Source of the DNA: Microcoleus vaginatus WJT46-NPBG5
Lineage (GTDB): Bacteria > Cyanobacteriota > Cyanobacteriia > Cyanobacteriales > Oscillatoriaceae
Assembly: GCA_019359355.1 (NCBI GenBank)
Contig: JAHHHM010000018.1
Coordinates: 62,001-126,000 of the forward strand
Length of the DNA: 64,000 bases
Direction of reading: 5' to 3'
This document shows, piece by piece, positions 1 to 64,000 of this stretch. The notes under the pieces are model-generated. The model did no database searches. It was given only the letters and a program-made list of their open reading frames with translations, and had not been told where the DNA came from. The translations under genes were made by a program, and so were the position numbers. Numbering within the stretch: the first letter of the stretch is position 1; each line of letters begins with the position of its first letter.

Positions 1-44
1 ACGAACTAGCCCAGCTGATTGGCGACCTCAAAGCCGGCTCCTAA
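1..44 (+). CDS. C-terminal tail of a gene cut by the left edge
   Basis: Frame 3 of the first 44 bases reads ELAQLIGDLKAGS and then a TAA stop at 42-44. The other plus frames are closed by stops or read less like protein. This could be the last 13 residues of a gene lying mostly outside the window. The tail is too short to name a family, so the call rests only on an open frame with plausible composition. Confidence 0.3.
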   Translation, partial: ELAQLIGDLKAGS

Positions 45-335
45 TTTTCAACTAGGGCAAAAACGAATCAAAAGCAACGTGCAAATTGGGCAAAAGAAAT
101 TGAAGAGTCTGGACGGTTTACGTTTGCGCTCTAGAAAAAAGAGAAGATAAAAGACTTTCACCCTTGATTCTTCTACGTTTGGCAGGCAAACTTTAATTCC
201 GCCCAGGCTACTTCACCCTTCATCCAGGCACTGTTATTTGAAATAAAATTTGGCTTTTGGTGAGTTGAGAGATACGATAGCAACGACTGCTTGTTTGCAG
301 GAGCCAAGACCGCTGCTTTACTGTTGGTGTGGGAT

Positions 336-2615
336 ATGACTAGAGATCGCAAAGGTCGAGACCGGCGGCGTGTCGCTAGGTCTTCAAAGCCAGTTGAGGA
401 CAGCCAATTTCGTGTGTTTCCAGCTTTACCTAGCACGAGCGCCGGGGAGCCGGTGGCTCAGCCCACTCCAGAATGGGAGGCGAGTAATGGTGTGCAATCG
501 GCACCCCTACAACCCAAAGGATTAGGGGCTAAAGCGGATTCTCAGACGCGCCGCTCTAGGCGTTCGCGAAACGCCTTAAAAAATTCTTTCAAGCCCCCCC
601 AGGGGCTGCAAAATCTGCTAAATAGCTGGCTGTTTTGGTGGGTGACAGCAGCTATCGTGTTTGGGGGAAGTGGATTTATGGCCATCGCCCTGTTGTTGCG
701 GCTGCCGGCCCTCCCCAACTGCCCAGCTATCTTTTGGCCAACCGCTTCGGCGAGCTTACGCATTTATTGCGCTCAACTGGCCGCGAACAAGGAAACTGTT
801 GAGGACTTGCTAGGGGCAATCGAGTTGGTTAATGACCTGCCAAACGATCACCCAATGCGCGAGGAAATCAACCGCAACATCGAAGATTGGTCGCAGCAGA
901 TCCTGGATTTGTGTGACAACACCTTCCAAGCCGGCAAGCTGGATCAAGCCATTGAAATGGCCCGCAAAGTGCCTTCAAACGTGCCGGCCTACCGATTAGT
1001 AGAGGAGCGGATTGATCGCTGGAAAGCTACTTGGGCAGAAGCCGAAGAAATTTATAAAAAAGCTGAAGCCGAACTGCGTAAGCAAAACTGGCCACAAGCA
1101 TTTCGGGAAGCTGTACGGCTGCTGGATGTGGGCAATAACTACTGGGCAACCACCAAGTATGAAGAACTCACGCTCCTGATGAAGTCGGCGCGAGAGGATG
1201 GTAATAAGCTCGGCAAAGCTTACAACAGCGCCGATCAAGGTGGGTTAGAGAACTTGCTGCAGGCGGTTAAACTCGCACAGTCAATTGGCCCAAAAAGTCA
1301 TGTTTATCGCGACGCTCAAGAGGCCCTCAGAAAATTTAGCAGCAAGCTCATGGATTTGGCTGAGGACACCCTAGAAAAGCGGGATTTGCAGGGGGCAATC
1401 TCCATCGTGCGCCAAATTCCTGAGAGCGTGAATCTCAAGGACGAAGTTCAAGACTTTATTGATCTAGCAAGGGCAGAAGCCCAAAGCTGGCCAGACACGG
1501 TTGAAGGGATCGAATCGGCGATTACCGCAGCCCAAAAGATTAACCGCAAACGCCCTCTTTATAGCAAAGCCCAGCGATTGATCAGCCAGTGGCAGCAAAG
1601 CCTTGAAGGTCTGGCCTATTTAGAGCGAGCGCGTGCATTGGCTAAAGGTGGCGTGATTAGTGACTTAAAAGAGGCCATCTCTCAAGCGCAGCTCGTCTCC
1701 AGTTCTAAACCGCGCTGGGAAGAAGCGCAAGCCGAAATCAAGCGCTGGAGAAGCCAAATAGAGACTCAGGAAGACCGGCCCTATTTAGACAAGGCTGAGA
1801 TGTTAGCCAGATCCGGAAGTGTTAGTGCTCTGCAAGCAGCAATTAATCAGGCCAATATGATTGGCGGAGGACGGGCGCTTTACGAGGAAGCTCAGAAGAA
1901 AATTCAGGAGTGGAATCGACAGATACAAACTCAGGAAGACCGGCCCGCCCTCGAAATGGCTATGCAACTGGCCCGCTCTGGTAACACCGGCTCACTGCAA
2001 GCGGCGATTAATGAAGCCCGTAAGATTAGCAGCGGACGGGCGCTTTACGACGAAGCTCAGGAGAAAATTCAGGAGTGGAAATGGCAACAGCAACAGCAGG
2101 AAGATCAGCCCTATCTCGACCGAGCGCGGCAGATGGCAGATATGGGCCGGCTGTCTGAGGCTATTGCGGCGGCAGAAAGAATTCAACCAGGACGTGCTCT
2201 GTATGAGAGCGCTCAAGAGGCAATCAAAACCTGGCGTGATGAAATTCGGGCGAAGCAAGATATCGAGGATGCCTATCGCTACGCAAATTCGGGAAATCCA
2301 GAAACTCTGGCGTCTGCGATTCGCACAGCTAATCAAGTGTCTGATTCTAGCTTGTTACGGGCGGAGGCGGATGGGCTGATCGAGCAATGGAGCCAGCAAA
2401 TTTTGGCCATTGCCAGAGAACGGGCGGCATCCGACTTACCCGCCGCGATTGAAATTGCCCAGAAGATCCCTTCCTATGCCGGGGCTTTTTCGGCGGCTCA
2501 ACGACAGATAGAGAGTTGGCAACAACAGTTAAATCCCGCGCCGGCACCTTCTGCGGTAGCCCCCGCGCCGGTTCCTTCGGCAGCGCCCGCACCCCCACCT
2601 CCAGCAGCCCCCTAG
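336..2615 (+). CDS. repeat-built single-TM cyanobacterial protein, function unknown
   Basis: The protein has 759 residues if it starts at ATG 336; an in-frame TTG at 291 is less likely. A basic, Ser/Arg/Pro-rich N-terminus is followed by one hydrophobic segment about 90 residues in, and then a long soluble region. That region is built from divergent repeats of about 45-56 residues, each containing a core like AIxxAxxIxxGRALYxEAQ followed by IxxW. The tail is Ala/Pro-rich. Cyanobacterial proteins of this build are often labelled 'chromosome segregation ATPase', but no Walker motif is visible, so that name is not adopted. Two neighbouring repeats are nearly identical at DNA level (around 1866 and 2034), which suggests recent tandem duplication. 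A scaffold or adaptor role is inference only. Confidence 0.75.
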   Translation: MTRDRKGRDRRRVARSSKPVEDSQFRVFPALPSTSAGEPVAQPTPEWEASNGVQSAPLQPKGLGAKADSQTRRSRRSRNALKNSFKPPQGLQNLLNSWLFWWVTAAIVFGGSGFMAIALLLRLPALPNCPAIFWPTASASLRIYCAQLAANKETVEDLLGAIELVNDLPNDHPMREEINRNIEDWSQQILDLCDNTFQAGKLDQAIEMARKVPSNVPAYRLVEERIDRWKATWAEAEEIYKKAEAELRKQNWPQAFREAVRLLDVGNNYWATTKYEELTLLMKSAREDGNKLGKAYNSADQGGLENLLQAVKLAQSIGPKSHVYRDAQEALRKFSSKLMDLAEDTLEKRDLQGAISIVRQIPESVNLKDEVQDFIDLARAEAQSWPDTVEGIESAITAAQKINRKRPLYSKAQRLISQWQQSLEGLAYLERARALAKGGVISDLKEAISQAQLVSSSKPRWEEAQAEIKRWRSQIETQEDRPYLDKAEMLARSGSVSALQAAINQANMIGGGRALYEEAQKKIQEWNRQIQTQEDRPALEMAMQLARSGNTGSLQAAINEARKISSGRALYDEAQEKIQEWKWQQQQQEDQPYLDRARQMADMGRLSEAIAAAERIQPGRALYESAQEAIKTWRDEIRAKQDIEDAYRYANSGNPETLASAIRTANQVSDSSLLRAEADGLIEQWSQQILAIARERAASDLPAAIEIAQKIPSYAGAFSAAQRQIESWQQQLNPAPAPSAVAPAPVPSAAPAPPPPAAP

Positions 2616-2646
2616 GACAGAAAGCGGCGTTTTCTCTGGCTAAAGT

Positions 2647-2690
2647 ATGCCGGCATCAACCACAGTTAGATGCCGGCATCTTTTTATTTT
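2647..2690 (+). terminator. rho-independent-type terminator after the repeat protein
   Basis: Two copies of ATGCCGGCAT (2647-2656 and 2670-2679) form a perfect 10-bp stem with a 13-nt loop. The stem is followed by a T-rich run. It sits 32 bases after the stop codon of the upstream gene. The stem is made of the GCCGGC palindrome that is abundant in this genome. Confidence 0.75.
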
Positions 2691-2797
2691 CAATTTAAGA
2701 TTCGGAGAAACTGTTAGAATTTATAAGCAGATTCGCTTTTATGTAGAGGCGAATCTATTAAAAATTAACCGTAATTCAGTGGATCTGATATTGTTTT

Positions 2798-3169
2798 ATG
2801 GCTTCAGTTACCCTCGAAGAAATCTCGCATTTCCGCTCTAAATTAGCCACTTATCCTGATATCTTGAAAGCCCTTGAGGTCATTGAAGATTGTGATGGAG
2901 ATTTGGAAGATGCCGCCCTTGTACTGGCGATTGAGGTTGGACAGCAACCTGACAGTGCAGTTTGGTTAGATGGGTTTGCCAAGCGATATCGCCCCGCTCT
3001 GTGTGAGCAAGCAGTCAGAGAAAATTTGTTAAACGGAGAATTAGCGGCTGTTGTTGAATATTTGACAGCAAATCAGATTTTACCCGTGATATTAGTTGCG
3101 CCGGTTCTCATGTATATGATCAAGCAAGGCGTGAATGATTTTTGCGAACCTCTTGAGTTAAAACTGTAA
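2798..3169 (+). CDS. small conserved cyanobacterial protein, unknown function
   Basis: The protein has 123 residues with an ATG start at 2798 and no clear Shine-Dalgarno sequence. It is soluble, acidic in its first half and predicted largely helical, with no signal peptide, membrane segment or cofactor motif. The central part (EVIEDCDGDLEDAALVLAI) looks like a short helical domain. Composition and codon use resemble the neighbours, and the length and start look genuine. I do not recognise a function. Confidence 0.6.
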   Translation: MASVTLEEISHFRSKLATYPDILKALEVIEDCDGDLEDAALVLAIEVGQQPDSAVWLDGFAKRYRPALCEQAVRENLLNGELAAVVEYLTANQILPVILVAPVLMYMIKQGVNDFCEPLELKL

Positions 3170-3183
3170 AAAGCTAACACGGA

Positions 3184-3364
3184 TCATTCATCCGGATTTA
3201 TGCCCATTTTTCTCAATTGCGCCGCCAAGCGGTTAGCTCGTTGTCTCTCTTCACCGTAAGCAACACATTGCCTTGTGAATTCCACCTGCGTAGCCAAGGC
3301 AATTCCATATTTTGATAATATCTTGCCAAATTTCTAGCTCTACACCAAGAGGAGGAAGTGAAAT
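3184..3364 (-). pseudogene. decayed C-terminus of a Uma2-family (DUF820) protein
   Basis: Read on the minus strand, three successive frames give pieces typical of the end of cyanobacterial Uma2 proteins. These are ISLPPLGVELEIWQ, then ELPWLRRWNSQGNVLLT, then GEERQRANRLAAQLRKMG, ending INPDE and stop TGA at 3184-3186. At least two frameshifts separate the pieces, and no N-terminal nuclease region is present nearby. Uma2 proteins are PD-(D/E)XK-like and occur in many copies in cyanobacteria. This is therefore a remnant, not a gene, and it fills most of the spacer between the genes ending at 3169 and 3495. Confidence 0.7.
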
Positions 3365-3494
3365 AGAGGGTGATTAACCCAACCAACAGCTAATGAAAAT
3401 TAGAGCTATTTAAAATGATTTGAAATTTTTGATAAATCTAAAATGGCTACTCACTAATTAGCAAAGCTAGCAACTAGCCATTAGCGATTAATCA

Positions 3495-5048
3495 TTAACT
3501 CTTTTCAATTTGTCGAACGGCTGTAAGTGCCGAATAACTGACACCGGCAGTTCCTTCGCCTGGATGTGTTGAATCTCCCACCAGCCAAAGATGCTTCACC
3601 GGCGTTCGAGTTGCAAAGCCAAATGGGCCAAAAGTCGGCACTCGCTGACCAATTCCACCAACAACGCCGCGATCACGTCCTGTAAACCGCTCAAAGGTTC
3701 GCGGCGTCGCAGCTTCTTGATAAACAATAGTTGCCGGCGTCAGGTTGAAATAGGAGCGAAGACGGGCGATTGCTGCCTCTGTGTAACGTTGTTTTAACGC
3801 TTCATAATCCGCAGAATTCGACCAAATTCGCGTATCCGTAAACGAAGATGCCGTAATCGTGGCACAGCCTGCCGGCGCACGTCCATCCCCAGGATGACTA
3901 ACGGAGACAAATAAAGAATTATTCTCTCCAATTTCGCCTTCATAATCGTAGAGAAATTGCAGGTGTGGAGGGCATCCAGCGGGAATTGCACTATCTTTTA
4001 CGCCTAAATACACCACAAACGCACCCGATGCCGGTGACAGTTTTTCTACGCGGTTGCGATAGCCTTGAATGTTAACTGCCGGCATTTGCTGTTCTTTATT
4101 CTCTATTTGGCTTTTCTCAGATGGCAACAGTTTCACTAAATTTTGCACCGGCACATTCGCGACAACCCGATCAGCCGGTTCAGTCCAAACTTCCCCTGTT
4201 TTTTGATTGCGAATCACAGCCCCTGAAACGCCTGAATTTTTAACATTAATCTGTTCAACCGTGTGGCGCATCAACAGCTTGCCGCCGTACTTTTCCAGGG
4301 CTTCCACTAAGCGATCACTTAACACCTGCATACTACCCTTTAGGTGATACAAACCTTGAGGTTCTTGAGAAACGCTTAAAGCGGTTGCCGCATAAAGTAA
4401 TGCAGTTTCTTCTGCATCAACTTGAGAATAAAGCTTTAGTTGTAAATCTAAAAATGTTCTGAGGCGACGGTTATCGGCTAAGCCATAAAAGCGCAGCGCA
4501 TCCCCCACCGTCCATAACGTAAACGGAACCGTGATCAAAGTATCCAGACGCACTGCCTTGGTTAGCTGCCACAAATCCCAAAGGTTACGAGGAGGCAAAA
4601 CCGGCTCACGGGCTTGAAATGCCCAACTAGCGCGGAATAACGTTGCAAATAGCTGCCATAACGGTTCGCTGCCTGGAAACTGCCGGTTGCGTTCCGCTTT
4701 CCATTTTTCTGGATCGCGCCAAACCTTAATCGGTTCGGTTTCCCCAGGTAAAAATACTGCACAAGCCGGATCGCAGGGAATCGCAGGCGGCACTTCAACC
4801 TCTAATTCTGAAAAAATGCGGTGATGAATGCCACCCGGTTCTAAACCGGCAACCTGAGTCGCCCCCACATCAAACGTAAAGCCGCGTCGCTGAAAGGTGG
4901 AAGCGCATCCGCCCGGTACAATCGCTTGGTCTAAAATCAGCACTGAATAGCCTCGCTTGGCTAGCAGTCCACCGGCTGTCAAACCCCCAATGCCGGCACC
5001 GACGATGATTACACGCGATTTGCTAAACGTTGCGCGGGGGCTTGCCAT
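3495..5048 (-). CDS. crtD: carotenoid C-3',4' desaturase (CrtD-type FAD enzyme)
   Basis: This is a 517-residue CrtI/CrtD/CrtISO-superfamily flavoenzyme with ATG at 5048. The N-terminal dinucleotide-binding site reads VIIVGAGIGGLTAG and is followed by the acidic end of beta-2 and the PGGCAS segment. The C-terminal FAD segment reads LWLVGDSTHPGEGTAG. Length and the C-terminal signature fit cyanobacterial CrtD, which desaturates the 3',4' bond of the myxoxanthophyll precursor. Related CrtISO or other CrtI-like desaturases are the alternatives. The gene stands alone on the minus strand, with an AT-rich divergent spacer to the M16 peptidase gene. A membrane-associated location in thylakoid or plasma membrane is known for the family, not visible here. 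Confidence 0.72.
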   Translation of the reverse strand: MASPRATFSKSRVIIVGAGIGGLTAGGLLAKRGYSVLILDQAIVPGGCASTFQRRGFTFDVGATQVAGLEPGGIHHRIFSELEVEVPPAIPCDPACAVFLPGETEPIKVWRDPEKWKAERNRQFPGSEPLWQLFATLFRASWAFQAREPVLPPRNLWDLWQLTKAVRLDTLITVPFTLWTVGDALRFYGLADNRRLRTFLDLQLKLYSQVDAEETALLYAATALSVSQEPQGLYHLKGSMQVLSDRLVEALEKYGGKLLMRHTVEQINVKNSGVSGAVIRNQKTGEVWTEPADRVVANVPVQNLVKLLPSEKSQIENKEQQMPAVNIQGYRNRVEKLSPASGAFVVYLGVKDSAIPAGCPPHLQFLYDYEGEIGENNSLFVSVSHPGDGRAPAGCATITASSFTDTRIWSNSADYEALKQRYTEAAIARLRSYFNLTPATIVYQEAATPRTFERFTGRDRGVVGGIGQRVPTFGPFGFATRTPVKHLWLVGDSTHPGEGTAGVSYSALTAVRQIEKS

Positions 5049-5414
5049 AAACGAATACTTTACATTTCTTAATACAATTATTCATAATTTTAGATCATTT
5101 GTTTTGAATAGGCGATGTAACGCGCGGCTTTCCCTGTGCTGAGGCAGTGATAAATGACCTTGATATAAGATTTTTCCTCTTTAACGAGTGATATGCAGCC
5201 TGAAACAAAAAAAATGATGTTGTGTCATTTACAGAAGGATTGCGGTTTATTCACCAACCTGAATCACAGCCTTTCCCACCGGGCTAATGCAGAAATGGCA
5301 TGATAAGTTGATAAGGTTGCCGGCTTAACCGACAATAGCCGTAAATAATTATTAAGATATGAGTAGGAATCACTAAGCCTGCCCTACTTGAGAATCACTA
5401 AGCCAAAGTAATTC
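5049..5414. promoter_or_regulatory. divergent spacer between crtD and the M16 peptidase gene, with direct repeats
   Basis: This 366-bp AT-rich spacer holds the promoters of both divergent genes. Close to the peptidase start are two exact copies of the 13-mer GAATCACTAAGCC (5367-5379 and 5392-5404), 25 bp apart. The second copy ends 10 bases before the ATG. The position would fit an operator or a translational element. No -10/-35 pair is clear enough to call. Confidence 0.45.
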
Positions 5415-6719
5415 ATGACTTCAACCCTACTCAAGTCTTCTGTTGTCCCTCGTCTCAACGCCCCCACGCTGCACCAGATGCCTAACGGGTTGACGATCAT
5501 TGCAGAACAAATCCCCGTTGATGCAGTTAACCTCAGCTTATGGGTTAATGTTGGCTCTGCCGTTGAGTCAAATGCTATTAACGGTATGGCCCATTTTCTA
5601 GAACACATGGTGTTTAAGGGCACTCAAAAACTGCAAAGCGGTGAATTTGAACGCCGGATCGAGGAAAGAGGCGCTGTCACCAACGCCGCAACCAGTCAAG
5701 ATTACACCCACTTTTACATCACTAGCGCCCCCCAGGATTTTGCAGAACTGGCACCGCTGCAAATGGATGTGGCGATTAATCCCAGCATTCCGGATGAGGC
5801 GTTTGAGCGAGAGCGATTTGTGGTTCTGGAAGAAATTCGCCGTTCTGAAGATAATCCTCGCCGGCGCACCTATTACCGCTCAATGGAGACGGCATTTGAA
5901 GTGCTGCCTTACCGGCGTCCTGTGTTAGGGCCGGCCTCTGTGATTGAACAGCTCAAACCCCAGCAGATGCGCGACTTTCACCGCAGCCACTATCAACCTT
6001 CAGCCATGACAGCGGTGGCAGTGGGCAATCTGCCGGTGGAAGAATTAATTGAGATTGTGGCAGCCGGCTTTACAGAAGCATTCAGCCAGCGTGATGGTGA
6101 AATCAAGACTCAGGATTCAGAATTAATTCTTCCTTCAGAAGAACCGGCTTTTACAAAGATTGTCCGTCAAGAATTTATTGATGAAAGCTTGCAGCAAGCG
6201 CGGTTAGTGATGGTTTGGCGGGTGCCAGGACTTGAGCGGCTGCAAGAAACCTATGGGCTAGATGTTTTGGCAACAATTTTAGGACATGGACGCACATCGC
6301 GGCTGGTTCAAGAATTGCGCGAAGAACGGGCATTGGTTTCTCATATTTCTGCCAGCAATATGACGCACCGGCTGCAAGGGTTGTTTTATATTTCAGCGCA
6401 GTTGCCGGTGGAAAATTTAGAGCCGGTGGAAGCAGCGATCGCTGAGCATATCCGCAAAATGCAAACCGAATTAACCACAGAAGCCGAAATCGCTCGCGTT
6501 CGTACCCAAGTGGCGAATCGGTTTATTTTTGGGAATGAAACGCCCAGTGATCGGGCCGGCTTGTATGGCTACTACCGTTCTATGGTGGGAGAACTCGCGC
6601 CGGCACTCACGTATCCCTCCCGAATTCAAGCCCTTGACGCAACGGATTTGCAACAGACAGCACAGCGCTACTTATCCCCAGATGCCTACGGCGTTGTGGT
6701 GTTGCGACCGACTGTTTAG
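5415..6719 (+). CDS. M16 family zinc peptidase (processing-protease type)
   Basis: This 434-residue single-unit M16 protein has its ATG at 5415. The inverted zinc motif HxxEH is present as HFLEH at residues 60-64. A downstream acidic residue region (EEIRRSEDNPRR) is where the third zinc ligand lies in the family. Two domains of similar fold are expected: an active N-terminal half and a non-catalytic C-terminal half containing the R/Y pair (GYYRSM near residue 385). Such proteins degrade peptides or process precursors in the cytoplasm. An intact zinc motif indicates the active rather than the inactive subunit. Cyanobacteria often carry the two subunits side by side, but no second M16 gene lies here. 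Confidence 0.88.
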   Translation: MTSTLLKSSVVPRLNAPTLHQMPNGLTIIAEQIPVDAVNLSLWVNVGSAVESNAINGMAHFLEHMVFKGTQKLQSGEFERRIEERGAVTNAATSQDYTHFYITSAPQDFAELAPLQMDVAINPSIPDEAFERERFVVLEEIRRSEDNPRRRTYYRSMETAFEVLPYRRPVLGPASVIEQLKPQQMRDFHRSHYQPSAMTAVAVGNLPVEELIEIVAAGFTEAFSQRDGEIKTQDSELILPSEEPAFTKIVRQEFIDESLQQARLVMVWRVPGLERLQETYGLDVLATILGHGRTSRLVQELREERALVSHISASNMTHRLQGLFYISAQLPVENLEPVEAAIAEHIRKMQTELTTEAEIARVRTQVANRFIFGNETPSDRAGLYGYYRSMVGELAPALTYPSRIQALDATDLQQTAQRYLSPDAYGVVVLRPTV

Positions 6720-6827
6720 GGGAATGGGGAATGGGGCATGGCGCATGGGGCATAGGAAGAGTATTGTCTGTGATTTATTTACCATGCCCCTACCGTTCTA
6801 GTTAACGTAGCCTTGCCCCATTCCCCA
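6720..6827. repeat. short tandem repeats forming an inverted pair
   Basis: Directly after the peptidase stop come GGGGAATGGGGAATGGGGCA-type repeats (6720-6757). The complementary CATGCCCC and TTGCCCCATTCCCC repeats follow at 6783-6827. The two arms can pair into a long imperfect hairpin between convergent genes, so it may also serve as a bidirectional terminator. The same repeat family appears at 27946-28161. Confidence 0.6.
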
Positions 6828-7850
6828 CTAGGGCACCTGCCAAATTTTCATGGTGCTGTCATTGCTGCCACTGGCTAGAGTGCGGCCATCTGGACTGAAG
6901 GCAAGCGCAAAAACGGTTTTTGTATGATCGCTGAAGGTACGCAGCAGTCTGCCGTTTTGCAAATTCCACAGCTTCACGGTTGTGTCATCACTGCCACTGG
7001 CTAAAGTGCGGCCATCGGGACTGATTGCGATTGCATGAACGGCAAAGCTATGACCTGTAAGGGTATTGAGCAGTCTACGAGCATTTACATCCCACAGTTT
7101 GATTGTTCTATCAAAGCTGCCACTGGCTAAAGTTCGGCCATCGCGGCTGAAGGCAAGGGAACTCACCCAGTCTGAATGGCCGGTGAAGGTGTCTAGCAGA
7201 CTGCCGGTGCCCACGTCCCACAACTTAACGGTTCTGTCAATACTTCCACTGGCGAGGGTTGTGCCATCTGGACTAAAGGCAACACTATTAACCCCATCGG
7301 TGTGTCCGGATAAGGTGCGGATGTAGCCGCCGGTTTGGAGGTTCCACAGGATGATGGTGTTATCCCAACTACCGCTGGCAACAATTTGACCATTTGGACT
7401 AATGGCAACGGATTCGACGGACTCGGTATGCCGGAACAGGGTGTGGCGCAATTGGCCGGTTTTTAAATTCCAGAGGTTGACGGTTGTATCGTCACTGCCA
7501 CTGGCAAGGATTTCTCCATCAGGACTGGTGGCAACAGAATTAACATCCCCTAAGTGCACGGAAAGGGTGTAACGCAATTCGCCGGTGTTGGCGTTCCACA
7601 GCTTGATAGTGTCCTCAATACTACCACTGGCCACAACTTGCCCATCCGGGCTGAAGGCAACGCCAAATACTGCAAAGGCTTTGTCTCCAAAGGTTCGGAG
7701 TAATGGGGTGTTTTGTGCGGTGGTTGGGGTGGTGTCCCGGATGGTTGCCGGCGCGGATATTGATTTGAATGTGGGGGCGAGAGTGGTAATCGCGGTTGCT
7801 GTGACTGCCAAGGCGATGACACGATTCCAGGACGTTTGCTTTAAAGTCAT
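6828..7850 (-). CDS. exported seven-bladed WD40 repeat protein
   Basis: The protein has 340 residues with ATG at 7850. An N-terminal segment with a basic start, a hydrophobic Ala/Thr-rich core and a small-residue end looks like a signal peptide (about residues 1-33). Seven WD40 repeats follow, each with the pattern GH...V.S.AFSPDG..LASGS.D.T.KLW. They start near residue 50 and run to the last residues, which would close one full beta-propeller. No other domain is present, so the role is probably protein-protein interaction outside the cytoplasm (inference). The blades are close to each other in sequence, as in recently amplified cyanobacterial WD40 proteins. Confidence 0.85.
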   Translation of the reverse strand: MTLKQTSWNRVIALAVTATAITTLAPTFKSISAPATIRDTTPTTAQNTPLLRTFGDKAFAVFGVAFSPDGQVVASGSIEDTIKLWNANTGELRYTLSVHLGDVNSVATSPDGEILASGSDDTTVNLWNLKTGQLRHTLFRHTESVESVAISPNGQIVASGSWDNTIILWNLQTGGYIRTLSGHTDGVNSVAFSPDGTTLASGSIDRTVKLWDVGTGSLLDTFTGHSDWVSSLAFSRDGRTLASGSFDRTIKLWDVNARRLLNTLTGHSFAVHAIAISPDGRTLASGSDDTTVKLWNLQNGRLLRTFSDHTKTVFALAFSPDGRTLASGSNDSTMKIWQVP

Positions 7851-8339
7851 GAGTTGATTAGCCCAGAGAAGTAGCAGAAATCTCTATATATCTTCTAACG
7901 AGGAAGCTGTTTGACAAGAGCATTATGGGAAATGTGAGGGATGAAATAGTGCTTTCCCGCCACCCTAAACGCCCAGAACACCCTTCCTGCTCAAGCAAAC
8001 CCAGTTCTACACTTTATACTTTAGATTTTAGATGTAAGGGGATAAAATTCTAGAAAAATATTGAATTTCAAGCGTAGAATACCGGGCGGGATTTGTGCAA
8101 AATACCACAATGCCGGTGAGCCATCGTGGTAAAAGTGATAGTTTTGATGCCACAAGAAGAATGTTGGGTCAGTTTTTGGGAATGATAGGAATGCAGCACC
8201 GGCACAATCTGCCGGTTTTGCGGGATAAAAGGTTTTATTGGTGTCAAAAATATCTGACACGTAACCCCTGATCGTCCATAAAATTCCAAAGTGTCTGCTA
8301 TCGAGATACGGGTGCAACTACAAAAAGAGGGTGCTTGAG
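7851..8339. other. spacer with no supported gene
   Basis: This 489-bp divergent spacer lies between the WD40 gene and the GUN4 gene. Minus-strand frames of 98-99 codons overlap each other here, but they start at weak codons, lack ribosome sites and have no protein-like pattern. The last bases (AAAAAGAGG, 8322-8330) are the ribosome site of the GUN4 gene. Confidence 0.5.
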
Positions 8340-8813
8340 ATGCTGAAGCAAGATGAACTGATCTCATCTGTTGAGACTGACTATGCTGTGCTGCGTGACT
8401 TGCTGGCTGCTGGCAAATGGAAAGAAGCGGATCTAGAGACGAGTGCGGTGATGTTGAAGGCTGCCGGTCGAGAATTAGAAGGCTGGTGCACTTCTGAATG
8501 TCTGAAAAATTTTCCCAGCGAAGCCTTGAGTATTGTTGACCAGTTATGGGTGAAATACAGTAACGGACATTTTGGCTTTAGTGTGCAAACGCGGATTTAT
8601 TTTGAGGTGGGAGAAGATTTTGGAAAATTAGGCGATCTCGTGGGATGGCGAGTTTTTGATTGCTGGTTAGATTATTCTGATCGTCGTTTCGATCTTGCCG
8701 CACCTGCCGGCCATTTGCCATCGGGCGGGGTTGGCTATAAGCGTTGGACGAGATGGGTTGAGGCGAATTATGCTGCGCTTGCCCATAGAGTTGTGGAATG
8801 TCAAATTTGTTAG
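8340..8813 (+). CDS. GUN4 domain protein
   Basis: The protein has 157 residues. ATG 8340 is preferred over the in-frame GTG at 8331 because AGAGG lies 9 bases before it. Most of the protein is one GUN4 domain, with motifs LRDLLAAGKWKEADLET, the GHFGFSVQ segment and the GxRVFDCWLDYSD-like segment. The family binds protoporphyrin IX and Mg-protoporphyrin. The founding member stimulates magnesium chelatase in chlorophyll synthesis. Here the domain is not fused to a kinase or caspase domain as in many paralogues. Whether this is the true chelatase cofactor or a paralogue cannot be decided: it lacks the N-terminal helical domain of longer Gun4 proteins (Synechocystis Gun4 is about 230 residues), which favours a paralogue. 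Confidence 0.83.
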   Translation: MLKQDELISSVETDYAVLRDLLAAGKWKEADLETSAVMLKAAGRELEGWCTSECLKNFPSEALSIVDQLWVKYSNGHFGFSVQTRIYFEVGEDFGKLGDLVGWRVFDCWLDYSDRRFDLAAPAGHLPSGGVGYKRWTRWVEANYAALAHRVVECQIC

Positions 8814-8917
8814 CACCGGCAGCTTTTTTTACCCGTGTTGAAAAATTTTAGTTTTAGATTTTCAAATGCTGAATTGCCCAAATAGTGAGATCCTGAACAA
8901 AGAATCGGAGGATCACT

Positions 8918-10429
8918 ATGTCAGGGGAATCACAAACGCCACGGGTTGTTGTCGTAGGTGCCGGCTGGGCGGGTTTGGGGGCGAGTTACCATTTAGCCAG
9001 ACAAGGTTATGATGTGACGCTGCTGGAAGCCGGTGCTTATCCGGGGGGATTGGTTGCCGGCTGGAAAACTGCCGGTGGGCGTTCTGTAGAAGCCGGCATT
9101 CACGGTTTTTGGTATCCTTACAAAAATATTTTTAGCCTGGTTCGGGAATTAGGACTCGATCCTTTTACCCCTTGGACTCGTTCCGCCCAATATTCGCCGG
9201 CGGGTTTAGAGGTTGAGTCGCCGATTTTTCAAAATGAACCGCGACTGCCGACGCCCCTAGGCACTTTTTTATATACACAGTTTAAGCGTTTGCCCCTAGT
9301 TGACCGGCTTTCCGCGCTGCCTTTACTGTATGCGGTGGTGGATTTTGACAATTCTGATGAGGCTTGGCGGCGTTACGATGCGGTAACTGCCCGTGAATTA
9401 TTTAAGCAGTTTGGGGTTTCTGCAAGACTTTATCACGATTCGTTTGAACCAATGTTATTGGTGGGTTTATTCGCACCCGGAGAGCAATGTTCGGCTGCTG
9501 CTGCCCTGGGAATGCTTTATTACTTCATTTTGGCCCACCAACCGGATTTTGATGTCGTGTGGTGCCGGGGAACGGTGGGAGAAAAGATTTTTCGCCCTTG
9601 GTGTGAACGTATTGAGGATGCCGGTGGGCGGATTTTAACTGAGCGACGCGTGAGTGATTTGAAGGTTGATGATGCCGGCAATGTAACGGGTGTTGTGTGC
9701 GGCGATGAGGTGTTTGAGGCGGATGCGGTTATTTTTTCAGTTGGTATCACAGGCATGAAAAAGATTGTTGCCGGCAGCCGGACTTTACAAAGCCGTCCAG
9801 AATTCCAAAATCTTAGCAATTTAAATGGAATTGATGTATTAGCAACCCGGCTGTGGTTTGACCGCAAAATTAACATTCCTCGTCCTTCAAATGCTTGTTT
9901 TGGTTTCGATACAACCACAGGTTGGACATTTTTTGATTTGAATGCACTGCATGATGAGTTTCGAGATGAACCGGGAACGGTTATTGAGGCTGATTTTTAC
10001 CATGCTAATCAATTTTTATCGCTGAGTGATGAGGAAATTGTGTCGAGGGTGCAGCGATATTTAACGACTTGTATTCCTGAATTTGCTGAGGCGAAAGTTA
10101 TCGATAGCAGTGCAATTCGTTTACGGCAAGCGGTGACTCATTTCTTTCCGGGGAGTTATCAGTATTTGCTGCCGGCACAGACAAGTTTTGATAATGTGTT
10201 TATGAGTGGAGATTGGGTTATCACGCGTCACGGTTCGTGGTCACAGGAAAAAGCCTATGTGACAGGGTTAGAAGCGGCTAATTTAGTAATTAATAAATTT
10301 GGAATTGGTAGCCATGCAAAAATTGTGTCGGTGGAAGTTGATGAACCGCACATTCAGTTCGCTCGAACTCTTAATAAAACAGTACGAGATTTTAGTCAGA
10401 GTGTTTTACCAAAATTTTGGCTACCCTAG
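8918..10429 (+). CDS. FAD-dependent desaturase-like oxidoreductase
   Basis: The protein has 503 residues. ATG 8918 is preceded by GGAGGA at a good distance. The N-terminal FAD site reads VVVVGAGWAGLGASYHLA with PGGL after it. The C-terminal end has the MSGDW..TRHGSWSQEKAY segment, which resembles the FAD-contacting end of Pds/CrtQ-type carotene desaturases and amine oxidases. It belongs to the NAD(P)/FAD amine-oxidase superfamily; the substrate is not identifiable, with a carotenoid or another hydrophobic compound likely. A 2Fe-2S ferredoxin gene follows 165 bases downstream in the same direction and could be its electron partner (inference). Confidence 0.75.
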   Translation: MSGESQTPRVVVVGAGWAGLGASYHLARQGYDVTLLEAGAYPGGLVAGWKTAGGRSVEAGIHGFWYPYKNIFSLVRELGLDPFTPWTRSAQYSPAGLEVESPIFQNEPRLPTPLGTFLYTQFKRLPLVDRLSALPLLYAVVDFDNSDEAWRRYDAVTARELFKQFGVSARLYHDSFEPMLLVGLFAPGEQCSAAAALGMLYYFILAHQPDFDVVWCRGTVGEKIFRPWCERIEDAGGRILTERRVSDLKVDDAGNVTGVVCGDEVFEADAVIFSVGITGMKKIVAGSRTLQSRPEFQNLSNLNGIDVLATRLWFDRKINIPRPSNACFGFDTTTGWTFFDLNALHDEFRDEPGTVIEADFYHANQFLSLSDEEIVSRVQRYLTTCIPEFAEAKVIDSSAIRLRQAVTHFFPGSYQYLLPAQTSFDNVFMSGDWVITRHGSWSQEKAYVTGLEAANLVINKFGIGSHAKIVSVEVDEPHIQFARTLNKTVRDFSQSVLPKFWLP

Positions 10430-10594
10430 AACTAATCAAACTCATGTTGGTAGAAGTGAGGGAACTATATTCTAAATTGCTTTCAGATGGCCCTACATTC
10501 AAATGAACAATTTTTTTTAGCATCAGTGAGCTGCATTTGTAGCATTTGAGAGTTATGCTGGAAAAGAGATAAGTTGTTCAAATATCTTCCTGAA

Positions 10595-10936
10595 ATGGCA
10601 GTTTATCAAGTCCGGCTTGTAAATCCCACGCTTAAACTTGATCGCACAATTTCTGTACCAGACGATCAATACATCCTGGATATGGCTGAAGACGCCGGTA
10701 TCCGTTTGCCGGCTGGATGCAAACAAGGTGAATGTTCTGCTTGTGTGGCAAAATTGATCAATGGTAAAGTGGATCAAAGTGAGCAAAAGTTTCTGCGTCC
10801 ATCTGAAATAGAAGCCGGTTATACGATTACTTGTGTGGCGTACCCGCTTTCAGATTGCACTCTGGAAACTCACCAAGAACAAGTGTTATATAAAGCGTCT
10901 CTTTACTATAAATCTGATAAAGAGTCAGGTGAGTAA
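10595..10936 (+). CDS. plant-type 2Fe-2S ferredoxin
   Basis: The protein has 113 residues from ATG 10595; the in-frame TTG at 10574 would add seven unconserved residues. The cluster motif reads CKQGECSAC (C-x4-C-x2-C), with the fourth cysteine in TITCVAY about 30 residues later. It is longer than the photosynthetic PetF (about 98 residues) and has a C-terminal extension (SLYYKSDKESGE). It is therefore a divergent ferredoxin, probably for a dedicated partner rather than the main photosystem I acceptor. It follows the flavoenzyme gene. Confidence 0.88.
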   Translation: MAVYQVRLVNPTLKLDRTISVPDDQYILDMAEDAGIRLPAGCKQGECSACVAKLINGKVDQSEQKFLRPSEIEAGYTITCVAYPLSDCTLETHQEQVLYKASLYYKSDKESGE

Positions 10937-11024
10937 TGTTGTAAGTTTTGGCAATTTTAATTTTAGAAGGGACGCGATTTTTGAATAAAAAATTGAAATG
11001 AGGAGAGAAACGAAGAAAGTGGAA

Positions 11025-11468
11025 ATGAATCGATTATTATACGAGAACTCAGTTTCATACCAAGGACATTTAATTATCCCGTTTGTTTTTGGGATGGCTG
11101 ATGGACAAGCGATTTACTCCTATACCTTACTTTCAGAATTAGGATACAAAGGCAAATTTCATAAATTTCAAAATCCTGCCGGCATCTATTCTGATAGCAT
11201 TGAGACTATTCTTGAGGTTGCCAAAGAACATCTTGATAATAATTCAGATGTAACAAGTCAGATGGATGCTTTTAAATCTCGATATACTTATCAAAATAAT
11301 TTAATCATCGTTTACCAACTTGCAGATAAATATTTTTACGATCATTATAAACCTGATAGCTTAAATAACGTTGCAGCACCCAAAATTTTTGCAACTGAAT
11401 CCGACTGTATTCACTGGATCAAGCAAGGACTCGATCGTTCTAAAGCCAGTTCAGGTTTTGAAGTTTAA
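11025..11468 (+). CDS. conserved hypothetical protein
   Basis: The protein has 147 residues if it starts at ATG 11025, where a purine-rich stretch (GAAGAAAGTGG) precedes the codon. An in-frame ATG at 10998 would add nine residues that merely translate that stretch. It is soluble and rich in Tyr, Asn and Asp. The start (NRLLYENSVSYQGHLIIPFV) and a C-terminal segment with FATESDCIHWIKQGL suggest a compact alpha/beta domain. No catalytic motif or family is recognised. It lies downstream of the ferredoxin gene on the same strand, 88 bases away. Confidence 0.6.
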   Translation: MNRLLYENSVSYQGHLIIPFVFGMADGQAIYSYTLLSELGYKGKFHKFQNPAGIYSDSIETILEVAKEHLDNNSDVTSQMDAFKSRYTYQNNLIIVYQLADKYFYDHYKPDSLNNVAAPKIFATESDCIHWIKQGLDRSKASSGFEV

Positions 11469-11561
11469 GAGCTAAATTAGGGATTTTTATATTTTTTGAA
11501 ACACAGAGAAATAAAGAAATAGAGGGTTTCGCAGTCAAAACTTAATTTTAGACATCAAGGT

Positions 11562-11624
11562 TGCCGGTGATCTGCTCAATCTTGTCTTACAGCATCGGTT
11601 TGCGATTGAGAAGAATCACCGGCA
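11562..11624. terminator. two-stem inverted repeat between convergent genes
   Basis: TGCCGGTGAT (11562-11571) pairs exactly with ATCACCGGCA (11615-11624). Inside it CTCAATC (11575-11581) pairs with GATTGAG (11604-11610). The structure lies between genes converging from both sides, so a bidirectional terminator is likely. No clean T-run follows, so a repeat element is an alternative. Confidence 0.55.
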
Positions 11625-11631
11625 TCTCCGA

Positions 11632-11916
11632 TTATTTGGATTTTGCTCGCGCTTGTTTAACCATTTCAATCAGAGTATGGTGCGCGTCTTCAGCACTTTC
11701 TAAGACATGATCAAACTCAACTCGCACCGGCACAGACGCATCATTGACTTGTGCGGTTAAATTCATGCCATGCGGATCAATTGAAACCATTTCTGCCGCT
11801 GTCGCCTCCGGAGAACCGCCAAATGCTTGAGCGTAGAGAACGACAGCATTTGCATGATCTTCGTTCATGTGGGCGCAAATACGTTCGCTTACTTCAGGCG
11901 TGATTTGTTCAGACAT
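11632..11916 (-). CDS. DUF2470 domain protein (heme-utilisation-like fold)
   Basis: The protein has 94 residues. ATG 11916 is chosen because AAGGAG lies just before it; the in-frame ATG at 11949 has no such site. Almost the whole protein is a DUF2470 domain, with HMNEDHANAVVLYAQ and the MVSIDPHGMNL segment as hallmarks. The domain is found at the end of HugZ-type heme-degrading enzymes and of pyridoxamine-oxidase-like proteins. Stand-alone copies in cyanobacteria and plastids are linked to heme or tetrapyrrole regulation. Function here is inferred from the family only. Confidence 0.82.
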   Translation of the reverse strand: MSEQITPEVSERICAHMNEDHANAVVLYAQAFGGSPEATAAEMVSIDPHGMNLTAQVNDASVPVRVEFDHVLESAEDAHHTLIEMVKQARAKSK

Positions 11917-12015
11917 CAATAAACTCCTTTTATTAAACAATTTTACCATTCAAAATAACTTTTACAAAATGGTAAAATCAAAGCTATTAAACTCCCTATG
12001 CGACAGAATCCAAGG

Positions 12016-12486
12016 TTAGCTCAATCGCGCGGTACATTCCAAAATCAACTTTTGATTGATCAGCGCATGAGGCTGAATTTCTAGCGCTTGTCGAAATGCT
12101 TGAATCGCGGTGGGATAATCTCCTAAAGCTGCATAACATAAACCCATACCGTGAAGTGCGCCAAAATGAATGGGGTTGAGCTTTATGACTTGCCGGCAGT
12201 CGCTAATAGACTGTTTGTACTGTCCTTGCATATAGTAAAGTACAGCCCGCCGGTTCCAAGCTTCCGCAAAATCTGGCTGATCGCCAATCAAGTCTGTCAA
12301 TAAATCTTCTGCTTCAGAAATTTGTCCCGCTTCCAGTAACTTTTGACTGCGTTGAAGGAGTTCCCACCCATACATTCCCTTTTGCATAAACCAGCGATGC
12401 CAGAATTCTTGGGTGGCTTGATCGCGAATCTGTTCATCAGGATTTTTCAAGTCTTCAAGTAACTGATCGATAGATGATTCATTCAT
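12016..12486 (-). CDS. TPR repeat protein
   Basis: The protein has 156 residues with ATG at 12486. An N-terminal region of about 50 residues precedes three TPR units: one with EDLLTDLIGDQPDFAEAWNR, one with SISDCRQVIKLNPIHFGALH, and one with AIQAFRQALEIQPHALI. There is no signal peptide or catalytic motif. It is a small adaptor-type protein with unknown partner. It is oriented with the DUF2470 gene downstream, about 100 bases away, so co-transcription is possible. Confidence 0.78.
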   Translation of the reverse strand: MNESSIDQLLEDLKNPDEQIRDQATQEFWHRWFMQKGMYGWELLQRSQKLLEAGQISEAEDLLTDLIGDQPDFAEAWNRRAVLYYMQGQYKQSISDCRQVIKLNPIHFGALHGMGLCYAALGDYPTAIQAFRQALEIQPHALINQKLILECTARLS

Positions 12487-13178
12487 AGAGGTGTGTTCTT
12501 TTAGGAAATGTTCTATTAGACCAGATTTATTTGATGCTGAACGTTAGTTGAGAATTATTTCAGTCAGGGCATTTCGCTGAGACGGGTTGGGCTTTAAAAA
12601 AATGTCATTTCATAGTTTGGTAACCCAGAAAAGCTAAAACGGCATTGACATACCCTATAGTTTCATTAAAACGGAAATGAATTCAGTCAAGATTTTTCTT
12701 GTTTTGATGTTCCGATAAAAAAGTTAGAATTTCTAGCCTGCCGCAATCACCGGCTGCCGGTCTCAATCGGTATAATTTTAAAATGCCATCAGGTATTCTT
12801 CCCTAGAATTTTACAGACAGCAAAAGAGGAGGTTCCCGTTAGCCAAATCTGTTGCACGCCTCGAAACAACGGTTTCACTTCCTCTGGATCGCACATCTTG
12901 AAAGATAAAGCACCGACTTCTAAATTCTAGCTTTAGGAGGCCGACACTTTTTCCCACGGTGACACCTTTGGGTTTTAACAGCTTAACGATTGCCGTAGAA
13001 CTTGGAATAGGTTTAGATGAGAAACATCCCAACGCGGTAAACTGTTTTAACCGGCTGTTCCCACAGGCGGATTCTATTTGCCTCGCACACCTCACAAACC
13101 CTTCCTTGCTGAGGCGGTTTGCCGGTGATGCTACCTTTATAATCGCTCAAACATCCTGCATTCCTGAAATCGTGCGCT
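12487..13178. other. long spacer before glyS, no supported gene
   Basis: This is a 692-bp divergent spacer. Open frames of 83-94 codons exist on both strands but overlap each other, lack ribosome sites and look like no family. A TATAAT-like hexamer occurs at about 12772 on the plus strand without a convincing -35. No riboswitch fold was recognised. Confidence 0.5.
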
Positions 13179-15344
13179 ATGCCAGCATTTTTATTAGAAG
13201 TCGGTACAGAAGAATTGCCCGCAACCTTTGTCAGTAATGCCATCGAACAATGGCAATCGCGCATTCCGGCGAGTATTGCCGATCATTTCTTGACAAATGA
13301 TTCGATTAATGTATATGCGACGCCCCGGCGCTTAGCCGTATTGATCAAAGGACTGCCGGCACAACAAGCAGATCGAGAAGAAGAAGTCAAAGGACCGCCG
13401 GCAGCCGCAGCCTTCAAAGATGGCAAACCGACGCCGGCAGCCGCAGGATTTGCCAAAAAGCAAGGTGTAGAACTCGATGCCTTGGAAGTTCGCCCCACAG
13501 AAAAAGGCGATTTTGTGTTTGTCCGTAAAAGCATCCCCGGACGTCCCACCCCAGACATTCTCAAGGAACTGGTTTTGCAGTGGATTACCAGTTTAGAAGG
13601 CAAACGCTTAATGCGTTGGGCAGATGGAGATTTAAGATTTCCACGCCCGATCCGCTGGTTGGTGGCACTTCTAGATGAGGTAGTTTTGCCCATTGAATTG
13701 CTGAACAATTCGCAGCCGGTGAAAAGTGATCGGATCTCTTGGGGTCACAGAGTTTTGCACGCCTCCCCAGAGAACAAAGGCAAAATTGAAATTCCCCAAG
13801 CAAGTGATTACGTCGAATGTTTGCGTTCGGCATACGTTGAAGTTGACCCCAATCAGCGGGTTGCTACAATCCAAGCGCAAGTAGAAGCCGCCGCTCAAAA
13901 AGTCGGGGGAGAAGCAGAGATTTCCCCGAATTTATTGCATGAAGTCACCAATTTAGTTGAATGGCCAACAGCCGTTACGGGCAAATTTGATGATGACTTT
14001 TTAATGTTGCCGGCGGAAGTTATAACCACCGTCATGGTTACGCATCAGCGTTATTTCCCAGTCCTAAAAAGCAAAGATTCTACAGAATTACTGCCTTATT
14101 TCATTACAATTTCTAACGGAGATCCGGCCAAATCAGACATTATTGCAACTGGCAACGAGCGCGTGATTCGGGCAAGATTAGCGGATGGTCAATTTTTCTA
14201 TAAAAGCGACCTTGCCGAACCGTTAGAAAGCTATGTACCCCAACTAGAAACCGTTACCTTTCAAGAAGATTTGGGTTCAGTGCGCTATAAAGTTGAGCGG
14301 TTTAGCAAGATTGCTGATTTAATTGCCGAACAACTGCAACTCACAGAAAATGAAGGCAGCCATATTCAACGGGCGGCTTTGCTGTGTAAAGCTGACCTTG
14401 TCACCCAAATGGTCTATGAATTTCCCGAATTGCAAGGGATTATTGGGGAAAAATACGCCCGTGCCGGTGGTGAATCTGAAGCAGTTGCTAAAGCCATTTT
14501 TGAACATTATCTGCCCAGAGGCGCTAACGATATTTTACCGGAAACCCTCACAGGTCAAATCGTTGGAATCGCAGACCGGCTCGATACATTAGTTAGCATT
14601 TTTGGCTTAGGAATGCTGCCCACCGGCTCCTCAGATCCCTTTGCCCTGCGCCGCGCTGCTAATGGCATCATTAACATTACTTGGACAGCAGATTTAACCA
14701 TCGATTTGCAGCAATTGCTAGAACAAACTGCCAGTAATTTTGCTGCCGATCATCCCAAAGCTTCCCCGACAGAATTAATCGAACAATTGCAAGAGTTCTT
14801 TATTCAGCGCATCCGTACTTTATTGCAAGAAGAAAGAGGAATCGATTACGACTTGGTGAATGCTGTTTTGGGAGAAAATGACCCAGAATATACCGAAAGG
14901 GCATTAACTGATTTATTAGATGTGCGCGATCGCGCTCTATTCCTCCAAGAAATTCGCAACAACGGCAAGCTAGATGAAATTTACGAAACAGTCAACCGTT
15001 CCGCCCGTCTTGCCAAGCAAGGGATTTTAGATACCGCTCAACTGGAACCGGCACCCGTTGTGCGTCCAGAACTTTTCCAAAAACCCTCCGAGCAAACTTT
15101 TTATGATGCAATCACTCAACTTGTTCCGGAAACGAAAGCATCTCAAGAAACACGCAACTATCAACAACTTGTAAACGCCATTGCTGCCATTACACCCACC
15201 GTCAGCACCTTCTTTGATGGGCCGGAAAGTGTATTAGTCATGGATGAAAATTTAGACATCCGAGGCAATCGATTAAATTTGTTAGGATTGCTGCGAAATC
15301 ACGCTCGTATTTTAGCAGATTTTGGCGCAATCGTCAAAGGGTAA
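13179..15344 (+). CDS. glyS: glycyl-tRNA synthetase beta subunit
   Basis: The protein has 721 residues with ATG at 13179. It starts [18 protein letters not shown], the hallmark of the GlyRS beta chain. The tRNA_edit/HD-like core contains [18 protein letters not shown] and the C-terminal DALR-type anticodon-binding region ends with [16 protein letters not shown]. The beta chain binds tRNA-Gly and works with GlyQ in an alpha2beta2 enzyme. The glyQ gene is not in this window, as is usual for cyanobacteria, where the two genes are separate. Length is normal for the family. Confidence 0.96.
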
Positions 15345-15392
15345 GGCAAGTTTTCTGTAGCGTTTCTTAATGTTCTAACGAGGTGAAGAAAG

Positions 15393-15638
15393 ATGAGTCT
15401 CAAAGATATGCGGACCTTGTCCAAAAACCCAAGAATCGTAACTTTACTGTGTACTCTCTTTCTCGGCTCGATGGAAATTATCTTGTGGAAAATAATTGGA
15501 ACTCCTGCCGTGCTAATTTTCGTGAGTGTATTGACCTTGCTAACATTTTGTTCTCAGTTTTATCTGGTGGCAACTTTAGCAAAAGAAATTGTCCAGTTGC
15601 ATGAAAAAATAGAGAATCAGGGGAGACGCATTTCTTGA
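15393..15638 (+). CDS. small two-TM membrane protein
   Basis: The protein has 81 residues. ATG 15393 is preceded by GAGGTG at a fitting distance. Two hydrophobic stretches (about residues 15-33 and 38-62) form a hairpin in the membrane. They are followed by a short charged tail, KEIVQLHEKIENQGRRIS, that looks helical. It sits 48 bases after glyS. An overlapping frame from 15383 lacks these features and is rejected. Function unknown. Confidence 0.6.
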   Translation: MSLKDMRTLSKNPRIVTLLCTLFLGSMEIILWKIIGTPAVLIFVSVLTLLTFCSQFYLVATLAKEIVQLHEKIENQGRRIS

Positions 15639-15842
15639 AAGTTTGTCGGCATTATTTGGATATCATGCCGGCATTTGAGCATATTCTGAGATGAGAAAAC
15701 TCTGAATCCGCTAATTCCCTAATCTCGACTCATTCCCAAAATCATCACAGATGCAATTTTATCCGTGGGAGCGTGGTGGTTTTGTTCGCTATCTGGACGG
15801 TAAGATAAAGTTTACTCAATCAGGGAAATCCTTAAACTAGCT

Positions 15843-17213
15843 ATGCCCATCGCTCACGTCATCGGACTTGGAAAATCGGGAATTGCTGCCGCACGACTGC
15901 TAAAACGGGAAGGTTGGCAGGTGACAGTGAGCGATCGCAGTAATTCTGAAACCCTGCAAGAACAGCAACAGCAGCTTGCACCTGATGAAATTCCAGTGCT
16001 ACTGGGCTATTCCTTTGACCCAGATAATCCAGACAACCGGCCTCAGCTTGTTGTCGTCAGTCCCGGCGTCCCTTGGGATGCACCGGCATTAGTTCGCGCC
16101 AGAGAACTTGGCATCGAAACGATTGGCGAGATGGAACTGGCTTGGCGCTATCTCCAGGCGTCCCCCTGGGTAGCAGTCACCGGCACAAACGGCAAAACCA
16201 CCACAACCGCCCTGATTGCCGCCATTTTCCAAGCTGCCGGTTTCAACGCCCCCGCCTGTGGCAACATCGGCTATGCCGCCTGCGAATTGGCTTTGCAAGA
16301 AACGCCTCCAAATTGGGTAATCGCCGAAATCAGCAGCTATCAAATTGAATCTTCCCCTTCAATCGCGCCCCGCATTGGAGTTTGGACAACGTTTACCCCG
16401 GATCATCTCAGCCGGCATAAAACCTTAGAAAATTACTTCAATATCAAAGCCCATCTCCTCAACCAATCTCAGCAGCAAGTAATCAACGGAGACGATCCTT
16501 ACTTGCGCCAAAATACTCCGCAACGCTGGCCAAACATTTGCTGGACAAGTGTTAAAGGCCAAGCCGAATTTATCAGTGATTATAGTTGGTCAGCCTACAT
16601 TGAAGATGGCTGGGTTGTAGCGCTGGGTGAACCTGTGTTGCCGGCAGCCTCATTGCGAATGGTTGGGGAACACAACTTGCAAAATTTGTTAATGGCAGTG
16701 GCGGCAGCACGTTTAGCCGGCATTGAGAAAGAAGCCATTGCCCGTGCTATTGCTACTTTTCCGGGCGTTTCCCACCGGCTGGAACACATCTGCACGTTTA
16801 ATGGTGTTGACTTTATTAATGACAGTAAAGCCACGAATTATGATGCTGCTGAAGTTGGACTCTCTGCTGTCCAAGCACCGGCAATTTTAATCGCTGGGGG
16901 AGAAGCCAAAGCCGGTGATGATGCCGGCTGGATGAAAATAATTCAAACGAAAGCCGCAGCCGTTTTGCTTATTGGTAGCGCTGCCAGTGCGTTTGGCAAA
17001 CGCTTGGAGGAAATTCATCATCCCCGCTACGAAATTGTGGAAACGATGGAACGTGCGGTTCCTAGGGCTGCTGAATTAGCCGCACAATTAGGAGCTAAAG
17101 TTGTTTTGCTTTCGCCGGCTTGTGCGAGTTTTGATCAGTATCAAAATTTCGAGCAACGCGGCGATCATTTCCGCCAAATGTGTCTGGAAGTGATGCAAAC
17201 GCCAAAGGAATAA
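15843..17213 (+). CDS. murD: UDP-N-acetylmuramoylalanine--D-glutamate ligase
   Basis: The protein has 456 residues with ATG at 15843. The N-terminal domain begins with a Rossmann-like [13 protein letters not shown]. The ATP site [12 protein letters not shown] lies near residue 115, the Mur-ligase segment FTPDHLSRH near residue 185, and the C-terminal ligase domain carries FINDSKATN and [10 protein letters not shown]. MurD adds D-glutamate to UDP-MurNAc-L-Ala in the cytoplasm, the second amino-acid step of peptidoglycan synthesis. All family motifs are intact. No other mur gene is adjacent; a PBP2 gene lies 38 kb away. Confidence 0.96.
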
Positions 17214-17270
17214 TAGTTTTCTTGTGTTCAAAGAGAGAGAGATTCTATTACTATCCAAAACTTTACCTTT

Positions 17271-17747
17271 ATGGTTCTCACTGTCCATCCTGAGCATCTT
17301 CAAGTTATCTGCAATCATGGGATGAGCGCTTATCCAGAAGAGTGCTGTGGCTTGCTCGTTGGCCGGCTCTTTGATGGCGGTAAAATCTTGGTGGAAGTGT
17401 GGCCGGCAGAAAATGCTTGGTGTGCGGAAGCGTCTCAGGCGGGATCTGGCGAGGACGAATTTACCAAAAAGCGTCGGTATGAAATCCCCCCTCAATTTAT
17501 GTTTGAGGCACAACGGAAAGCACGCGACCTCGATCTGGCAATTATTGGCATCTATCACTCCCACCCCGACAACCCCGCTATTCCCTCTGAGTGTGATCGC
17601 GAATATGCTTGGCCACAATATTCATATATTATTGTCTCTGTTCAACAAGACAAGGCCCAAGACTTACAGAGTTGGAGCCTTGATGATGCCCATCAGTTCC
17701 AGGCAGAAGAGATACTTACCAGCGAACCGACTGAGGTTGAACAATAA
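17271..17747 (+). CDS. M67 family JAMM metallopeptidase
   Basis: The protein has 158 residues with ATG at 17271. The JAMM motif is complete: a conserved Glu in YPEECCGLLVG, then HSHPDNPAIPSECD, which supplies the two His, the Ser and the Asp. Bacterial members (Mec-type) remove amino-acid adducts from sulfur-carrier proteins in cysteine or cofactor synthesis. The next gene, 71 bases on, encodes a MoeB/MoeZ-type activating enzyme with a rhodanese domain, which matches this role. The substrate carrier protein itself is not encoded in the window. Confidence 0.85.
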   Translation: MVLTVHPEHLQVICNHGMSAYPEECCGLLVGRLFDGGKILVEVWPAENAWCAEASQAGSGEDEFTKKRRYEIPPQFMFEAQRKARDLDLAIIGIYHSHPDNPAIPSECDREYAWPQYSYIIVSVQQDKAQDLQSWSLDDAHQFQAEEILTSEPTEVEQ

Positions 17748-17818
17748 CTTTAAAAACCCCACAACACAAAGATCCGAAAGATTTAGATAAGATATTAGTC
17801 TTCTCACTACCGACTGCC

Positions 17819-18991
17819 ATGTTAAACCCGAATCTGGATGAGATCCAGCTGACAAAAGACGAATACGAACGCTACTCGCGCCACCTAATCTTGCCCGAAG
17901 TCGGACTTGAGGGGCAAAAGCGTCTGAAATCCGCCAGCGTGCTGTGCATTGGCACCGGCGGACTCGGTGCGCCGCTGTTACTTTATCTGGCAGCTGCCGG
18001 TGTTGGACGAATTGGCATTGTAGACTTCGACATCGTAGACAGTTCTAATTTGCAACGGCAAGTTATTCACGGCACCTCTTGGGTGGGCAAACCTAAAATT
18101 GAATCCGCCAAAAACCGGATTTTGGAAATTAACCCTAACTGCCAAGTTGACTTGTACGAAACTCGCCTCTCATCTGAGAACGCGCTGGATATCATGAAGC
18201 CCTACGATATCGTGGTGGATGGCACCGATAACTTCCCCACCCGGTATTTAGTCAACGACGCTTGTGTGTTGCTCAATAAGCCCAACGTTTACGGTTCCAT
18301 CTATCGCTTCGAGGGACAGGCAACCGTCTTTAACTACGAAGGTGGCCCTAACTACCGCGATCTTTACCCCGAACCCCCACCACCGGGGATGGTGCCTTCC
18401 TGTGCTGAAGGCGGCGTTTTAGGGATTCTGCCAGGAATTATCGGCGTTATCCAAGCAACAGAAACGATCAAAATCATTCTGAAACAGGGTTCTACTCTCA
18501 GCGGACGGCTGCTGTTGTTTAACGCTTTGGATATGAAGTTCCGGGAACTGAAACTGCGTCCCAATCCTGTGCGCCCTGTAATTGATAAATTAATCGATTA
18601 CGAATTTTTCTGCGGTGTGACTCAAGCCAAGGCAGAGGAGGCTAAGCAACAGATGGAAGTTTCTGAGATGACGGTGGCGGAACTTAAGCAGCTCATTGAG
18701 AGTGGCGCGAGTGACTTTGTGCTGCTGGATGTTCGCAATCCGAATGAGTATGAGATTGCGAAGATTCCCGGATCGGTTTTGGTGCCTTTACCAGATATTG
18801 AACGCGGCGAAGGTGTCGAGAAGGTCAAGCAGTTGCTCAATGGCCACCGGCTGATCGCTCACTGCAAGATGGGTGGGCGTTCTGCAAAGGCTTTAGGCAT
18901 TTTGAAGGATGCCGGCATTGAAGGTACGAATGTCAAAGGCGGGATTACTGCTTGGAGTCGAGAAATCGATCCGTCCGTTCCAGAGTATTAA
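17819..18991 (+). CDS. moeB: MoeB/MoeZ-type adenylyltransferase with rhodanese domain
   Basis: The protein has 390 residues with ATG at 17819. An E1-like ThiF/MoeB domain comes first, with ATP site GTGGLGAPLLLYLAAAG near residue 50 and the VDGTDNFPTRYLVND segment. A rhodanese domain forms the last ~100 residues, with active cysteine in AHCKMGGRSAKAL. Proteins of this build adenylate the C-terminus of ubiquitin-like sulfur carriers (MoaD, ThiS, CysO type) and then transfer sulfur from the rhodanese cysteine. Which carrier is used here cannot be told. It is probably co-transcribed with the JAMM peptidase upstream. Confidence 0.9.
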   Translation: MLNPNLDEIQLTKDEYERYSRHLILPEVGLEGQKRLKSASVLCIGTGGLGAPLLLYLAAAGVGRIGIVDFDIVDSSNLQRQVIHGTSWVGKPKIESAKNRILEINPNCQVDLYETRLSSENALDIMKPYDIVVDGTDNFPTRYLVNDACVLLNKPNVYGSIYRFEGQATVFNYEGGPNYRDLYPEPPPPGMVPSCAEGGVLGILPGIIGVIQATETIKIILKQGSTLSGRLLLFNALDMKFRELKLRPNPVRPVIDKLIDYEFFCGVTQAKAEEAKQQMEVSEMTVAELKQLIESGASDFVLLDVRNPNEYEIAKIPGSVLVPLPDIERGEGVEKVKQLLNGHRLIAHCKMGGRSAKALGILKDAGIEGTNVKGGITAWSREIDPSVPEY

Positions 18992-19083
18992 ACACGGGGG
19001 TGGGGGCGGTTCGCAACTGTTACAGTCGGCGAATGCTTGCCCTAGCCCCTCTCTTAGCCACCGGCAACGGAAAACAGAAGCTT

Positions 19084-20322
19084 ATGAACAGCTCAGACTC
19101 TCAACCGGCAGTCACTTCAACGGATCGCCGGTTTATTTTATGGCGGCAAGTTGTGGGTTTAGCAGCGGTACAGGGCGCAATTACCCTAACTTGGGTGATT
19201 TACAAGCTGTATTTGCCGAAACTGCTAACCGGCTTTGGTTTTCCCGCAGGACTGGCTGCAACGCTGCTGATTGTTGAAAGTGCCCTGGCTGTGGTGATGG
19301 AACCGCTGATGGGGGGACTGTCTGATCGCAGAAAGCAGTGGGTGGGAACGCGGTTTCCGTTTATTTCTGTGGGGGTAATCCTATCCTCGGCTTTGTTCAT
19401 TGCAATCCCCTGTTTTGCAATATTTGTTAAGCCAGATAACGTTTTTAGATTACTTCTGCCGGCATTTGTGGTGGCGTGGGCGCTGGCGATGACGGTGTTT
19501 CGTGCGCCGGCGCTGGCGCTGTTGGGGCAGTATGCAGCGGTGCCACAGTTACCCCAAGCAGCGAGTTTGCTAACCTTAGCCGGCGGGATAATTGCAGCGT
19601 TTGGGCCGATTTCTAGCGAGTTTTTGCTGAGTTTAGGTGCGCCTGTTACCTTCACCATTGGCTCTTTAGTTTTACTGGCGGCAGTCGCGCTGCTGCGTTC
19701 GCTGCATTCCCCAGCTACACCCGGAGAAAATAGCAGACAGCCGGCCGGTTCCACAACACCCGTTTCTCTTGCTGCTTTAGCTTCTATTTTTGGCACCGGC
19801 ATCTTTGTTGCATGCGGTTCAAGTTTCCTAATGGCGCTGCTGCCAAAGCTGCTTAAAATCCAGTTTGATGCTGCCGCTATCAAGCCAATGATCTTTGCCT
19901 TTTCCATACTTTTAGCCTTAGCCGCAGTGCCGGCTGGAAAAATAGCCGTTCAACTCGGTAATCGGCGAGGAATGTTGATAGGAGTTGCGGGAACAGCGCT
20001 GTGGTTGCTATTGCTGGCGGTATTTTTACCTAGTGGTTTACCTCTGGTTGTAAGTGCAATAATAATGGTTGCTTTTTTAAGTTTAGTAAACAACGGAGCA
20101 ATTCCCTTTGCCTTGTCTCAAGTGCCGGCACATCGGGCGGGATTAGGAGTAGGAATGTATTTTGGCGGGATAGGAACCGCAGCGAGTTTACTGCCAGTCA
20201 TTTTTGGGCAATTAAGCGAAATAACGCCTGTTTCTGCGGCAATTAAAGGGGCAATTGCGTTCATTACTGCCGGAGTTTGTATCGCCGTTACCATCAAAAC
20301 GCAGCCGGCACAATCTGCCTAG
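19084..20322 (+). CDS. major facilitator superfamily permease
   Basis: The protein has 412 residues from ATG 19084. Longer in-frame starts at 19033 and 18952 give an N-terminus without hydrophobic or conserved features, and the latter overlaps the moeB end. About 12 hydrophobic segments are visible. The motif-A-like loop after TM2 reads GGLSDRRKQWVGTRFP. The sequence recalls the sugar/proton symporter-like and PucC-like MFS branches, but the substrate cannot be assigned. The gene follows moeB by 92 bases on the same strand. Confidence 0.8.
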   Translation: MNSSDSQPAVTSTDRRFILWRQVVGLAAVQGAITLTWVIYKLYLPKLLTGFGFPAGLAATLLIVESALAVVMEPLMGGLSDRRKQWVGTRFPFISVGVILSSALFIAIPCFAIFVKPDNVFRLLLPAFVVAWALAMTVFRAPALALLGQYAAVPQLPQAASLLTLAGGIIAAFGPISSEFLLSLGAPVTFTIGSLVLLAAVALLRSLHSPATPGENSRQPAGSTTPVSLAALASIFGTGIFVACGSSFLMALLPKLLKIQFDAAAIKPMIFAFSILLALAAVPAGKIAVQLGNRRGMLIGVAGTALWLLLLAVFLPSGLPLVVSAIIMVAFLSLVNNGAIPFALSQVPAHRAGLGVGMYFGGIGTAASLLPVIFGQLSEITPVSAAIKGAIAFITAGVCIAVTIKTQPAQSA

Positions 20323-20467
20323 ATTGAGATTTTATCTAAACTAATTAATGTTAATTTAAAAAGTAGACAATCAAGTGCTGTTTTAATTGATCCCTGCCAG
20401 TTATTAAGCTATTTTACAACAAGGCTAATTTAATTTCAAAGTTTGGAATTATAAAAATGGGGAGCAA

Positions 20468-20493
20468 GGTGCCGGCAGTGCCGCGCCGGCACC
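20468..20493 (+). promoter_or_regulatory. GC-rich leader hairpin
   Basis: GGTGCCGGC (20468-20476) and GCCGGCACC (20485-20493) form a perfect 9-bp stem with an 8-nt loop. It ends 27 bases before the ATG of the small downstream frame and 17 bases before its ribosome site. It could be a terminator of the upstream permease gene, but there is no T-run after it, or a leader element. Confidence 0.5.
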
Positions 20494-20520
20494 CCTAGGA
20501 AATACCTAAAGGAGATAACA

Positions 20521-20721
20521 ATGCTCGGCCCAATAATGGAAGTTAGCAGACATCAAGGAGGGCAATCTCCTCTGTCTGGAGAAGGCAGCAGCCGTTCCTC
20601 CCGTTCCCGAAGGATTTGTGAGCGAAACGCTTACAATTGCCGCGAAGAGATGGAAATGACGGCTCAATTAGAAGGATTATCAGAACGGATAGCCTCACTA
20701 GAAAGCTTTCGTGAAAAATAA
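20521..20721 (+). CDS. possible small protein with excellent ribosome site
   Basis: This is a 66-codon frame from ATG 20521. AAAGGAGATAACA precedes the start at ideal spacing, one of the best ribosome sites in the window. The product is Ser/Arg-rich in the middle (SSRSSRSRRICER) and ends in a short amphipathic, coiled-coil-like helix, EGLSERIASLESFREK. No family is recognised. The ribosome site argues for translation, the unusual composition against; the confidence reflects that. Confidence 0.42.
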   Translation: MLGPIMEVSRHQGGQSPLSGEGSSRSSRSRRICERNAYNCREEMEMTAQLEGLSERIASLESFREK

Positions 20722-20806
20722 ACCCCTTGAATAGTTTTGTAATAGGTTCTATCAATTTTGCCGCTTACAAAACTGTTCGCATCAGGTAGCAAAATTTTTT
20801 ATTTTC

Positions 20807-23008
20807 TCACTCTTTCTCTACATTTGTGTGGTTGTGTTGCTCTGGTGCTGCCGGCAAAGAATTGTCTGGATTTTGGGTAAGTTCTTCTAAATGGCTTTTG
20901 ATTAAAGGGGAATACTGGGAAGAATTTGTTTTCGTTGCCGGCAGATCAGAATAAAGCGAGAGCGCCTGATTATTCGCCTCAATTGCCTCTGGATATCGCC
21001 CTAAATTGCGAAGCGCCTCCCCCTTGCGAATCCAAGCATCTCGAAAGTCCGGTTTCAATTCCAAAGCCTTATCCAAACTTGCAATTGCCTCTTCATAGCG
21101 CCCTAAATTGTTCAGCACAATTCCCCGGTTATACCAAGCCGGCTCATAATCAGGATTAAGATCAATTGCCCGATTGTAGCCGGCAAGTGCCTCCTCATCG
21201 TGCCCTAATGCTTTCAGCGTAGTGCTGCGATCATTCCAAGTAATATGGAAATGCGGTTGAATGTCTAGTGAGCAGTTAAAGCTTTCCAACGCTTCTTCAT
21301 AGCGCCCTAACTCAAAAAGTGCGTTTCCCTTCCCATTCCAGGCAACGCTATCTTTTGGTTGAATCTCCAAAGCCTGGTTAAAGCATTCCAACGCTTCTTC
21401 TATTTGCCCTAACTCAGAAAGCATAGCGCCCTTATTATTCCACGCTGCATGAAAATTCGGTTGAATTTCCAGTGCCCGGTTAAAGCAGTAAAGTGCTTCT
21501 TCAATCCGCTCTATATCTCTAAGGACATTACCCTTTGCATTCCAGGCAAAATGATAGTCTGGTTGAATTTTCAACGCCCGATCAAAACAATCCAAGGCTT
21601 CTTCAGGACGCCCTAAATAAAACAGCGTCACACCCTTGCCATTCCAACCAAAATAGTAATTGGGTTGAATTGCTAGAGCGCGATTATAACTATCAAGCGC
21701 TTCCTCTATTTCCCCTAAATCTCTAAGAACATTGCCTTTTCCATTCCAGGCGTCGTAGTAGTTTGGTTGAATCTCTAGGGCGCTGTTAAATAAAGTTAGG
21801 GCTGTGTTGATATTGCCGGCATAATATTGCTCAACGCCCTGATTGTATAAAGCCGCCGCTTCCCCTTCACTGCTAGCCGGCTTAACTTGAAGGTTGCGAT
21901 TTGGAGAACTAAGGGCAATAGCTTGATTATTCGCTTCCACTGCCTCCGCATATAGCCCTAACTGCTGCAATGCCATGCCTTTATTAATCCAGGCATCGTG
22001 GAGATTGGGTTGCAATTCTAAAACTTTATCCCAGCAAGTAATCGCCTCTTCCCAGCGCTGCAAACCCGTCAACCCAATGCCATAATTAAACCAAGTTTCA
22101 GGATCGTCGGGGTTGAATTCTAAGGCTTTCTCCCAGCTAGCAACGGCTTCCTCCCACCGGCTCAAACTCCCTAGCGCCAGCCCGCGATTGTACCAAGTTT
22201 CAGCATCGTCGGGTTTCAGCGCCAGAGTTCGATCCCAGCTGGTGATCGCTTCTTCATAACGATTTAAATCAAACAGCACATCGCCTCGGTGATTCCAAGC
22301 AACGCGAGATTCCGGGTTAAGGGTGATGGCATGATTATAGGAGCCGAGCGCTTCTTCAAGACGCTCTAAGTTAAACAGCGCATTGCCTCGGTTTACCCAA
22401 GCGCGGTGGTGGCTGGCATCAATTTCGAGTGTGCGGTTAAAGGCAGCAAGGGCGGCTTCGCTATCCTCGGCTTCTAGTTGCTCTACGCCCAGCTTAAACC
22501 AGGCATCGGCGTCTTCTGAAGATTCCAAATTTTCGGGTGCGGATAAATCAACATCTGGCTTTTCTTCAAGGGAAGGATCTGGACTTGCCTGTGCGGTTTT
22601 TTCGAGGAGTTTAGTGCCGATTTGGTAAGAATTTTCGCCAATTTCTGCGATAGCAGGAATTTCTCTGGCTTTTTCACTTAAGTGCAGCAACCGGCATCCT
22701 AATTCATAATTCGGCACGGGCGACGCTTCCAAACTTGTGCCAAAGCGACGTAGCCACAGCACCCATTCTTGATTCGTAGCGCGAGCACTCAGCCCTTCAA
22801 AAAACCTGACAATCCGCACCGACTCCCAGCCCTGATTCACCCCTTCCAGCAGTTGCAGGAAATAATGCTCATACTCTGCCTCACTCAGCGGTTGAATTGT
22901 TGGTGCCGGCGCTACTGCTGCCCCTGCCGATGCCGGTGACGAATTTCTAAAAATACCCAACAACCGCTGAAATAACCTCACGAGCCGGTGCCAAATTCGC
23001 CTTAGCAT
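20807..23008 (-). CDS. large TPR protein with about 15 repeats
   Basis: The protein has 733 residues with ATG at 23008. The first ~170 residues are a charged, Ala/Pro-containing region with no catalytic motif. Then about 15 TPR units follow in two blocks, separated by a linker near residue 370. Most units have the consensus AWxxKGxxLxxLGRxEEALxxFxxALEIQPxx. The tail is polar. Such proteins act as scaffolds, and nothing in the sequence shows the partner. The very regular repeats indicate internal amplification. The last TPR units end about 40 residues before the stop. Confidence 0.85.
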   Translation of the reverse strand: MLRRIWHRLVRLFQRLLGIFRNSSPASAGAAVAPAPTIQPLSEAEYEHYFLQLLEGVNQGWESVRIVRFFEGLSARATNQEWVLWLRRFGTSLEASPVPNYELGCRLLHLSEKAREIPAIAEIGENSYQIGTKLLEKTAQASPDPSLEEKPDVDLSAPENLESSEDADAWFKLGVEQLEAEDSEAALAAFNRTLEIDASHHRAWVNRGNALFNLERLEEALGSYNHAITLNPESRVAWNHRGDVLFDLNRYEEAITSWDRTLALKPDDAETWYNRGLALGSLSRWEEAVASWEKALEFNPDDPETWFNYGIGLTGLQRWEEAITCWDKVLELQPNLHDAWINKGMALQQLGLYAEAVEANNQAIALSSPNRNLQVKPASSEGEAAALYNQGVEQYYAGNINTALTLFNSALEIQPNYYDAWNGKGNVLRDLGEIEEALDSYNRALAIQPNYYFGWNGKGVTLFYLGRPEEALDCFDRALKIQPDYHFAWNAKGNVLRDIERIEEALYCFNRALEIQPNFHAAWNNKGAMLSELGQIEEALECFNQALEIQPKDSVAWNGKGNALFELGRYEEALESFNCSLDIQPHFHITWNDRSTTLKALGHDEEALAGYNRAIDLNPDYEPAWYNRGIVLNNLGRYEEAIASLDKALELKPDFRDAWIRKGEALRNLGRYPEAIEANNQALSLYSDLPATKTNSSQYSPLIKSHLEELTQNPDNSLPAAPEQHNHTNVEKE

Positions 23009-23242
23009 CTGTCACACCCCTGCATTGCATTTATTGACAATTGTAAAGACTGTTGATTGCCTTTTTATGTTTTAAATTGTGAAATTAATAGTTAGGTTTC
23101 CCTTTGATGAAGCACAGCTAAGAAATTATCTAAAATATTTCATCTCAAATAAACTTGGGATAACTCACTGTAGTTAAAAAAAGAATTCTCAAAATTCTGC
23201 TATTTCATCCCAACACAAAATTGGTATTTTCTCTATCCGTGT

Positions 23243-23902
23243 TTATCCCGATGCCAGCCGATCTGCCAAACGAGTTGTCTCTGGGAGCCGGTATTTGGGG
23301 GTGCAGCGCAACACATAATCAATTGCACTTGTCAAGGAAATCCGATGGCCGGTTGAGACAAAGATCGGGTTAACACCGGCACGAGTTCTCAGCACTGCCC
23401 CAACCACTTCACCCTGATGTCGCAACGGTTGCCAACTGCCCCGATCCCCCGGCACCTGATCATGTTCTCCAATAAACCGCGTCTTTGCCACTCCAATTGC
23501 CGGGATATTTGCCAAAACACCCAAATGACAAGCTAAACCAAAGCGGCGGGGATGGGCTAATCCTTGCCCATCACACAGCAACAAATCAGGGGCAACGGTT
23601 AGCTTTTCTAACGCATCCAAAACTGCCGGCACTTCCCGAAACGAAAGAAACCCTGGAATGTAAGGAAAAGTTGTCGGTTGCAAAGCGATTGCTGAGGAGT
23701 GCAATTGCAAGTCTGGAAAACTCAAAACCGCCACAGCCGCCCGCGTTATCGAGTTGGCGAGATCATAACCCACATCCACACCGGCAACATAGCGCACCTC
23801 CCCCAGCCGATCTTCTGCAATCACCTCAGATCGCAGCTGCTGTTGAATTGCGATAGCCTCTTGTGTCGTCTGAGGCCAAGCATGAGTCCTGTTAATCTTC
23901 AT
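23243..23902 (-). CDS. nfi: endonuclease V
   Basis: The protein has 219 residues with ATG at 23902. The catalytic framework is complete. An Asp lies in VAGVDVGY (near residue 43), FLSFREVPAVLDAL follows, then LLLCDGQGLAHPRRFGLACH with the second Asp, and IGVAKTRFIG. Endonuclease V cuts DNA (and in some species RNA) one base 3' of deoxyinosine, starting repair of deaminated adenine. Length is normal. It lies downstream of no obvious operon partner; the TPR gene follows on the same strand 234 bases later in the transcribed direction. Confidence 0.93.
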   Translation of the reverse strand: MKINRTHAWPQTTQEAIAIQQQLRSEVIAEDRLGEVRYVAGVDVGYDLANSITRAAVAVLSFPDLQLHSSAIALQPTTFPYIPGFLSFREVPAVLDALEKLTVAPDLLLCDGQGLAHPRRFGLACHLGVLANIPAIGVAKTRFIGEHDQVPGDRGSWQPLRHQGEVVGAVLRTRAGVNPIFVSTGHRISLTSAIDYVLRCTPKYRLPETTRLADRLASG

Positions 23903-24272
23903 TTTCTTATATTATATTCAGGCTGACACCTATCATTTTTACTCTCTAGCATGATAAAAGGGTGATTGCTAGTATTACGATCAACCTGATGGCATCCTTA
24001 AAGCAAAACGAGCTTGCCGGCAACTTGAGCGCTAGTCGCCGCGCACAACATCAACTTCCCTAAACCGCACTGACGACGTTTGCGATAAAGGATCAACAAA
24101 CTTTGTCTGAAGAGGGCGTTATTCCTAAACTTGATAATCAGCATGGAATTTGCCGTAAAATTTAGGATATTTTTTTTGACAAACATCAACGCCGGCACAA
24201 TCTAAATTTGTCCCACTCTCCCAGTCCTAGCAGTACAATTCAGTATCATCAAATCCTTGAGGCGAGCGAACC
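23903..24272. other. spacer with no supported gene
   Basis: This 370-bp divergent spacer lies between endonuclease V and the prohibitin-like gene. A minus-strand frame of 66 codons is present but has no ribosome site and no recognisable pattern. AT-rich stretches near 24165-24180 could belong to promoters, but none is clear enough to call. Confidence 0.45.
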
Positions 24273-25121
24273 ATGAAAGATGCAAAATTTCTTTACAACC
24301 CCACCCTTATTTCTTACATTGTCGGGGGAATCGTCCTCGTCTTGGCAGCAATCTTATTCAAGCCTTTTGCCATCGTGAATCCGGGCGAACGTGGCGTTGT
24401 GATGCAGTTTGGCAAAGTTCTGGCCAATGTTTTAGATGAAGGCATTCACCCCATTGTGCCGATTGTGAACACAGTTAAAACAATCAGTGTCCAAGTACAA
24501 AAAAGTGATGTCCAGTCAGAAGCATCGTCTAAAGACTTACAAGACGTAAAAACACTGGTTGCCGTCAACTGGCATATTGACCCCAAGCGAGTGAATGAAG
24601 TTTACCAGCGCATCGGTGATGAAAAGGAGCTTTTGAATCGGATTATTGCACCTGCCGTATCTGAAGTTGTTAAAGCATCGACAGCAAAAAAAACGGCTGA
24701 AGAAATTATTACCCAGCGCACAGAACTTAAACAAGAAATTGACACGACACTCAAAGAACGTCTAGCCGCTTACGGAATTTTAGTTGATGATGTGTCTTTG
24801 GTGGATATATCTTTTTCTCCTGAATTTGCCAAAGCGATTGAATCCAAACAAATTGCCGAACAAGAAGCCAAACGCGCAGATTTTACTGCGTTGAGAGCTG
24901 AAAAAGAAGCTCAAGCAGAAGTTAACCGCGCCAGAGGTCAAGCTGAAGCACAGCGGTTACAGCGGCAAACCATATCCGCTGAGTTGCTACAACAACAAGC
25001 GATTGAGAAATGGAATGGTCAGTTTCCAATGGTGATGGGTGGCAGCAACACCCTGCCTTTTATCAATATTAATCCGTCAAACTTGTCATCCGGTTCCGCG
25101 CCGGTGGCTCCCGCACAATAA
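24273..25121 (+). CDS. prohibitin/SPFH (band 7) membrane protein
   Basis: The protein has 282 residues with ATG at 24273. One N-terminal membrane segment (about residues 11-33) is followed by the SPFH domain starting IVNPGERGVVMQFGKV. A long heptad-like helix (about 180-245) rich in Glu, Lys, Gln and Ala has the segment EQEAKRADFTALRAEKEAQ. Prohibitins form ring-shaped assemblies at membranes and shield or regulate membrane proteases such as FtsH, which is known for the family. Cyanobacterial homologues are found in thylakoid and plasma membranes. The gene appears monocistronic. Confidence 0.9.
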   Translation: MKDAKFLYNPTLISYIVGGIVLVLAAILFKPFAIVNPGERGVVMQFGKVLANVLDEGIHPIVPIVNTVKTISVQVQKSDVQSEASSKDLQDVKTLVAVNWHIDPKRVNEVYQRIGDEKELLNRIIAPAVSEVVKASTAKKTAEEIITQRTELKQEIDTTLKERLAAYGILVDDVSLVDISFSPEFAKAIESKQIAEQEAKRADFTALRAEKEAQAEVNRARGQAEAQRLQRQTISAELLQQQAIEKWNGQFPMVMGGSNTLPFININPSNLSSGSAPVAPAQ

Positions 25122-25902
25122 GTTTTTTGCTTGAAAAAAGGTTATTAGCTATTAGCTTTATGTTGTTTTTTAGAGGTCTTTTGTTGTTTAAAAATGAAAG
25201 ACAAATCAATCTCAGGAAGACTAATAGCTGATAACTAGAATAATAGGAAAGTGTCAGAAAATACTAGAGCGCTTACTAAACTGTACATATCTTAAAATCA
25301 ACTAAGTTATTATGAAAAATAATGTATAATATTTTTCTAGTATTTAAAATTAAAACATAGCAGTTACTGTAGGTAACGTTTTCAAGAAATCTATAAAAAT
25401 ATTAAAGTTGCACAAATTTGGGCGCTGAACTGTTAATTTTATCTGTGTACATCTACAGTTAAAAAAATCAAGTTTTGCAATAAATATACTATCGATGTAA
25501 CGCCGGCTTTAAAAATTGGCAAGATAGGTGAGGAGATATAATTTTAAATTAGTACATCTTTAATAAAATATAATAAAAATAGCTAGAAGATATGCCGGCA
25601 ACAGCACGACAAATTGCGAGAGACTTCGTTTTGCTGAAGACAGCGGATCAGGACGTTATGGGCTGAATAGGGGCTATTTTCCTCGAAAAACCGCTTAAAC
25701 GTTAACGTAGAGTTTAAGAAGTTGTTAAATCTTCCGGAAAAGCCAGATTTCTGTGGCTAACTATAAATCATAAGATACCTCCTAACTGCGTTCTTTGCCC
25801 CATTTGCGCCCTCCGTGCCAGATGGGGTTTTATGTTTGAGGGGTAGGGGTGCAAACCGGCACCGAAACTGATAATCTGGGTCAATTCGTTGATAGTTGAT
25901 TT
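25122..25902. other. AT-rich spacer with inverted repeat
   Basis: This 781-bp spacer is strongly AT-rich. TTATTAGCTATTAG (25142-25155) and CTAATAGCTGATAA (25221-25234) form an almost perfect inverted repeat of the TTAGCTA type common in cyanobacteria, just after the prohibitin gene. A 24-codon frame from ATG 25592 (MPATARQIARDFVLLKT and so on) ends at 25666. It looks like the start of a coding sequence but has no ribosome site. No full gene is seen. Confidence 0.5.
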
Positions 25903-27225
25903 ATGCACCGCAATCGGCTTCCTCCGGGCGAGATGGGTTTGCCTGGAATCGGTCAAACTCTGCAATTTCTTTTTGACCGGGATTATCTTCAGAATCGCTA
26001 CGCCCAGTATGGGCCAATTTTTAAAACTCGCTTGCTGGGCAAACCGGCTGTATTTATGATCGGCCCAGAAGCGAATGAATTTCTCTTAGCCAGTCATGCC
26101 GAGCATTTTTCCTGGCGAGAGGGTTGGCCAGAGACGTTTAAAATTTTGTTGGGGGAGTCGCTGTTTGTTCAAGATGGCGAAGAACACCGGCGCAACCGGC
26201 GGCTGATGATGCCGGCACTACATGGCCCAGCGCTGACTAGCTATCTCGCCACGATGGAATCAATTACCCAGCGCTATCTTCAGCAATGGGAACAGCAAAA
26301 AGAGTTCCGCTGGTTTGAAGAATTTAAACAGCTAACCTTTGACATTGCCAGTGAGTTGCTGCTGGGTGCAAGTGCCGGCCCTGAAGTAGCTAGACTCAGC
26401 CAGCTATTTTCCACCCTGACAATGGGTTTATTTTCCCTGTTTCCGGTGCGCTTGCCGGTGACGCAGTTCGGTAAATCCGTTGCTGCGCGAAACCAACTGT
26501 TGCAACACATTACCGGAGTTGTGCGGCAACGCCAGCAAAATCCAACTAACGATGTACTTAGCTTGTTATTACAAGCGCGTGATGATGAAGGTAATAGCCT
26601 CAGCCTGAAAGAACTCACCGCCCAAGCAATGCTGATGCTGTTTGCCGGCCATGAAACCACCACTTCGATGCTGACTTGGTTGTGCTTGGAATTAGGCCGG
26701 CATCGAGAAATCTTAGAACGCGCCAGAACCGAACAGCAAACCCTAGCAGAAAAAGGGCCACTGAATTTAGAACAATTGGGGCAAATGCCCTATTTAGAGC
26801 AAATTCTACTAGAGGTGGAGCGCTTGCATCCGCCGGTTGGGGGTGGGTTTCGCGGCGTGGTAAAGCCCTTTGAGTTTAACGGTTATTATGTGCCGGCTGG
26901 ATGGCTGGCACTGTACTCGATCAAAATGACCCACAAGCTGCCAGAGATTTACCCCGAACCTTACCGATTTGATCCAGATCGGTTCAGTCCCAGCCGGCAA
27001 GAACATAAAAAGCAACCCTTTAGTTTAGTCGGATTTGGTGGTGGGCCAAGAGTTTGTATTGGCATCGCCTTCGCCAAGATGGAAATGAAAATCGTTGCGG
27101 CGCAATTATTACGACACTATCAATGGGAATTGCTGCCCGATCAAAGTTTAGAAACCGTTGAGGTTCCCACGCGCCGGCCTAAAGATGGGTTGCGCGTGCG
27201 ATTTCAAAGGCTACAATCCGAATGA
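25903..27225 (+). CDS. cytochrome P450, CYP120-like
   Basis: The protein has 440 residues with ATG at 25903. The oxygen-binding I-helix motif reads AGHETTTSML (near residue 250). The K-helix ExxR is EVER in LEVERLHPPVGGGFR, and the heme cysteine lies in FGGGPRVCIGIAFAKME near residue 385. There is no N-terminal membrane anchor, so the enzyme is soluble. The sequence best fits the CYP120 group, whose Synechocystis member hydroxylates retinoic acid. A substrate such as an apocarotenoid is an inference. No redox partner gene is adjacent. Confidence 0.9.
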   Translation: MHRNRLPPGEMGLPGIGQTLQFLFDRDYLQNRYAQYGPIFKTRLLGKPAVFMIGPEANEFLLASHAEHFSWREGWPETFKILLGESLFVQDGEEHRRNRRLMMPALHGPALTSYLATMESITQRYLQQWEQQKEFRWFEEFKQLTFDIASELLLGASAGPEVARLSQLFSTLTMGLFSLFPVRLPVTQFGKSVAARNQLLQHITGVVRQRQQNPTNDVLSLLLQARDDEGNSLSLKELTAQAMLMLFAGHETTTSMLTWLCLELGRHREILERARTEQQTLAEKGPLNLEQLGQMPYLEQILLEVERLHPPVGGGFRGVVKPFEFNGYYVPAGWLALYSIKMTHKLPEIYPEPYRFDPDRFSPSRQEHKKQPFSLVGFGGGPRVCIGIAFAKMEMKIVAAQLLRHYQWELLPDQSLETVEVPTRRPKDGLRVRFQRLQSE

Positions 27226-27368
27226 GATGGGCGTTAGCTTAAAACAAGCCTGATTAGATGTAACAATCCTCAATGTCAAGATATTAAAGACCGGCTTATT
27301 AAGTTGAATAATATTAATAGTTGATTCCAGCGGGATGCTACAACAGAAAAGAGCGCTGCGGAGTAGAG

Positions 27369-27941
27369 ATGAATCAACTAATTTTAGAGTGGTTAGAAGC
27401 CGGTCAGCCCAGATCCCAAACTATCCAAGACCAACAGCCCAGCAAACATCCGGGAACCGTCCGCATTGGTCGCGACCCCAGCCGGTGTGATATCGTATTG
27501 ACGCATCCAACCGTATCAGGGCTGCACATCGAAATCTTTTTTAACCGGCAGCAAAATAACTTTTCATTGCGAAACCTTCGCGATACAAATCCACCCGCTG
27601 TTGATGGACACCGACTGAGTGTGGGAGAACTGCCTCTCCACCCAGACAGCAGAATTCTTTTAGGAGAAGTGGAACTCAATGTTGTTGCAGTATCTGTGGC
27701 AACTTCTGGGGTTGCGCCGACAGTTATCGCATCTCCACCGGCAGCGATTCCAGCATTTCCCTCACCCGCAAAGCCGGTTAAAGCATCGATTTCCCCAACT
27801 GTCCCCCCAAATGCTAATTACGGTTTGGAGTGTCCCTGTTGCAACCGCATTTCCCCCTACGAACGGCTAGACTTGGGCTGTCCTTGGTGTGGCACTTCCC
27901 TGGCAGCAGCCGTGAGTGTTGTCATGCCTCCCGGTTCTTAG
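27369..27941 (+). CDS. FHA domain protein with C-terminal zinc ribbon
   Basis: The protein has 190 residues. ATG 27369 is chosen over TTG 27321 because the FHA-like region begins right after it. The FHA domain (about residues 25-105) has IGRDPSRCDIVLTHPTVSGLH, in which the Arg and Ser/His contact phosphothreonine in the family, and a later NPPAVDGHRL segment. A Pro/Ala linker leads to two CxxC knuckles, CPCCN and CPWCG, that would bind zinc. FHA domains read phosphothreonine marks made by Ser/Thr kinases. A second FHA gene follows and a Ser/Thr kinase gene faces them from 32 kb. Confidence 0.85.
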   Translation: MNQLILEWLEAGQPRSQTIQDQQPSKHPGTVRIGRDPSRCDIVLTHPTVSGLHIEIFFNRQQNNFSLRNLRDTNPPAVDGHRLSVGELPLHPDSRILLGEVELNVVAVSVATSGVAPTVIASPPAAIPAFPSPAKPVKASISPTVPPNANYGLECPCCNRISPYERLDLGCPWCGTSLAAAVSVVMPPGS

Positions 27942-27945
27942 AGGT

Positions 27946-28161
27946 ATTGGGCATGGGGCATAGGGCATTGGGCATTGAATAAGAGGCAGAGTGGGAGACG
28001 GGGAGAAATTTCCAATTTCTTCCTAGTTGTAATGACGACCAGAATCTACCTAAAAAGGGGCAACTTAACCACAAACTCACCCATACCGTTCTTATTAGGC
28101 AAGCCATGCCCCATGCCCCATCCCCAATGCCCCATCCCCAATGCCCAATGCCCAACGCCCA
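27946..28161. repeat. short tandem repeats in inverted arrangement
   Basis: The spacer between the two FHA genes starts with TTGGGCATGGGGCATAGGGC-type repeats (27946-27981). It ends with the complementary GCCATGCCCCATGCCCCATC and GCCCAATGCCCAACGCCC runs (28104-28161). The arms could fold on each other across about 120 bases. It belongs to the same family as 6720-6827 and lies just before the start of the second FHA gene. Confidence 0.65.
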
Positions 28162-28186
28162 AAAATCCAATATCTAAAATCCTAAG

Positions 28187-30151
28187 ATGGTATCACCTGT
28201 ACAAATACGATTGAGATGGGAAGATCCGGCGACTGGGGAACGGCGGGAACCGGTACTGAGTTTACCCATTGCCCTAGGACGAGAATTTTCTCAAATGCCT
28301 GGGGAAATTGCCGGCAGTCGCGTCTCCCGTTTGGTACTCAATAGCGATCAAGTTACTCGCTTCCATGCCTTGATTGATATGGAGTCAGGCGGGTTAGTCG
28401 TTGTTGATCAAAGCAGCCGCAATGGAACGTTTGTCAATGGTACGCTTCACAAACGCTGCGCCTTGGCGAATGGCGATACGCTGCAAATTGGCCCTTACCA
28501 GATTAATGTCTCGTTTGCCGCTTCTGCGGCTGCCCCAACACAAGCCGGTAATTCGCCCATCTTATTTAATCCCCAGACGGATCTGCCCGATCCGACTCAG
28601 CCGCCACAGCCGCCGGTGATTGCTGCCGGCTTTCCACCTCAAGCATTTGTCGATTCTAAAATTGTGCCGGTGCAAGATTTGCACGCAACAGGGTTGCCGG
28701 TGGATGAAATCGATTATGCGGCGATTGGTGCCGGCTTGGGGAGTTTTATCTGGGTTGATTTATTGCGGATTTTTGGAGTTAAACCAGGGCAAATTGCGGC
28801 TTTAGGCATGGAGAAAGAACCCTACGCCCGTTATCGTCGGCTTTGCCTTAATTCCCAAATTCCTTTACACGAACGGTTGCGTTCCAATTCAGATTCCTGT
28901 CCCGATAATATATGGGGTTGGCCGAGTTATGCCCTGCGCGAGGCTTGGGGCGACTTTTTTAAAGGGCAAATTGGGGCATCTTTTAAATATTTGTGGCAAG
29001 TCTTTGCAGAACCAACCTTTGCTGAAACGTACACACCTCGCGCCGGCAATGTGTTTAATTCGATTGATCGAGAAGCCACGCGGATTGGTTGGGATGGCAT
29101 CTTTCGCTACGGGCGCATTCGGGCAATTCGCAAAACCGATGATGGGCGCTATGCCATTGCTTACTCACGCGGAGATGCCAGCCGGCGTGATCGGGCATTT
29201 CTGTTAACAAAATATGTGCAAATCGCCACTGGCTATCCAGCGATTCAATTTCTCCCAGATTTGCAAGATTACCGCGAAAAAACTGGCGATTTTAAATCTG
29301 TTGTGAATGCCTATGAAGATCATAAGCATGTTTATGAATATTTAGAGCAAAATGGCGGCACCGTACTAATTCGTGGGCGGGGAATTGTGGCGTCTCGAAT
29401 TGTGCAGCGAATTTATGAAGCGCGGCAACGCAACCCGAATATTTCCCTCTTACATTTAATGCGATCTCCGAAGCCTCAAGGTAACAAATTTGGCAGTGCT
29501 CAGCGTCAAGTTAAAAATCACTATGAATTTCAACCTTTTAACTGGCCAAAAGCCGGTTGGGGTGGCGAAATGCGGGCAATGCTAGAACAGGCAACTCCGG
29601 AACAGCGAAAGCGTTTACTGGCAGACTGGGGCGGCAGCACAACGGCAGATCGCGGAGATTGGAAGCGTATTGTTCAAGAAGGGTTAAATCAGGGTTGGTA
29701 TCAGATTGCGTTTGGTGAAGTTGAACGCGTTGAGCGCGAACAAAATGGCATTATTACTTACATTCAAGAGAAGGGATTTAAGGGGCAAGTGCGATTAGAG
29801 GCTAACTTTATTATTGATGCCACCGGCCTTGATGCTCATGTCACCGCAAATCCTCTCCTCAATGATTTGGTGAACTGTTACAATCTGCCGCTAAATCATT
29901 TGGGACGCTTAAGTGTTTCCAATGATTTTGAATTAGTAGAAATGCGGGCAGATCGGGGCCGGATGTATGCTGCCGGTGCGATTACATTAGGTGGCCCTTA
30001 TGCGCCGGTTGATAGCTTTTTAGGCTTACAATATGCAGCACTTCGCACGGTTGATAGTTTAGCAGCCGCGAAGGCAACAGGAATGCGCCGGCTCAATTTT
30101 CTCACTTCTTTAGGACAGTGGTTAAAATGGGTGGCAAATCAATCGCCTTAA
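28187..30151 (+). CDS. FHA domain fused to FAD/NAD-type oxidoreductase domain
   Basis: The protein has 654 residues with ATG at 28187. Residues ~28-110 are an FHA domain (ALGREF, then TRFHALID and RNGTFVNG). A Pro-rich linker follows. Residues ~174-640 have a Rossmann start (DYAAIGAGLGSF, 181-187), a second nucleotide-binding-like segment (GTVLIRGRGIVASRIV) and a C-terminal segment MYAAGAITLGGPYAPVDSF that resembles flavin-binding ends. The fusion would tie an oxidoreductase-like domain to phosphothreonine recognition. The substrate is unknown, and whether the catalytic half is active cannot be seen. It is followed 32 bases on by a small membrane-protein gene. Confidence 0.75.
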   Translation: MVSPVQIRLRWEDPATGERREPVLSLPIALGREFSQMPGEIAGSRVSRLVLNSDQVTRFHALIDMESGGLVVVDQSSRNGTFVNGTLHKRCALANGDTLQIGPYQINVSFAASAAAPTQAGNSPILFNPQTDLPDPTQPPQPPVIAAGFPPQAFVDSKIVPVQDLHATGLPVDEIDYAAIGAGLGSFIWVDLLRIFGVKPGQIAALGMEKEPYARYRRLCLNSQIPLHERLRSNSDSCPDNIWGWPSYALREAWGDFFKGQIGASFKYLWQVFAEPTFAETYTPRAGNVFNSIDREATRIGWDGIFRYGRIRAIRKTDDGRYAIAYSRGDASRRDRAFLLTKYVQIATGYPAIQFLPDLQDYREKTGDFKSVVNAYEDHKHVYEYLEQNGGTVLIRGRGIVASRIVQRIYEARQRNPNISLLHLMRSPKPQGNKFGSAQRQVKNHYEFQPFNWPKAGWGGEMRAMLEQATPEQRKRLLADWGGSTTADRGDWKRIVQEGLNQGWYQIAFGEVERVEREQNGIITYIQEKGFKGQVRLEANFIIDATGLDAHVTANPLLNDLVNCYNLPLNHLGRLSVSNDFELVEMRADRGRMYAAGAITLGGPYAPVDSFLGLQYAALRTVDSLAAAKATGMRRLNFLTSLGQWLKWVANQSP

Positions 30152-30183
30152 TCAAAAAACTTCTATCTCAAACTTAAATCAAG

Positions 30184-30612
30184 ATGACTCCAACTCTACT
30201 AGGCCGATGGCAAAGCCGGTTACTTCTCTTTGCTACCGTAGGCGTCTTGCTAACCCTTCCCTTCTTTCTGGGCATGATTGGCAATAAACCGGGCGTAATT
30301 TATTTTTGGGTGCTGGGATATTTAGCACTTTTTGGCATTTGTTGGGATGTCCTTTATAACTACCTGCAAAAGTTTCGCTGGGATTATGATTGGCCAGGAG
30401 TTTTTCAACTGATTGCCGGCATTTGGGAAGGAATTTTTGTAGCGATTTTAGCGATAGTGATTGGTTTGCCCGGTGTACCCAAGGATCAATTTGAACTGCC
30501 ATTATTTATCCCTCATTATACCCTTGTTTGGTTAGGAATTTATATCGCTTCTCAGTCTTTAATGCGGATTTTGTTTGTTCGCTGGCGCTTTAAAGGTGGT
30601 CAGTGGTTGTAA
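30184..30612 (+). CDS. four-TM conserved membrane protein
   Basis: The protein has 142 residues with ATG at 30184, 32 bases after the FHA-oxidoreductase stop, so probably co-transcribed. Hydrophobic segments lie at about residues 13-31, 38-58, 70-92 and 107-128. The loops carry aromatic and charged residues (LQKFRWDYDWPG). No family name is recognised. Its tight spacing suggests a membrane partner of the FHA-oxidoreductase (inference). Confidence 0.7.
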   Translation: MTPTLLGRWQSRLLLFATVGVLLTLPFFLGMIGNKPGVIYFWVLGYLALFGICWDVLYNYLQKFRWDYDWPGVFQLIAGIWEGIFVAILAIVIGLPGVPKDQFELPLFIPHYTLVWLGIYIASQSLMRILFVRWRFKGGQWL

Positions 30613-30674
30613 AGATTTTGCTCATGCCGGCATTAAAGAATTAAGGATTTTTTTATTAGAAGGCTTCTTGTCAT

Positions 30675-30704
30675 TAGCGAGTATTTACTGATCAATACTC
30701 GCTA
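30675..30704. terminator. hairpin between convergent genes
   Basis: TAGCGAGTATT (30675-30685) and AATACTCGCTA (30694-30704) form a perfect 11-bp stem with an 8-nt loop. It lies 62 bases after the four-TM gene and before the end of the convergent kinase gene. A bidirectional terminator is the likely role. Confidence 0.6.
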
Positions 30705-30851
30705 GTAAATAACTTGTCGCATAATAACAAAAATTACATCATCAATCACATTATGATGTAAAAATATCTGTGTTTATTTGCGCGCATTTACAGTTAAAAA
30801 TCAACCTTTTTTGAAAAAATTTGTTATTATACTCAAAAATCAAGCAAAAAT

Positions 30852-32261
30852 CTAATCCATCCAATTGAAAGCGGCGAATCCAATCCCTAAAATAAGCATG
30901 ACAATCACTACCAAAAGGATCAATAACATAATTACCCAGAAAATGAAGCCGGCAACTGCCCAAGCTCTTTGATGGGCTTTAAAAGCAGCAATACTATGCC
31001 ACCGGCGGCTTTTCCACGCCCATTCATTGCCTTTCAATCCTAAAATAATTGCCATTGTTGGCAAGGCTAACCCGAAGGTAATAATTGAGACATCTAACCA
31101 GGCTAATGCACCAATCCAAACTTGATTGGTAATAAACCAGAAACCTGGCAACAAAAAAGCCCCCCAGTTCCAGCCGATAATTTCCTCTGGCACTTCACTA
31201 GAACTGTCAAACAGCCCACCTTGCCCAGAATTATTAGACACAACCGGCTGAGAATTAGGCGGATGAGTGGGTCGGCGATTTGGGGCAACAGATTGGGTGA
31301 CTTGAGTTGCCGGCAAATTAAAATAATTATCCAATAATTGCTGGATTTCTTCCGCATATTGAAACCGATCAACCGGCTGAGACGATAACATTTTTTTCAA
31401 AATACTCTTCAGTTGAGGGCTGATTGTTTTCAGATGCTTCTCCCAAATCCAATTCATTGTATGAGGATCGATCAGTTCTTGGGGTTGTTTGCCGGTCATT
31501 AATACAATTGCTGTCACCGCTAAAGCATACAAATCACTGTGAGGCGCAACAATACCGGCTTGCATTTGCTCATCTGGGGCGTAACCAATTTTACCCAAAC
31601 GAGTCGCACTTGCAGAAGTTTGGGAACCGGCAACCTCATTGGCAATTTGCTTAACACCGCCTAAATCAATTAACACCGGCATCCCATCTCGTTCGCGGCG
31701 AATAATATTATCTGGGGCAATATCGCGATGAATAATTCCCTGCCGGTGTAGATAACTTAAAACCGGCAGCAATTGCTGTAATAATTCAACAATTTCTGTT
31801 TCGGTAAAAGCTTGACCTCGCTGTTGCCGGTTATCCAACAGTGATTGATAAGTTTCTCCTTCTATAAAATCTTGCACTAAAAACAGCCGTTTTCCCTCAC
31901 GAAAGAATTCCCAAAAACGGGGAATTTGGGAATGCTGAAGTTTGTGAAGCATTGCCGCTTCGCGCTGAAATAGTTCCTCTGCTTTCTGAACAGCATAAGT
32001 TCCTTGCAAAGAAGGCGTAAGTTCTTTAAGCACAACGGGTTCGTTAAAGCGTCCCGTATCTTCGGCTAAATAAGTTTTACCAAATCCCCCTTGACCGATA
32101 GGATTTTTGATGAAATATCTGTCCCGCAAGCGCGTTCCCGGCATTAAATCTCCAGCGCTTGCTGTGCCGGCATTCTGTCCCTGCAAAGATTCACCGCAGT
32201 ATTCGCAAAAACGTGATGTCGCCGGATTTTGATGCCCGTTGCTGCAAGTAATCCAACTCAT
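30852..32261 (-). CDS. Ser/Thr protein kinase with zinc ribbon and membrane tail
   Basis: The protein has 469 residues with ATG at 32261. An N-terminal zinc ribbon has two cysteine pairs (ITCSNGH and RFCEYCGE). The kinase domain (about 45-310) has the glycine loop GQGGFGKTYLAE, the lysine in VVLKE, the catalytic HRDIAPDNII, and DLGG in place of DFG, as in many cyanobacterial Pkn2-type kinases. The last ~120 residues hold about three hydrophobic segments, so the kinase is membrane-bound. The two FHA genes that converge on it are plausible readers of its phosphothreonine products (inference). Confidence 0.9.
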   Translation of the reverse strand: MSWITCSNGHQNPATSRFCEYCGESLQGQNAGTASAGDLMPGTRLRDRYFIKNPIGQGGFGKTYLAEDTGRFNEPVVLKELTPSLQGTYAVQKAEELFQREAAMLHKLQHSQIPRFWEFFREGKRLFLVQDFIEGETYQSLLDNRQQRGQAFTETEIVELLQQLLPVLSYLHRQGIIHRDIAPDNIIRRERDGMPVLIDLGGVKQIANEVAGSQTSASATRLGKIGYAPDEQMQAGIVAPHSDLYALAVTAIVLMTGKQPQELIDPHTMNWIWEKHLKTISPQLKSILKKMLSSQPVDRFQYAEEIQQLLDNYFNLPATQVTQSVAPNRRPTHPPNSQPVVSNNSGQGGLFDSSSEVPEEIIGWNWGAFLLPGFWFITNQVWIGALAWLDVSIITFGLALPTMAIILGLKGNEWAWKSRRWHSIAAFKAHQRAWAVAGFIFWVIMLLILLVVIVMLILGIGFAAFNWMD

Positions 32262-32499
32262 GAAGCTATTTTCCTCAGTCGATCCTGTAAGACGGGTCTA
32301 GATACCATTTTAAAGTTTAAATTTTAGAAATTCAAATTTTGAAACTCTTACGGATGAGGAGTTTTAAGCATTTATAGCTTGCTGTCATTTACAAAAATGG
32401 GATGAGTTAATTGTAGCGAGTGTTTCAAGTGCGATAATTCATTCTGGCATTGGCGGAGAAAATCGCCGCATTAACCCTTGAGCCGGCTTTGAGAAAGTT

Positions 32500-34671
32500 A
32501 TGTCTGCAGTCGTTCTCGTTTTGGTTGAAGTTCTGATTGTGATCGGACTTTCCCGGCTCGTAGGTCTGGGATTTCGATCCATTAAACAACCCTTAGTGAT
32601 TGGTGAGATTGTCGCCGGCATTATGCTGGGTCCATCGCTGTTTGGTTGGCTTGCCCCAGATTTATCGGCGTTCCTGTTCCCGCCAGAAACAGTTCCGTTT
32701 CTGAACGTGCTGTCTCAGGTGGGACTGATCTTTTTCATGTTTCTGATCGGCTTGGAACTCGACCCAAAATACCTCAAAGGCAACTTGGATATCGCCATTT
32801 TGACTTCTCACGTCAGTATTTTGGTGCCCTTTTCCCTGGGAAGTATCCTAGCCTTGTTGCTTTACCCCCTGGTTTCTAATGGCAGCGTTTCCTTTACCGC
32901 CTTTGCCATGTTTTTGGGCGCAGCCATGTCAATTACGGCGTTTCCCGTCTTGGCAAGAATCATTACCGAGAACAACTTGCAGGGGACGCGCTTGGGGACG
33001 CTGGCGCTGACGTGTGCGGCGGTTGATGATGTCACAGCTTGGTGCTTGCTGGCAGTGGCAATCGCGGTGACTCGCACCAATAGCATGGGAGGGGCTTTAC
33101 CAACAATTCTGGCATCAGTGGCCTACATCGCGATTATGGTAACGGCGGGGCGGTGGTTCGGAACCCGATTGGCCCAACTTTACGAACGCACCGGCCGGCT
33201 GACTCAGCTCGTTTTAGCCGGCATTTATATGGCGGTTGTGGCTTCCGCCCTGATTACTGAATTAATTGGCATTCACCTGATTTTTGGGGCGTTCCTGGTA
33301 GGCGCAGTCATGCCCAAAAATCAAAGTCTGACGCGGGAATTGGCGAACAAAACTGAAGATTTTGTTCTGATTTTTCTGCTGCCCATCTTTTTTGCCTATA
33401 GCGGTTTGCGAACGGAAATTGGCTTGCTCAATAAGCCGGAATTGTGGCTGTTATGTGCGGCGGTTTTGGGCGTAGCCATTTCCGGCAAATACGTCGGTAC
33501 TTACGTTGCCGCAAGAGTTTGCGGGATTGAAAACCGCGAAGCATCTGCCCTCGGTTGGTTGATGAACACTCGCGGATTAACTGAGCTGATTGTGCTCAAT
33601 ATTGGTTTAAGCTTGGGTGTGATTTCGCCGTTGCTGTTCACCATGCTGGTGATTATGGCGCTAGTCACAACGTTTATGACGTCGCCACTGCTGGAGTGGA
33701 CTTATCCGAAACGGCTGATTCGGCTGGATATGGTGGAAGAGGATACGGATGAAGTTGAGCCAACTTATCGAATTTTGGTGCCGGTGGCAAATCCCAGCAC
33801 GCAGAAAGGGTTACTGCAACTCGCGGTTGCAATTGCCAGCACCGGCTTGGAACCGGCAGCGGTTTACCCCCTGTCGCTGGTTGAGTTGGAAGAAAACTAT
33901 TTATTTGAAAGCACCCCTGCTGAGGCAGATCGTTTAATCGACCAGCGCCGCGCTCGTCTAGAAGAATTAGTTCAGAGTCTAGAACCACCTGAAACTCGCC
34001 GGTTGGTGCATCCGATTGTCCGAATTTCTCATGATGTGGCGGGAGAAACCGCTCAGATTGCCAAAACCAACCGGGCAGATTTAATTTTGGTGGGATGGCA
34101 CCTGCCGGCATTTAATACAAACCGTCTGGGTGGGCGAGTCGGTCAAATTCTCACCACAGCGCCGGTGGATGTGGCGGTATTTGTGGATGGAGGACAACAG
34201 CAACGACTTAACGCTTTGTTAGTACCTTACACTGCGAATATTCATGATGATTTAGCACTCGAACTCGCTCTGAGGCTGCTGGTTAATGATAAAACAAGGC
34301 GTCTGACAGTTCTGCGGGTCGCAACCGGCAGCCAGAGGGAGATTGAACTCAGCAACGAGTTTAGCACCGTGATGACACAGTTGCCGGCTGCTGTGCGAGC
34401 TCGCATTGACGTTCCCATTGTTGAAGCTGCCGATCCGCTTCAGGCCGTCGTGGATGCTTCCAAATCCGTTGATTTAACGATTGCCGGCACCAGCCGCGCT
34501 TGGGGAATTGAGCGTCAAACTTTAGGCCGGTATACTGATGAATTGGCAATTCAATGTCACTCTTCTTTATTAATTACCCGCCGGTATTCTCAAGTTACCT
34601 CTCACCTCGCCTCAGTGCTTGCCGCGCAGCCGGCAGCCGTTAGCAATGAGGAACTGGGAACTGAGGACTAG
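32500..34671 (+). CDS. CPA2-type cation:proton antiporter with universal-stress domains
   Basis: The protein has 723 residues with ATG at 32500. The first ~405 residues form 12-13 membrane segments of the Na+/H+ exchanger (KefB/NapA) type. The segment FLGAAMSITAFPVLARI and the Asp pair in TCAAVDDVTAWCLLA are in the place of the ion-binding site. The rest is cytoplasmic: one universal-stress-like domain (about 425-560, with ADLILVGWHLPAF) and a second (about 570-700, ending SLLITRRY). This build is common in cyanobacterial NhaS/NapA proteins. The transported ion (Na+ or K+) is not decided by sequence. The nucleotide-sensing role of the tail is inference. Confidence 0.9.
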   Translation: MSAVVLVLVEVLIVIGLSRLVGLGFRSIKQPLVIGEIVAGIMLGPSLFGWLAPDLSAFLFPPETVPFLNVLSQVGLIFFMFLIGLELDPKYLKGNLDIAILTSHVSILVPFSLGSILALLLYPLVSNGSVSFTAFAMFLGAAMSITAFPVLARIITENNLQGTRLGTLALTCAAVDDVTAWCLLAVAIAVTRTNSMGGALPTILASVAYIAIMVTAGRWFGTRLAQLYERTGRLTQLVLAGIYMAVVASALITELIGIHLIFGAFLVGAVMPKNQSLTRELANKTEDFVLIFLLPIFFAYSGLRTEIGLLNKPELWLLCAAVLGVAISGKYVGTYVAARVCGIENREASALGWLMNTRGLTELIVLNIGLSLGVISPLLFTMLVIMALVTTFMTSPLLEWTYPKRLIRLDMVEEDTDEVEPTYRILVPVANPSTQKGLLQLAVAIASTGLEPAAVYPLSLVELEENYLFESTPAEADRLIDQRRARLEELVQSLEPPETRRLVHPIVRISHDVAGETAQIAKTNRADLILVGWHLPAFNTNRLGGRVGQILTTAPVDVAVFVDGGQQQRLNALLVPYTANIHDDLALELALRLLVNDKTRRLTVLRVATGSQREIELSNEFSTVMTQLPAAVRARIDVPIVEAADPLQAVVDASKSVDLTIAGTSRAWGIERQTLGRYTDELAIQCHSSLLITRRYSQVTSHLASVLAAQPAAVSNEELGTED

Positions 34672-34887
34672 AAGCCATGATAGCCGAGACGCAGGCGGCA
34701 CTTCCCCCGTAGAACAGGAGTTCCGCGTTTCCCAAATCCTCAGTTTCCTCAATCTAAAACCGACTTCTAGAAAAAATCCAAGAAGTCAATCATAAAGCAC
34801 ATCGAACGGCTGAGGTGATCGGCTACAGGTTGCGGTTTTAAAAGTACAAAATCAATGGGTGTAATTAAGGTATAATCCCAAATCGAT

Positions 34888-35394
34888 ATGAGTCATTTCA
34901 GTCTCAAGTCTTTATCATTTTATGGCATTGCGATTGGGTCTGTCGCTGTTTTGTTTAATCTGGTTAGCGCTTACGGTGAAAAGAATCTTAAAGCACCGCC
35001 TGCCATTGCCGGTCGCTATCTCATTCCCACAAAAAATGTGCCGGGATGTAAAAACCCTCAAGGAGTGGTGTTAACCCTTAATCAATCGGGTATTTATTTG
35101 AATGGTTTTTTATCACCAGCAGACCGTCAGACTCAATCAGCCGAAATAGCTGAAGAGAAGCCATCGCTTGAGGGAAAATTCGAGCAAAAAAAATTGAATT
35201 TATTAGGTGTGGTCGGCCAATCTAAACTCTGTAAGGAATTGGATAATAAAGCTCCCTCCACTCAGTTTGTCAAAATTACAGGGGAAATAGAAGGAGAAAA
35301 ATTAAAGGGTCAAATGCGTCTGAGTTCAACGCCAAAGCCCATTGAATTTACAGCGAAAAGGGAAGCGCCGGTGAAGCGGCAGGAGACGCATTGA
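34888..35394 (+). CDS. exported protein of unknown function
   Basis: The protein has 168 residues with ATG at 34888. A signal-peptide-like start (about residues 1-29) precedes a mature part with NVPGCKNPQGVVLTLNQSG and a later SKLCKELDNK. The two cysteines could form a disulfide. The pattern of beta strands (YLNGFL, LEGKFEQ, VKITGEIEGEKLKGQM) suggests a small beta barrel. A hairpin TGAGAGA/TCTCTCA (35413-35438) follows the stop and may terminate it. The gene lies 216 bases downstream of the antiporter on the same strand. Function unknown. Confidence 0.6.
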   Translation: MSHFSLKSLSFYGIAIGSVAVLFNLVSAYGEKNLKAPPAIAGRYLIPTKNVPGCKNPQGVVLTLNQSGIYLNGFLSPADRQTQSAEIAEEKPSLEGKFEQKKLNLLGVVGQSKLCKELDNKAPSTQFVKITGEIEGEKLKGQMRLSSTPKPIEFTAKREAPVKRQETH

Positions 35395-35522
35395 GATGAA
35401 CGCATCTTGGATTGAGAGAGGCGAACTGGTTTCTCTCAGAGGCATTTGAGCTTCAGGGAGAGGAGGCTGTCGGGGGGTATCCACGTGTGATCGCCTACTG
35501 AGTAGTTTTTTCCGGCAGGTTA

Positions 35523-36014
35523 TTATTGCCGTTTTGACGGGCCATCTCTGACCTCACTCAACTCCTCAATTGTTGCGCCCAAAATTCGCGCTAATGGGAC
35601 TAATTGGCTATTAATAACTTCTTCGCCGGCATAAATTTCTTGCAGTTCTTGAGGGGATAATCGATAAGAATCGCAGAAACGAGCAAATTCTTGGTCGCCA
35701 ACATTCAGTTCGGCTTGCCGGTCCCGCAGCATCACAGCGATTGCCCTACTTCCATATTTGGGGCGATCAGCCATGAGTAAGTATTTCTGGATCAGGTCAT
35801 CAAGTTTTCTTTTGTCTCCGCCAGACTGCTTTAGCAACTCAGCACAAGCGAGTTCTAGGGCTTTGCGTAGCTTTTCTTCATCATTCATCACTTGAACAAT
35901 TTTTGCCACATACTCCCGCCGGCCAAATCCAACTAACGCCCCCTCATAGAAAATTGGAAAATAAGCAACCTTTGCTCCAAATTTCCAAGGTAAATCGTTA
36001 TTATTTTGTGTCAT
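35523..36014 (-). CDS. hypothetical protein with HTH-like C-terminus
   Basis: The protein has 163 residues with ATG at 36014. It is soluble and mostly helical. The C-terminal part (LSPQELQEIYAGEEVINSQL, then VPLARILGATIEEL) resembles the helices of XRE-type domains, where the last segment is typical for short DNA-binding regulators. The N-terminal half (VAYFPIFYEGALVGFGRREY) is not recognised. It lies downstream of the MFS gene on the same strand. The regulator idea is weak inference. Confidence 0.6.
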   Translation of the reverse strand: MTQNNNDLPWKFGAKVAYFPIFYEGALVGFGRREYVAKIVQVMNDEEKLRKALELACAELLKQSGGDKRKLDDLIQKYLLMADRPKYGSRAIAVMLRDRQAELNVGDQEFARFCDSYRLSPQELQEIYAGEEVINSQLVPLARILGATIEELSEVRDGPSKRQ

Positions 36015-36212
36015 AGCTGCACCCTCTTCAGCGGTTCAATTTTCAAGATTTAATGACTATCAACTCCCATCAATTTAAGTTGTAATAACTTTTGGAGTAT
36101 TTTTTAGTTGACACTTTGGAAGTTGGTTTAGATCGATCTCTCCTCAATCAGAAACGGCTAAAATTAATGCTGTTCCTGCTAAATCTTCAGAGAAAATATC
36201 TTCTCGATGATC

Positions 36213-37499
36213 TCAAGCTTTTTGATTGTCTTCCACTTCATTTAAAGGAAGGAACAAAATTGTTAGCATTCCGGGAATTGTTAGAATGCAGACAATAATG
36301 AAAAAATTAAAATAGCCAACTCCCTGCTGAATCGGGCCGCTGATAAACTCAGCCACCATTTTCCCCAAAGCCATAAAGCCGGTTGAGATGGCATAATGAG
36401 AAGTTTTATATTTGCCCTTCGAGGTGTACATTAAATAAATCATGAAAGCGGTGAAGCCTAATCCATATCCGAACTGTTCTATGGAGATAAGCGGATATAT
36501 CCACTGGACTGGAAGCTGACGGGAAGCGATGTAAACATAAAATACATCGGGGACATTTAAGGCTAAAGCAAGAGGCCAAATGGTCTTTTTTAAGCCATAT
36601 CTTGAAACGATCAATCCTCCCAAAACGCCTCCGATGATGAGCGAAGTTACTCCAAACGTGCCATAGATTATCCCCACCTCTCTCGTGGCGGCTGCTGTAT
36701 CTAAACCACTTTGTTGGAGATAATCTAATAAAAATAGCTTCCCGATTTTGCCGAGCATGACTTCTGCAAAGCGGTACAATAAAATAAACGCCAATGTCGC
36801 CCAAATTTTAGGCTGGCGGAAGTACGAGGCGATGACTTCTAAAAAAGGGGCTGTCTCTTGCCTTTCTCTGTTTCCAGCGTTGGATAAATCACTATCAGGA
36901 AACGGTAAAATTAGCTGGTGGTAAATAAAACTACCGGCAAAGATTAAAGCTGAAAGACCTAAAGTTATGCTCCAGCTTAAAGGAATATTACCAAGTGTTC
37001 CTCCAAGCTGACCGGCAAAGGCGACTAAAAATCCAGTCCCGAAAATCAAAGCGACTCGAAAGGCAACGTTGCGAATGCCGGCAAACAGCGCTTGCTGTTC
37101 TGGACTTAAGGCCAACATATAATATCCATCTGCTGCAATGTCATAAGTCGCGGAGATAAATGCAGCGAGACTAAAGGCTAGCAGTGAGAGAAAAAAGAAA
37201 TTGGGTAGAGTGAACGAGAAGGCTGCCAAAATTAAGCAGCCAATCATGGCTAACTGCGTGTAAAGTACCCACTTTCTTTTGGTTGAATAAATATCAACAA
37301 AAGGTGCCCATAAGGGTTTAAGTACCCAAGGAAAATTCAGTAAACTTGTGAAAGCGGTAATTTGAGCGTTGGGAATTCCTAAACTTTTATAAATGATATC
37401 CAAAACGCCAGTGATGATAACGTTAGGGAGACCTTGAATAAAATAAAGGCTGGGAATAAACGTCCAAGGATTGCGATAATTTACTTTTTTTGATTCCAT
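36213..37499 (-). CDS. AmpG-like MFS permease
   Basis: The protein has 428 residues from ATG 37499. In-frame ATGs at 37541 and 37607 would add up to 36 residues without hydrophobic or conserved character; the one at 37607 would nearly touch the upstream gene, so it remains possible. About 12 membrane segments are visible. The early part (IPSLYFIQGLPNVIITGVLD and SLLNFPWVLKPLWAPFVD) matches the AmpG/acetyl-CoA transporter branch of the MFS. AmpG imports cell-wall muropeptides; here the substrate is unproven. It follows the alcohol dehydrogenase gene on the same strand, probably in one operon. Confidence 0.8.
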   Translation of the reverse strand: MESKKVNYRNPWTFIPSLYFIQGLPNVIITGVLDIIYKSLGIPNAQITAFTSLLNFPWVLKPLWAPFVDIYSTKRKWVLYTQLAMIGCLILAAFSFTLPNFFFLSLLAFSLAAFISATYDIAADGYYMLALSPEQQALFAGIRNVAFRVALIFGTGFLVAFAGQLGGTLGNIPLSWSITLGLSALIFAGSFIYHQLILPFPDSDLSNAGNRERQETAPFLEVIASYFRQPKIWATLAFILLYRFAEVMLGKIGKLFLLDYLQQSGLDTAAATREVGIIYGTFGVTSLIIGGVLGGLIVSRYGLKKTIWPLALALNVPDVFYVYIASRQLPVQWIYPLISIEQFGYGLGFTAFMIYLMYTSKGKYKTSHYAISTGFMALGKMVAEFISGPIQQGVGYFNFFIIVCILTIPGMLTILFLPLNEVEDNQKA

Positions 37500-37614
37500 T
37501 AGATTGAGCGGGTGGAAGCTGGATGAATTTGATTTAAACATTTGTGAGGAAAAGGAACAGGAGAGATGAGGTAAAATTTTCACCCCATGACTCTGATCAG
37601 TTCCCATGTCTCAC

Positions 37615-38691
37615 TTATTTTGATCCCGGTTTAATCGCGACTTTAATCACTTGCCGATCACGCATTTCATGGAACACTTGCTCTAAATCTTTCAAAGGCC
37701 GGTGTTCGCTAATCAGTAATTCAAAGGGAATCGTGCGACTCGCTAAAAGTGATAAGGCGTCCCGAACATAAGCCGGGGTGTTGTGAAAAACTCCTTTGAG
37801 GGTGAGTTCGCTGTAATGCAATTGTTCTGTATTCACCGTGATGGTGGTGTCACGCGGACAACCGCCAAATAAGTTTACAGTGGCACCGGCACGGGCACAC
37901 GCAATTGCTGTTTCCCACGCTGCCGGCACCCCGGTGGCTTCGATCACGACATCCGCACCCCATCCTTCCGTCATCTGTCGCACGAGTTCGGGAATATGGG
38001 TCGCCTTGCTTTTTACCATATCTTCCTGTTGATGCAAATAGGGTAATTGATGATAATTAAACGCCTCAGATGCGCCCAATTTTTTACCAATCTCTAGCCG
38101 GCTGTTGTTGCCACCAAATAATATTACCTGTGCATCGCGATTGGCTAATACTGCCACAAACATTAATCCAATTGCGCCATCTCCGAGCACAACAACGCGA
38201 TCACCGGCTTTAACGTTGGATCTCGCCACACCATGAAGTACACACGCTAAAGGTTCTGTCATCGACGCCAAAGCGTCTGGTAAACCTTCAGGCATCGGCA
38301 GCATATTATGCTCCACAATTGGCGCAGGAATCTTTAGGTACTCGGCAAAGGTGCCATTATTCCAGGTCAAATTTGGGCAAAGCGAATATTCTTGCCGGCT
38401 GCAAAAGAAACACTCGTAGCAGGGTGCGGAGTTGTTCGCAACCACCCGATCTCCCACCCGCCAGCCGGTGACGCCTTCTCCGAGGGCCACAATTTCGCCG
38501 GCTGCTTCATGGCCAAATAATGTAGGTGGTTTCAGCATTTTCGCATGGCCACCGCGCCGCCAAACTTTCAAGTCTGTGCCGCAAGTCGTTGCGGCTGCCA
38601 CCTGAACAACCACCTCACCGGCTGCTGGTGAAGGATCGGCGACTGATTCTAAACGTAAGTCTTCTTGTCCGTAGAGTAACGCTGCTAGCAA
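37615..38691 (-). CDS. zinc-dependent medium-chain alcohol dehydrogenase
   Basis: The protein has 358 residues starting at TTG 38691; an in-frame TAG sits five codons upstream, so no longer form exists. The catalytic zinc region reads TCGTDLKVW and GHEAAGEIVALGEG. The structural zinc knot is CYECFFCSRQEYSLC, and the NAD(P) site is VVVLGDGAIGLMFVAVL. Substrates in this family include sugar alcohols (sorbitol or threonine dehydrogenase type). The exact one is not visible. The AmpG-like permease gene follows closely in the same direction. Confidence 0.87.
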   Translation of the reverse strand: MLAALLYGQEDLRLESVADPSPAAGEVVVQVAAATTCGTDLKVWRRGGHAKMLKPPTLFGHEAAGEIVALGEGVTGWRVGDRVVANNSAPCYECFFCSRQEYSLCPNLTWNNGTFAEYLKIPAPIVEHNMLPMPEGLPDALASMTEPLACVLHGVARSNVKAGDRVVVLGDGAIGLMFVAVLANRDAQVILFGGNNSRLEIGKKLGASEAFNYHQLPYLHQQEDMVKSKATHIPELVRQMTEGWGADVVIEATGVPAAWETAIACARAGATVNLFGGCPRDTTITVNTEQLHYSELTLKGVFHNTPAYVRDALSLLASRTIPFELLISEHRPLKDLEQVFHEMRDRQVIKVAIKPGSK

Positions 38692-39060
38692 GATAAACTG
38701 CCCCTAACCGTCGATTTCCCCGATTGTATCAGGGCGACTGTTGCGATTTGATGGGTAAGGGTTGAAACTAAAGTGGATATCGGAAATTAAACTTATTTTA
38801 GAATTTAGATTATGCAGTAGCTGGAAACTATAAATTTCGTAAATATAAATGTTTTACTCCAATTATTCATAATAATTAAAAACCTTAAGCCTTTGCATCT
38901 ATCACTGTGTTTCGACAAATTAATAAAAGAGGAAATATTATACTGTTTCCTTTTTTTGCCTTTTCTCTTTCATTAACTTTTATTTAATAAACGGAAAAGG
39001 GTTTCAAAGCTTTTTATTGCTTGAAACCTCTAGGCTTAAATGAAAAAAGGTCAGGGAAAT
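38692..39060. other. spacer with terminator-like hairpin
   Basis: This is a 369-bp AT-rich spacer. GGTTTCAA (39000-39007) and TTGAAACC (39021-39028) form a stem 32 bases beyond the stop of the minus-strand microprotein gene. A T-rich run lies behind it in that direction, so it is a likely terminator. Otherwise no feature is seen, apart from the promoter region of the alcohol dehydrogenase. Confidence 0.55.
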
Positions 39061-39249
39061 TTATGTTTCTAAAGATGGTGAAAGGTGCGACGGTTGCCTG
39101 ATACTCTCATGCAGAGGCTGGAAACTCGAAATCAGGAGTGGCATTTCTTGCCGGCAGGTCATGCAAAACCAATACATACCCCCATGCCTTATGTGACGCA
39201 GCATTTCGTAGCTACCGCAACAAGGACAGGTCAGGCTTCGCATATTCAT
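39061..39249 (-). CDS. zinc-ribbon microprotein
   Basis: The protein has 62 residues. ATG 39249 is preceded by TAGGAG at a suitable distance. Two cysteine knuckles, CPCCGS and FCMTCRQ, are separated by MLRHIRHGGMYW, a layout that would bind one zinc ion. The last 25 residues are polar and Ser/Pro-rich. Small proteins with this CPCC...MLRHIRH...CxxC pattern recur in cyanobacteria. A nucleic-acid or protein-binding role is inference. Own promoter and terminator are likely, since both flanks are spacers. Confidence 0.75.
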   Translation of the reverse strand: MNMRSLTCPCCGSYEMLRHIRHGGMYWFCMTCRQEMPLLISSFQPLHESIRQPSHLSPSLET

Positions 39250-39366
39250 CTGCTTTACTCCTAAAAAAATTTGTTACCCCAGTAGATTTAAATCGTAAGG
39301 GTTCAGACCCAGCCTCTAAATCCTCCCCTGGGAATATCTCAAGTTATCAAACTTGATTATTTACAG

Positions 39367-40458
39367 TTAACAAGCGGAAGAATTCGTATAAACAGACACA
39401 CGGGGATCAAGGCGAGAACCATTGATATTAGATAAACGACCTTCTAAAACTTGTTGATAAGCACCCTCATATCCATCAACCATTGTGCTTACGGTGAAGT
39501 CGCTTAATACACGATCTCGGCAGGTTTGTCTGTTCATTTCTAACGCAGCAGGGATCAAAGTTGCCATTTCTTCATAGCTTTGGCAAACGAAGCCGGTTGT
39601 CCCGTGGGCAATGACTTCTGGGACAGAACCTAGCCCCATGCCAAGCACAGGAGTACCAACGGCCATTGATTCAATCATGACTAGGCCAAAAGGTTCGCGC
39701 CAGCTAATGGGAAATAAAGTAGCGGCAGCATTGGCTAAGAGTTCAACTTTTTCCGAGTAGTTGACTTCCCCTAAATATTCGATTTGTTTGCCATCAATTA
39801 GGGGGGCGAGTTCCCGTTCATAAAACTGCCGGTCAACCGTATCCACCTTGCCGGCCATCTTTAAACGCCAGCCGGTGGCGCGGGCAATCGCAATCGCGTG
39901 TTGTGGGCCTTTTTCGGGAGAAAGACGCCCCAAAAAGGCCAGGTAGGGAGGGTTTTGAGGGTGAGGGTTGAAGGGATAATCTTCAGGGTCGATGCCGTTG
40001 TAAACCGTGCGAATGTAGTTTAGTCCCGGTTCTCGTTGGGCGTCGCTGATGCTGATATAAGGTTGCTGCCGGTGGTAGCTAAATAATTTACGGTTTTCGA
40101 GTGTTAAAACGCCATGAAGCGTGTGGACAGTTGGCGTTTTAACCAAATTGCAAAAGGGCAGGGCGCTACATCCCATGTGGGAGTGGATAATGTCAAACTC
40201 TGCTGCCTGTTCGTAGACGCGGCTGAGTTGCAGCATTTCATAAATTCCGTACTCTCGCACATTCGGGTCCGAACGCAAGGCGCGAGGATGAACAGATTCT
40301 AACCGCGCTAAGGTTTCAGAATCACCAGAGGCAAAGAGAGTCACTTCATGGCCTCGGCGAACCAGTTCATCGGTTATGTGGCCGACAACCAATTCAATGC
40401 CGCCGTAAGCAGGCGGAGGAACTCGTTCCCACAACGGTGAAACTTGGGCGATTTTCAT
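39367..40458 (-). CDS. GT4 family glycosyltransferase
   Basis: The protein has 363 residues with ATG at 40458. The N-terminal acceptor domain begins IAQVSPLWERVPPPAYGGIE with the glycine pair typical of GT4 enzymes. The C-terminal donor domain has LAFLGRLSPEKGPQHAI and the E-x7-E motif in EPFGLVMIESMAVGTPVLG. Such enzymes are retaining transferases that use a sugar nucleotide for polysaccharide or glycolipid synthesis. The sugar and acceptor cannot be assigned. It stands alone with spacers on both sides. Confidence 0.88.
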   Translation of the reverse strand: MKIAQVSPLWERVPPPAYGGIELVVGHITDELVRRGHEVTLFASGDSETLARLESVHPRALRSDPNVREYGIYEMLQLSRVYEQAAEFDIIHSHMGCSALPFCNLVKTPTVHTLHGVLTLENRKLFSYHRQQPYISISDAQREPGLNYIRTVYNGIDPEDYPFNPHPQNPPYLAFLGRLSPEKGPQHAIAIARATGWRLKMAGKVDTVDRQFYERELAPLIDGKQIEYLGEVNYSEKVELLANAAATLFPISWREPFGLVMIESMAVGTPVLGMGLGSVPEVIAHGTTGFVCQSYEEMATLIPAALEMNRQTCRDRVLSDFTVSTMVDGYEGAYQQVLEGRLSNINGSRLDPRVSVYTNSSAC

Positions 40459-40915
40459 AGGTTTGTCCCGTCCTTTTTAAAAGATTTAAAACTATATCTC
40501 TATGTAAAGATATATGGACATGGGCGTGACTGTTGGATGAAAGTTAAGGCGTTTAAAAAAAGCAAAGCAGATGAGCTAAGCCTTTTACAGTTGCTCGGCT
40601 CATGTCTGACAAAACATTAACAGGAGTGCCGGGGGAAGCGCGAGTCGGGTTAACCGTCACAAAATGTAAAAGAACGTTAAGACAGTTGACAAAGCAAGTC
40701 GTGATTACCGTACCAAAGAGCAGGAGATATCCCAATGGGCGGCCCTAGGGAGGCAATTAGATGCTACTCCACTGAGTTCATTTGCCCAGATTGAGAGGGG
40801 AAGGGGGAGAAAAATTTAAGATGTTGATTGATTTGCCGGCAAGCCAAATTAGATGGGCTTTACCTTCCCCACTTGTCTGGCTAAACTTCCACTCTTTGAA
40901 AATCCGGCCTAAGTT
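40459..40915. other. spacer between GT4 and the LysR regulator genes
   Basis: This is a 457-bp spacer. A hypothetical 19-codon frame (40735-40794) starts MGGPREAIRCYSTEFICPD. It has CAGGAG 10 bases upstream and a TTGACA at 40686-40691, so it could be a tiny translated frame or a chance one. Other frames are not convincing. Confidence 0.4.
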
Positions 40916-41845
40916 TTATTCCCTAAATTTGAGCGCTGCTGTTTCTTCCGCCACCCGCTTTCCTTCATCGAGCAGATAATCAAAAAATGCGCGAGCAACA
41001 ATTGAGAGCTGTTTGCCGGTGGGATAGATGACATACCACTGCCGGCGGATCGGAAAGTTTTCTACATCCAGAATCGTCAGCTTGCTCGTCCCCCCTTCTA
41101 AGGCTAAAACGTGGCGAGATAAAACGGATATACCCAAACCGCCGGCAATCGCTTGCTTGATCGCCTCATTACTGCCCAGTTCTAGCCGGATCTTGAGTTT
41201 AATGCCGTGTTCCTCAAACATTTTCTGCACCGCTCCCCTCGTGCCCGAGCCAGGCTCACGAATGATAAAGGGTTCGCCGGTGAGACGCTCTATGGGGATG
41301 TTTTTTTGCCCTGCAAGTGGATGATCGTGCGGTGCCATCACCTCTAAAGGATTTTCCAGAAATGGATGGCAGCTAACGTCAATGTTGGTTGGAGGCTGGC
41401 TCATAATTTGCAGCTCGTCCAGGTTGTCATTTAGGCGTTCTAATAAGCCTTCATGGTTGGTCACCTGGAGCGAAACATCAATTCCGGGATAGCGCCGGCA
41501 AAATGGACCGAGTAAACGCGGCACAAAGTATTTAGCCGTCGTAACAACGGCTAGCCGCAACTGGCCCTGTTTGAGACCCTTCATATCTGCGACCGTCATC
41601 TCAAATTGAGAGAGCCGCTCGAATACCTCCCGGCAGGTTGCTAGCAGTTCCCGACCGGCATCCGTGAGATAGAGCCGCTTCCCCACCTGCTCAAATAGGG
41701 GCAACCCAACTGCCTTTGTCAGCTGCTTCACTTGCATCGAGACGGTGGGTTGAGTGAGAAACAATTCTTCGGCTGCGCGGGTAAAGCTACCGTGCCGTGC
41801 AGCCGCTTCAAAAACCTTCAATTGATGAAGCGTTGCCTGCTTCAA
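40916..41845 (-). CDS. ccmR: LysR-type regulator of CO2 uptake genes (CcmR/NdhR type)
   Basis: The protein has 309 residues with ATG at 41845. The N-terminal winged helix reads LHQLKVFEAAARHGSFTRAA and LTQPTVSMQVKQL. The effector domain follows (REPGSGTRGAVQKMFEEHG, GGLGISVLSRHV). The sequence closely follows the CcmR/NdhR branch (starting MKQATLHQLKVFEA), not the RbcR/CmpR start. Those regulators repress ndhF3-ndhD3-cupA and other inducible carbon-uptake genes and respond to 2-oxoglutarate and related metabolites, as is known for the family. Its place beside ccmO and within 7 kb of ndhF3 supports the call. A palindromic site lies just upstream. Confidence 0.85.
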   Translation of the reverse strand: MKQATLHQLKVFEAAARHGSFTRAAEELFLTQPTVSMQVKQLTKAVGLPLFEQVGKRLYLTDAGRELLATCREVFERLSQFEMTVADMKGLKQGQLRLAVVTTAKYFVPRLLGPFCRRYPGIDVSLQVTNHEGLLERLNDNLDELQIMSQPPTNIDVSCHPFLENPLEVMAPHDHPLAGQKNIPIERLTGEPFIIREPGSGTRGAVQKMFEEHGIKLKIRLELGSNEAIKQAIAGGLGISVLSRHVLALEGGTSKLTILDVENFPIRRQWYVIYPTGKQLSIVARAFFDYLLDEGKRVAEETAALKFRE

Positions 41846-41865
41846 GGGACTTACTCCTGAACCTA

Positions 41866-41887
41866 ATCATAGAATATTATCTATGAT
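41866..41887. promoter_or_regulatory. palindromic LysR-type operator before ccmR
   Basis: ATCATAGA (41866-41873) and TCTATGAT (41880-41887) form a perfect 8-bp inverted repeat with 6 bases between. It contains a T-N11-A pattern (T at 41867, A at 41879) typical of LysR-type sites. It lies 21-42 bases upstream of the regulator start, where autoregulation is usual for this family. Binding is inferred from the symmetry. Confidence 0.6.
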
Positions 41888-42129
41888 CTTAATTACAAAC
41901 AATTACTTTTCTTTATGAATTTTGCAAGTTATTATCAAATTAATCTCAAGAGCGTAAATCCCCTTCCAATTGGTGTTGCACTGGTGTGTGAGGGTTTATG
42001 AGGAGCGTTTTCTCTAGACTCCTCTCCTGAAGTTGGTTTTCTGTAGGAACCAGCCAAGGATGATCCTCGCGGCCTTACCAAGTCAGCCGGTGCTACACTT
42101 TTTCATCTCATCACTTAAATTGGCCAGTC

Positions 42130-42975
42130 TTATGGGTCTGCCTGTTGTTCTTTCTGTTTGGGTAACTCCTGCAATTCAGGAAGTTCTACCAGTTCTTTCT
42201 CAGTCTCATTAGGAGCCGGCAACTTTTCTAAATCTGGCAACTCTACCAGTTCTGTTTCCGCTTGCTTCTCTTTCTCCTTAACATTTATTGGCATTAACAG
42301 AGGTTTATGTTGCTCAATCCAGCAACTCGCCACCGGCAGCGTTTTCTCTAAATCCTCCAAAGGCCGAGGAATGACCATTAGCGAGTTAAAGTCCCCTATC
42401 CGCTCAGCCTCATACATACCGGCCTCAACTGCCACGGCGACGTCCGCCACGGAACCCCGGATAATCACCGTACACAGGCCATCCCCAATCGTTTCATAAG
42501 CAGCCAGTTGTACGTCGGCTGACTTGAGCATGGCATCAGCCGCGCCAACCATTGCGGGAAACCCCCGCGTTTCCAAAAGACCGATTGCCAGATTGCTCAA
42601 GCGACTGTAACTATTGCCTTGAACCATCTCATTCCAACGAGTGCCGATGGGTAAAATCGCGTCAAGGTTCGGCAAGGGTCGGGCGAGTACCACCTTTGAG
42701 ATTAACTGGCCAAATTGTTCAGCCGTGTCTGCCCCCGCTTCCACAGCGATTCTAACATCGGCAATTTTGCCCCGCACGATGGCTGTGCAATAACCGCTCC
42801 CAATTTTTTCGTAGCCAACTAAAGTCACGCCGGCAGACTTCACCATCATGTCGGCAGTGCCAACGATGGCTGGAAAACTCCGAGTCGAGACTAAGCCTAG
42901 GGCACTTTCCCGAAGCGGGTCTAATTCCCTCGTTTGTTCGAGGGGAGCCGGCAGTTGTTTTTGTAATTCCCTCAT
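42130..42975 (-). CDS. ccmO: carboxysome shell protein CcmO (tandem BMC)
   Basis: The protein has 281 residues with ATG at 42975. Two BMC shell domains are fused: residues ~26-110 (RSFPAIVGTADMMVKSAGVT) and ~130-212 (RGFPAMVGAADAMLKSADVQ). Each has the VGYEKIGSG or AAYETIGDG strand of CcmK-like proteins. CcmO is needed for shell assembly and packs as a pseudo-hexamer. The last ~60 residues are a charged tail with a repeated ELVELPxLxxLP element, longer than I expect for the family. A TATAAT on the minus strand at 42995-43000 lies 20 bases before the start, so it may have its own promoter. Confidence 0.9.
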   Translation of the reverse strand: MRELQKQLPAPLEQTRELDPLRESALGLVSTRSFPAIVGTADMMVKSAGVTLVGYEKIGSGYCTAIVRGKIADVRIAVEAGADTAEQFGQLISKVVLARPLPNLDAILPIGTRWNEMVQGNSYSRLSNLAIGLLETRGFPAMVGAADAMLKSADVQLAAYETIGDGLCTVIIRGSVADVAVAVEAGMYEAERIGDFNSLMVIPRPLEDLEKTLPVASCWIEQHKPLLMPINVKEKEKQAETELVELPDLEKLPAPNETEKELVELPELQELPKQKEQQADP

Positions 42976-43528
42976 GTTGTAGATTTCGATAAAAATTATA
43001 TGGGCCTATCAAAATCTTTTCTAAAAGCCAATCTATTTTGACTTTTCTGGGGCAACATCACACCCTCACTGGGGAATAGTTTTTGGCAACCAATTCCCTC
43101 GAAATGAATTCTGGCAAGTCTCAAGCAAAACTTTAAGTTGCCGTTTTGTGGAGAGAGCGGCCACGAGTGGTGAATCGCACGCATTTATTTTAGGAGGATT
43201 TCCGGGTGTTGGCAAGCAACAATCTTTTGCTTGATAAGCCTTTTGCCGGCACCTTCCGAAGTACCGGGGTTGCATAAAATCAAAGTTTTGATAGGTTATT
43301 CTTAAGTTTGGCTGGTTAGTTAAACCATAATCTATAAAACCGGACTGAGCAACTGCTCTATCAGGCGTTGAGAAGTAGGGGCGCTGCTATGGTAACCAAA
43401 GGGGACGCGCGGACGCCCATACAGAAGGGAGAAGGGGTTCAACTTCAAGTGAAATTTTTCCGTTCCTCGTTATCCTTCTCACCCGTCCCGGATGCTACAG
43501 TGAGCAGGAAATGCCGGCAACGGCTTGA
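42976..43528. other. spacer between ccmN and ccmO
   Basis: This 553-bp spacer is inside the carboxysome cluster. TATAAT (minus strand, 42995-43000) is a possible -10 for ccmO without a clear -35. A minus-strand frame (43066-43275, 69 codons) and others lack ribosome sites and protein-like pattern. No shell-gene remnant was recognised. The gap makes separate transcription of ccmO plausible. Confidence 0.45.
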
Positions 43529-44176
43529 CTAGGTTCCACCGCTAGACGGCCCGTTTTGCGAGTTGCGATTTAAAGATTGGCCGTGAGGAAACAAAGTCAG
43601 CATCAGCCGATTTAATTGACGTTGGCCGTGGGTTGCCGTCTGAGGCTGTGCGGGGACTTCTGGTGCTGCCTCGGTCGTGTCAGAAGCATCGGCGTCAGGA
43701 CTCGGCTCGGTGCTTTCGGGTGCAGATGCGGGAGTTTCGCTGACATCAGGATTTGACTGTTCAACCGAGTCATTTGGACCGGCTGAAGCAGGAGCAGCCG
43801 GGGGTTCTGGATTTAACCCCCTCTGACGGCTGTTGTCTCCAAACACCGAACCTGCCGGCACCACTTGCTCTGGTTCAATGTCGCAAGACACAATCGTGGA
43901 ACACGCACCGATGCAGGCATTGGCTCCAATTTTGCTAGTGCCCACTAACAGCACCCCCGCCCCAATGATCGCGCCCGCCGCTACCTCCAAGTTTCCTTTG
44001 TGCGCGTGGAGAATCGCGCCCATACCAACGCACGCACCGGCAGCGATAGTCATCCGACAGCCGGCATCTGCTTGCAGAATCACCCCCGGCGCGATCGCCG
44101 CACACTCATCAATGACCACATCGCCACTAACAAAAAAGTCAGCGCTGCCTATCGGTCGCAGTAGCGGCAAATACAT
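43529..44176 (-). CDS. ccmN: carboxysome assembly protein CcmN
   Basis: The protein has 215 residues with ATG at 44176. Residues ~15-125 form a left-handed beta-helix of hexapeptide repeats (VVIDECAAIAPGVILQADAG). A Pro/Ala/Glu-rich flexible linker follows (about 125-182). Near the end is an amphipathic encapsulation peptide (GQRQLNRLMLTLFPHG, about 186-201). CcmN bridges CcmM in the core to the CcmK shell through that peptide. All three parts are present. The gene follows ccmM by 125 bases of repeat-like spacer. Confidence 0.93.
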   Translation of the reverse strand: MYLPLLRPIGSADFFVSGDVVIDECAAIAPGVILQADAGCRMTIAAGACVGMGAILHAHKGNLEVAAGAIIGAGVLLVGTSKIGANACIGACSTIVSCDIEPEQVVPAGSVFGDNSRQRGLNPEPPAAPASAGPNDSVEQSNPDVSETPASAPESTEPSPDADASDTTEAAPEVPAQPQTATHGQRQLNRLMLTLFPHGQSLNRNSQNGPSSGGT

Positions 44177-44301
44177 GGAAATAGGAACCTCTTTTTCATC
44201 CAGAGTCAGTTACCAGCACTCAGAAGTCAGGGGTTAGCGATTAATCCCTAATTAACAACTCACCACACCTGCCTGAGCGCTGGCAATTCCTTTAAAAGCC
44301 T

Positions 44302-45963
44302 TTAGCGACGGGAAGCCGTAGCATTAGGCCGCTGGATAATCGTCTCCAGCACGCGGCGTTTGGCTTTGGGGTCAATGCCAATCAAGCGCACATATTCCCC
44401 TTGATGTTCGGCTAAGCAACTTTCCAAAGCAGCAACCACATCGGCTTCACGAGTCCCTTGTATTGGGCTACAGCTTTGCCAAGAAGTCGTTTGGAACCGG
44501 CGCTCATCAGCGTGTTCCGTGCCAATTTTGTATCCTTGAGCTATCAGTTGGCGCACCTGCTCGATAGTCTCGCTAGCGATGGTGGAACTGCTGATGGATG
44601 CACTCGAATGAGCTGAACGAGAGACCTGTGCAGAGGCGGGGGCCGAAGACTTAGACACCCTGCCATTAGGCCGCTGGATAATCGTCTCCAGCACGCGGCG
44701 CTTGGCTTTGGGGTCAATGCCAATCAAGCGCACGTACTCGCCTTGATGTTCAGCGATGCAACCTTCTAGAGCAGCCACCACATCGGCTTCGCGATTCGAT
44801 TCAATCGGCCCGCAGCTCTTCCAAGAACTGGTTTGGAACCGGCGCTCATCGGCATATTCTGCCCCAACCCGGTAGCCTTGACCCAAAAGCTGCCGGATTT
44901 GAGTGTTCAAATCGCTATCGAGGTTGGCACCACTGCCCGATGCAGACCCGCCACTGCGGTTGCGCCCTAAGGATGCCGGTGCAGCTGTTGTCGAGCGATT
45001 GGATGCCTTATCATGGGGCCGCTGAACAATGATCTCCTGTACTCGACGCTTAGCTTTGGTGTCAATGCCTATCAGGCGCACGTACTCGCCTTGATGTTCG
45101 GCTAAGCAACCTTCCAGTTCAGCAAACACGTCTGCTTCACGACCAGACTGAATTGGCGTACAACTTTTCCAAGAACTGGTTTGGAACCGGCGCTCATCGG
45201 CGTGTTCCATGCCAATCTTGTACCCTTGTGCCAATATCTGGCGCACCTGTTCAACGACCTCGGCACTTAAACTCTTACTCTGCATCGAACGACCTCTTGA
45301 GCCATTACCATTAGTAGATTTTGTTGTATTAGATGTTCCTTTCTCATCGCGGACGTTGGTAATACAGCCAGCATCCTGAGCGCAGTGATAGCCAATTCGC
45401 AGTGCATCATTAATTCCCACCACATGGCGAGAAAAGTGCAGATCGTCTTCTTGAACGTCTGGCAGTCGGTCGGCTTGCTGTTGGTTGGTAATCACAGCCC
45501 CCGAAGGAACGTATTTTCCTGGAGGAATCTCTACATCTTGGATCAAGGCGTGCATCATCACGATGCAACCTTTACCAACGCGAGCATTAAATACGGTCGA
45601 ACGAAAGCCAATAAAGCACTCATCCCCGACATAAGCCGGCCCGTGAATCAGTGCTAAGTGGGTAATTGAAGCATCATTGCCGATCCAGACTGAATAGCTC
45701 TTTTGGTCATCCCCTATCACCCGGCCTTGCTCAAGCCCGTGAATCACCACCCCATCTTGAACATTGGTGCCTTCACCAATATGGAAAGGGCTGCCTTCAT
45801 CGGCCCGGATATAGGTTCCTGGCGCAACCATGACATTCTCGCCGATGGTGACATCTCCAATGATGTTGGAAAAAGGATGCACGAAGGCAGTTTGATGAAT
45901 GTTGGGTTTTGCCAAATTCTTTGACCAAGGGGTTGGGGGCGCCGCTTGATTGCGGGCTGGCAT
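44302..45963 (-). CDS. ccmM: carboxysome scaffold protein CcmM
   Basis: The protein has 553 residues. ATG 45963 is preceded by AAGGAGGAA. Residues 1-~200 are a gamma-carbonic-anhydrase domain. The three zinc histidines are at 75, 102 and 107, and a CAQDAGC pair lies at 194 and 200, numbered as in the active CcmM of Thermosynechococcus. Enzymatic activity is therefore likely. Three Rubisco-small-subunit-like (SSUL) domains follow (about 233-315, 345-425, 465-545). Each has SSWKSC or TSWQSC and a second Cys 18 residues later, the redox pair that weakens Rubisco binding when oxidised. SSUL modules gather Rubisco into the core. An internal start at Met227 probably yields a short form. Confidence 0.96.
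45285..45298 (-). promoter_or_regulatory. internal ribosome site and start for short CcmM
   Basis: On the minus strand AAGAGGTC (45291-45298) lies just before the in-frame ATG at 45285 (Met227), directly between the carbonic-anhydrase domain and the first SSUL. A short product of 327 residues with three SSULs would result, like M35 in Synechococcus 7942, where internal translation is established. The use of this site here is inferred. Confidence 0.65.
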
Positions 45964-46072
45964 AAATAAGTTCCTCCTTAAAAAGCTTTTTGTCAGGGAT
46001 TAGCTGCCAGATGTCCGTTGTTCTTGGCTTTTGAGGAATCACCGTTAACCACGGAACTCTGACAATTGACAG

Positions 46073-46375
46073 TTATCGATATTGGTCTTTCTTGCTGTAA
46101 AGCAGGCGATTGTCCACACTTACGGTATCGATAATCGCCACAACCAAAGCATCAAGGGGCCGATTTTCATTCCCTGGAACTTGGCGTGCAGCACTGCCCC
46201 GGGTGACAAGAACCCACTCATCAACGCCGGCCCCGACCGTATCCGCTGCCACCTCATATCCGGGCAAAGGGCGTCCCTCCTCATCTAGGAGTTGCAACAG
46301 AAGCAGTTTAGAGCCTCTCAAACTTGGTTCCTTTTGGGTGCTGACGATCGTGCCCCGAACTTTGGCCATTTGCAT
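46073..46375 (-). CDS. ccmL: carboxysome vertex protein CcmL
   Basis: The protein has 100 residues with ATG at 46375, six bases after the ccmK1 stop; a second ATG two codons on (46369) is equally possible. The whole protein is an EutN/CcmL domain (KVRGTIVSTQKEPSLRGSKL, then AADTVGAGVDEWVLVTRGSA). CcmL pentamers cap the twelve vertices of the beta-carboxysome shell. The tight spacing shows co-transcription with ccmK1. Confidence 0.95.
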   Translation of the reverse strand: MQMAKVRGTIVSTQKEPSLRGSKLLLLQLLDEEGRPLPGYEVAADTVGAGVDEWVLVTRGSAARQVPGNENRPLDALVVAIIDTVSVDNRLLYSKKDQYR

Positions 46376-46381
46376 TAGTTT

Positions 46382-46723
46382 TTACGGTCTGCCAATCGAG
46401 CGAATGCCACCCAGGCTTTCACGAAACTGTTCAACAGCTTCGGTGTAACGAATGGGCAGAACGTACTCTAGGTTCTCGTGAGGACGGGCGATGATGTGGG
46501 TAGACAAGACTTGTCCGCCATTGACGCGCTTGACATTTTCTACGCCGGCGGAAACAGAGGCTTGTACTTCAGAGACATCTCCGCGCACAATGACCGTTAC
46601 ACGACCGCTGCCGATTTTTTCGTAGCCCACGAGGGTGACACGGGCGGCTTTAACCATTGCATCGGCTGCTTCTACGACTGCCGGAAAGCCGAGTGTTTCT
46701 ACCATTCCAACTGCAATTGACAT
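46382..46723 (-). CDS. ccmK1: carboxysome shell protein CcmK1
   Basis: The protein has 113 residues. ATG 46723 is preceded by TAGGAG; an upstream in-frame ATG at 46813 has an N-terminus with no BMC character and is rejected. It is one BMC domain: [40 protein letters not shown] and [16 protein letters not shown]. The C-terminal extension [12 protein letters not shown] is typical of CcmK1 and absent from CcmK2. Hexamers tile the shell facets and have a positively charged pore for small anions, which is known for the family. Confidence 0.95.
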
Positions 46724-46976
46724 TTGTTCTACTCCTAAATTAAGTTTTGTGGAAAGGACTTTTCCGAGAAATTCCCTGGTTTTTACGTGGCAAAACTGGG
46801 CAACAACTGCCAAGTTCTTTTTGAAAGCCTTTAAATCAACGATTAGTGGAGGTTGTGGCCAACTAAAACCTATCGGATTACGCGATTGCCACTGGACAGG
46901 TAAAACTCACTAAATTACATTTTCCCCCTGTCTCTGTCTTTTGCGAAGGGGTCAAAGTTTTCTCCCAAATGGAGTG

Positions 46977-47288
46977 TTAGTAGCTTCGGAACTGTTCAAC
47001 TGCTTCGGTGTAACGAATGGGCAGAACGTACTCTAGGTTCTCATGGGGACGGGCGATGATGTGGGTGGACAAGACTTCTCCCCCATTGACCCGCTTTACT
47101 GATTCAACGCCAGCGGCGACAGAGGCTTGCACCTCTGAGACATCCCCCCGGACAATAACGGTACAGCGAGCGCTGCCGATTTTTTCATAACCCACGAGGG
47201 TGACGCGAGCGGCTTTGACCATCGCATCTGCGGCTTCCACGACAGCCGGAAAGCCTTTGGTTTCAATCATTCCAACTGCGATTGACAT
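46977..47288 (-). CDS. ccmK2: carboxysome shell protein CcmK2
   Basis: The protein has 103 residues. ATG 47288 is preceded by AGGAGATAAA. It is one BMC domain nearly identical to the downstream CcmK1 ([39 protein letters not shown]). It has a short end after the helix [10 protein letters not shown], the usual CcmK2 length. It is the major shell hexamer. It is the first gene of the minus-strand carboxysome cluster, 253 bases before ccmK1 measured start to stop; an 830-bp regulatory spacer lies upstream. Confidence 0.95.
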
Positions 47289-48118
47289 CCTTTATCTCCT
47301 GTAGTCCGAGCGTAATTAACTGGGTATCCCCAATTAAGATCCCATAAAATTTTGACGGAAATGCTGATTTTTCCTAAATGAGAAAAAACTTTAGCCTTAC
47401 CAAATTTAAGAATAGGGAACGTTGGCTACCTTGACAATATAAATCATTATGATTAATTTAAATTAAGTAAATTAAAAAAACTTAACCTTCCGTTCATTGT
47501 AGTGGTCGGCTGCATCGAAGACTGCACAATTTTGGGCCGGTTGCAGCAGTTTTATAATTTTTTTATTACTTTTACATCCGATAGACTTTTATCAGCGCCT
47601 TTCCCCACGCCAATAAATGAGGGGTAGCATTGCAAGCCGATTGTCGATTCCTTGGCTCTAGGATTCAGACAAAAATAACAAAAACACTATTTTACATGAC
47701 TTTGAGGGCGGACGTAGCGTTAAGAGGAAACGCTTTGGCAGATACAACTCAAGATGTTGAGGGTTGCGCTTATCACCAATTTGTGCGTAGCTTAACCGAC
47801 ACACGTTGCTTGTAACTGTGAGCGCAACCTTTGCCGGTTTAAACACCTATTGCAGTTGGGTGCAAAATCAAGTCATCTCAGCTAAATAGGTAAAAACGCT
47901 TAATCTCTCTAACCCCTATAAATAAAATTTAGAGGCGTTATTTATGATTTTTTTGTCTGGAATACTTAACTTTCAGGGCAGCGATAGGTTACGCTAGACA
48001 GAACAAAAGTTAAAAATTATTCATTGAACTCAGGCAGAACTCTCAGGAAACACGGAAAGCGTTTCAATACAGTTCGGGCAAGGTTCAATAAAGTCGGTAA
48101 TTTCATAAGGAAATTTAG
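47289..48118. promoter_or_regulatory. divergent control region between ccmK2 and ndhF3
   Basis: This 830-bp spacer is AT-rich. On the plus strand TTGACA (47431-47436) lies 17 bases before TAATTT (47454-47459), a possible promoter far upstream of ndhF3. Within its spacer is the palindrome ATCATTATGAT (47443-47453). Two copies of TTCAATA (48063-48069 and 48084-48090), exactly 21 bases apart, lie 29-56 bases before the ndhF3 start. They could be sites for a regulator such as CcmR. An inverted repeat AGCGTT...AACGCT is near 47715-47733. A 61-codon frame at 47630 has no support. Confidence 0.45.
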
Positions 48119-49954
48119 ATGAGAGACTTCTTCCTCCAAACAAGTTGGTGGATACCTTTCTATGGCTTAATTGGCGGGATATTAACCTTGCCGTGGTCAA
48201 TCGGAGCGATCCGTCGCACGGGGCCACGACCGGCAGCCTACTTTAACCTGTTGATGACCGTCTTGGCTTTTGCTCACGGGTGGGTACTCTTCAACTCCAC
48301 CTGGAACCAAGAACCCCAAGAGCTCATAATCCACTGGCTACAAACAGCAGATTTAGATTTATCCTTGGCCCTAGACATCTCCAGCGTCAGTGTGGGGGCA
48401 ATGGAACTGATAACAGGTTTAAGTCTGCTAGCGCAAGTCTTTGCCCTCGGATATATGGAGAAAGACTGGGCGCTGGCTCGCTTTTTTGCCCTCATGGGAT
48501 TTTTTGAGGCGGCGATGAGTGGGCTTGCCATTAGTAACTCTTTATTTCTCACCTACGCCCTGCTAGAAATTCTCACCCTTTCCACCTATTTACTGGTGGG
48601 ATTTTGGTACGCCCAGCCGCTGGTAGTGACGGCAGCGCGAGATGCCTTTTTGACCAAGCGGGTAGGAGATATTCTTTTGCTGATGGGCGTTGTGGCGCTG
48701 GCAACGATGTCGGGAAGCTTGAACTTTCCCGATCTGTATGAGTGGGCAGAAACAGCCAATCTCTCTCCCGCAGCAGCTAACCTATTAGGCTTAGCTTTAA
48801 TTGCTGGACCCACCGGCAAGTGCGCTCAATTTCCCTTGCATCTTTGGCTAGATGAAGCGATGGAAGGGCCAAACCCGGCTTCTATCTTGCGAAACTCAGT
48901 TGTCGTCGCTTGCGGCGCTTATGTGTTGATTAAACTACAGCCCATATTGGTGCTCTCGCCGGCAGCGCAAACAGCACTCGTTGTCTTAGGCACGATGACA
49001 GCAATTGGTGCGTGTTTGGTGGCGATCGCCCAAATTGATATCAAGCGAGCATTGTCTCATTCCACCAGCGCTTACTTAGGGCTGGTGTTTATCGCAGTGG
49101 GATTGCAATGGACGGGTTTTGCCCTGCTGTTGCTTTTTGCCCATGCGCTCGCAAAAGCACTTCTATTCATGAGCATTGGCTCTGTGATTCTAACAACCAA
49201 CAACCAAAACCTCACAGAAATGGGCGGGCTTTGGTCACGGATGCCGGCAACCACCACGGCTTTTATCGTGGGTTCTGCAGGGTTAGTGGGACTGCTGCCT
49301 TTAGGCGGTTTTTGGGCGCTTAGACAAGGCATTGATGTTTTTTGGGTCAGCCATCCTTGGGTCGTGGCAGTTGTATTGTCGGTTAACTTCCTCACCGCAA
49401 TTAATTTAACCCGCGTGTTTCGTCTGGTGTTTTTAGGCAAGCCCCAGCCTAAGACTCGCCGCGCGCCTGAAGTTCCCTGGCCGATGGCGGTGCCGATGGT
49501 GTCTATGATAGTGATCACGCTGTTAGCGCCCCTGATGATGCTGCACTTGTCACTATTGCCAGACTGGGCGTACCTGAACCCAGCCGCTGTGGCGCTGCTC
49601 ATTTTATCGGGCTTAGGCGGCGTTATTGTGGGCAGTTCGCTTTATTTGGAAAGAGCTTGGTCTAGATCGATTCTCTCACCTGTGAGATTCGTACAAGACT
49701 TGTTATCTTACGATTTTTATGTAGACCGGCTTTACCGCCTCACGGTCGTTTTTGCCGTCGAGCGATTTTCAAAGATTACAGCTTGGGTTGACCGCTATGT
49801 GGTAGATGGAGCCGTTAACTTAGTGGGAATAAGCGCTATCTTTAGCGGGGAAAGCTTGAAGTACAATGTTTCCGGTCAGTCGCAATTTTATGTACTGACC
49901 ATCCTTCTGGGAGTCAGTGTTTTGGTGATTCTGATGATGGGTTATGTGCAATAA
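48119..49954 (+). CDS. ndhF3: NDH-1 subunit NdhF3 (inducible CO2 uptake)
   Basis: The protein has 611 residues. ATG 48119 is preceded by AAGGA. It has about 15 membrane segments and the proton-channel core of the Nuo-L/NdhF family (GPTGKCAQFPLHLWLDEAME and KRALSHSTSAYLGLVF). NdhF3 with NdhD3 and CupA forms the distal arm of the NDH-1MS complex in thylakoids, which turns CO2 into bicarbonate using reducing power. The F3 assignment rests on the neighbouring ndhD3 and cupA. The gene lies divergently from the carboxysome cluster. Confidence 0.93.
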   Translation: MRDFFLQTSWWIPFYGLIGGILTLPWSIGAIRRTGPRPAAYFNLLMTVLAFAHGWVLFNSTWNQEPQELIIHWLQTADLDLSLALDISSVSVGAMELITGLSLLAQVFALGYMEKDWALARFFALMGFFEAAMSGLAISNSLFLTYALLEILTLSTYLLVGFWYAQPLVVTAARDAFLTKRVGDILLLMGVVALATMSGSLNFPDLYEWAETANLSPAAANLLGLALIAGPTGKCAQFPLHLWLDEAMEGPNPASILRNSVVVACGAYVLIKLQPILVLSPAAQTALVVLGTMTAIGACLVAIAQIDIKRALSHSTSAYLGLVFIAVGLQWTGFALLLLFAHALAKALLFMSIGSVILTTNNQNLTEMGGLWSRMPATTTAFIVGSAGLVGLLPLGGFWALRQGIDVFWVSHPWVVAVVLSVNFLTAINLTRVFRLVFLGKPQPKTRRAPEVPWPMAVPMVSMIVITLLAPLMMLHLSLLPDWAYLNPAAVALLILSGLGGVIVGSSLYLERAWSRSILSPVRFVQDLLSYDFYVDRLYRLTVVFAVERFSKITAWVDRYVVDGAVNLVGISAIFSGESLKYNVSGQSQFYVLTILLGVSVLVILMMGYVQ

Positions 49955-49971
49955 GTAAGCGGCGAATTAAG

Positions 49972-50012
49972 AGAAGCGAGAATGGGAAATTTGTTTCACT
50001 GTTCTCGCTTCT
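49972..50012 (+). terminator. terminator-like hairpin after ndhF3
   Basis: AGAAGCGAGAA (49972-49982) and TTCTCGCTTCT (50002-50012) form a perfect 11-bp stem with a 19-nt loop, followed by TTCTGTCTCTTG. It begins 18 bases after the ndhF3 stop. It would end or reduce transcription before ndhD3. A 66-codon frame starting at 49982 lies inside it and is not a gene. Confidence 0.7.
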
Positions 50013-50759
50013 TTCTGTCTCTTGACTATTTTTTAGGCCGATTGTTTGATGAAGTGGTCAAATTTGCCAAACAAGAACGGCTTGGCTCACTCCTACCTAA
50101 ACTTTCAATCCCAGCATTTCCTAAATCTGAGAGTGGGGAAACTCCAACAAGAACTAGAGTGGAGGCTCTGCAATATTTGTGAGCTGGTAATATTTTCAAA
50201 AAGTTAAGGAAGTTGGAGACAAAGACATCTTCGCTTTTTGTCCTAACTTGCTTTTCCAACTTTGTGAAATAAATATTGAGACATTGACCCTATTGACATA
50301 CAATAGTTTTACATATCTAGTAAATCCTTGACAGCGACCTAATTTCTGTTAGGAGAGAAACTGTTGCCCGTTCCTGTTAAACAGATATACGGCTAAAGGG
50401 ACGCGAGTCTAAACTGGCTCTGCTTGGCTGTCCCGGAAGAAATGTTGTCATCACTCCTATCAAAAGGCGAGCCGGCAATGAAAATCCTCTAAAGCTATCA
50501 TTGAAAACTTCGTGAAATAAGAAAATCTTAAAATTCTTGCTCGCCTTTACAGGTTGAAACAGCAAAAATGTCTGGCGTATCCCAGAATGTTGCTAAAAAC
50601 GTTTTACGAGTGATTAAGATAAATGATTTTGCTTTGGTCGCGTTGTAATCCTTGCCAATTAAAAAGAATAGAGTTAAATGCAGGTTAAGATAAGTTATGA
50701 GCGCTCACAATTGATGAGCCGGTCGTCATAAAATTTTACTAAAGGAGGGAGATTTATTA
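50013..50759. promoter_or_regulatory. structured leader or spacer before ndhD3
   Basis: These ~750 bp hold several inverted repeats. The first is AAGTTGGA (50210-50217) with TCCAACTT (50255-50262), which encloses GACAAAG with CTTTTTGTC. The second is a GGGAC/GTCCC pair near 50399-50433. The third is AAAGGCGAGC (about 50464) with GCTCGCCTTT (about 50540). TTGACA at about 50294 may be a -35 box. An AAAGGAGGGAG ribosome site lies just before ndhD3. No gene is supported. Confidence 0.5.
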
Positions 50760-52259
50760 ATGCTTAGTGCCTTAATTTGGGTGCCAATACTCGCTGCTGC
50801 TCTCATTGGGTTCTGGCCAACAGAAATAACGCCGGCTCGATCTCGCCAGCTAGCTTTAGTCATTGCCGGCGGGCTGTTTATCTGGACGCTGATTCTGCTC
50901 AGCAAGTTTGATGTCGGCGCGGCGGGCTTTCAGTTTGCCGAGTCCATGCCCTGGATTGAAGCGTTAGGTTTAACCTATAACCTCGGTATGGATGGTTTGT
51001 CTTTACCATTGATCGTTTTAAATGGTTTGCTCACCTCTATTGCCATTTACAGCAGTGATAAAGATGTGCAGCGGCCTCGATTTTATTACGCTTTACTTTT
51101 CCTACTCAATGCCGGTGTTGTCGGCGCATTTTTAGCACAAGATTTGCTGCTGTTTTTCTTATTTTATGAGTTGGAACTGATTCCGCTGTACTTCTTAATT
51201 GCCATTTGGGGCGGACAGCGTCGCGGTTATGCAGCCATCAAATTTCTCATCTACACCGCAATTTCTGGAATTCTGGTTTTAGCATCATTTTTAGGATTGG
51301 TTTGGTTCACCGGCGCTTCAACCTTTGCATACGATCCGCAACTCGCTCAAGCCTTACCTTTAGGTACACAAATGCTGCTGCTGGGCGGAGTTTTGCTGGC
51401 ATTTGGCATTAAAATTCCTTTGGTTCCCTTTCACACTTGGTTGCCAGACGCTCACGTTGAGGCATCTACCCCAATTTCAGTGCTGCTGGCTGGAGTGCTC
51501 TTAAAATTAGGGACTTATGGACTGCTACGGTTTGGCTTAGGCTTGTTTCCCGATGCGTGGGCTGCTTGGGCACCGTGGTTGGCTAGCTGGGCAGTGGTGA
51601 GTGTGCTCTACGGCGCATTCAGTGCAATCGCCCAAACAGATATGAAAAAAATGGTAGCCTACTCCTCGATTGGGCACATGGGCTACATTCTTTTGGCGTG
51701 TGCTGCCGCGACACCCCTGAGTGTGCTGGGGGCGGTTTTCCAAATGATCAGCCACGGGTTGATTTCAGCCCTGCTGTTCTTGCTGGTTGGAGTTGTTTAC
51801 AAAAAAGCCGGCAGCCGCGATCTGACGATTATCGAAGGACTGCTCAACCCGGAACGGGGTTTGCCCATGATTGGCAGTTTGATGGTGTTGGGCGTCATGG
51901 CTAGCGCCGGCATTCCAGGTATGGTGGGATTCATAGCGGAATTTATAGTTTTTCGCGGCAGCTTCCCCGTCTTTCCTGTGCAAACGCTGCTGGCGATGGT
52001 GGGAACCGGCTTAACCGCTGTTTACTTCCTGCTTTTAACCAACCGCGCCTTTTTTGGCCGGCTGTCTCAGCGAGTCATCAACTTACCTCAAGTTCGGTGG
52101 TCAGATCGCACGCCGGCGATTATTTTAAGCGTAGTCATCGTTGTCCTGGGAATGCAGCCAAGCTGGATGGTGCGCTGGAGTGAGGCTACAACAACCGCAA
52201 TGCTTAACAAAGCCCCAGTAACCTTGACGCTATCAGCTACCCCAGAAAGCCAAAAGTAA
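50760..52259 (+). CDS. ndhD3: NDH-1 subunit NdhD3 (inducible CO2 uptake)
   Basis: The protein has 499 residues. ATG 50760 has AAAGGAGGGAG upstream. About 13-14 membrane segments show the Nuo-M/NdhD pattern (FYELELIPLYFLIAIWGG with the key Glu, PLVPFHTWLPDAHVEA and KMVAYSSIGHMGYILLA). NdhD3 pairs with NdhF3 in the CO2-uptake arm of NDH-1MS. The D3 rather than D1/D2/D4 call rests on the immediate neighbour cupA. The next gene starts 99 bases on. Confidence 0.93.
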   Translation: MLSALIWVPILAAALIGFWPTEITPARSRQLALVIAGGLFIWTLILLSKFDVGAAGFQFAESMPWIEALGLTYNLGMDGLSLPLIVLNGLLTSIAIYSSDKDVQRPRFYYALLFLLNAGVVGAFLAQDLLLFFLFYELELIPLYFLIAIWGGQRRGYAAIKFLIYTAISGILVLASFLGLVWFTGASTFAYDPQLAQALPLGTQMLLLGGVLLAFGIKIPLVPFHTWLPDAHVEASTPISVLLAGVLLKLGTYGLLRFGLGLFPDAWAAWAPWLASWAVVSVLYGAFSAIAQTDMKKMVAYSSIGHMGYILLACAAATPLSVLGAVFQMISHGLISALLFLLVGVVYKKAGSRDLTIIEGLLNPERGLPMIGSLMVLGVMASAGIPGMVGFIAEFIVFRGSFPVFPVQTLLAMVGTGLTAVYFLLLTNRAFFGRLSQRVINLPQVRWSDRTPAIILSVVIVVLGMQPSWMVRWSEATTTAMLNKAPVTLTLSATPESQK

Positions 52260-52358
52260 AAATGCTAAAGGTAAAAGACAGTAGAAAAAAAGTCTTTTGC
52301 CTTTTTCTAACTAACTTTTAACTTTTCTATCCCTGCTTATTTTTTGAGGATAACCGCC

Positions 52359-53525
52359 ATGACAAAAGCTGCTTTAAAATATTCTAATCATCCCCTGGCA
52401 ACCTACATTGATAAATTGGAAGCCGGTGACGCACTGCTTCCAGATTCGCCAGAAAATGTTTTGGAAGTTGTCGGAATTCTTAAAAGCTACGGCATCGTTT
52501 TAGATGCGTATTCTATCAATCTTAATTACATCGCTGAACATCAATTTTTAGAATTGTTTCCCTTTTTTAAATACTTCGATGGGGAGTTTTCGGTTAAGAA
52601 GTTGCTGCGCCATTGGTGGCACGACCGAATTAATTTTGAGTACGCCGAATATTGCATGAAAGCGATGCTTTGGCATGGCGGCGGCGGTTTGGATGCTTAT
52701 TTAGATTCGCCAGAGTTTAGCCGGCTGGCTGAGAAAGCAATTCAGGCTAAACTTAAGGGCAATTTTCTGATGTTGGGACTGCACCGGCTGTTTCCTGAGT
52801 TCTTGCCAGAACAAATCAGACAATTCGCTTACTATAGCGGTTTGGGCCAGTTTTGGCGGGTGATGAGTGATATGTTTATCTCCCTGTCGGATCGTTATGA
52901 CAGAGGGGAAATTAAAACAATTCCTCAAGTTGTCGAGCATATTTTGAACGGTTTAGTGGCGGATGCGAATAAGCCGATTACCTATAGTGTGAAGATTGGG
53001 AACCAATTGTACGATATCCTTCCTAAATCTGCCGGTTTAACCTTTCTTGCCGATACAGGCGTGCCTTATGTAGAGGCGGTTTTCTTCCGAGGGACGCCAT
53101 TTCCTGGCACCGTTTCTTACAACGCCCAAGCTTATCAAATTCCTGTGGATCAGGGCGATTTCACCTATGGCGCTTTGTATGCAGATCCCCTACCTATTGG
53201 GGGTGCCGGCATTCCCCCCACCCAACTCATGCAAGATATGCGCCATTTTATCCCCGAATATTTGCATGAAATTTACCGCAACAGTTGCCGGGGTGAAGAT
53301 GATCTGCGGGTGCAAATTTGTCAAACTTTTCAAAAGTCAATGTTTTGCGTAACAACGGCTGCGATTCAAGGGTTAGCACCGCATCCATTAAATACATCCG
53401 ATCCGAAGCAACGGCAAGAAAATCGGGCATATTTAGAAAATTGGATGGATCGATTCAAGCAGTCTCGTTTGGCAGAAGTTAATAAGCCAACTGAACGGTA
53501 TTGCCAGCTATTTCCTGAGAGATAA
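52359..53525 (+). CDS. cupA: CO2 hydration protein CupA (ChpY)
   Basis: The protein has 388 residues. ATG 52359 is preferred over TTG 52344, with GAGGATAA before it. It is a CO2_hydration-family protein without membrane segments. The conserved His/Arg/Trp region is LLRHWWHDRINFEYAEYC near residue 87, where the family's zinc site is placed, and MLWHGGGGLDAYLDSPEF follows. CupA caps the NdhF3-NdhD3 arm and hydrates CO2 at the thylakoid. It lies after ndhD3 in the usual order. No cupS follows; the next gene is a penicillin-binding protein. Confidence 0.93.
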   Translation: MTKAALKYSNHPLATYIDKLEAGDALLPDSPENVLEVVGILKSYGIVLDAYSINLNYIAEHQFLELFPFFKYFDGEFSVKKLLRHWWHDRINFEYAEYCMKAMLWHGGGGLDAYLDSPEFSRLAEKAIQAKLKGNFLMLGLHRLFPEFLPEQIRQFAYYSGLGQFWRVMSDMFISLSDRYDRGEIKTIPQVVEHILNGLVADANKPITYSVKIGNQLYDILPKSAGLTFLADTGVPYVEAVFFRGTPFPGTVSYNAQAYQIPVDQGDFTYGALYADPLPIGGAGIPPTQLMQDMRHFIPEYLHEIYRNSCRGEDDLRVQICQTFQKSMFCVTTAAIQGLAPHPLNTSDPKQRQENRAYLENWMDRFKQSRLAEVNKPTERYCQLFPER

Positions 53526-54242
53526 AAGCAGTTTTTTTCTTAACAGATTGTTTGCCGGCAAAACGAGAAGATAAGTGTATTGATTGAGCATCTTCTCTGA
53601 GGTTCAGGACTTAAGTGAAATTGCAAAAAGTTAGGCCCCGTAAGGGCGGGTACGTTAAGAGGATCTGTAGAATACCGAATTTATCCTCTCAAACCGCCCT
53701 AGGCTCAAAATTAGTGAAAATATAGAAATATGCAGAGCATTATTCAAAATTTTGCTCTGATTAAATTTCAGGCTTTAATTTTCCAGAATAAGCCGGCATC
53801 TTGCTGGCCAGAAAATTCCCGTCAATGGGGTGAGTCTTCTGTCTAGTGGCCCACACTGCTGGGGCCAAGACGGGAATGAATATATCTATAGGCAGAAAAG
53901 CGAGTCCATCTGTTTTCTATCAATTTGCGAAACAATTGCCTACTTTCCCAATCCTGAATCTCCTTTGTTCTCTAAAATTTTTCCATTTTAAGTCTAAATT
54001 TTTCAATTCAAAATGATATTATCTGCCGGCAACCCTTCAAGTTTTCCAAAAAAATAAAAATTAGTATCTCAGACAAAAAAACTGCGTTTAAGTACCAGAT
54101 TTTCTATATTTACGCATCTGTATTTTTTAATTTACGACTTAAGACAGAGGCTTAGTAAAAAACCAGAGGGTAGGTTTCAGTTGATCCCCATTAGGGATTA
54201 TCCTGTTTAAAGCAAAGCTTGTTATCGCTGAGCCTGCGTCTT
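53526..54242. other. spacer after cupA, with possible structured RNA
   Basis: This is a 717-bp spacer. A small repeat-like dyad (GCCCCGTAAGGGCGGG) lies near 53635. A longer paired structure at 53815-53877 is listed separately. The part nearest the next gene is AT-rich and probably holds its promoter. No cupS-like (fasciclin-type) frame is present on either strand. Confidence 0.5.
53815..53877. ncRNA. candidate structured RNA
   Basis: ATTCCCGTC (53815-53823) pairs exactly with GACGGGAAT (53869-53877). Inside, TGGCCC (53847-53852) pairs with GGGCCA (53862-53867), leaving an asymmetric internal loop. Just upstream, GCCGGCATCTTGCTGGC can form another small stem. The strand is unknown. The shape resembles a small regulatory RNA or an attenuator, but no family is recognised. 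It is a candidate only. Confidence 0.35.
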
Positions 54243-56069
54243 ATGACTGTTTTTCCCTCTTTCTCTATCGGTCGCCGATCTTCTTCAGCACGCACCCTGG
54301 GAAAACCTTTCCAGTCCATACTGATCATGTTTGGGATCACCAGTGTGATGTTGGGTGCTATCGGCGGTCGCCTTGCCCAGCTACAGCTAATTCAGGGAAA
54401 TCGCAACCGCCAATTGGCAGAGAACAACCGAGTTCGTTTGCTGCCGAAACAACCAGTGCGGGGTAATATTTTTGACCGCAAAGGCAGAATTTTGGCCAGT
54501 AGCCGCCTCACCCATGCTGTATATTTGTGGCCTTTAGATTTAGAAAAAACAGACTGGCCTATAACGCGGCAACGCCTGTCTAAAATTCTGAATATCCCTG
54601 AATCAGAATTGCAAAAGCGGCTGCAAAAATCAGAAACCTATAACTCGAATGAGCCGATACGTGTTGCCCGTAGCGTCACCCCCGCGCAGATCACAGCACT
54701 GCAAGAATATACCAGTGAACTCAAGGGGGTGAAGGTAGATATCGAAGCAGTGCGGAATTACCCGAACGGCATTTTAGCGGCTCATGCCTTGGGGTACACC
54801 GGCGAAATTAGTGACTCGGATCTTTACGATCTTCAAGAGCAAGGTTATCGCTTGGGCGATGTCATCGGCCAGATGGGAATTGAGCAGGCTTTTGAGAAGC
54901 AATTGCGAGGAGAGTGGGGCGGGCAGCAGGTTGAAGTTGATAGCATGGGCCAGATTTTGCGGGTTTTGGGTGACAAGCCGGCAAAGGCAGGTCAGGATTT
55001 GCATTTAACCCTGGATCTGGACGTGCAGAAGGCAGCAGAGGCCGCCCTCGGCAATAATCAAGGGGCAATCGTGGCTTTGAACCCCAACACGGGCGAAGTT
55101 TTAGCGATGGTAAGCCGGCCTGCTTTTGATCCGAATATCTTTTCCAAGCGGATTTCTGAGAAGACATGGCAAGAGTTGCAAAGTGCGGATCACCCATTTG
55201 TTAACCGAGCGCTGCGAGGATTTCCCCCGGCAAGTACCTTTAAAATTGTGACAACGACTGCCGGTTTGGAATCAGGCGAGTTTTCTCCCGACACATATTT
55301 GGGAACTTATGGTTCTTTAACCTTCGGCGGCATTGAGTTTGGGGAATGGAATCATGCCGGTTTTGGGGTTTTGGGATTTGTTGGGGCGCTTGCTTGGAGT
55401 AGTGACACGTTTTTCTATCAAATCGGCAGCGGAGTCGGCCATGAAAAGCTAATCCAATGGACGCGAAACTACGGCTTTGGCGAAAAAACCGGCATTGAGT
55501 TAGCCGAGGAGGAAGCGCCAGGATTAGTCCCGGATGAAGATTGGAAGGTGCAGGAAATCGAGGAAGGATGGTATCTGGGCGACACCATCAATATGTCAAT
55601 TGGTCAAGGTTTTTTACTGTCTACGCCGCTGCAAGTTGGGGTGATGTTTTCTGTACCGGCGAATGGCGGATACAAGGTAAAGCCGCACCTGCTGAAGGAT
55701 AATCAGCCGGCGCAAAAATGGCGAGAGTCATTGAAGTTGAAACCCTCAACCATAGAAATTTTGCGACAAGGACTACGAGGGGTGGTTGCCGGCGGCACCG
55801 GCGCGGCTTTGGATGTGCCAACCATTCCGCCGGCTGCCGGTAAGTCTGGGACGGCTGAAGATCCCCCCCGTGAATCTCACACTTGGTTTGGTGCCTATGG
55901 GCCTACTGATAAACCGGAAATTGTTGTCGTGGCTTTTGGGGAAAATTCCGGCGGCGGCGGTGGTTCTTTTGCCGCGCCGATGGTACGGCAGGTGTTGGAA
56001 ACGTATTTTAAGGCAAATAAGCCGGCGAAGCCACCCGTCCAGCCAGCTACTGAGCCGGTCAGCAATTAA
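54243..56069 (+). CDS. mrdA: penicillin-binding protein 2 (MrdA type)
   Basis: The protein has 608 residues from ATG 54243; the in-frame TTG at 54219 adds eight unconserved residues. One N-terminal membrane anchor (about 25-47) is followed by a dimerisation domain (RGNIFDRKGRILASSRL). The transpeptidase domain carries the catalytic STFK (Ser331), SSD in place of SxN and KSGT. PBP2 cross-links peptidoglycan for cell elongation, outside the cytoplasmic membrane. A Lys/Pro-rich tail ends the protein. Alternative naming as FtsI is less likely given the PBP2 dimerisation segment. Confidence 0.9.
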   Translation: MTVFPSFSIGRRSSSARTLGKPFQSILIMFGITSVMLGAIGGRLAQLQLIQGNRNRQLAENNRVRLLPKQPVRGNIFDRKGRILASSRLTHAVYLWPLDLEKTDWPITRQRLSKILNIPESELQKRLQKSETYNSNEPIRVARSVTPAQITALQEYTSELKGVKVDIEAVRNYPNGILAAHALGYTGEISDSDLYDLQEQGYRLGDVIGQMGIEQAFEKQLRGEWGGQQVEVDSMGQILRVLGDKPAKAGQDLHLTLDLDVQKAAEAALGNNQGAIVALNPNTGEVLAMVSRPAFDPNIFSKRISEKTWQELQSADHPFVNRALRGFPPASTFKIVTTTAGLESGEFSPDTYLGTYGSLTFGGIEFGEWNHAGFGVLGFVGALAWSSDTFFYQIGSGVGHEKLIQWTRNYGFGEKTGIELAEEEAPGLVPDEDWKVQEIEEGWYLGDTINMSIGQGFLLSTPLQVGVMFSVPANGGYKVKPHLLKDNQPAQKWRESLKLKPSTIEILRQGLRGVVAGGTGAALDVPTIPPAAGKSGTAEDPPRESHTWFGAYGPTDKPEIVVVAFGENSGGGGGSFAAPMVRQVLETYFKANKPAKPPVQPATEPVSN

Positions 56070-56093
56070 ACTGGTATTTTACTTTCTCTACCT

Positions 56094-56294
56094 GTGATCG
56101 ACGGTCAGCTCATCTCTATTAGTTTGTTTTCCGGTGCCGGTGGTTTAGATATTGGGATGGACGCGGAACTACAAGAATTTTTTAATAAACTTGTAGCAGA
56201 TAAATCTGGGTATTTATTACCCCACCGGCATCCAAGCTTTACTAATAGCTATCAAAATTTAGCTCACAAAAGCGCCACTTCATATATTGCTTGA
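56094..56294 (+). pseudogene. truncated start of a cytosine-C5 DNA methyltransferase
   Basis: From GTG 56094 the frame reads MIDGQLISISLFSGAGGLDI, which matches the N-terminus and motif I (FSGAGGLDIG) of C5 methyltransferases. After about 23 residues homology to the family stops. The remaining 43 codons (AELQEFFNKLVADK and so on) are unrelated and run into the end of the convergent gene. None of the catalytic PCQ, ENV or target-recognition parts exist. It is a remnant left at a recombination junction. Confidence 0.7.
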
Positions 56295-59200
56295 CGAGCT
56301 GTAAATTCACTCAAATAATTATCGGCTTCTGGAATATACAATCCAGACAGAGAAACCGTGCCTAAATTTAATGCATCTCGCTGTTGCCAAACTTCAAAAA
56401 TAGCTTGCCGGCCATCATTGAAACTCACTGGGTCGATTTGATAAAATTTTACCTGTTTTTCTATTTTCCTCTCTATCATCTTCACCGGCTTCAACTTTAA
56501 TCCTAACAAATTCAGAATTTTGCCCAGTATTTTTATAGAACTCACACACCCTTTTTCTGTTTCCACAGAAATGCTAATTCCAATTGACCTTTTGATATGC
56601 TTGCTACACCGGCACGCCTTTGCCTTCAATTCCAGCAGCTCTAAATCACTCTCCTGAAATTCACGTTCTGGATGAAGAAAATCTAAAATTCCCAAAGCTT
56701 TTAAGGCTTCAACCTTCAACGTGTAAGTTTGCACGTCAGGCAGAAAAACTCTTCCTTCACCTTTTTCTAACTGCTGGTTCCATTCCTGCCGATCTTTAAA
56801 ATAAAAATACTCGCTTTCATGGGTTAAGTAATAATGCGTTAAAAGTTGCGAGTAGTAACCTCTATCATCCCGCAGCTTTAATTGCGGTGTAACTTTCACA
56901 CCATAACGCTGTTTCAAGATATATTTATTAACTTGATAACGTTCCTCATCCGTTAGCGCGTGCTTAACTAATAAATATTCATATTTTTCTCGGTTAAGAG
57001 CAATTGCCTGAGCAACAGCTTCCGCCACCTGTAATTCATTTTGCTGATGAATTTGTCTAAATTGATGTTTAATTGATAAATATTGATTTGTCTGTTTCTC
57101 AAAGTTTTGCTGAACTTTTACAATTTCTAGAATCAGCTTTTTGCGATTTTTCCAATCCTCCGGATTGACAGTAAGAAATTCCTGACGTAGCTCTCTGAGT
57201 CGAGCTTGTGGAGGCAAATTATTAACCACATTTACCTGATGTCCTTCAGCAATTAAACCTTCTCGCAAAGACTGCCGGTAAAAAGTAATCGAGGCATTGA
57301 CTCGCGCCGCCATTTTTGCCCAAATTCTCAGGTGAATTAAATCATAAACTAAAGGCAAATCCACATCAACCTTATGCAGTGGATTCATTAAAGCTAAGTT
57401 TTCTCTGTGATTTTCTTGATACCAGTACGACAGCACCCGGTAATTTTTACTGCCGCTGCCAATTGAGCCGATACCACGCTTTGCACACCAGATAAACCGA
57501 GGAATGCCGGCGCGAACTCTTGCTAATGCCTGCCGCGCTTCCCAATCTGGAATCACTCCTTGAAAAATCCCGTAAACGCAGTCAAAATGTTCCACATCAA
57601 TGCTGATGCCGGTTCCCAAACTGGGAGTTACAAAAACCGCGTCATAATCCTTTGCTCTGTGGTTAATGGCTTCTGCAAAATTTACAGCTTCGTGTCCCGG
57701 AGTGCTAGTTGTTTGAGAGTTTACAACGAGCGTTCTAGGATATTGGTGAATCAACTTTTCTAAATGTTGTTTGAGATAACGCTCTATTGTCTCTGAACTA
57801 TAAAGTCCTGACCGGCTATCCGTTGTAACATAACACTTTTTTCCTGCAATTAAATCTTGTTCAAGCTGCTGAATCAGCGGTGTTGGGTTTGGACAGTCAT
57901 AGAAAGTAACATTCCAATCAATTTCAGGTTTCCATTCATTCACCACCACCCACGGCTGAATTGAAATGCCGGCCAGCTCTTTGAGATAATCTAAAGAAAG
58001 GTCTGACAAATCGGCATCTTGAGCGATAACCGCACCGCCGGTTTGCATGACTGTAGAAATCAACTGATGAAAAGTTTTTAAAATCTTAACTCGTTTATCT
58101 TTACAAGTTTCGCTGTTAAGAAGATGCCATAAGCACTGTTCTACCTCATCCAAAATCACCAGCGCTCCTTGCCAGTGTTGAGGGTTAATTTTCCCAATTG
58201 AATCAATACACAGTCCGAGTAATTGAGGGGAACTTCTACCGGCTTCCTGGATTCCCCGATTATTAATCCAATTGACTCCGATTTTTTCACACAAAAAACG
58301 CCCTAGTTGAATTCTATGAGTGAGCAGCAAAACTGCTCGACTTTGCTTTTTAGCTTCTAATACCAACTCTAAAAGCGCAGTCGTTTTTCCGGTTCCTTTG
58401 GCGGACTTAACGGCTATCAATCCAGATGTGGGAAAAGGTAGTTTTCCTAAATAGCGCCGATTAAGAATCAATTGCGGCGGGTAGGTAAATTCAGTGTGGG
58501 GTTTAGTTGTGGCTAAATCAGTTTCTAAATCTGCGCTTGCTTCATAAACGGCTTGGAATGCTTCAGCACCTTGAGAGACAATAAAGTCATCCACTCCTTT
58601 TTCTAAACCGGGAAGTCTGATGACTTTAACCGCACAATTTTTTTCCTCTAAAAGCTCACCCAATTGAGTGATTGCTTGATTGACTGCTTTGATAGTTTTC
58701 GGCTGAGTTTCATAATCAAAGCAAATGTAAAACGTACGCGTCGGCAGTGTAAGCGCTGCCAATTCAGGAATCAGCCGGCGACTCATGACTCTGCCTTGTG
58801 CGTCTCGCGTCACCCGATAGCTGCTGGTAATTCCCGGGACGGCAAGCGCTGCATATCCCCGACTCAACAACGCCGCCGCTTTCTTCGCGCCTTCACAAAT
58901 AATGAGCGGAATTTGCGCCTCCACCACCCACTGCCAAAATCCCAGCGCTTCCCCTCCCTCTGCGATCTCAGGATTTGCCGGCATCGACACTGCATAACGC
59001 TGAGCAATTTGCTGCCAGATGTGAAGCGGCACTTTCAGACAAAATACTCGTGTCGGCGTGCAGGGAGGATGCTCGTACTTCACCGGCTTGCCGGTTTTAT
59101 CCTGCCTGGGATGGTTTGGCTTGTAGCACCCCCATTCCATTAAACCCCAATCACTCAGCGGATCTCGTCCCGCACACCACCACCCCCCATCGGCTACCTG

Positions 59201-59392
59201 AGCGTAGCGATGCAGCCATCCACCGCTCACCCGTCCGGCATTATTGCGGTGTATATCATCGGATATTAGTAAATGCGTGTAAATTGCATCTTCTTCTAGA
59301 GACGTGAAGTTGAGCGAAGCCAGAGTGCCGTCAATGCCACTCTCTTCAATTAATTCTTGCAAGTGTTCCGGGTGCAGACTTTGCCGATGCAT
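56264..59392 (-). CDS. CyRepA1-type plasmid replication protein (DUF3854 + helicase-like)
   Basis: The protein has 1042 residues with ATG at 59392. An N-terminal Toprim-like DUF3854 region (about 1-290) has IICEGAKKAAALLSRGYAAL (165-171 is CEGAKK) and FDYE (225-228). A P-loop domain follows, with Walker A AKGTGKTTALL (333-338) and Walker B LVILDEVE (411-418). A helicase-like segment VFVTPSLGTGISIDVEHFD and a long helical C-terminus complete it. This architecture is that of cyanobacterial plasmid replication proteins of the CyRepA1 family (primase- and helicase-like). Alone on a chromosome-like contig beside a methyltransferase fragment, it points to an integrated replicon. The reading frame is intact. 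Confidence 0.82.
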   Translation of the reverse strand: MHRQSLHPEHLQELIEESGIDGTLASLNFTSLEEDAIYTHLLISDDIHRNNAGRVSGGWLHRYAQVADGGWWCAGRDPLSDWGLMEWGCYKPNHPRQDKTGKPVKYEHPPCTPTRVFCLKVPLHIWQQIAQRYAVSMPANPEIAEGGEALGFWQWVVEAQIPLIICEGAKKAAALLSRGYAALAVPGITSSYRVTRDAQGRVMSRRLIPELAALTLPTRTFYICFDYETQPKTIKAVNQAITQLGELLEEKNCAVKVIRLPGLEKGVDDFIVSQGAEAFQAVYEASADLETDLATTKPHTEFTYPPQLILNRRYLGKLPFPTSGLIAVKSAKGTGKTTALLELVLEAKKQSRAVLLLTHRIQLGRFLCEKIGVNWINNRGIQEAGRSSPQLLGLCIDSIGKINPQHWQGALVILDEVEQCLWHLLNSETCKDKRVKILKTFHQLISTVMQTGGAVIAQDADLSDLSLDYLKELAGISIQPWVVVNEWKPEIDWNVTFYDCPNPTPLIQQLEQDLIAGKKCYVTTDSRSGLYSSETIERYLKQHLEKLIHQYPRTLVVNSQTTSTPGHEAVNFAEAINHRAKDYDAVFVTPSLGTGISIDVEHFDCVYGIFQGVIPDWEARQALARVRAGIPRFIWCAKRGIGSIGSGSKNYRVLSYWYQENHRENLALMNPLHKVDVDLPLVYDLIHLRIWAKMAARVNASITFYRQSLREGLIAEGHQVNVVNNLPPQARLRELRQEFLTVNPEDWKNRKKLILEIVKVQQNFEKQTNQYLSIKHQFRQIHQQNELQVAEAVAQAIALNREKYEYLLVKHALTDEERYQVNKYILKQRYGVKVTPQLKLRDDRGYYSQLLTHYYLTHESEYFYFKDRQEWNQQLEKGEGRVFLPDVQTYTLKVEALKALGILDFLHPEREFQESDLELLELKAKACRCSKHIKRSIGISISVETEKGCVSSIKILGKILNLLGLKLKPVKMIERKIEKQVKFYQIDPVSFNDGRQAIFEVWQQRDALNLGTVSLSGLYIPEADNYLSEFTARQAIYEVALL

Positions 59393-59550
59393 GAGCGAGT
59401 ATCCTTCCCAAAGTAGGCGACGGATCTAAAACCCTATCATGACCGGCCACTTTATAACCGGCTAATTTACCCGTAAAACACTAAATATAGTGTGTGCTAT
59501 TTTGCTGTATGCTATATATGGGGTATGACGCCCTCCCCACTCAGCCGCGC
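59393..59550. promoter_or_regulatory. upstream region of the replication gene, possible iterons
   Basis: This AT-rich 158-bp region lies between the replication gene and the 3' end of purU. Two 10-mers, TGTGTGCTAT (59491-59500) and TGTATGCTAT (59506-59515), are 15 bases apart and differ at one position. ACCGGC occurs twice nearby. Such short direct repeats before a rep gene could be initiator sites or simply the gene's promoter. Two copies are too few for a firm call. Confidence 0.35.
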
Positions 59551-60405
59551 TCATTCAAAAACGACCGTCCGATTCCCGTAGACTAACACGCGATTTCGCA
59601 AATGCAAACGCACCGCACGCGCTAAAACCACCCGCTCTAAGTCCTTTCCTTTGCGAATCAAATCGCTAGTTGTATCCCGATGACTCACCCTCACGACATC
59701 CTGCTCAATAATCGGGCCGGCATCTAATTCATCAGTCACATAATGTGCTGTTGCGCCAATAATTTTTACGCCCCGCTCATAGGCACGCTCGTAAGGATTT
59801 GCTCCTGCAAAAGCCGGCAAAAATGAATGATGAATATTGATAATTTGCGGAAAATTGGAGATAAAATTACCACTGAGAATTTGCATATATTTGGCTAAAA
59901 CAACCAAATCAATTTTGTATTGCTGCAGCAATTCTAACTGTTTAGATTCTTGCTCTAATTTATTTTCTTTAGTCACTGGCAAGTGATAAAAATCAATTCC
60001 AAATTGCTTTGCGACATCACCAAGCGCCGCATGATTGCTAATAATTACAGGAATCTCTGCTGCAAATTCCTTTGCGCGCTGACGCCAAATTAGATCCAAC
60101 AGACAGTGATCTTGCCGGCTTACCCAAATCGCAATGCGAGGCACCGTATCAGAAAAGTGTAACTGCCAACTCGCTTGTAGCGGTTCCGCAATTTCTGCAA
60201 ATGCCGAGGCGATCTCATCACGCGGTAAATCAAATCCATCTATCTGCCACTCCAGCCGGCTAAGAAACAACCCAGCCGTAAAATCAGTGTGGTGATCGGC
60301 ATGAATAATATTGCCGTGATGGGCATAGATAAAATTCGCCAACTTAGCAACCAGTCCCCGTTGATCGGGACAAGACACTAGCAGCGTTGCAGTAGGACTA
60401 GTCAT
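59551..60405 (-). CDS. purU: formyltetrahydrofolate deformylase
   Basis: The protein has 284 residues with ATG at 60405. An N-terminal ACT domain (about 1-80, starting ATLLVSCPDQRGLVAKLANF) precedes a formyltransferase-like hydrolase domain. That domain carries QIINIHHSFLPAFAGANPY and GATAHYVTDELDAGPII, with the catalytic Asn, His and Asp region in place. PurU hydrolyses 10-formyltetrahydrofolate to formate and tetrahydrofolate, balancing one-carbon units with purine synthesis. Length and motifs are normal. It stands alone. Confidence 0.95.
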   Translation of the reverse strand: MTSPTATLLVSCPDQRGLVAKLANFIYAHHGNIIHADHHTDFTAGLFLSRLEWQIDGFDLPRDEIASAFAEIAEPLQASWQLHFSDTVPRIAIWVSRQDHCLLDLIWRQRAKEFAAEIPVIISNHAALGDVAKQFGIDFYHLPVTKENKLEQESKQLELLQQYKIDLVVLAKYMQILSGNFISNFPQIINIHHSFLPAFAGANPYERAYERGVKIIGATAHYVTDELDAGPIIEQDVVRVSHRDTTSDLIRKGKDLERVVLARAVRLHLRNRVLVYGNRTVVFE

Positions 60406-60882
60406 AAACAGAGTGCATCAAAATAAAATCGTTTGTATCCACATTGTGCCTTGAGAAAGCTTGCCGGCACGCACCCCTTAAACTTACTGCAAAAATCCTA
60501 ACAGCCATAAGGCACGAATCATGACACCTGGTGCAAAAACCTGAAAAGCCCAGAGCCAGGGCATTAAAGCATGAACACTATCTACATCTACCTAAAAACA
60601 GACTTTCATTCACATCTGTGGCTTATCTGCCTCTACCTAACGACATATTATCGCCCAGAGCTGCGTTTATCTGCGGTTTAAAATAAAAAAATAAATAGCC
60701 ATCCAATAGCCGGCAGAGCCTTCTCCAGCCCATAGTGCCGACAATCTGCTTTTCTATCAAATCCAGTTCAATCGCACCCCATGCCGGCCCCGCTCATAAA
60801 CGTTCCCTATTGCCGTAAACTAGCAAGCATCTGTGACGAGACATTGCGAACATTAAGCGGCTTGCTAGGAAAACAAAGAAGT
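60406..60882. other. spacer upstream of purU, no supported gene
   Basis: This 477-bp region lies between the divergent purU gene and the small membrane-protein gene. A 34-codon in-frame extension of the latter (from ATG 60781) starts inside it but lacks pattern. Nothing else is recognised. Confidence 0.4.
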
Positions 60883-61077
60883 ATGGAGAGCAATGCTGGG
60901 TTTATTATCAAAGTGCTGATCGCCTCAACTGTCATATCTGTCGCGATCAAGTACGCGGGTGTTATCGCCACCATCCGCCCAGCGCCTAACCAAGCCTTAA
61001 TCGCGGTGTTACTGCCAACCGTAATTATGGCTATAGCCCTTTTTTGGCGCTCGTTGCAACAAAAGAGTGAAGGGTGA
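60883..61077 (+). CDS. small two-TM membrane protein
   Basis: The protein has 64 residues from ATG 60883, with AGGAAAAC upstream. A longer start at ATG 60781 would give 98 residues with a polar extension containing two cysteines. Two hydrophobic segments (about 8-27 and 36-54) are joined by TIRPAPNQ. The charged end RSLQQKSEG follows the second. Short proteins of this build are common beside cyanobacterial genes, with no known function. Confidence 0.55.
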   Translation: MESNAGFIIKVLIASTVISVAIKYAGVIATIRPAPNQALIAVLLPTVIMAIALFWRSLQQKSEG

Positions 61078-61212
61078 AGAAACTTTGAGCGACAAATTGT
61101 CTCTGTTGACTTGATCGCTCAGTCCTCAAAACTAATCCTTCTCAACTTTTTACTCTTCTTTAACGACCTTTCACACTTCACCTCTAAGCCCAAATGACAA
61201 GGAGTCAGCACT

Positions 61213-62412
61213 GTGCAACTCGGTAAATGGATCGGTTTATTAGCCTTAATCCTTTCCCTATATATCCTCTGGCAAATTCGGCAAGTCATGTTGCTACTAT
61301 TTGCCGCAGTTGTGCTAGCAACAGCCCTGAATATGCTGGCTCGCCGGCTGCAAAAGTTCAAACTGCCAAGAACAATAGCTGTCCTGCTGTCGGTCGCGAT
61401 TTTACTGGCCGTATTAACCGGCTTTTTCTTACTAATTGTTCCACCCTTTATCGCTCAGTATAAAGAACTAACAACAACCAAGCTCCCGCAGGTTGTAGAA
61501 CTGTTAAATACTTGGCGCAATCAGCTTAGACCCCGTGTTCCTACTCAGTTAATGGAGTATTTACCAGATGTTAAAAGCTTTAGTCAACAACTACAGCCGA
61601 TAGCCGAGCGGATTTTGGGGCGTTCGTTTGTATTTTTGTCTGGATCGCTGGTTATTATCGTCAATTTTTTACTGGTGGTGATTTTAACGCTGATGCTGCT
61701 AGCTCAGCCTATGTCCTACCGCAAAGCATTTGTAAGACTGTTTCCATCCTTCTACCGGCGACGAGTAGAGGTGATTCTTGACCGATGTGAAGTCGCACTG
61801 GGGGGATGGATTTTCGGCGCACTTATCAGCATGAGTGTGGTGGGAATTTTGAGCTTTATTGGCTTATCAGTTTTGCACGTTCCGCTGGCTTTAGCCCAAG
61901 GCATCTTGGCAGGATTGCTAAACTTTATTCCCAATATTGGCCCGACCTTAAGCGTTGTGTTACCAATGGGAATCTCGCTTTTGGACGCGCCTTGGAAAGC
62001 TGGAGCTGTATTTCTTCTATACCTCTTGATCCAGCAGTTTGAAACTAACTTGCTGACGCCCTACGTCATGGCTCAACAGGTGTCACTACTGCCGGCAGTC
62101 ACCTTATTAGCCCAAGTATTCTTCGCCACTTTTTTTGGATTTTTAGGATTTTTATTGGCGCTACCCCTAACAGTTGTCGGTCAAGTTTGGGTGCAAGAAG
62201 TATTAATCCACGATGTGCTAGATCCGTGGCGGACAGATAAAGATGCAGAGGGCACTGAGACAGCCGTTATAGTTAACGCTCCAGCAGACGCTAATACCCT
62301 GCCGGCTGAAAGTGATGGGCCAGTTGATCAGCCGGTGCAGCCCAACAACCCTTCAACCGGGAGTACACAACCTCACAAGCATCCCAAAGCTGATGATGCG
62401 GATACGCCGTAA
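61213..62412 (+). CDS. AI-2E family (PerM/YhhT-like) membrane protein
   Basis: The protein has 399 residues. GTG 61213 is preceded by AAGGAG. It has seven to eight hydrophobic segments with the family's central pattern (GILAGLLNFIPNIGPTLSVV and QQFETNLLTPYVM). The last ~50 residues form a polar Pro/Asp/His tail. Family members export small molecules or ions (autoinducer-2 in one case, Na+/H+ exchange in others), so the substrate is not assigned. It follows the small membrane protein on the same strand by 135 bases. Confidence 0.87.
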   Translation: MQLGKWIGLLALILSLYILWQIRQVMLLLFAAVVLATALNMLARRLQKFKLPRTIAVLLSVAILLAVLTGFFLLIVPPFIAQYKELTTTKLPQVVELLNTWRNQLRPRVPTQLMEYLPDVKSFSQQLQPIAERILGRSFVFLSGSLVIIVNFLLVVILTLMLLAQPMSYRKAFVRLFPSFYRRRVEVILDRCEVALGGWIFGALISMSVVGILSFIGLSVLHVPLALAQGILAGLLNFIPNIGPTLSVVLPMGISLLDAPWKAGAVFLLYLLIQQFETNLLTPYVMAQQVSLLPAVTLLAQVFFATFFGFLGFLLALPLTVVGQVWVQEVLIHDVLDPWRTDKDAEGTETAVIVNAPADANTLPAESDGPVDQPVQPNNPSTGSTQPHKHPKADDADTP

Positions 62413-62593
62413 TTCAAAAAGTGCTGCCGGTGAAATTCCGCAATATTTGAATATCAGCGAATGAGCCTTTAAGAAAGCCAATTTCTGCATCCCTCCGCTC
62501 TCCTCCTCAATTCGGACAGAAAAACAGAGTGGAGTCCCAGATTAAAGCTGATAGCGTTCCTCAACACCCAGGCAAGGCATCTAGCACAGAATT

Positions 62594-63775
62594 ATGAGAA
62601 CCATCGCCGAAATTAACGACAAAATCAGCCGCCAGTGTGCCGTAGTTTGGACGGTGGAAGAATTGAAAGCGCGGGTGAGCGAAGTCGGTGTCACCCAAGC
62701 CGCCAAGGAAGTAGACGTGATTGCCACCGGCACCTTTGAACCGATGGAATCCTCTGGAGCGATTATCAACCTTGGCCACACCGATCCACCAATTAAAATT
62801 CGCCGGTGCTGGTTAGATAACGTTTCGGCTTACTCTGGGTTTGGGGCAGTCGATTTATATTTGGGTGCCACCCAAGTTACAGAAACCGCAGATGGAGAAG
62901 AATCCCGCGAGCGAGGGGGTGGCCATGTTATTGAAGATTTAATTGCCGGCAAACCCGTAGCGCTACGCGCACTGGGACAGGTGACAGACTGTTACCCCCG
63001 CGCCACATTTGAAACCACTATCACCCGCGACACGATTAATCAGTTTTACCTGTATAATCCTCGCAACCTTTACCAAAACTTCATTGTGGGCATCAATGGC
63101 GGCGAACGTCCCTTGTTTACCTACCTTGGACCCTTGCAACCCCGCCTAGGGAATGCAGTTTACTCGAATCCCGGTGCCGTCTCTCCCCTATGGAATGACC
63201 CAGACTTGCAACTGATTGGCATTGGCACCCGCGTTTTTTTGGGCGGCGGCATCGGTTATGTTGCCTGGGAAGGCACGCAGCACTTCCCATTGCAAAAACG
63301 CCTGCCCAATCGCACACCCATTGGCCCAGCAGCCACCTTAGCTTTAATCGGAGATGCCAAGCAGATGCAACGCCGTTGGGTGCGCGGGTGCTACTTCAAA
63401 AATTACGGCCCTTCCTTGATGCTGGGTGTCGGTGTTCCTCTGCCGGTGTTGCGCGAAGACGTTGTGGCCAACTGCGCTGTGCGAGACCAGGAACTCGTAG
63501 CACCGATTGTGGATTTCTCCATTCCCCGCCGCGTCCGCCCCACCTTTGGTTTAGTGAGTTACGCCCAGCTTAAGACTGGTCGCATTACGATTGACGGCAA
63601 ATCTGTGCGAGTCGCGCCCCTGGCCAGCATCTTTTTATCTCATCAAGTCGCCTTGGAATTGAAACAGTGGATTTTGCTGTCGCAATTTACCCTCAGCGAG
63701 CCGGTGGCCCCCCTACCGATGGATCGCTCATTTTTGCCCCAAGACTTGTGGGGCGCTCAGATTACTCTCGAATAG
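62594..63775 (+). CDS. DUF39 homocysteine-biosynthesis-type protein
   Basis: The protein has 393 residues with ATG at 62594. The whole length matches the DUF39/homocysteine-biosynthesis family: RTIAEINDKI at the start, NLGHTDPPIKIRRCWLDNV, LGGGIGYVAWEGTQH, and conserved cysteines including VRGCYF and VANCAV. In methanogens DUF39 proteins work with a NIL-ferredoxin partner to turn aspartate semialdehyde and sulfide into homocysteine. No CBS domains are fused here and no NIL-ferredoxin lies adjacent. The cyanobacterial role is inferred. It is preceded by the exporter gene by 181 bases. Confidence 0.85.
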   Translation: MRTIAEINDKISRQCAVVWTVEELKARVSEVGVTQAAKEVDVIATGTFEPMESSGAIINLGHTDPPIKIRRCWLDNVSAYSGFGAVDLYLGATQVTETADGEESRERGGGHVIEDLIAGKPVALRALGQVTDCYPRATFETTITRDTINQFYLYNPRNLYQNFIVGINGGERPLFTYLGPLQPRLGNAVYSNPGAVSPLWNDPDLQLIGIGTRVFLGGGIGYVAWEGTQHFPLQKRLPNRTPIGPAATLALIGDAKQMQRRWVRGCYFKNYGPSLMLGVGVPLPVLREDVVANCAVRDQELVAPIVDFSIPRRVRPTFGLVSYAQLKTGRITIDGKSVRVAPLASIFLSHQVALELKQWILLSQFTLSEPVAPLPMDRSFLPQDLWGAQITLE

Positions 63776-63862
63776 AGCGGGGGCACAATGGCAAAGACAA
63801 CTCTGAATTTTTAATTATGAATTCATATCAAAATTCAAAATTAAAACTCCAAAATTGTCCCT

Positions 63863-64000
63863 TCAACTTTCTTGAGGCGGCTCATTCGGCGGTGGCCGCT
63901 TGATGATCGGTTTAGAAACCGGCGTCTTGCGTTTAGGTGGTGTGCTGGCAGCAGCAGATTGCGGTCTGCGCGGGCTAGGCGAGGCGCTGCGGTAATTACC
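63863..64000 (-). CDS. C-terminal part of a gene cut by the right edge
   Basis: On the minus strand an open frame enters the window at 64000 and stops at TGA 63863-63865. It reads a basic, Pro/Ser/Lys-rich tail of 45 residues (SPRRPQSAAASTPPKRKTP, then KPIIKRPPPNEPPQES). This is a flexible tail of an unknown protein, with no domain visible. The other minus frames are less protein-like. Confidence 0.45.
   Translation of the reverse strand, partial: GNYRSASPSPRRPQSAAASTPPKRKTPVSKPIIKRPPPNEPPQES

Follow-up and report, generated by a model that had tools for sequence, protein, structure and literature searches.

An enlarged ndhF3-ndhD3 junction in Microcoleus vaginatus WJT46-NPBG5 and two genomes of the same genus, with a stem-loop after ndhF3 and a conserved stretch before ndhD3

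The window, i.e., the whole stretch of DNA that was analysed, comprises 64,000 nucleotides of contig JAHHHM010000018.1 (positions 62,001 to 126,000, forward strand) from the 6.46 Mb genome of Microcoleus vaginatus WJT46-NPBG5. According to the ORF list and the family models, ndhF3, ndhD3 and cupA follow each other in this order, all on the plus strand. The ndhF3 ORF at 48119-49954 was recognized by NCBIfam TIGR01960 (1011 bits, cut-off 588.7), which places its product in the NdhF3 family, a subunit of NDH-1MS, the complex induced at low CO2. The ndhD3 ORF at 50760-52259 was assigned to the NdhD-type subunit M (NCBIfam NF005060, 877.6 bits, cut-off 747), and cupA (chpY) at 52344-53525, encoding a CO2 hydration protein, matched both Pfam PF10216 (661 bits) and TIGR01964 (CupA/ChpXY). 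ORFs for CcmK-like shell proteins, noted by eye, adjoin the three genes on the opposite strand. Between the divergent ccmK-type ORF and ndhF3 lies a 162-bp run (47329-47490) which is identical in all three genomes of the genus, longer than any other identical run in the 22 measured intergenic regions. A strong ribosome binding site had been predicted for ndhD3; it was found as the Shine-Dalgarno sequence AGGAGGG at 50743-50749 on the plus strand, 10 nt upstream of the ATG, within a 20-bp run (50740-50759) identical across the three genus genomes. The same genes, in the same order and on a single strand, form the low-CO2 operon ndhF3-ndhD3-cupA(-cupS) of Synechocystis PCC 6803 (NDH-1S/NDH-1MS), according to the available parts of two sources (PMC11456788, PMC13249358). 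The locus described here differs in its 805-bp ndhF3-ndhD3 junction, and in that the next ORF of at least 100 aa listed after cupA is the one at 54219, so that no cupS or cupAR of this size is seen in the interval. In the available text on Synechocystis, the ndhF3-ndhD3-cupA genes are described as one operon, and RT-PCR showed cupA, cupS and cupAR to be cotranscribed, "possibly" together with ndhD3 and ndhF3 (PMC11456788). Among the papers listed in literature searches, none dealt with this junction by title or abstract.

The spacer of about 800 bp reported in the original prediction is real: ndhF3 ends at 49954 and ndhD3 starts at 50760, leaving 805 bp with a G+C content of 39%, compared to 47% for the whole window. 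It is single-copy in its own genome. The two other genomes of the genus that were examined, G001 and G002, of which G001 is the more distant relative, also have long gaps (769 and 782 bp), and in a search with the whole spacer against 60 genomes, its own included, full matches came from these two. A 36-nt match in G054 was set aside as chance-like, since the surrounding DNA was unrelated. In five other genomes of the family the gap measured 102, 112, 113, 152, and 637 bp (one of these five genomes is only 66% complete), and the longest of them, in G003, holds a remnant resembling an IS element or transposase as judged by eye. The 805-bp spacer is an enlargement of the ndhF3/ndhD3 junction specific to the genus, present in three of three genus genomes and, at that size, in none of the five others in the family. 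The survey was widened to 146 genomes of the order, own genome included, and with the cut-off adopted, ndhD3 was matched in at least 112 of these. Among the matches listed, ndhF3 was placed just upstream of ndhD3 in 99 of 112, and the 13 without an adjacent ndhF3 include pairs split between contigs. The median distance for the 99 listed pairs was 177 nt, counted between aligned ends and hence taking in the stop codon and any unaligned end of ndhF3. Distances of at least 300 nt were recorded for 19 of these 99 pairs and of at least 500 nt for 10, three of the latter being this genus. Long gaps are not unique to the genus, since seven of the 96 adjacent pairs listed from outside it reach at least 500 nt. 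The statement that the two genes normally lie close together is therefore correct for the median but not for this tail of the distribution.

Immediately after ndhF3 an intercistronic stem-loop is formed at 49970-50014 (plus strand), recognized both as a fold and as an inverted repeat. Its core is the perfect 11-bp hairpin that had been noticed earlier, with fully complementary arms at 49972-49982 and 50002-50012, 19 nt apart. The fold has a z score of -5.15, with none of 200 shuffles equally stable, and arms of at least 10 bp with a loop of at most 20 did not arise when the spacer was dinucleotide-shuffled 40 times. The arms are identical in all three genus genomes, while the loop is variable. 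Counting each base pair once in each of the two relatives G001 and G002 (cells), 36 of 40 cells were paired, and all four breaks fell outside the 11-bp core. Genome-wide, there is a single exact copy of this pair of arms. The structure is terminator-like in being a stable G+C-containing stem-loop, but its T tail is poor: it is followed by TTCTGTCTC, not by a clean T-run, and some of these T's pair within the longer fold. It was not listed by a consensus terminator scan with a loop limit of 8, because the loop is above this limit and the T-run is broken.

A second stem-loop, with a 13-bp stem, lies between ndhD3 and cupA at 52267-52304 (plus strand; z -2.87 to -3.36). It ends in CCTTTTTC with the T-run partly paired, and is retained in three of three genus genomes. 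The gap that holds it is 84 bp long, presumably operon-internal, and 94-96% identical. Among 35 examinable gene 3' ends in the window, six have a z of -2 or lower; that of ndhF3 is the second strongest hairpin and that of ndhD3 ranks fourth, and no hairpin was found at the 3' end of cupA (z 0.81). Because there is another one between ndhD3 and cupA, the ndhF3 hairpin was considered as an intercistronic feature and not as proof of a transcript end. What survives of the proposal that a terminator splits ndhF3 from ndhD3 is thus the stable hairpin, and not a proven split. Leaky intrinsic terminators of Synechococcus elongatus PCC 7942 are likewise stem-loops between co-oriented genes, and in this species intra-transcript terminators often reduce transcription of the downstream ORF, as stated in the part of the source available (PMC3219970); the ndhF3 hairpin differs from them in its poor T tail. 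A further source on S. elongatus, also available in part, reports that U-tract strength correlates with termination efficiency, that a minority of ends resemble intrinsic terminators, and that cyanobacteria are without Rho (PMC13289151). The ndhF3 and ndhD3 hairpins offer natural intercistronic cases for termination tests in bacteria without Rho.

Alignment of the spacer across the three genomes gave 577 identical columns out of 807 (71%). By the same measure on BLAST alignments, its conservation was the lowest (0.72, the next being 0.75) among the 22 intergenic regions that could be measured; the set comprised 30 regions of at least 150 bp, eight of which aligned too poorly and may be less conserved still. 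With gaps excluded, identity of the spacer was 0.91 to G002 and 0.81 to G001, and fourfold sites in ndhF3, ndhD3 and cupA were 0.79-0.88 identical to G002 and 0.78-0.88 to G001. By this yardstick the spacer would on average be near neutral, and most of it looks like weakly constrained, ordinary drifting DNA. The end next to ndhD3 is well kept. The last 89 bp (50671-50759) are 94% identical in the three species against 69% in the interior, and this contrast was the steepest among the 20 genes measured. The other 19 genes, which were mechanical ORF calls with some starts possibly wrong, had identities of 0.79-1.00 in the last 90 bp before the start. Since such values are typical in the window, the ndhD3-proximal stretch resembles the upstream regions of other genes, with the rest of the spacer drifting. 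Within it, a block of 51 bp at 50671-50721 (no strand assigned) is identical in the genus and exceeds the longest run obtained in 5000 column shuffles (37). Its 24-bp core was present in three of nine genomes searched, namely the three of the genus, and the block is a candidate promoter/operator or leader element. Another identical block of 28 bp (50474-50501, no strand assigned) falls between the 95% and 99.9% points of the column shuffles. Identical runs of at least 36 bp, and up to 162 bp, occur in most of the measurable intergenic regions.

The spacer was scanned for promoter and regulator motifs. A promoter-like TTGAGA-17-TACAAT at 50276-50304 (plus strand) matches the consensus in 10 of 12 positions, is kept in three of three genomes, and would put some 450 nt of leader ahead of ndhD3. 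Between 48000 and 54000, matches of this type are about as frequent as chance predicts (9 found, 7.4 expected), and the site is therefore taken as a lead only. A promoter of its own for ndhD3-cupA, as originally suggested, is plausible; it gains indirectly from the conserved last 89 bp and from the retention of this site, but loses from the fact that such proximal conservation is usual and promoter matches are at chance. For the regulators NdhR and RbcR, the available text of one source gives the consensus ATAG-N8-CTAT and the motif ATTAR-N5-YTAAT, respectively (PMC13249358). The former had no match in the spacer with one mismatch allowed, and the latter had two weak matches with 3.0 expected. 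An older NdhR motif is TCAATG-N10-ATCAAT. Four weak matches to it, with 2-3 of 12 positions mismatched, were found in the spacer, compared to 1.1 in dinucleotide shuffles (four were reached by 16 of 500 shuffles) and to 1.4 for an equal length (805 bp) of intergenic DNA elsewhere in the window. The best of them overlaps TTGAGA-17-TACAAT and has three mismatches in both relatives, and another is inside the 51-bp block and identical in all three genomes. In the relatives the weak matches have 3-4 mismatches, and one falls within a deletion in G002. As several motifs were tried, the excess is weak and counts as a lead only. The CmpR, NtcA, and HLR1 motifs had one match each in the spacer, with approximately 1.1, 4.7, and 0.8 expected, respectively. 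Two other readings of the 51-bp block gained no support. A LacI operator reading of TTATGAGCGCTCACAA was abandoned, as the LacI-family model PF00356 found no protein in the genome but did so in 9 of 14 control genomes. Pho boxes, the sites of SphR/PhoB, are tandem YTTAAYYW repeats with 3-nt spacing at phosphate genes, and the block contains a two-repeat match on the minus strand. The pattern is not enriched in the genome (11, and 13 for the reversed control), so that the Pho-box reading of the GTTAA repeats gains nothing from it. At the eight of 11 such places that were looked at by eye no phosphate genes were recognized; one of the eight precedes an NdhD-like ORF.

The explanation that we favour, with roughly even confidence, is that the genus-specific spacer gave ndhD3-cupA a 5' control of its own, the ndhF3 hairpin being a leaky terminator or a stabiliser. 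In this explanation the ndhF3/ndhD3 junction would have been enlarged in the genus, with most of the spacer under weak constraint. The final 90 bp or so would most likely be the 5' control region belonging to ndhD3-cupA, made up of a promoter or operator, a leader and the strong ribosome site. At the stem-loop behind ndhF3, either termination would be leaky or the 3' end would be stabilised, and ndhF3 and ndhD3-cupA would be partly uncoupled, with some readthrough transcript still common to both. From the gap, the hairpin and the pattern of conservation we infer a separate start site, partial termination and partial uncoupling. Separate expression of ndhD3-cupA has a precedent, because the two genes stand apart from ndhF3 in G040, a genome of genus g36 in another family (L141:5396-12918), where some 3 kb that include a LysR-family gene separate cupA from ndhF3, and ndhF3 is encoded on the other strand. 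None of the six g36 genomes surveyed has an adjacent ndhF3-ndhD3 pair, although in five of them the genes are on different contigs. If ndhD3-cupA is expressed separately, two start sites would supply the subunits that have to assemble into a single CO2-uptake complex, and this would bear on how cyanobacteria balance that complex at low CO2.

A realistic, although somewhat less probable, explanation is one ordinary ndhF3-ndhD3-cupA transcript, in which the spacer, whether it is what is left of an insert or DNA that has drifted, is inert, and in which the stem-loops after ndhF3 and ndhD3 are intercistronic stabilisers or weak attenuators. The lowest conservation among the measurable intergenic regions suits it, as do the hairpins at both junctions, with ndhF3 and ndhD3 ranking high among the 3' ends and none after cupA. 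It is also consistent with the distribution of such hairpins. Within the family, z was -2 or lower at six of eight ndhF3-ndhD3 and eight of eight ndhD3-cupA junctions, compared to four of 22 and six of 16 outside it; the eight family junctions are not independent events, because three of the eight genomes are of this genus. In these counts 5 of 35 ndhF3-ndhD3 and 6 of 30 ndhD3-cupA junctions were too short and were left out, only the first 160 nt of long gaps were folded, and window lengths differed slightly between the two junction analyses. Further, most of the seven other gaps of at least 500 nt have some content of their own. G039 has a Uma2 gene there (L136:185-796, Pfam), and inspection by eye suggested a Uma2-like remnant in G008, the IS-like remnant in G003, a minisatellite in G086, repeats in G113, and several small ORFs in G023. 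In G097 no ORF of at least 60 aa was present and nothing was seen by eye. The 896-bp gap of Tychonema (L048:3105-4000) contains, by eye, a Uma2-like ORF. The ndhF3-ndhD3 junction is one that tolerates inserts, and if the present gap is inert it would be one more tolerant operon junction. However, the gap described here is at the same site as the other long cyanobacterial junctions but without any recognized content of these kinds. Ten of the 31 stop-to-stop frames of at least 35 aa in the three genomes were compared with Pfam for traces of a former gene, with one insignificant match (E 0.18), and six-frame translations gave no protein match to 119 other loci. Four DNA matches of 25-48 nt, obtained with blastn against the same loci, were taken as chance. 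The lack of any gene or element trace in these searches speaks against an inert insert, and the 51-bp identical run before ndhD3 would be unexpected for inert DNA.

The hairpin sequences at the family junctions differ between genera. The stem-loops after ndhF3 and ndhD3, conserved in the family in position and not in sequence, might serve as an operon-internal dial for the NdhF3/NdhD3/CupA ratio, to which the genus would have added a start site before ndhD3. We regard this as unlikely.

The remaining stems in the spacer bear on control by RNA structure. At least three further inverted repeats had been claimed. With arms of at least 8 bp and loops of at most 100, four perfect repeats were counted in all, compared to 1.6 expected, and four were reached in three of 40 shuffles. 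Two of the four have arms of at least 10 bp, namely the ndhF3 hairpin and 50463-50472/50539-50548 (0.05 expected, none of 40 shuffles). The fold of the whole spacer has a z of -3.1, with none of 20 shuffles equally stable. The second stable fold, at 50194-50269 on the plus strand, reached z -4.48, and 56 of its 60 cells were paired, including one two-sided change, but G001 prefers a different fold there. In the stem at 50440-50560, 12 of 58 cells were broken (9 of 29 in G001, three in G002), the 10-bp stem 50463/50539 being mostly retained in G002, and in that at 50560-50665, 15 of 60 were broken (10 of 30 in G001 and 5 of 30 in G002). All these pairing counts are descriptive and alignment-dependent, because covariation compared three genomes only. 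On this comparison the core of the ndhF3 stem is kept and 50194-50269 is partly kept, whereas G001 has lost much of the two later stems. Just before ndhD3, the conserved part (50670-50780) is not unusually stable (z 0.13), and Rfam at gathering scores gave no match in the whole window. The strongly structured regulatory spacer that had been envisaged mostly fails and does not stand. The suggested small RNA has neither an Rfam match nor a bounded conserved structure in the spacer to point to, and control of readthrough by RNA structure retains the stable ndhF3 hairpin, but is weakened by the similar one between ndhD3 and cupA and by the loss or partial retention of the other stems. That a long structured leader or a spacer-encoded small RNA regulates ndhD3-cupA seems to us quite improbable, since the stable whole-spacer fold, the element at 50194-50269 and the above-chance 10-bp repeat are set against the empty Rfam search, the stems lost in G001 and the ordinary stability just before ndhD3.

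Some observations were made in passing on the contents of corresponding junctions. Apparent decayed Uma2 copies lie in the ndhF3-ndhD3 junction of L139 and L144, and in the related genomes L135 and L143 this junction is filled with minisatellite-like arrays of GTTGAAGGTTAGC and CAACCTTCAAC units, as seen by eye. A paralogous cluster in the own genome (L142:243-971, G000:C31) contains a beta-carbonic anhydrase gene (Pro_CA, 9.9e-40) between the ndhF4-type and ndhD4-type genes, and the long gap in L030 has an ORF which by eye also reads like a beta-carbonic anhydrase.
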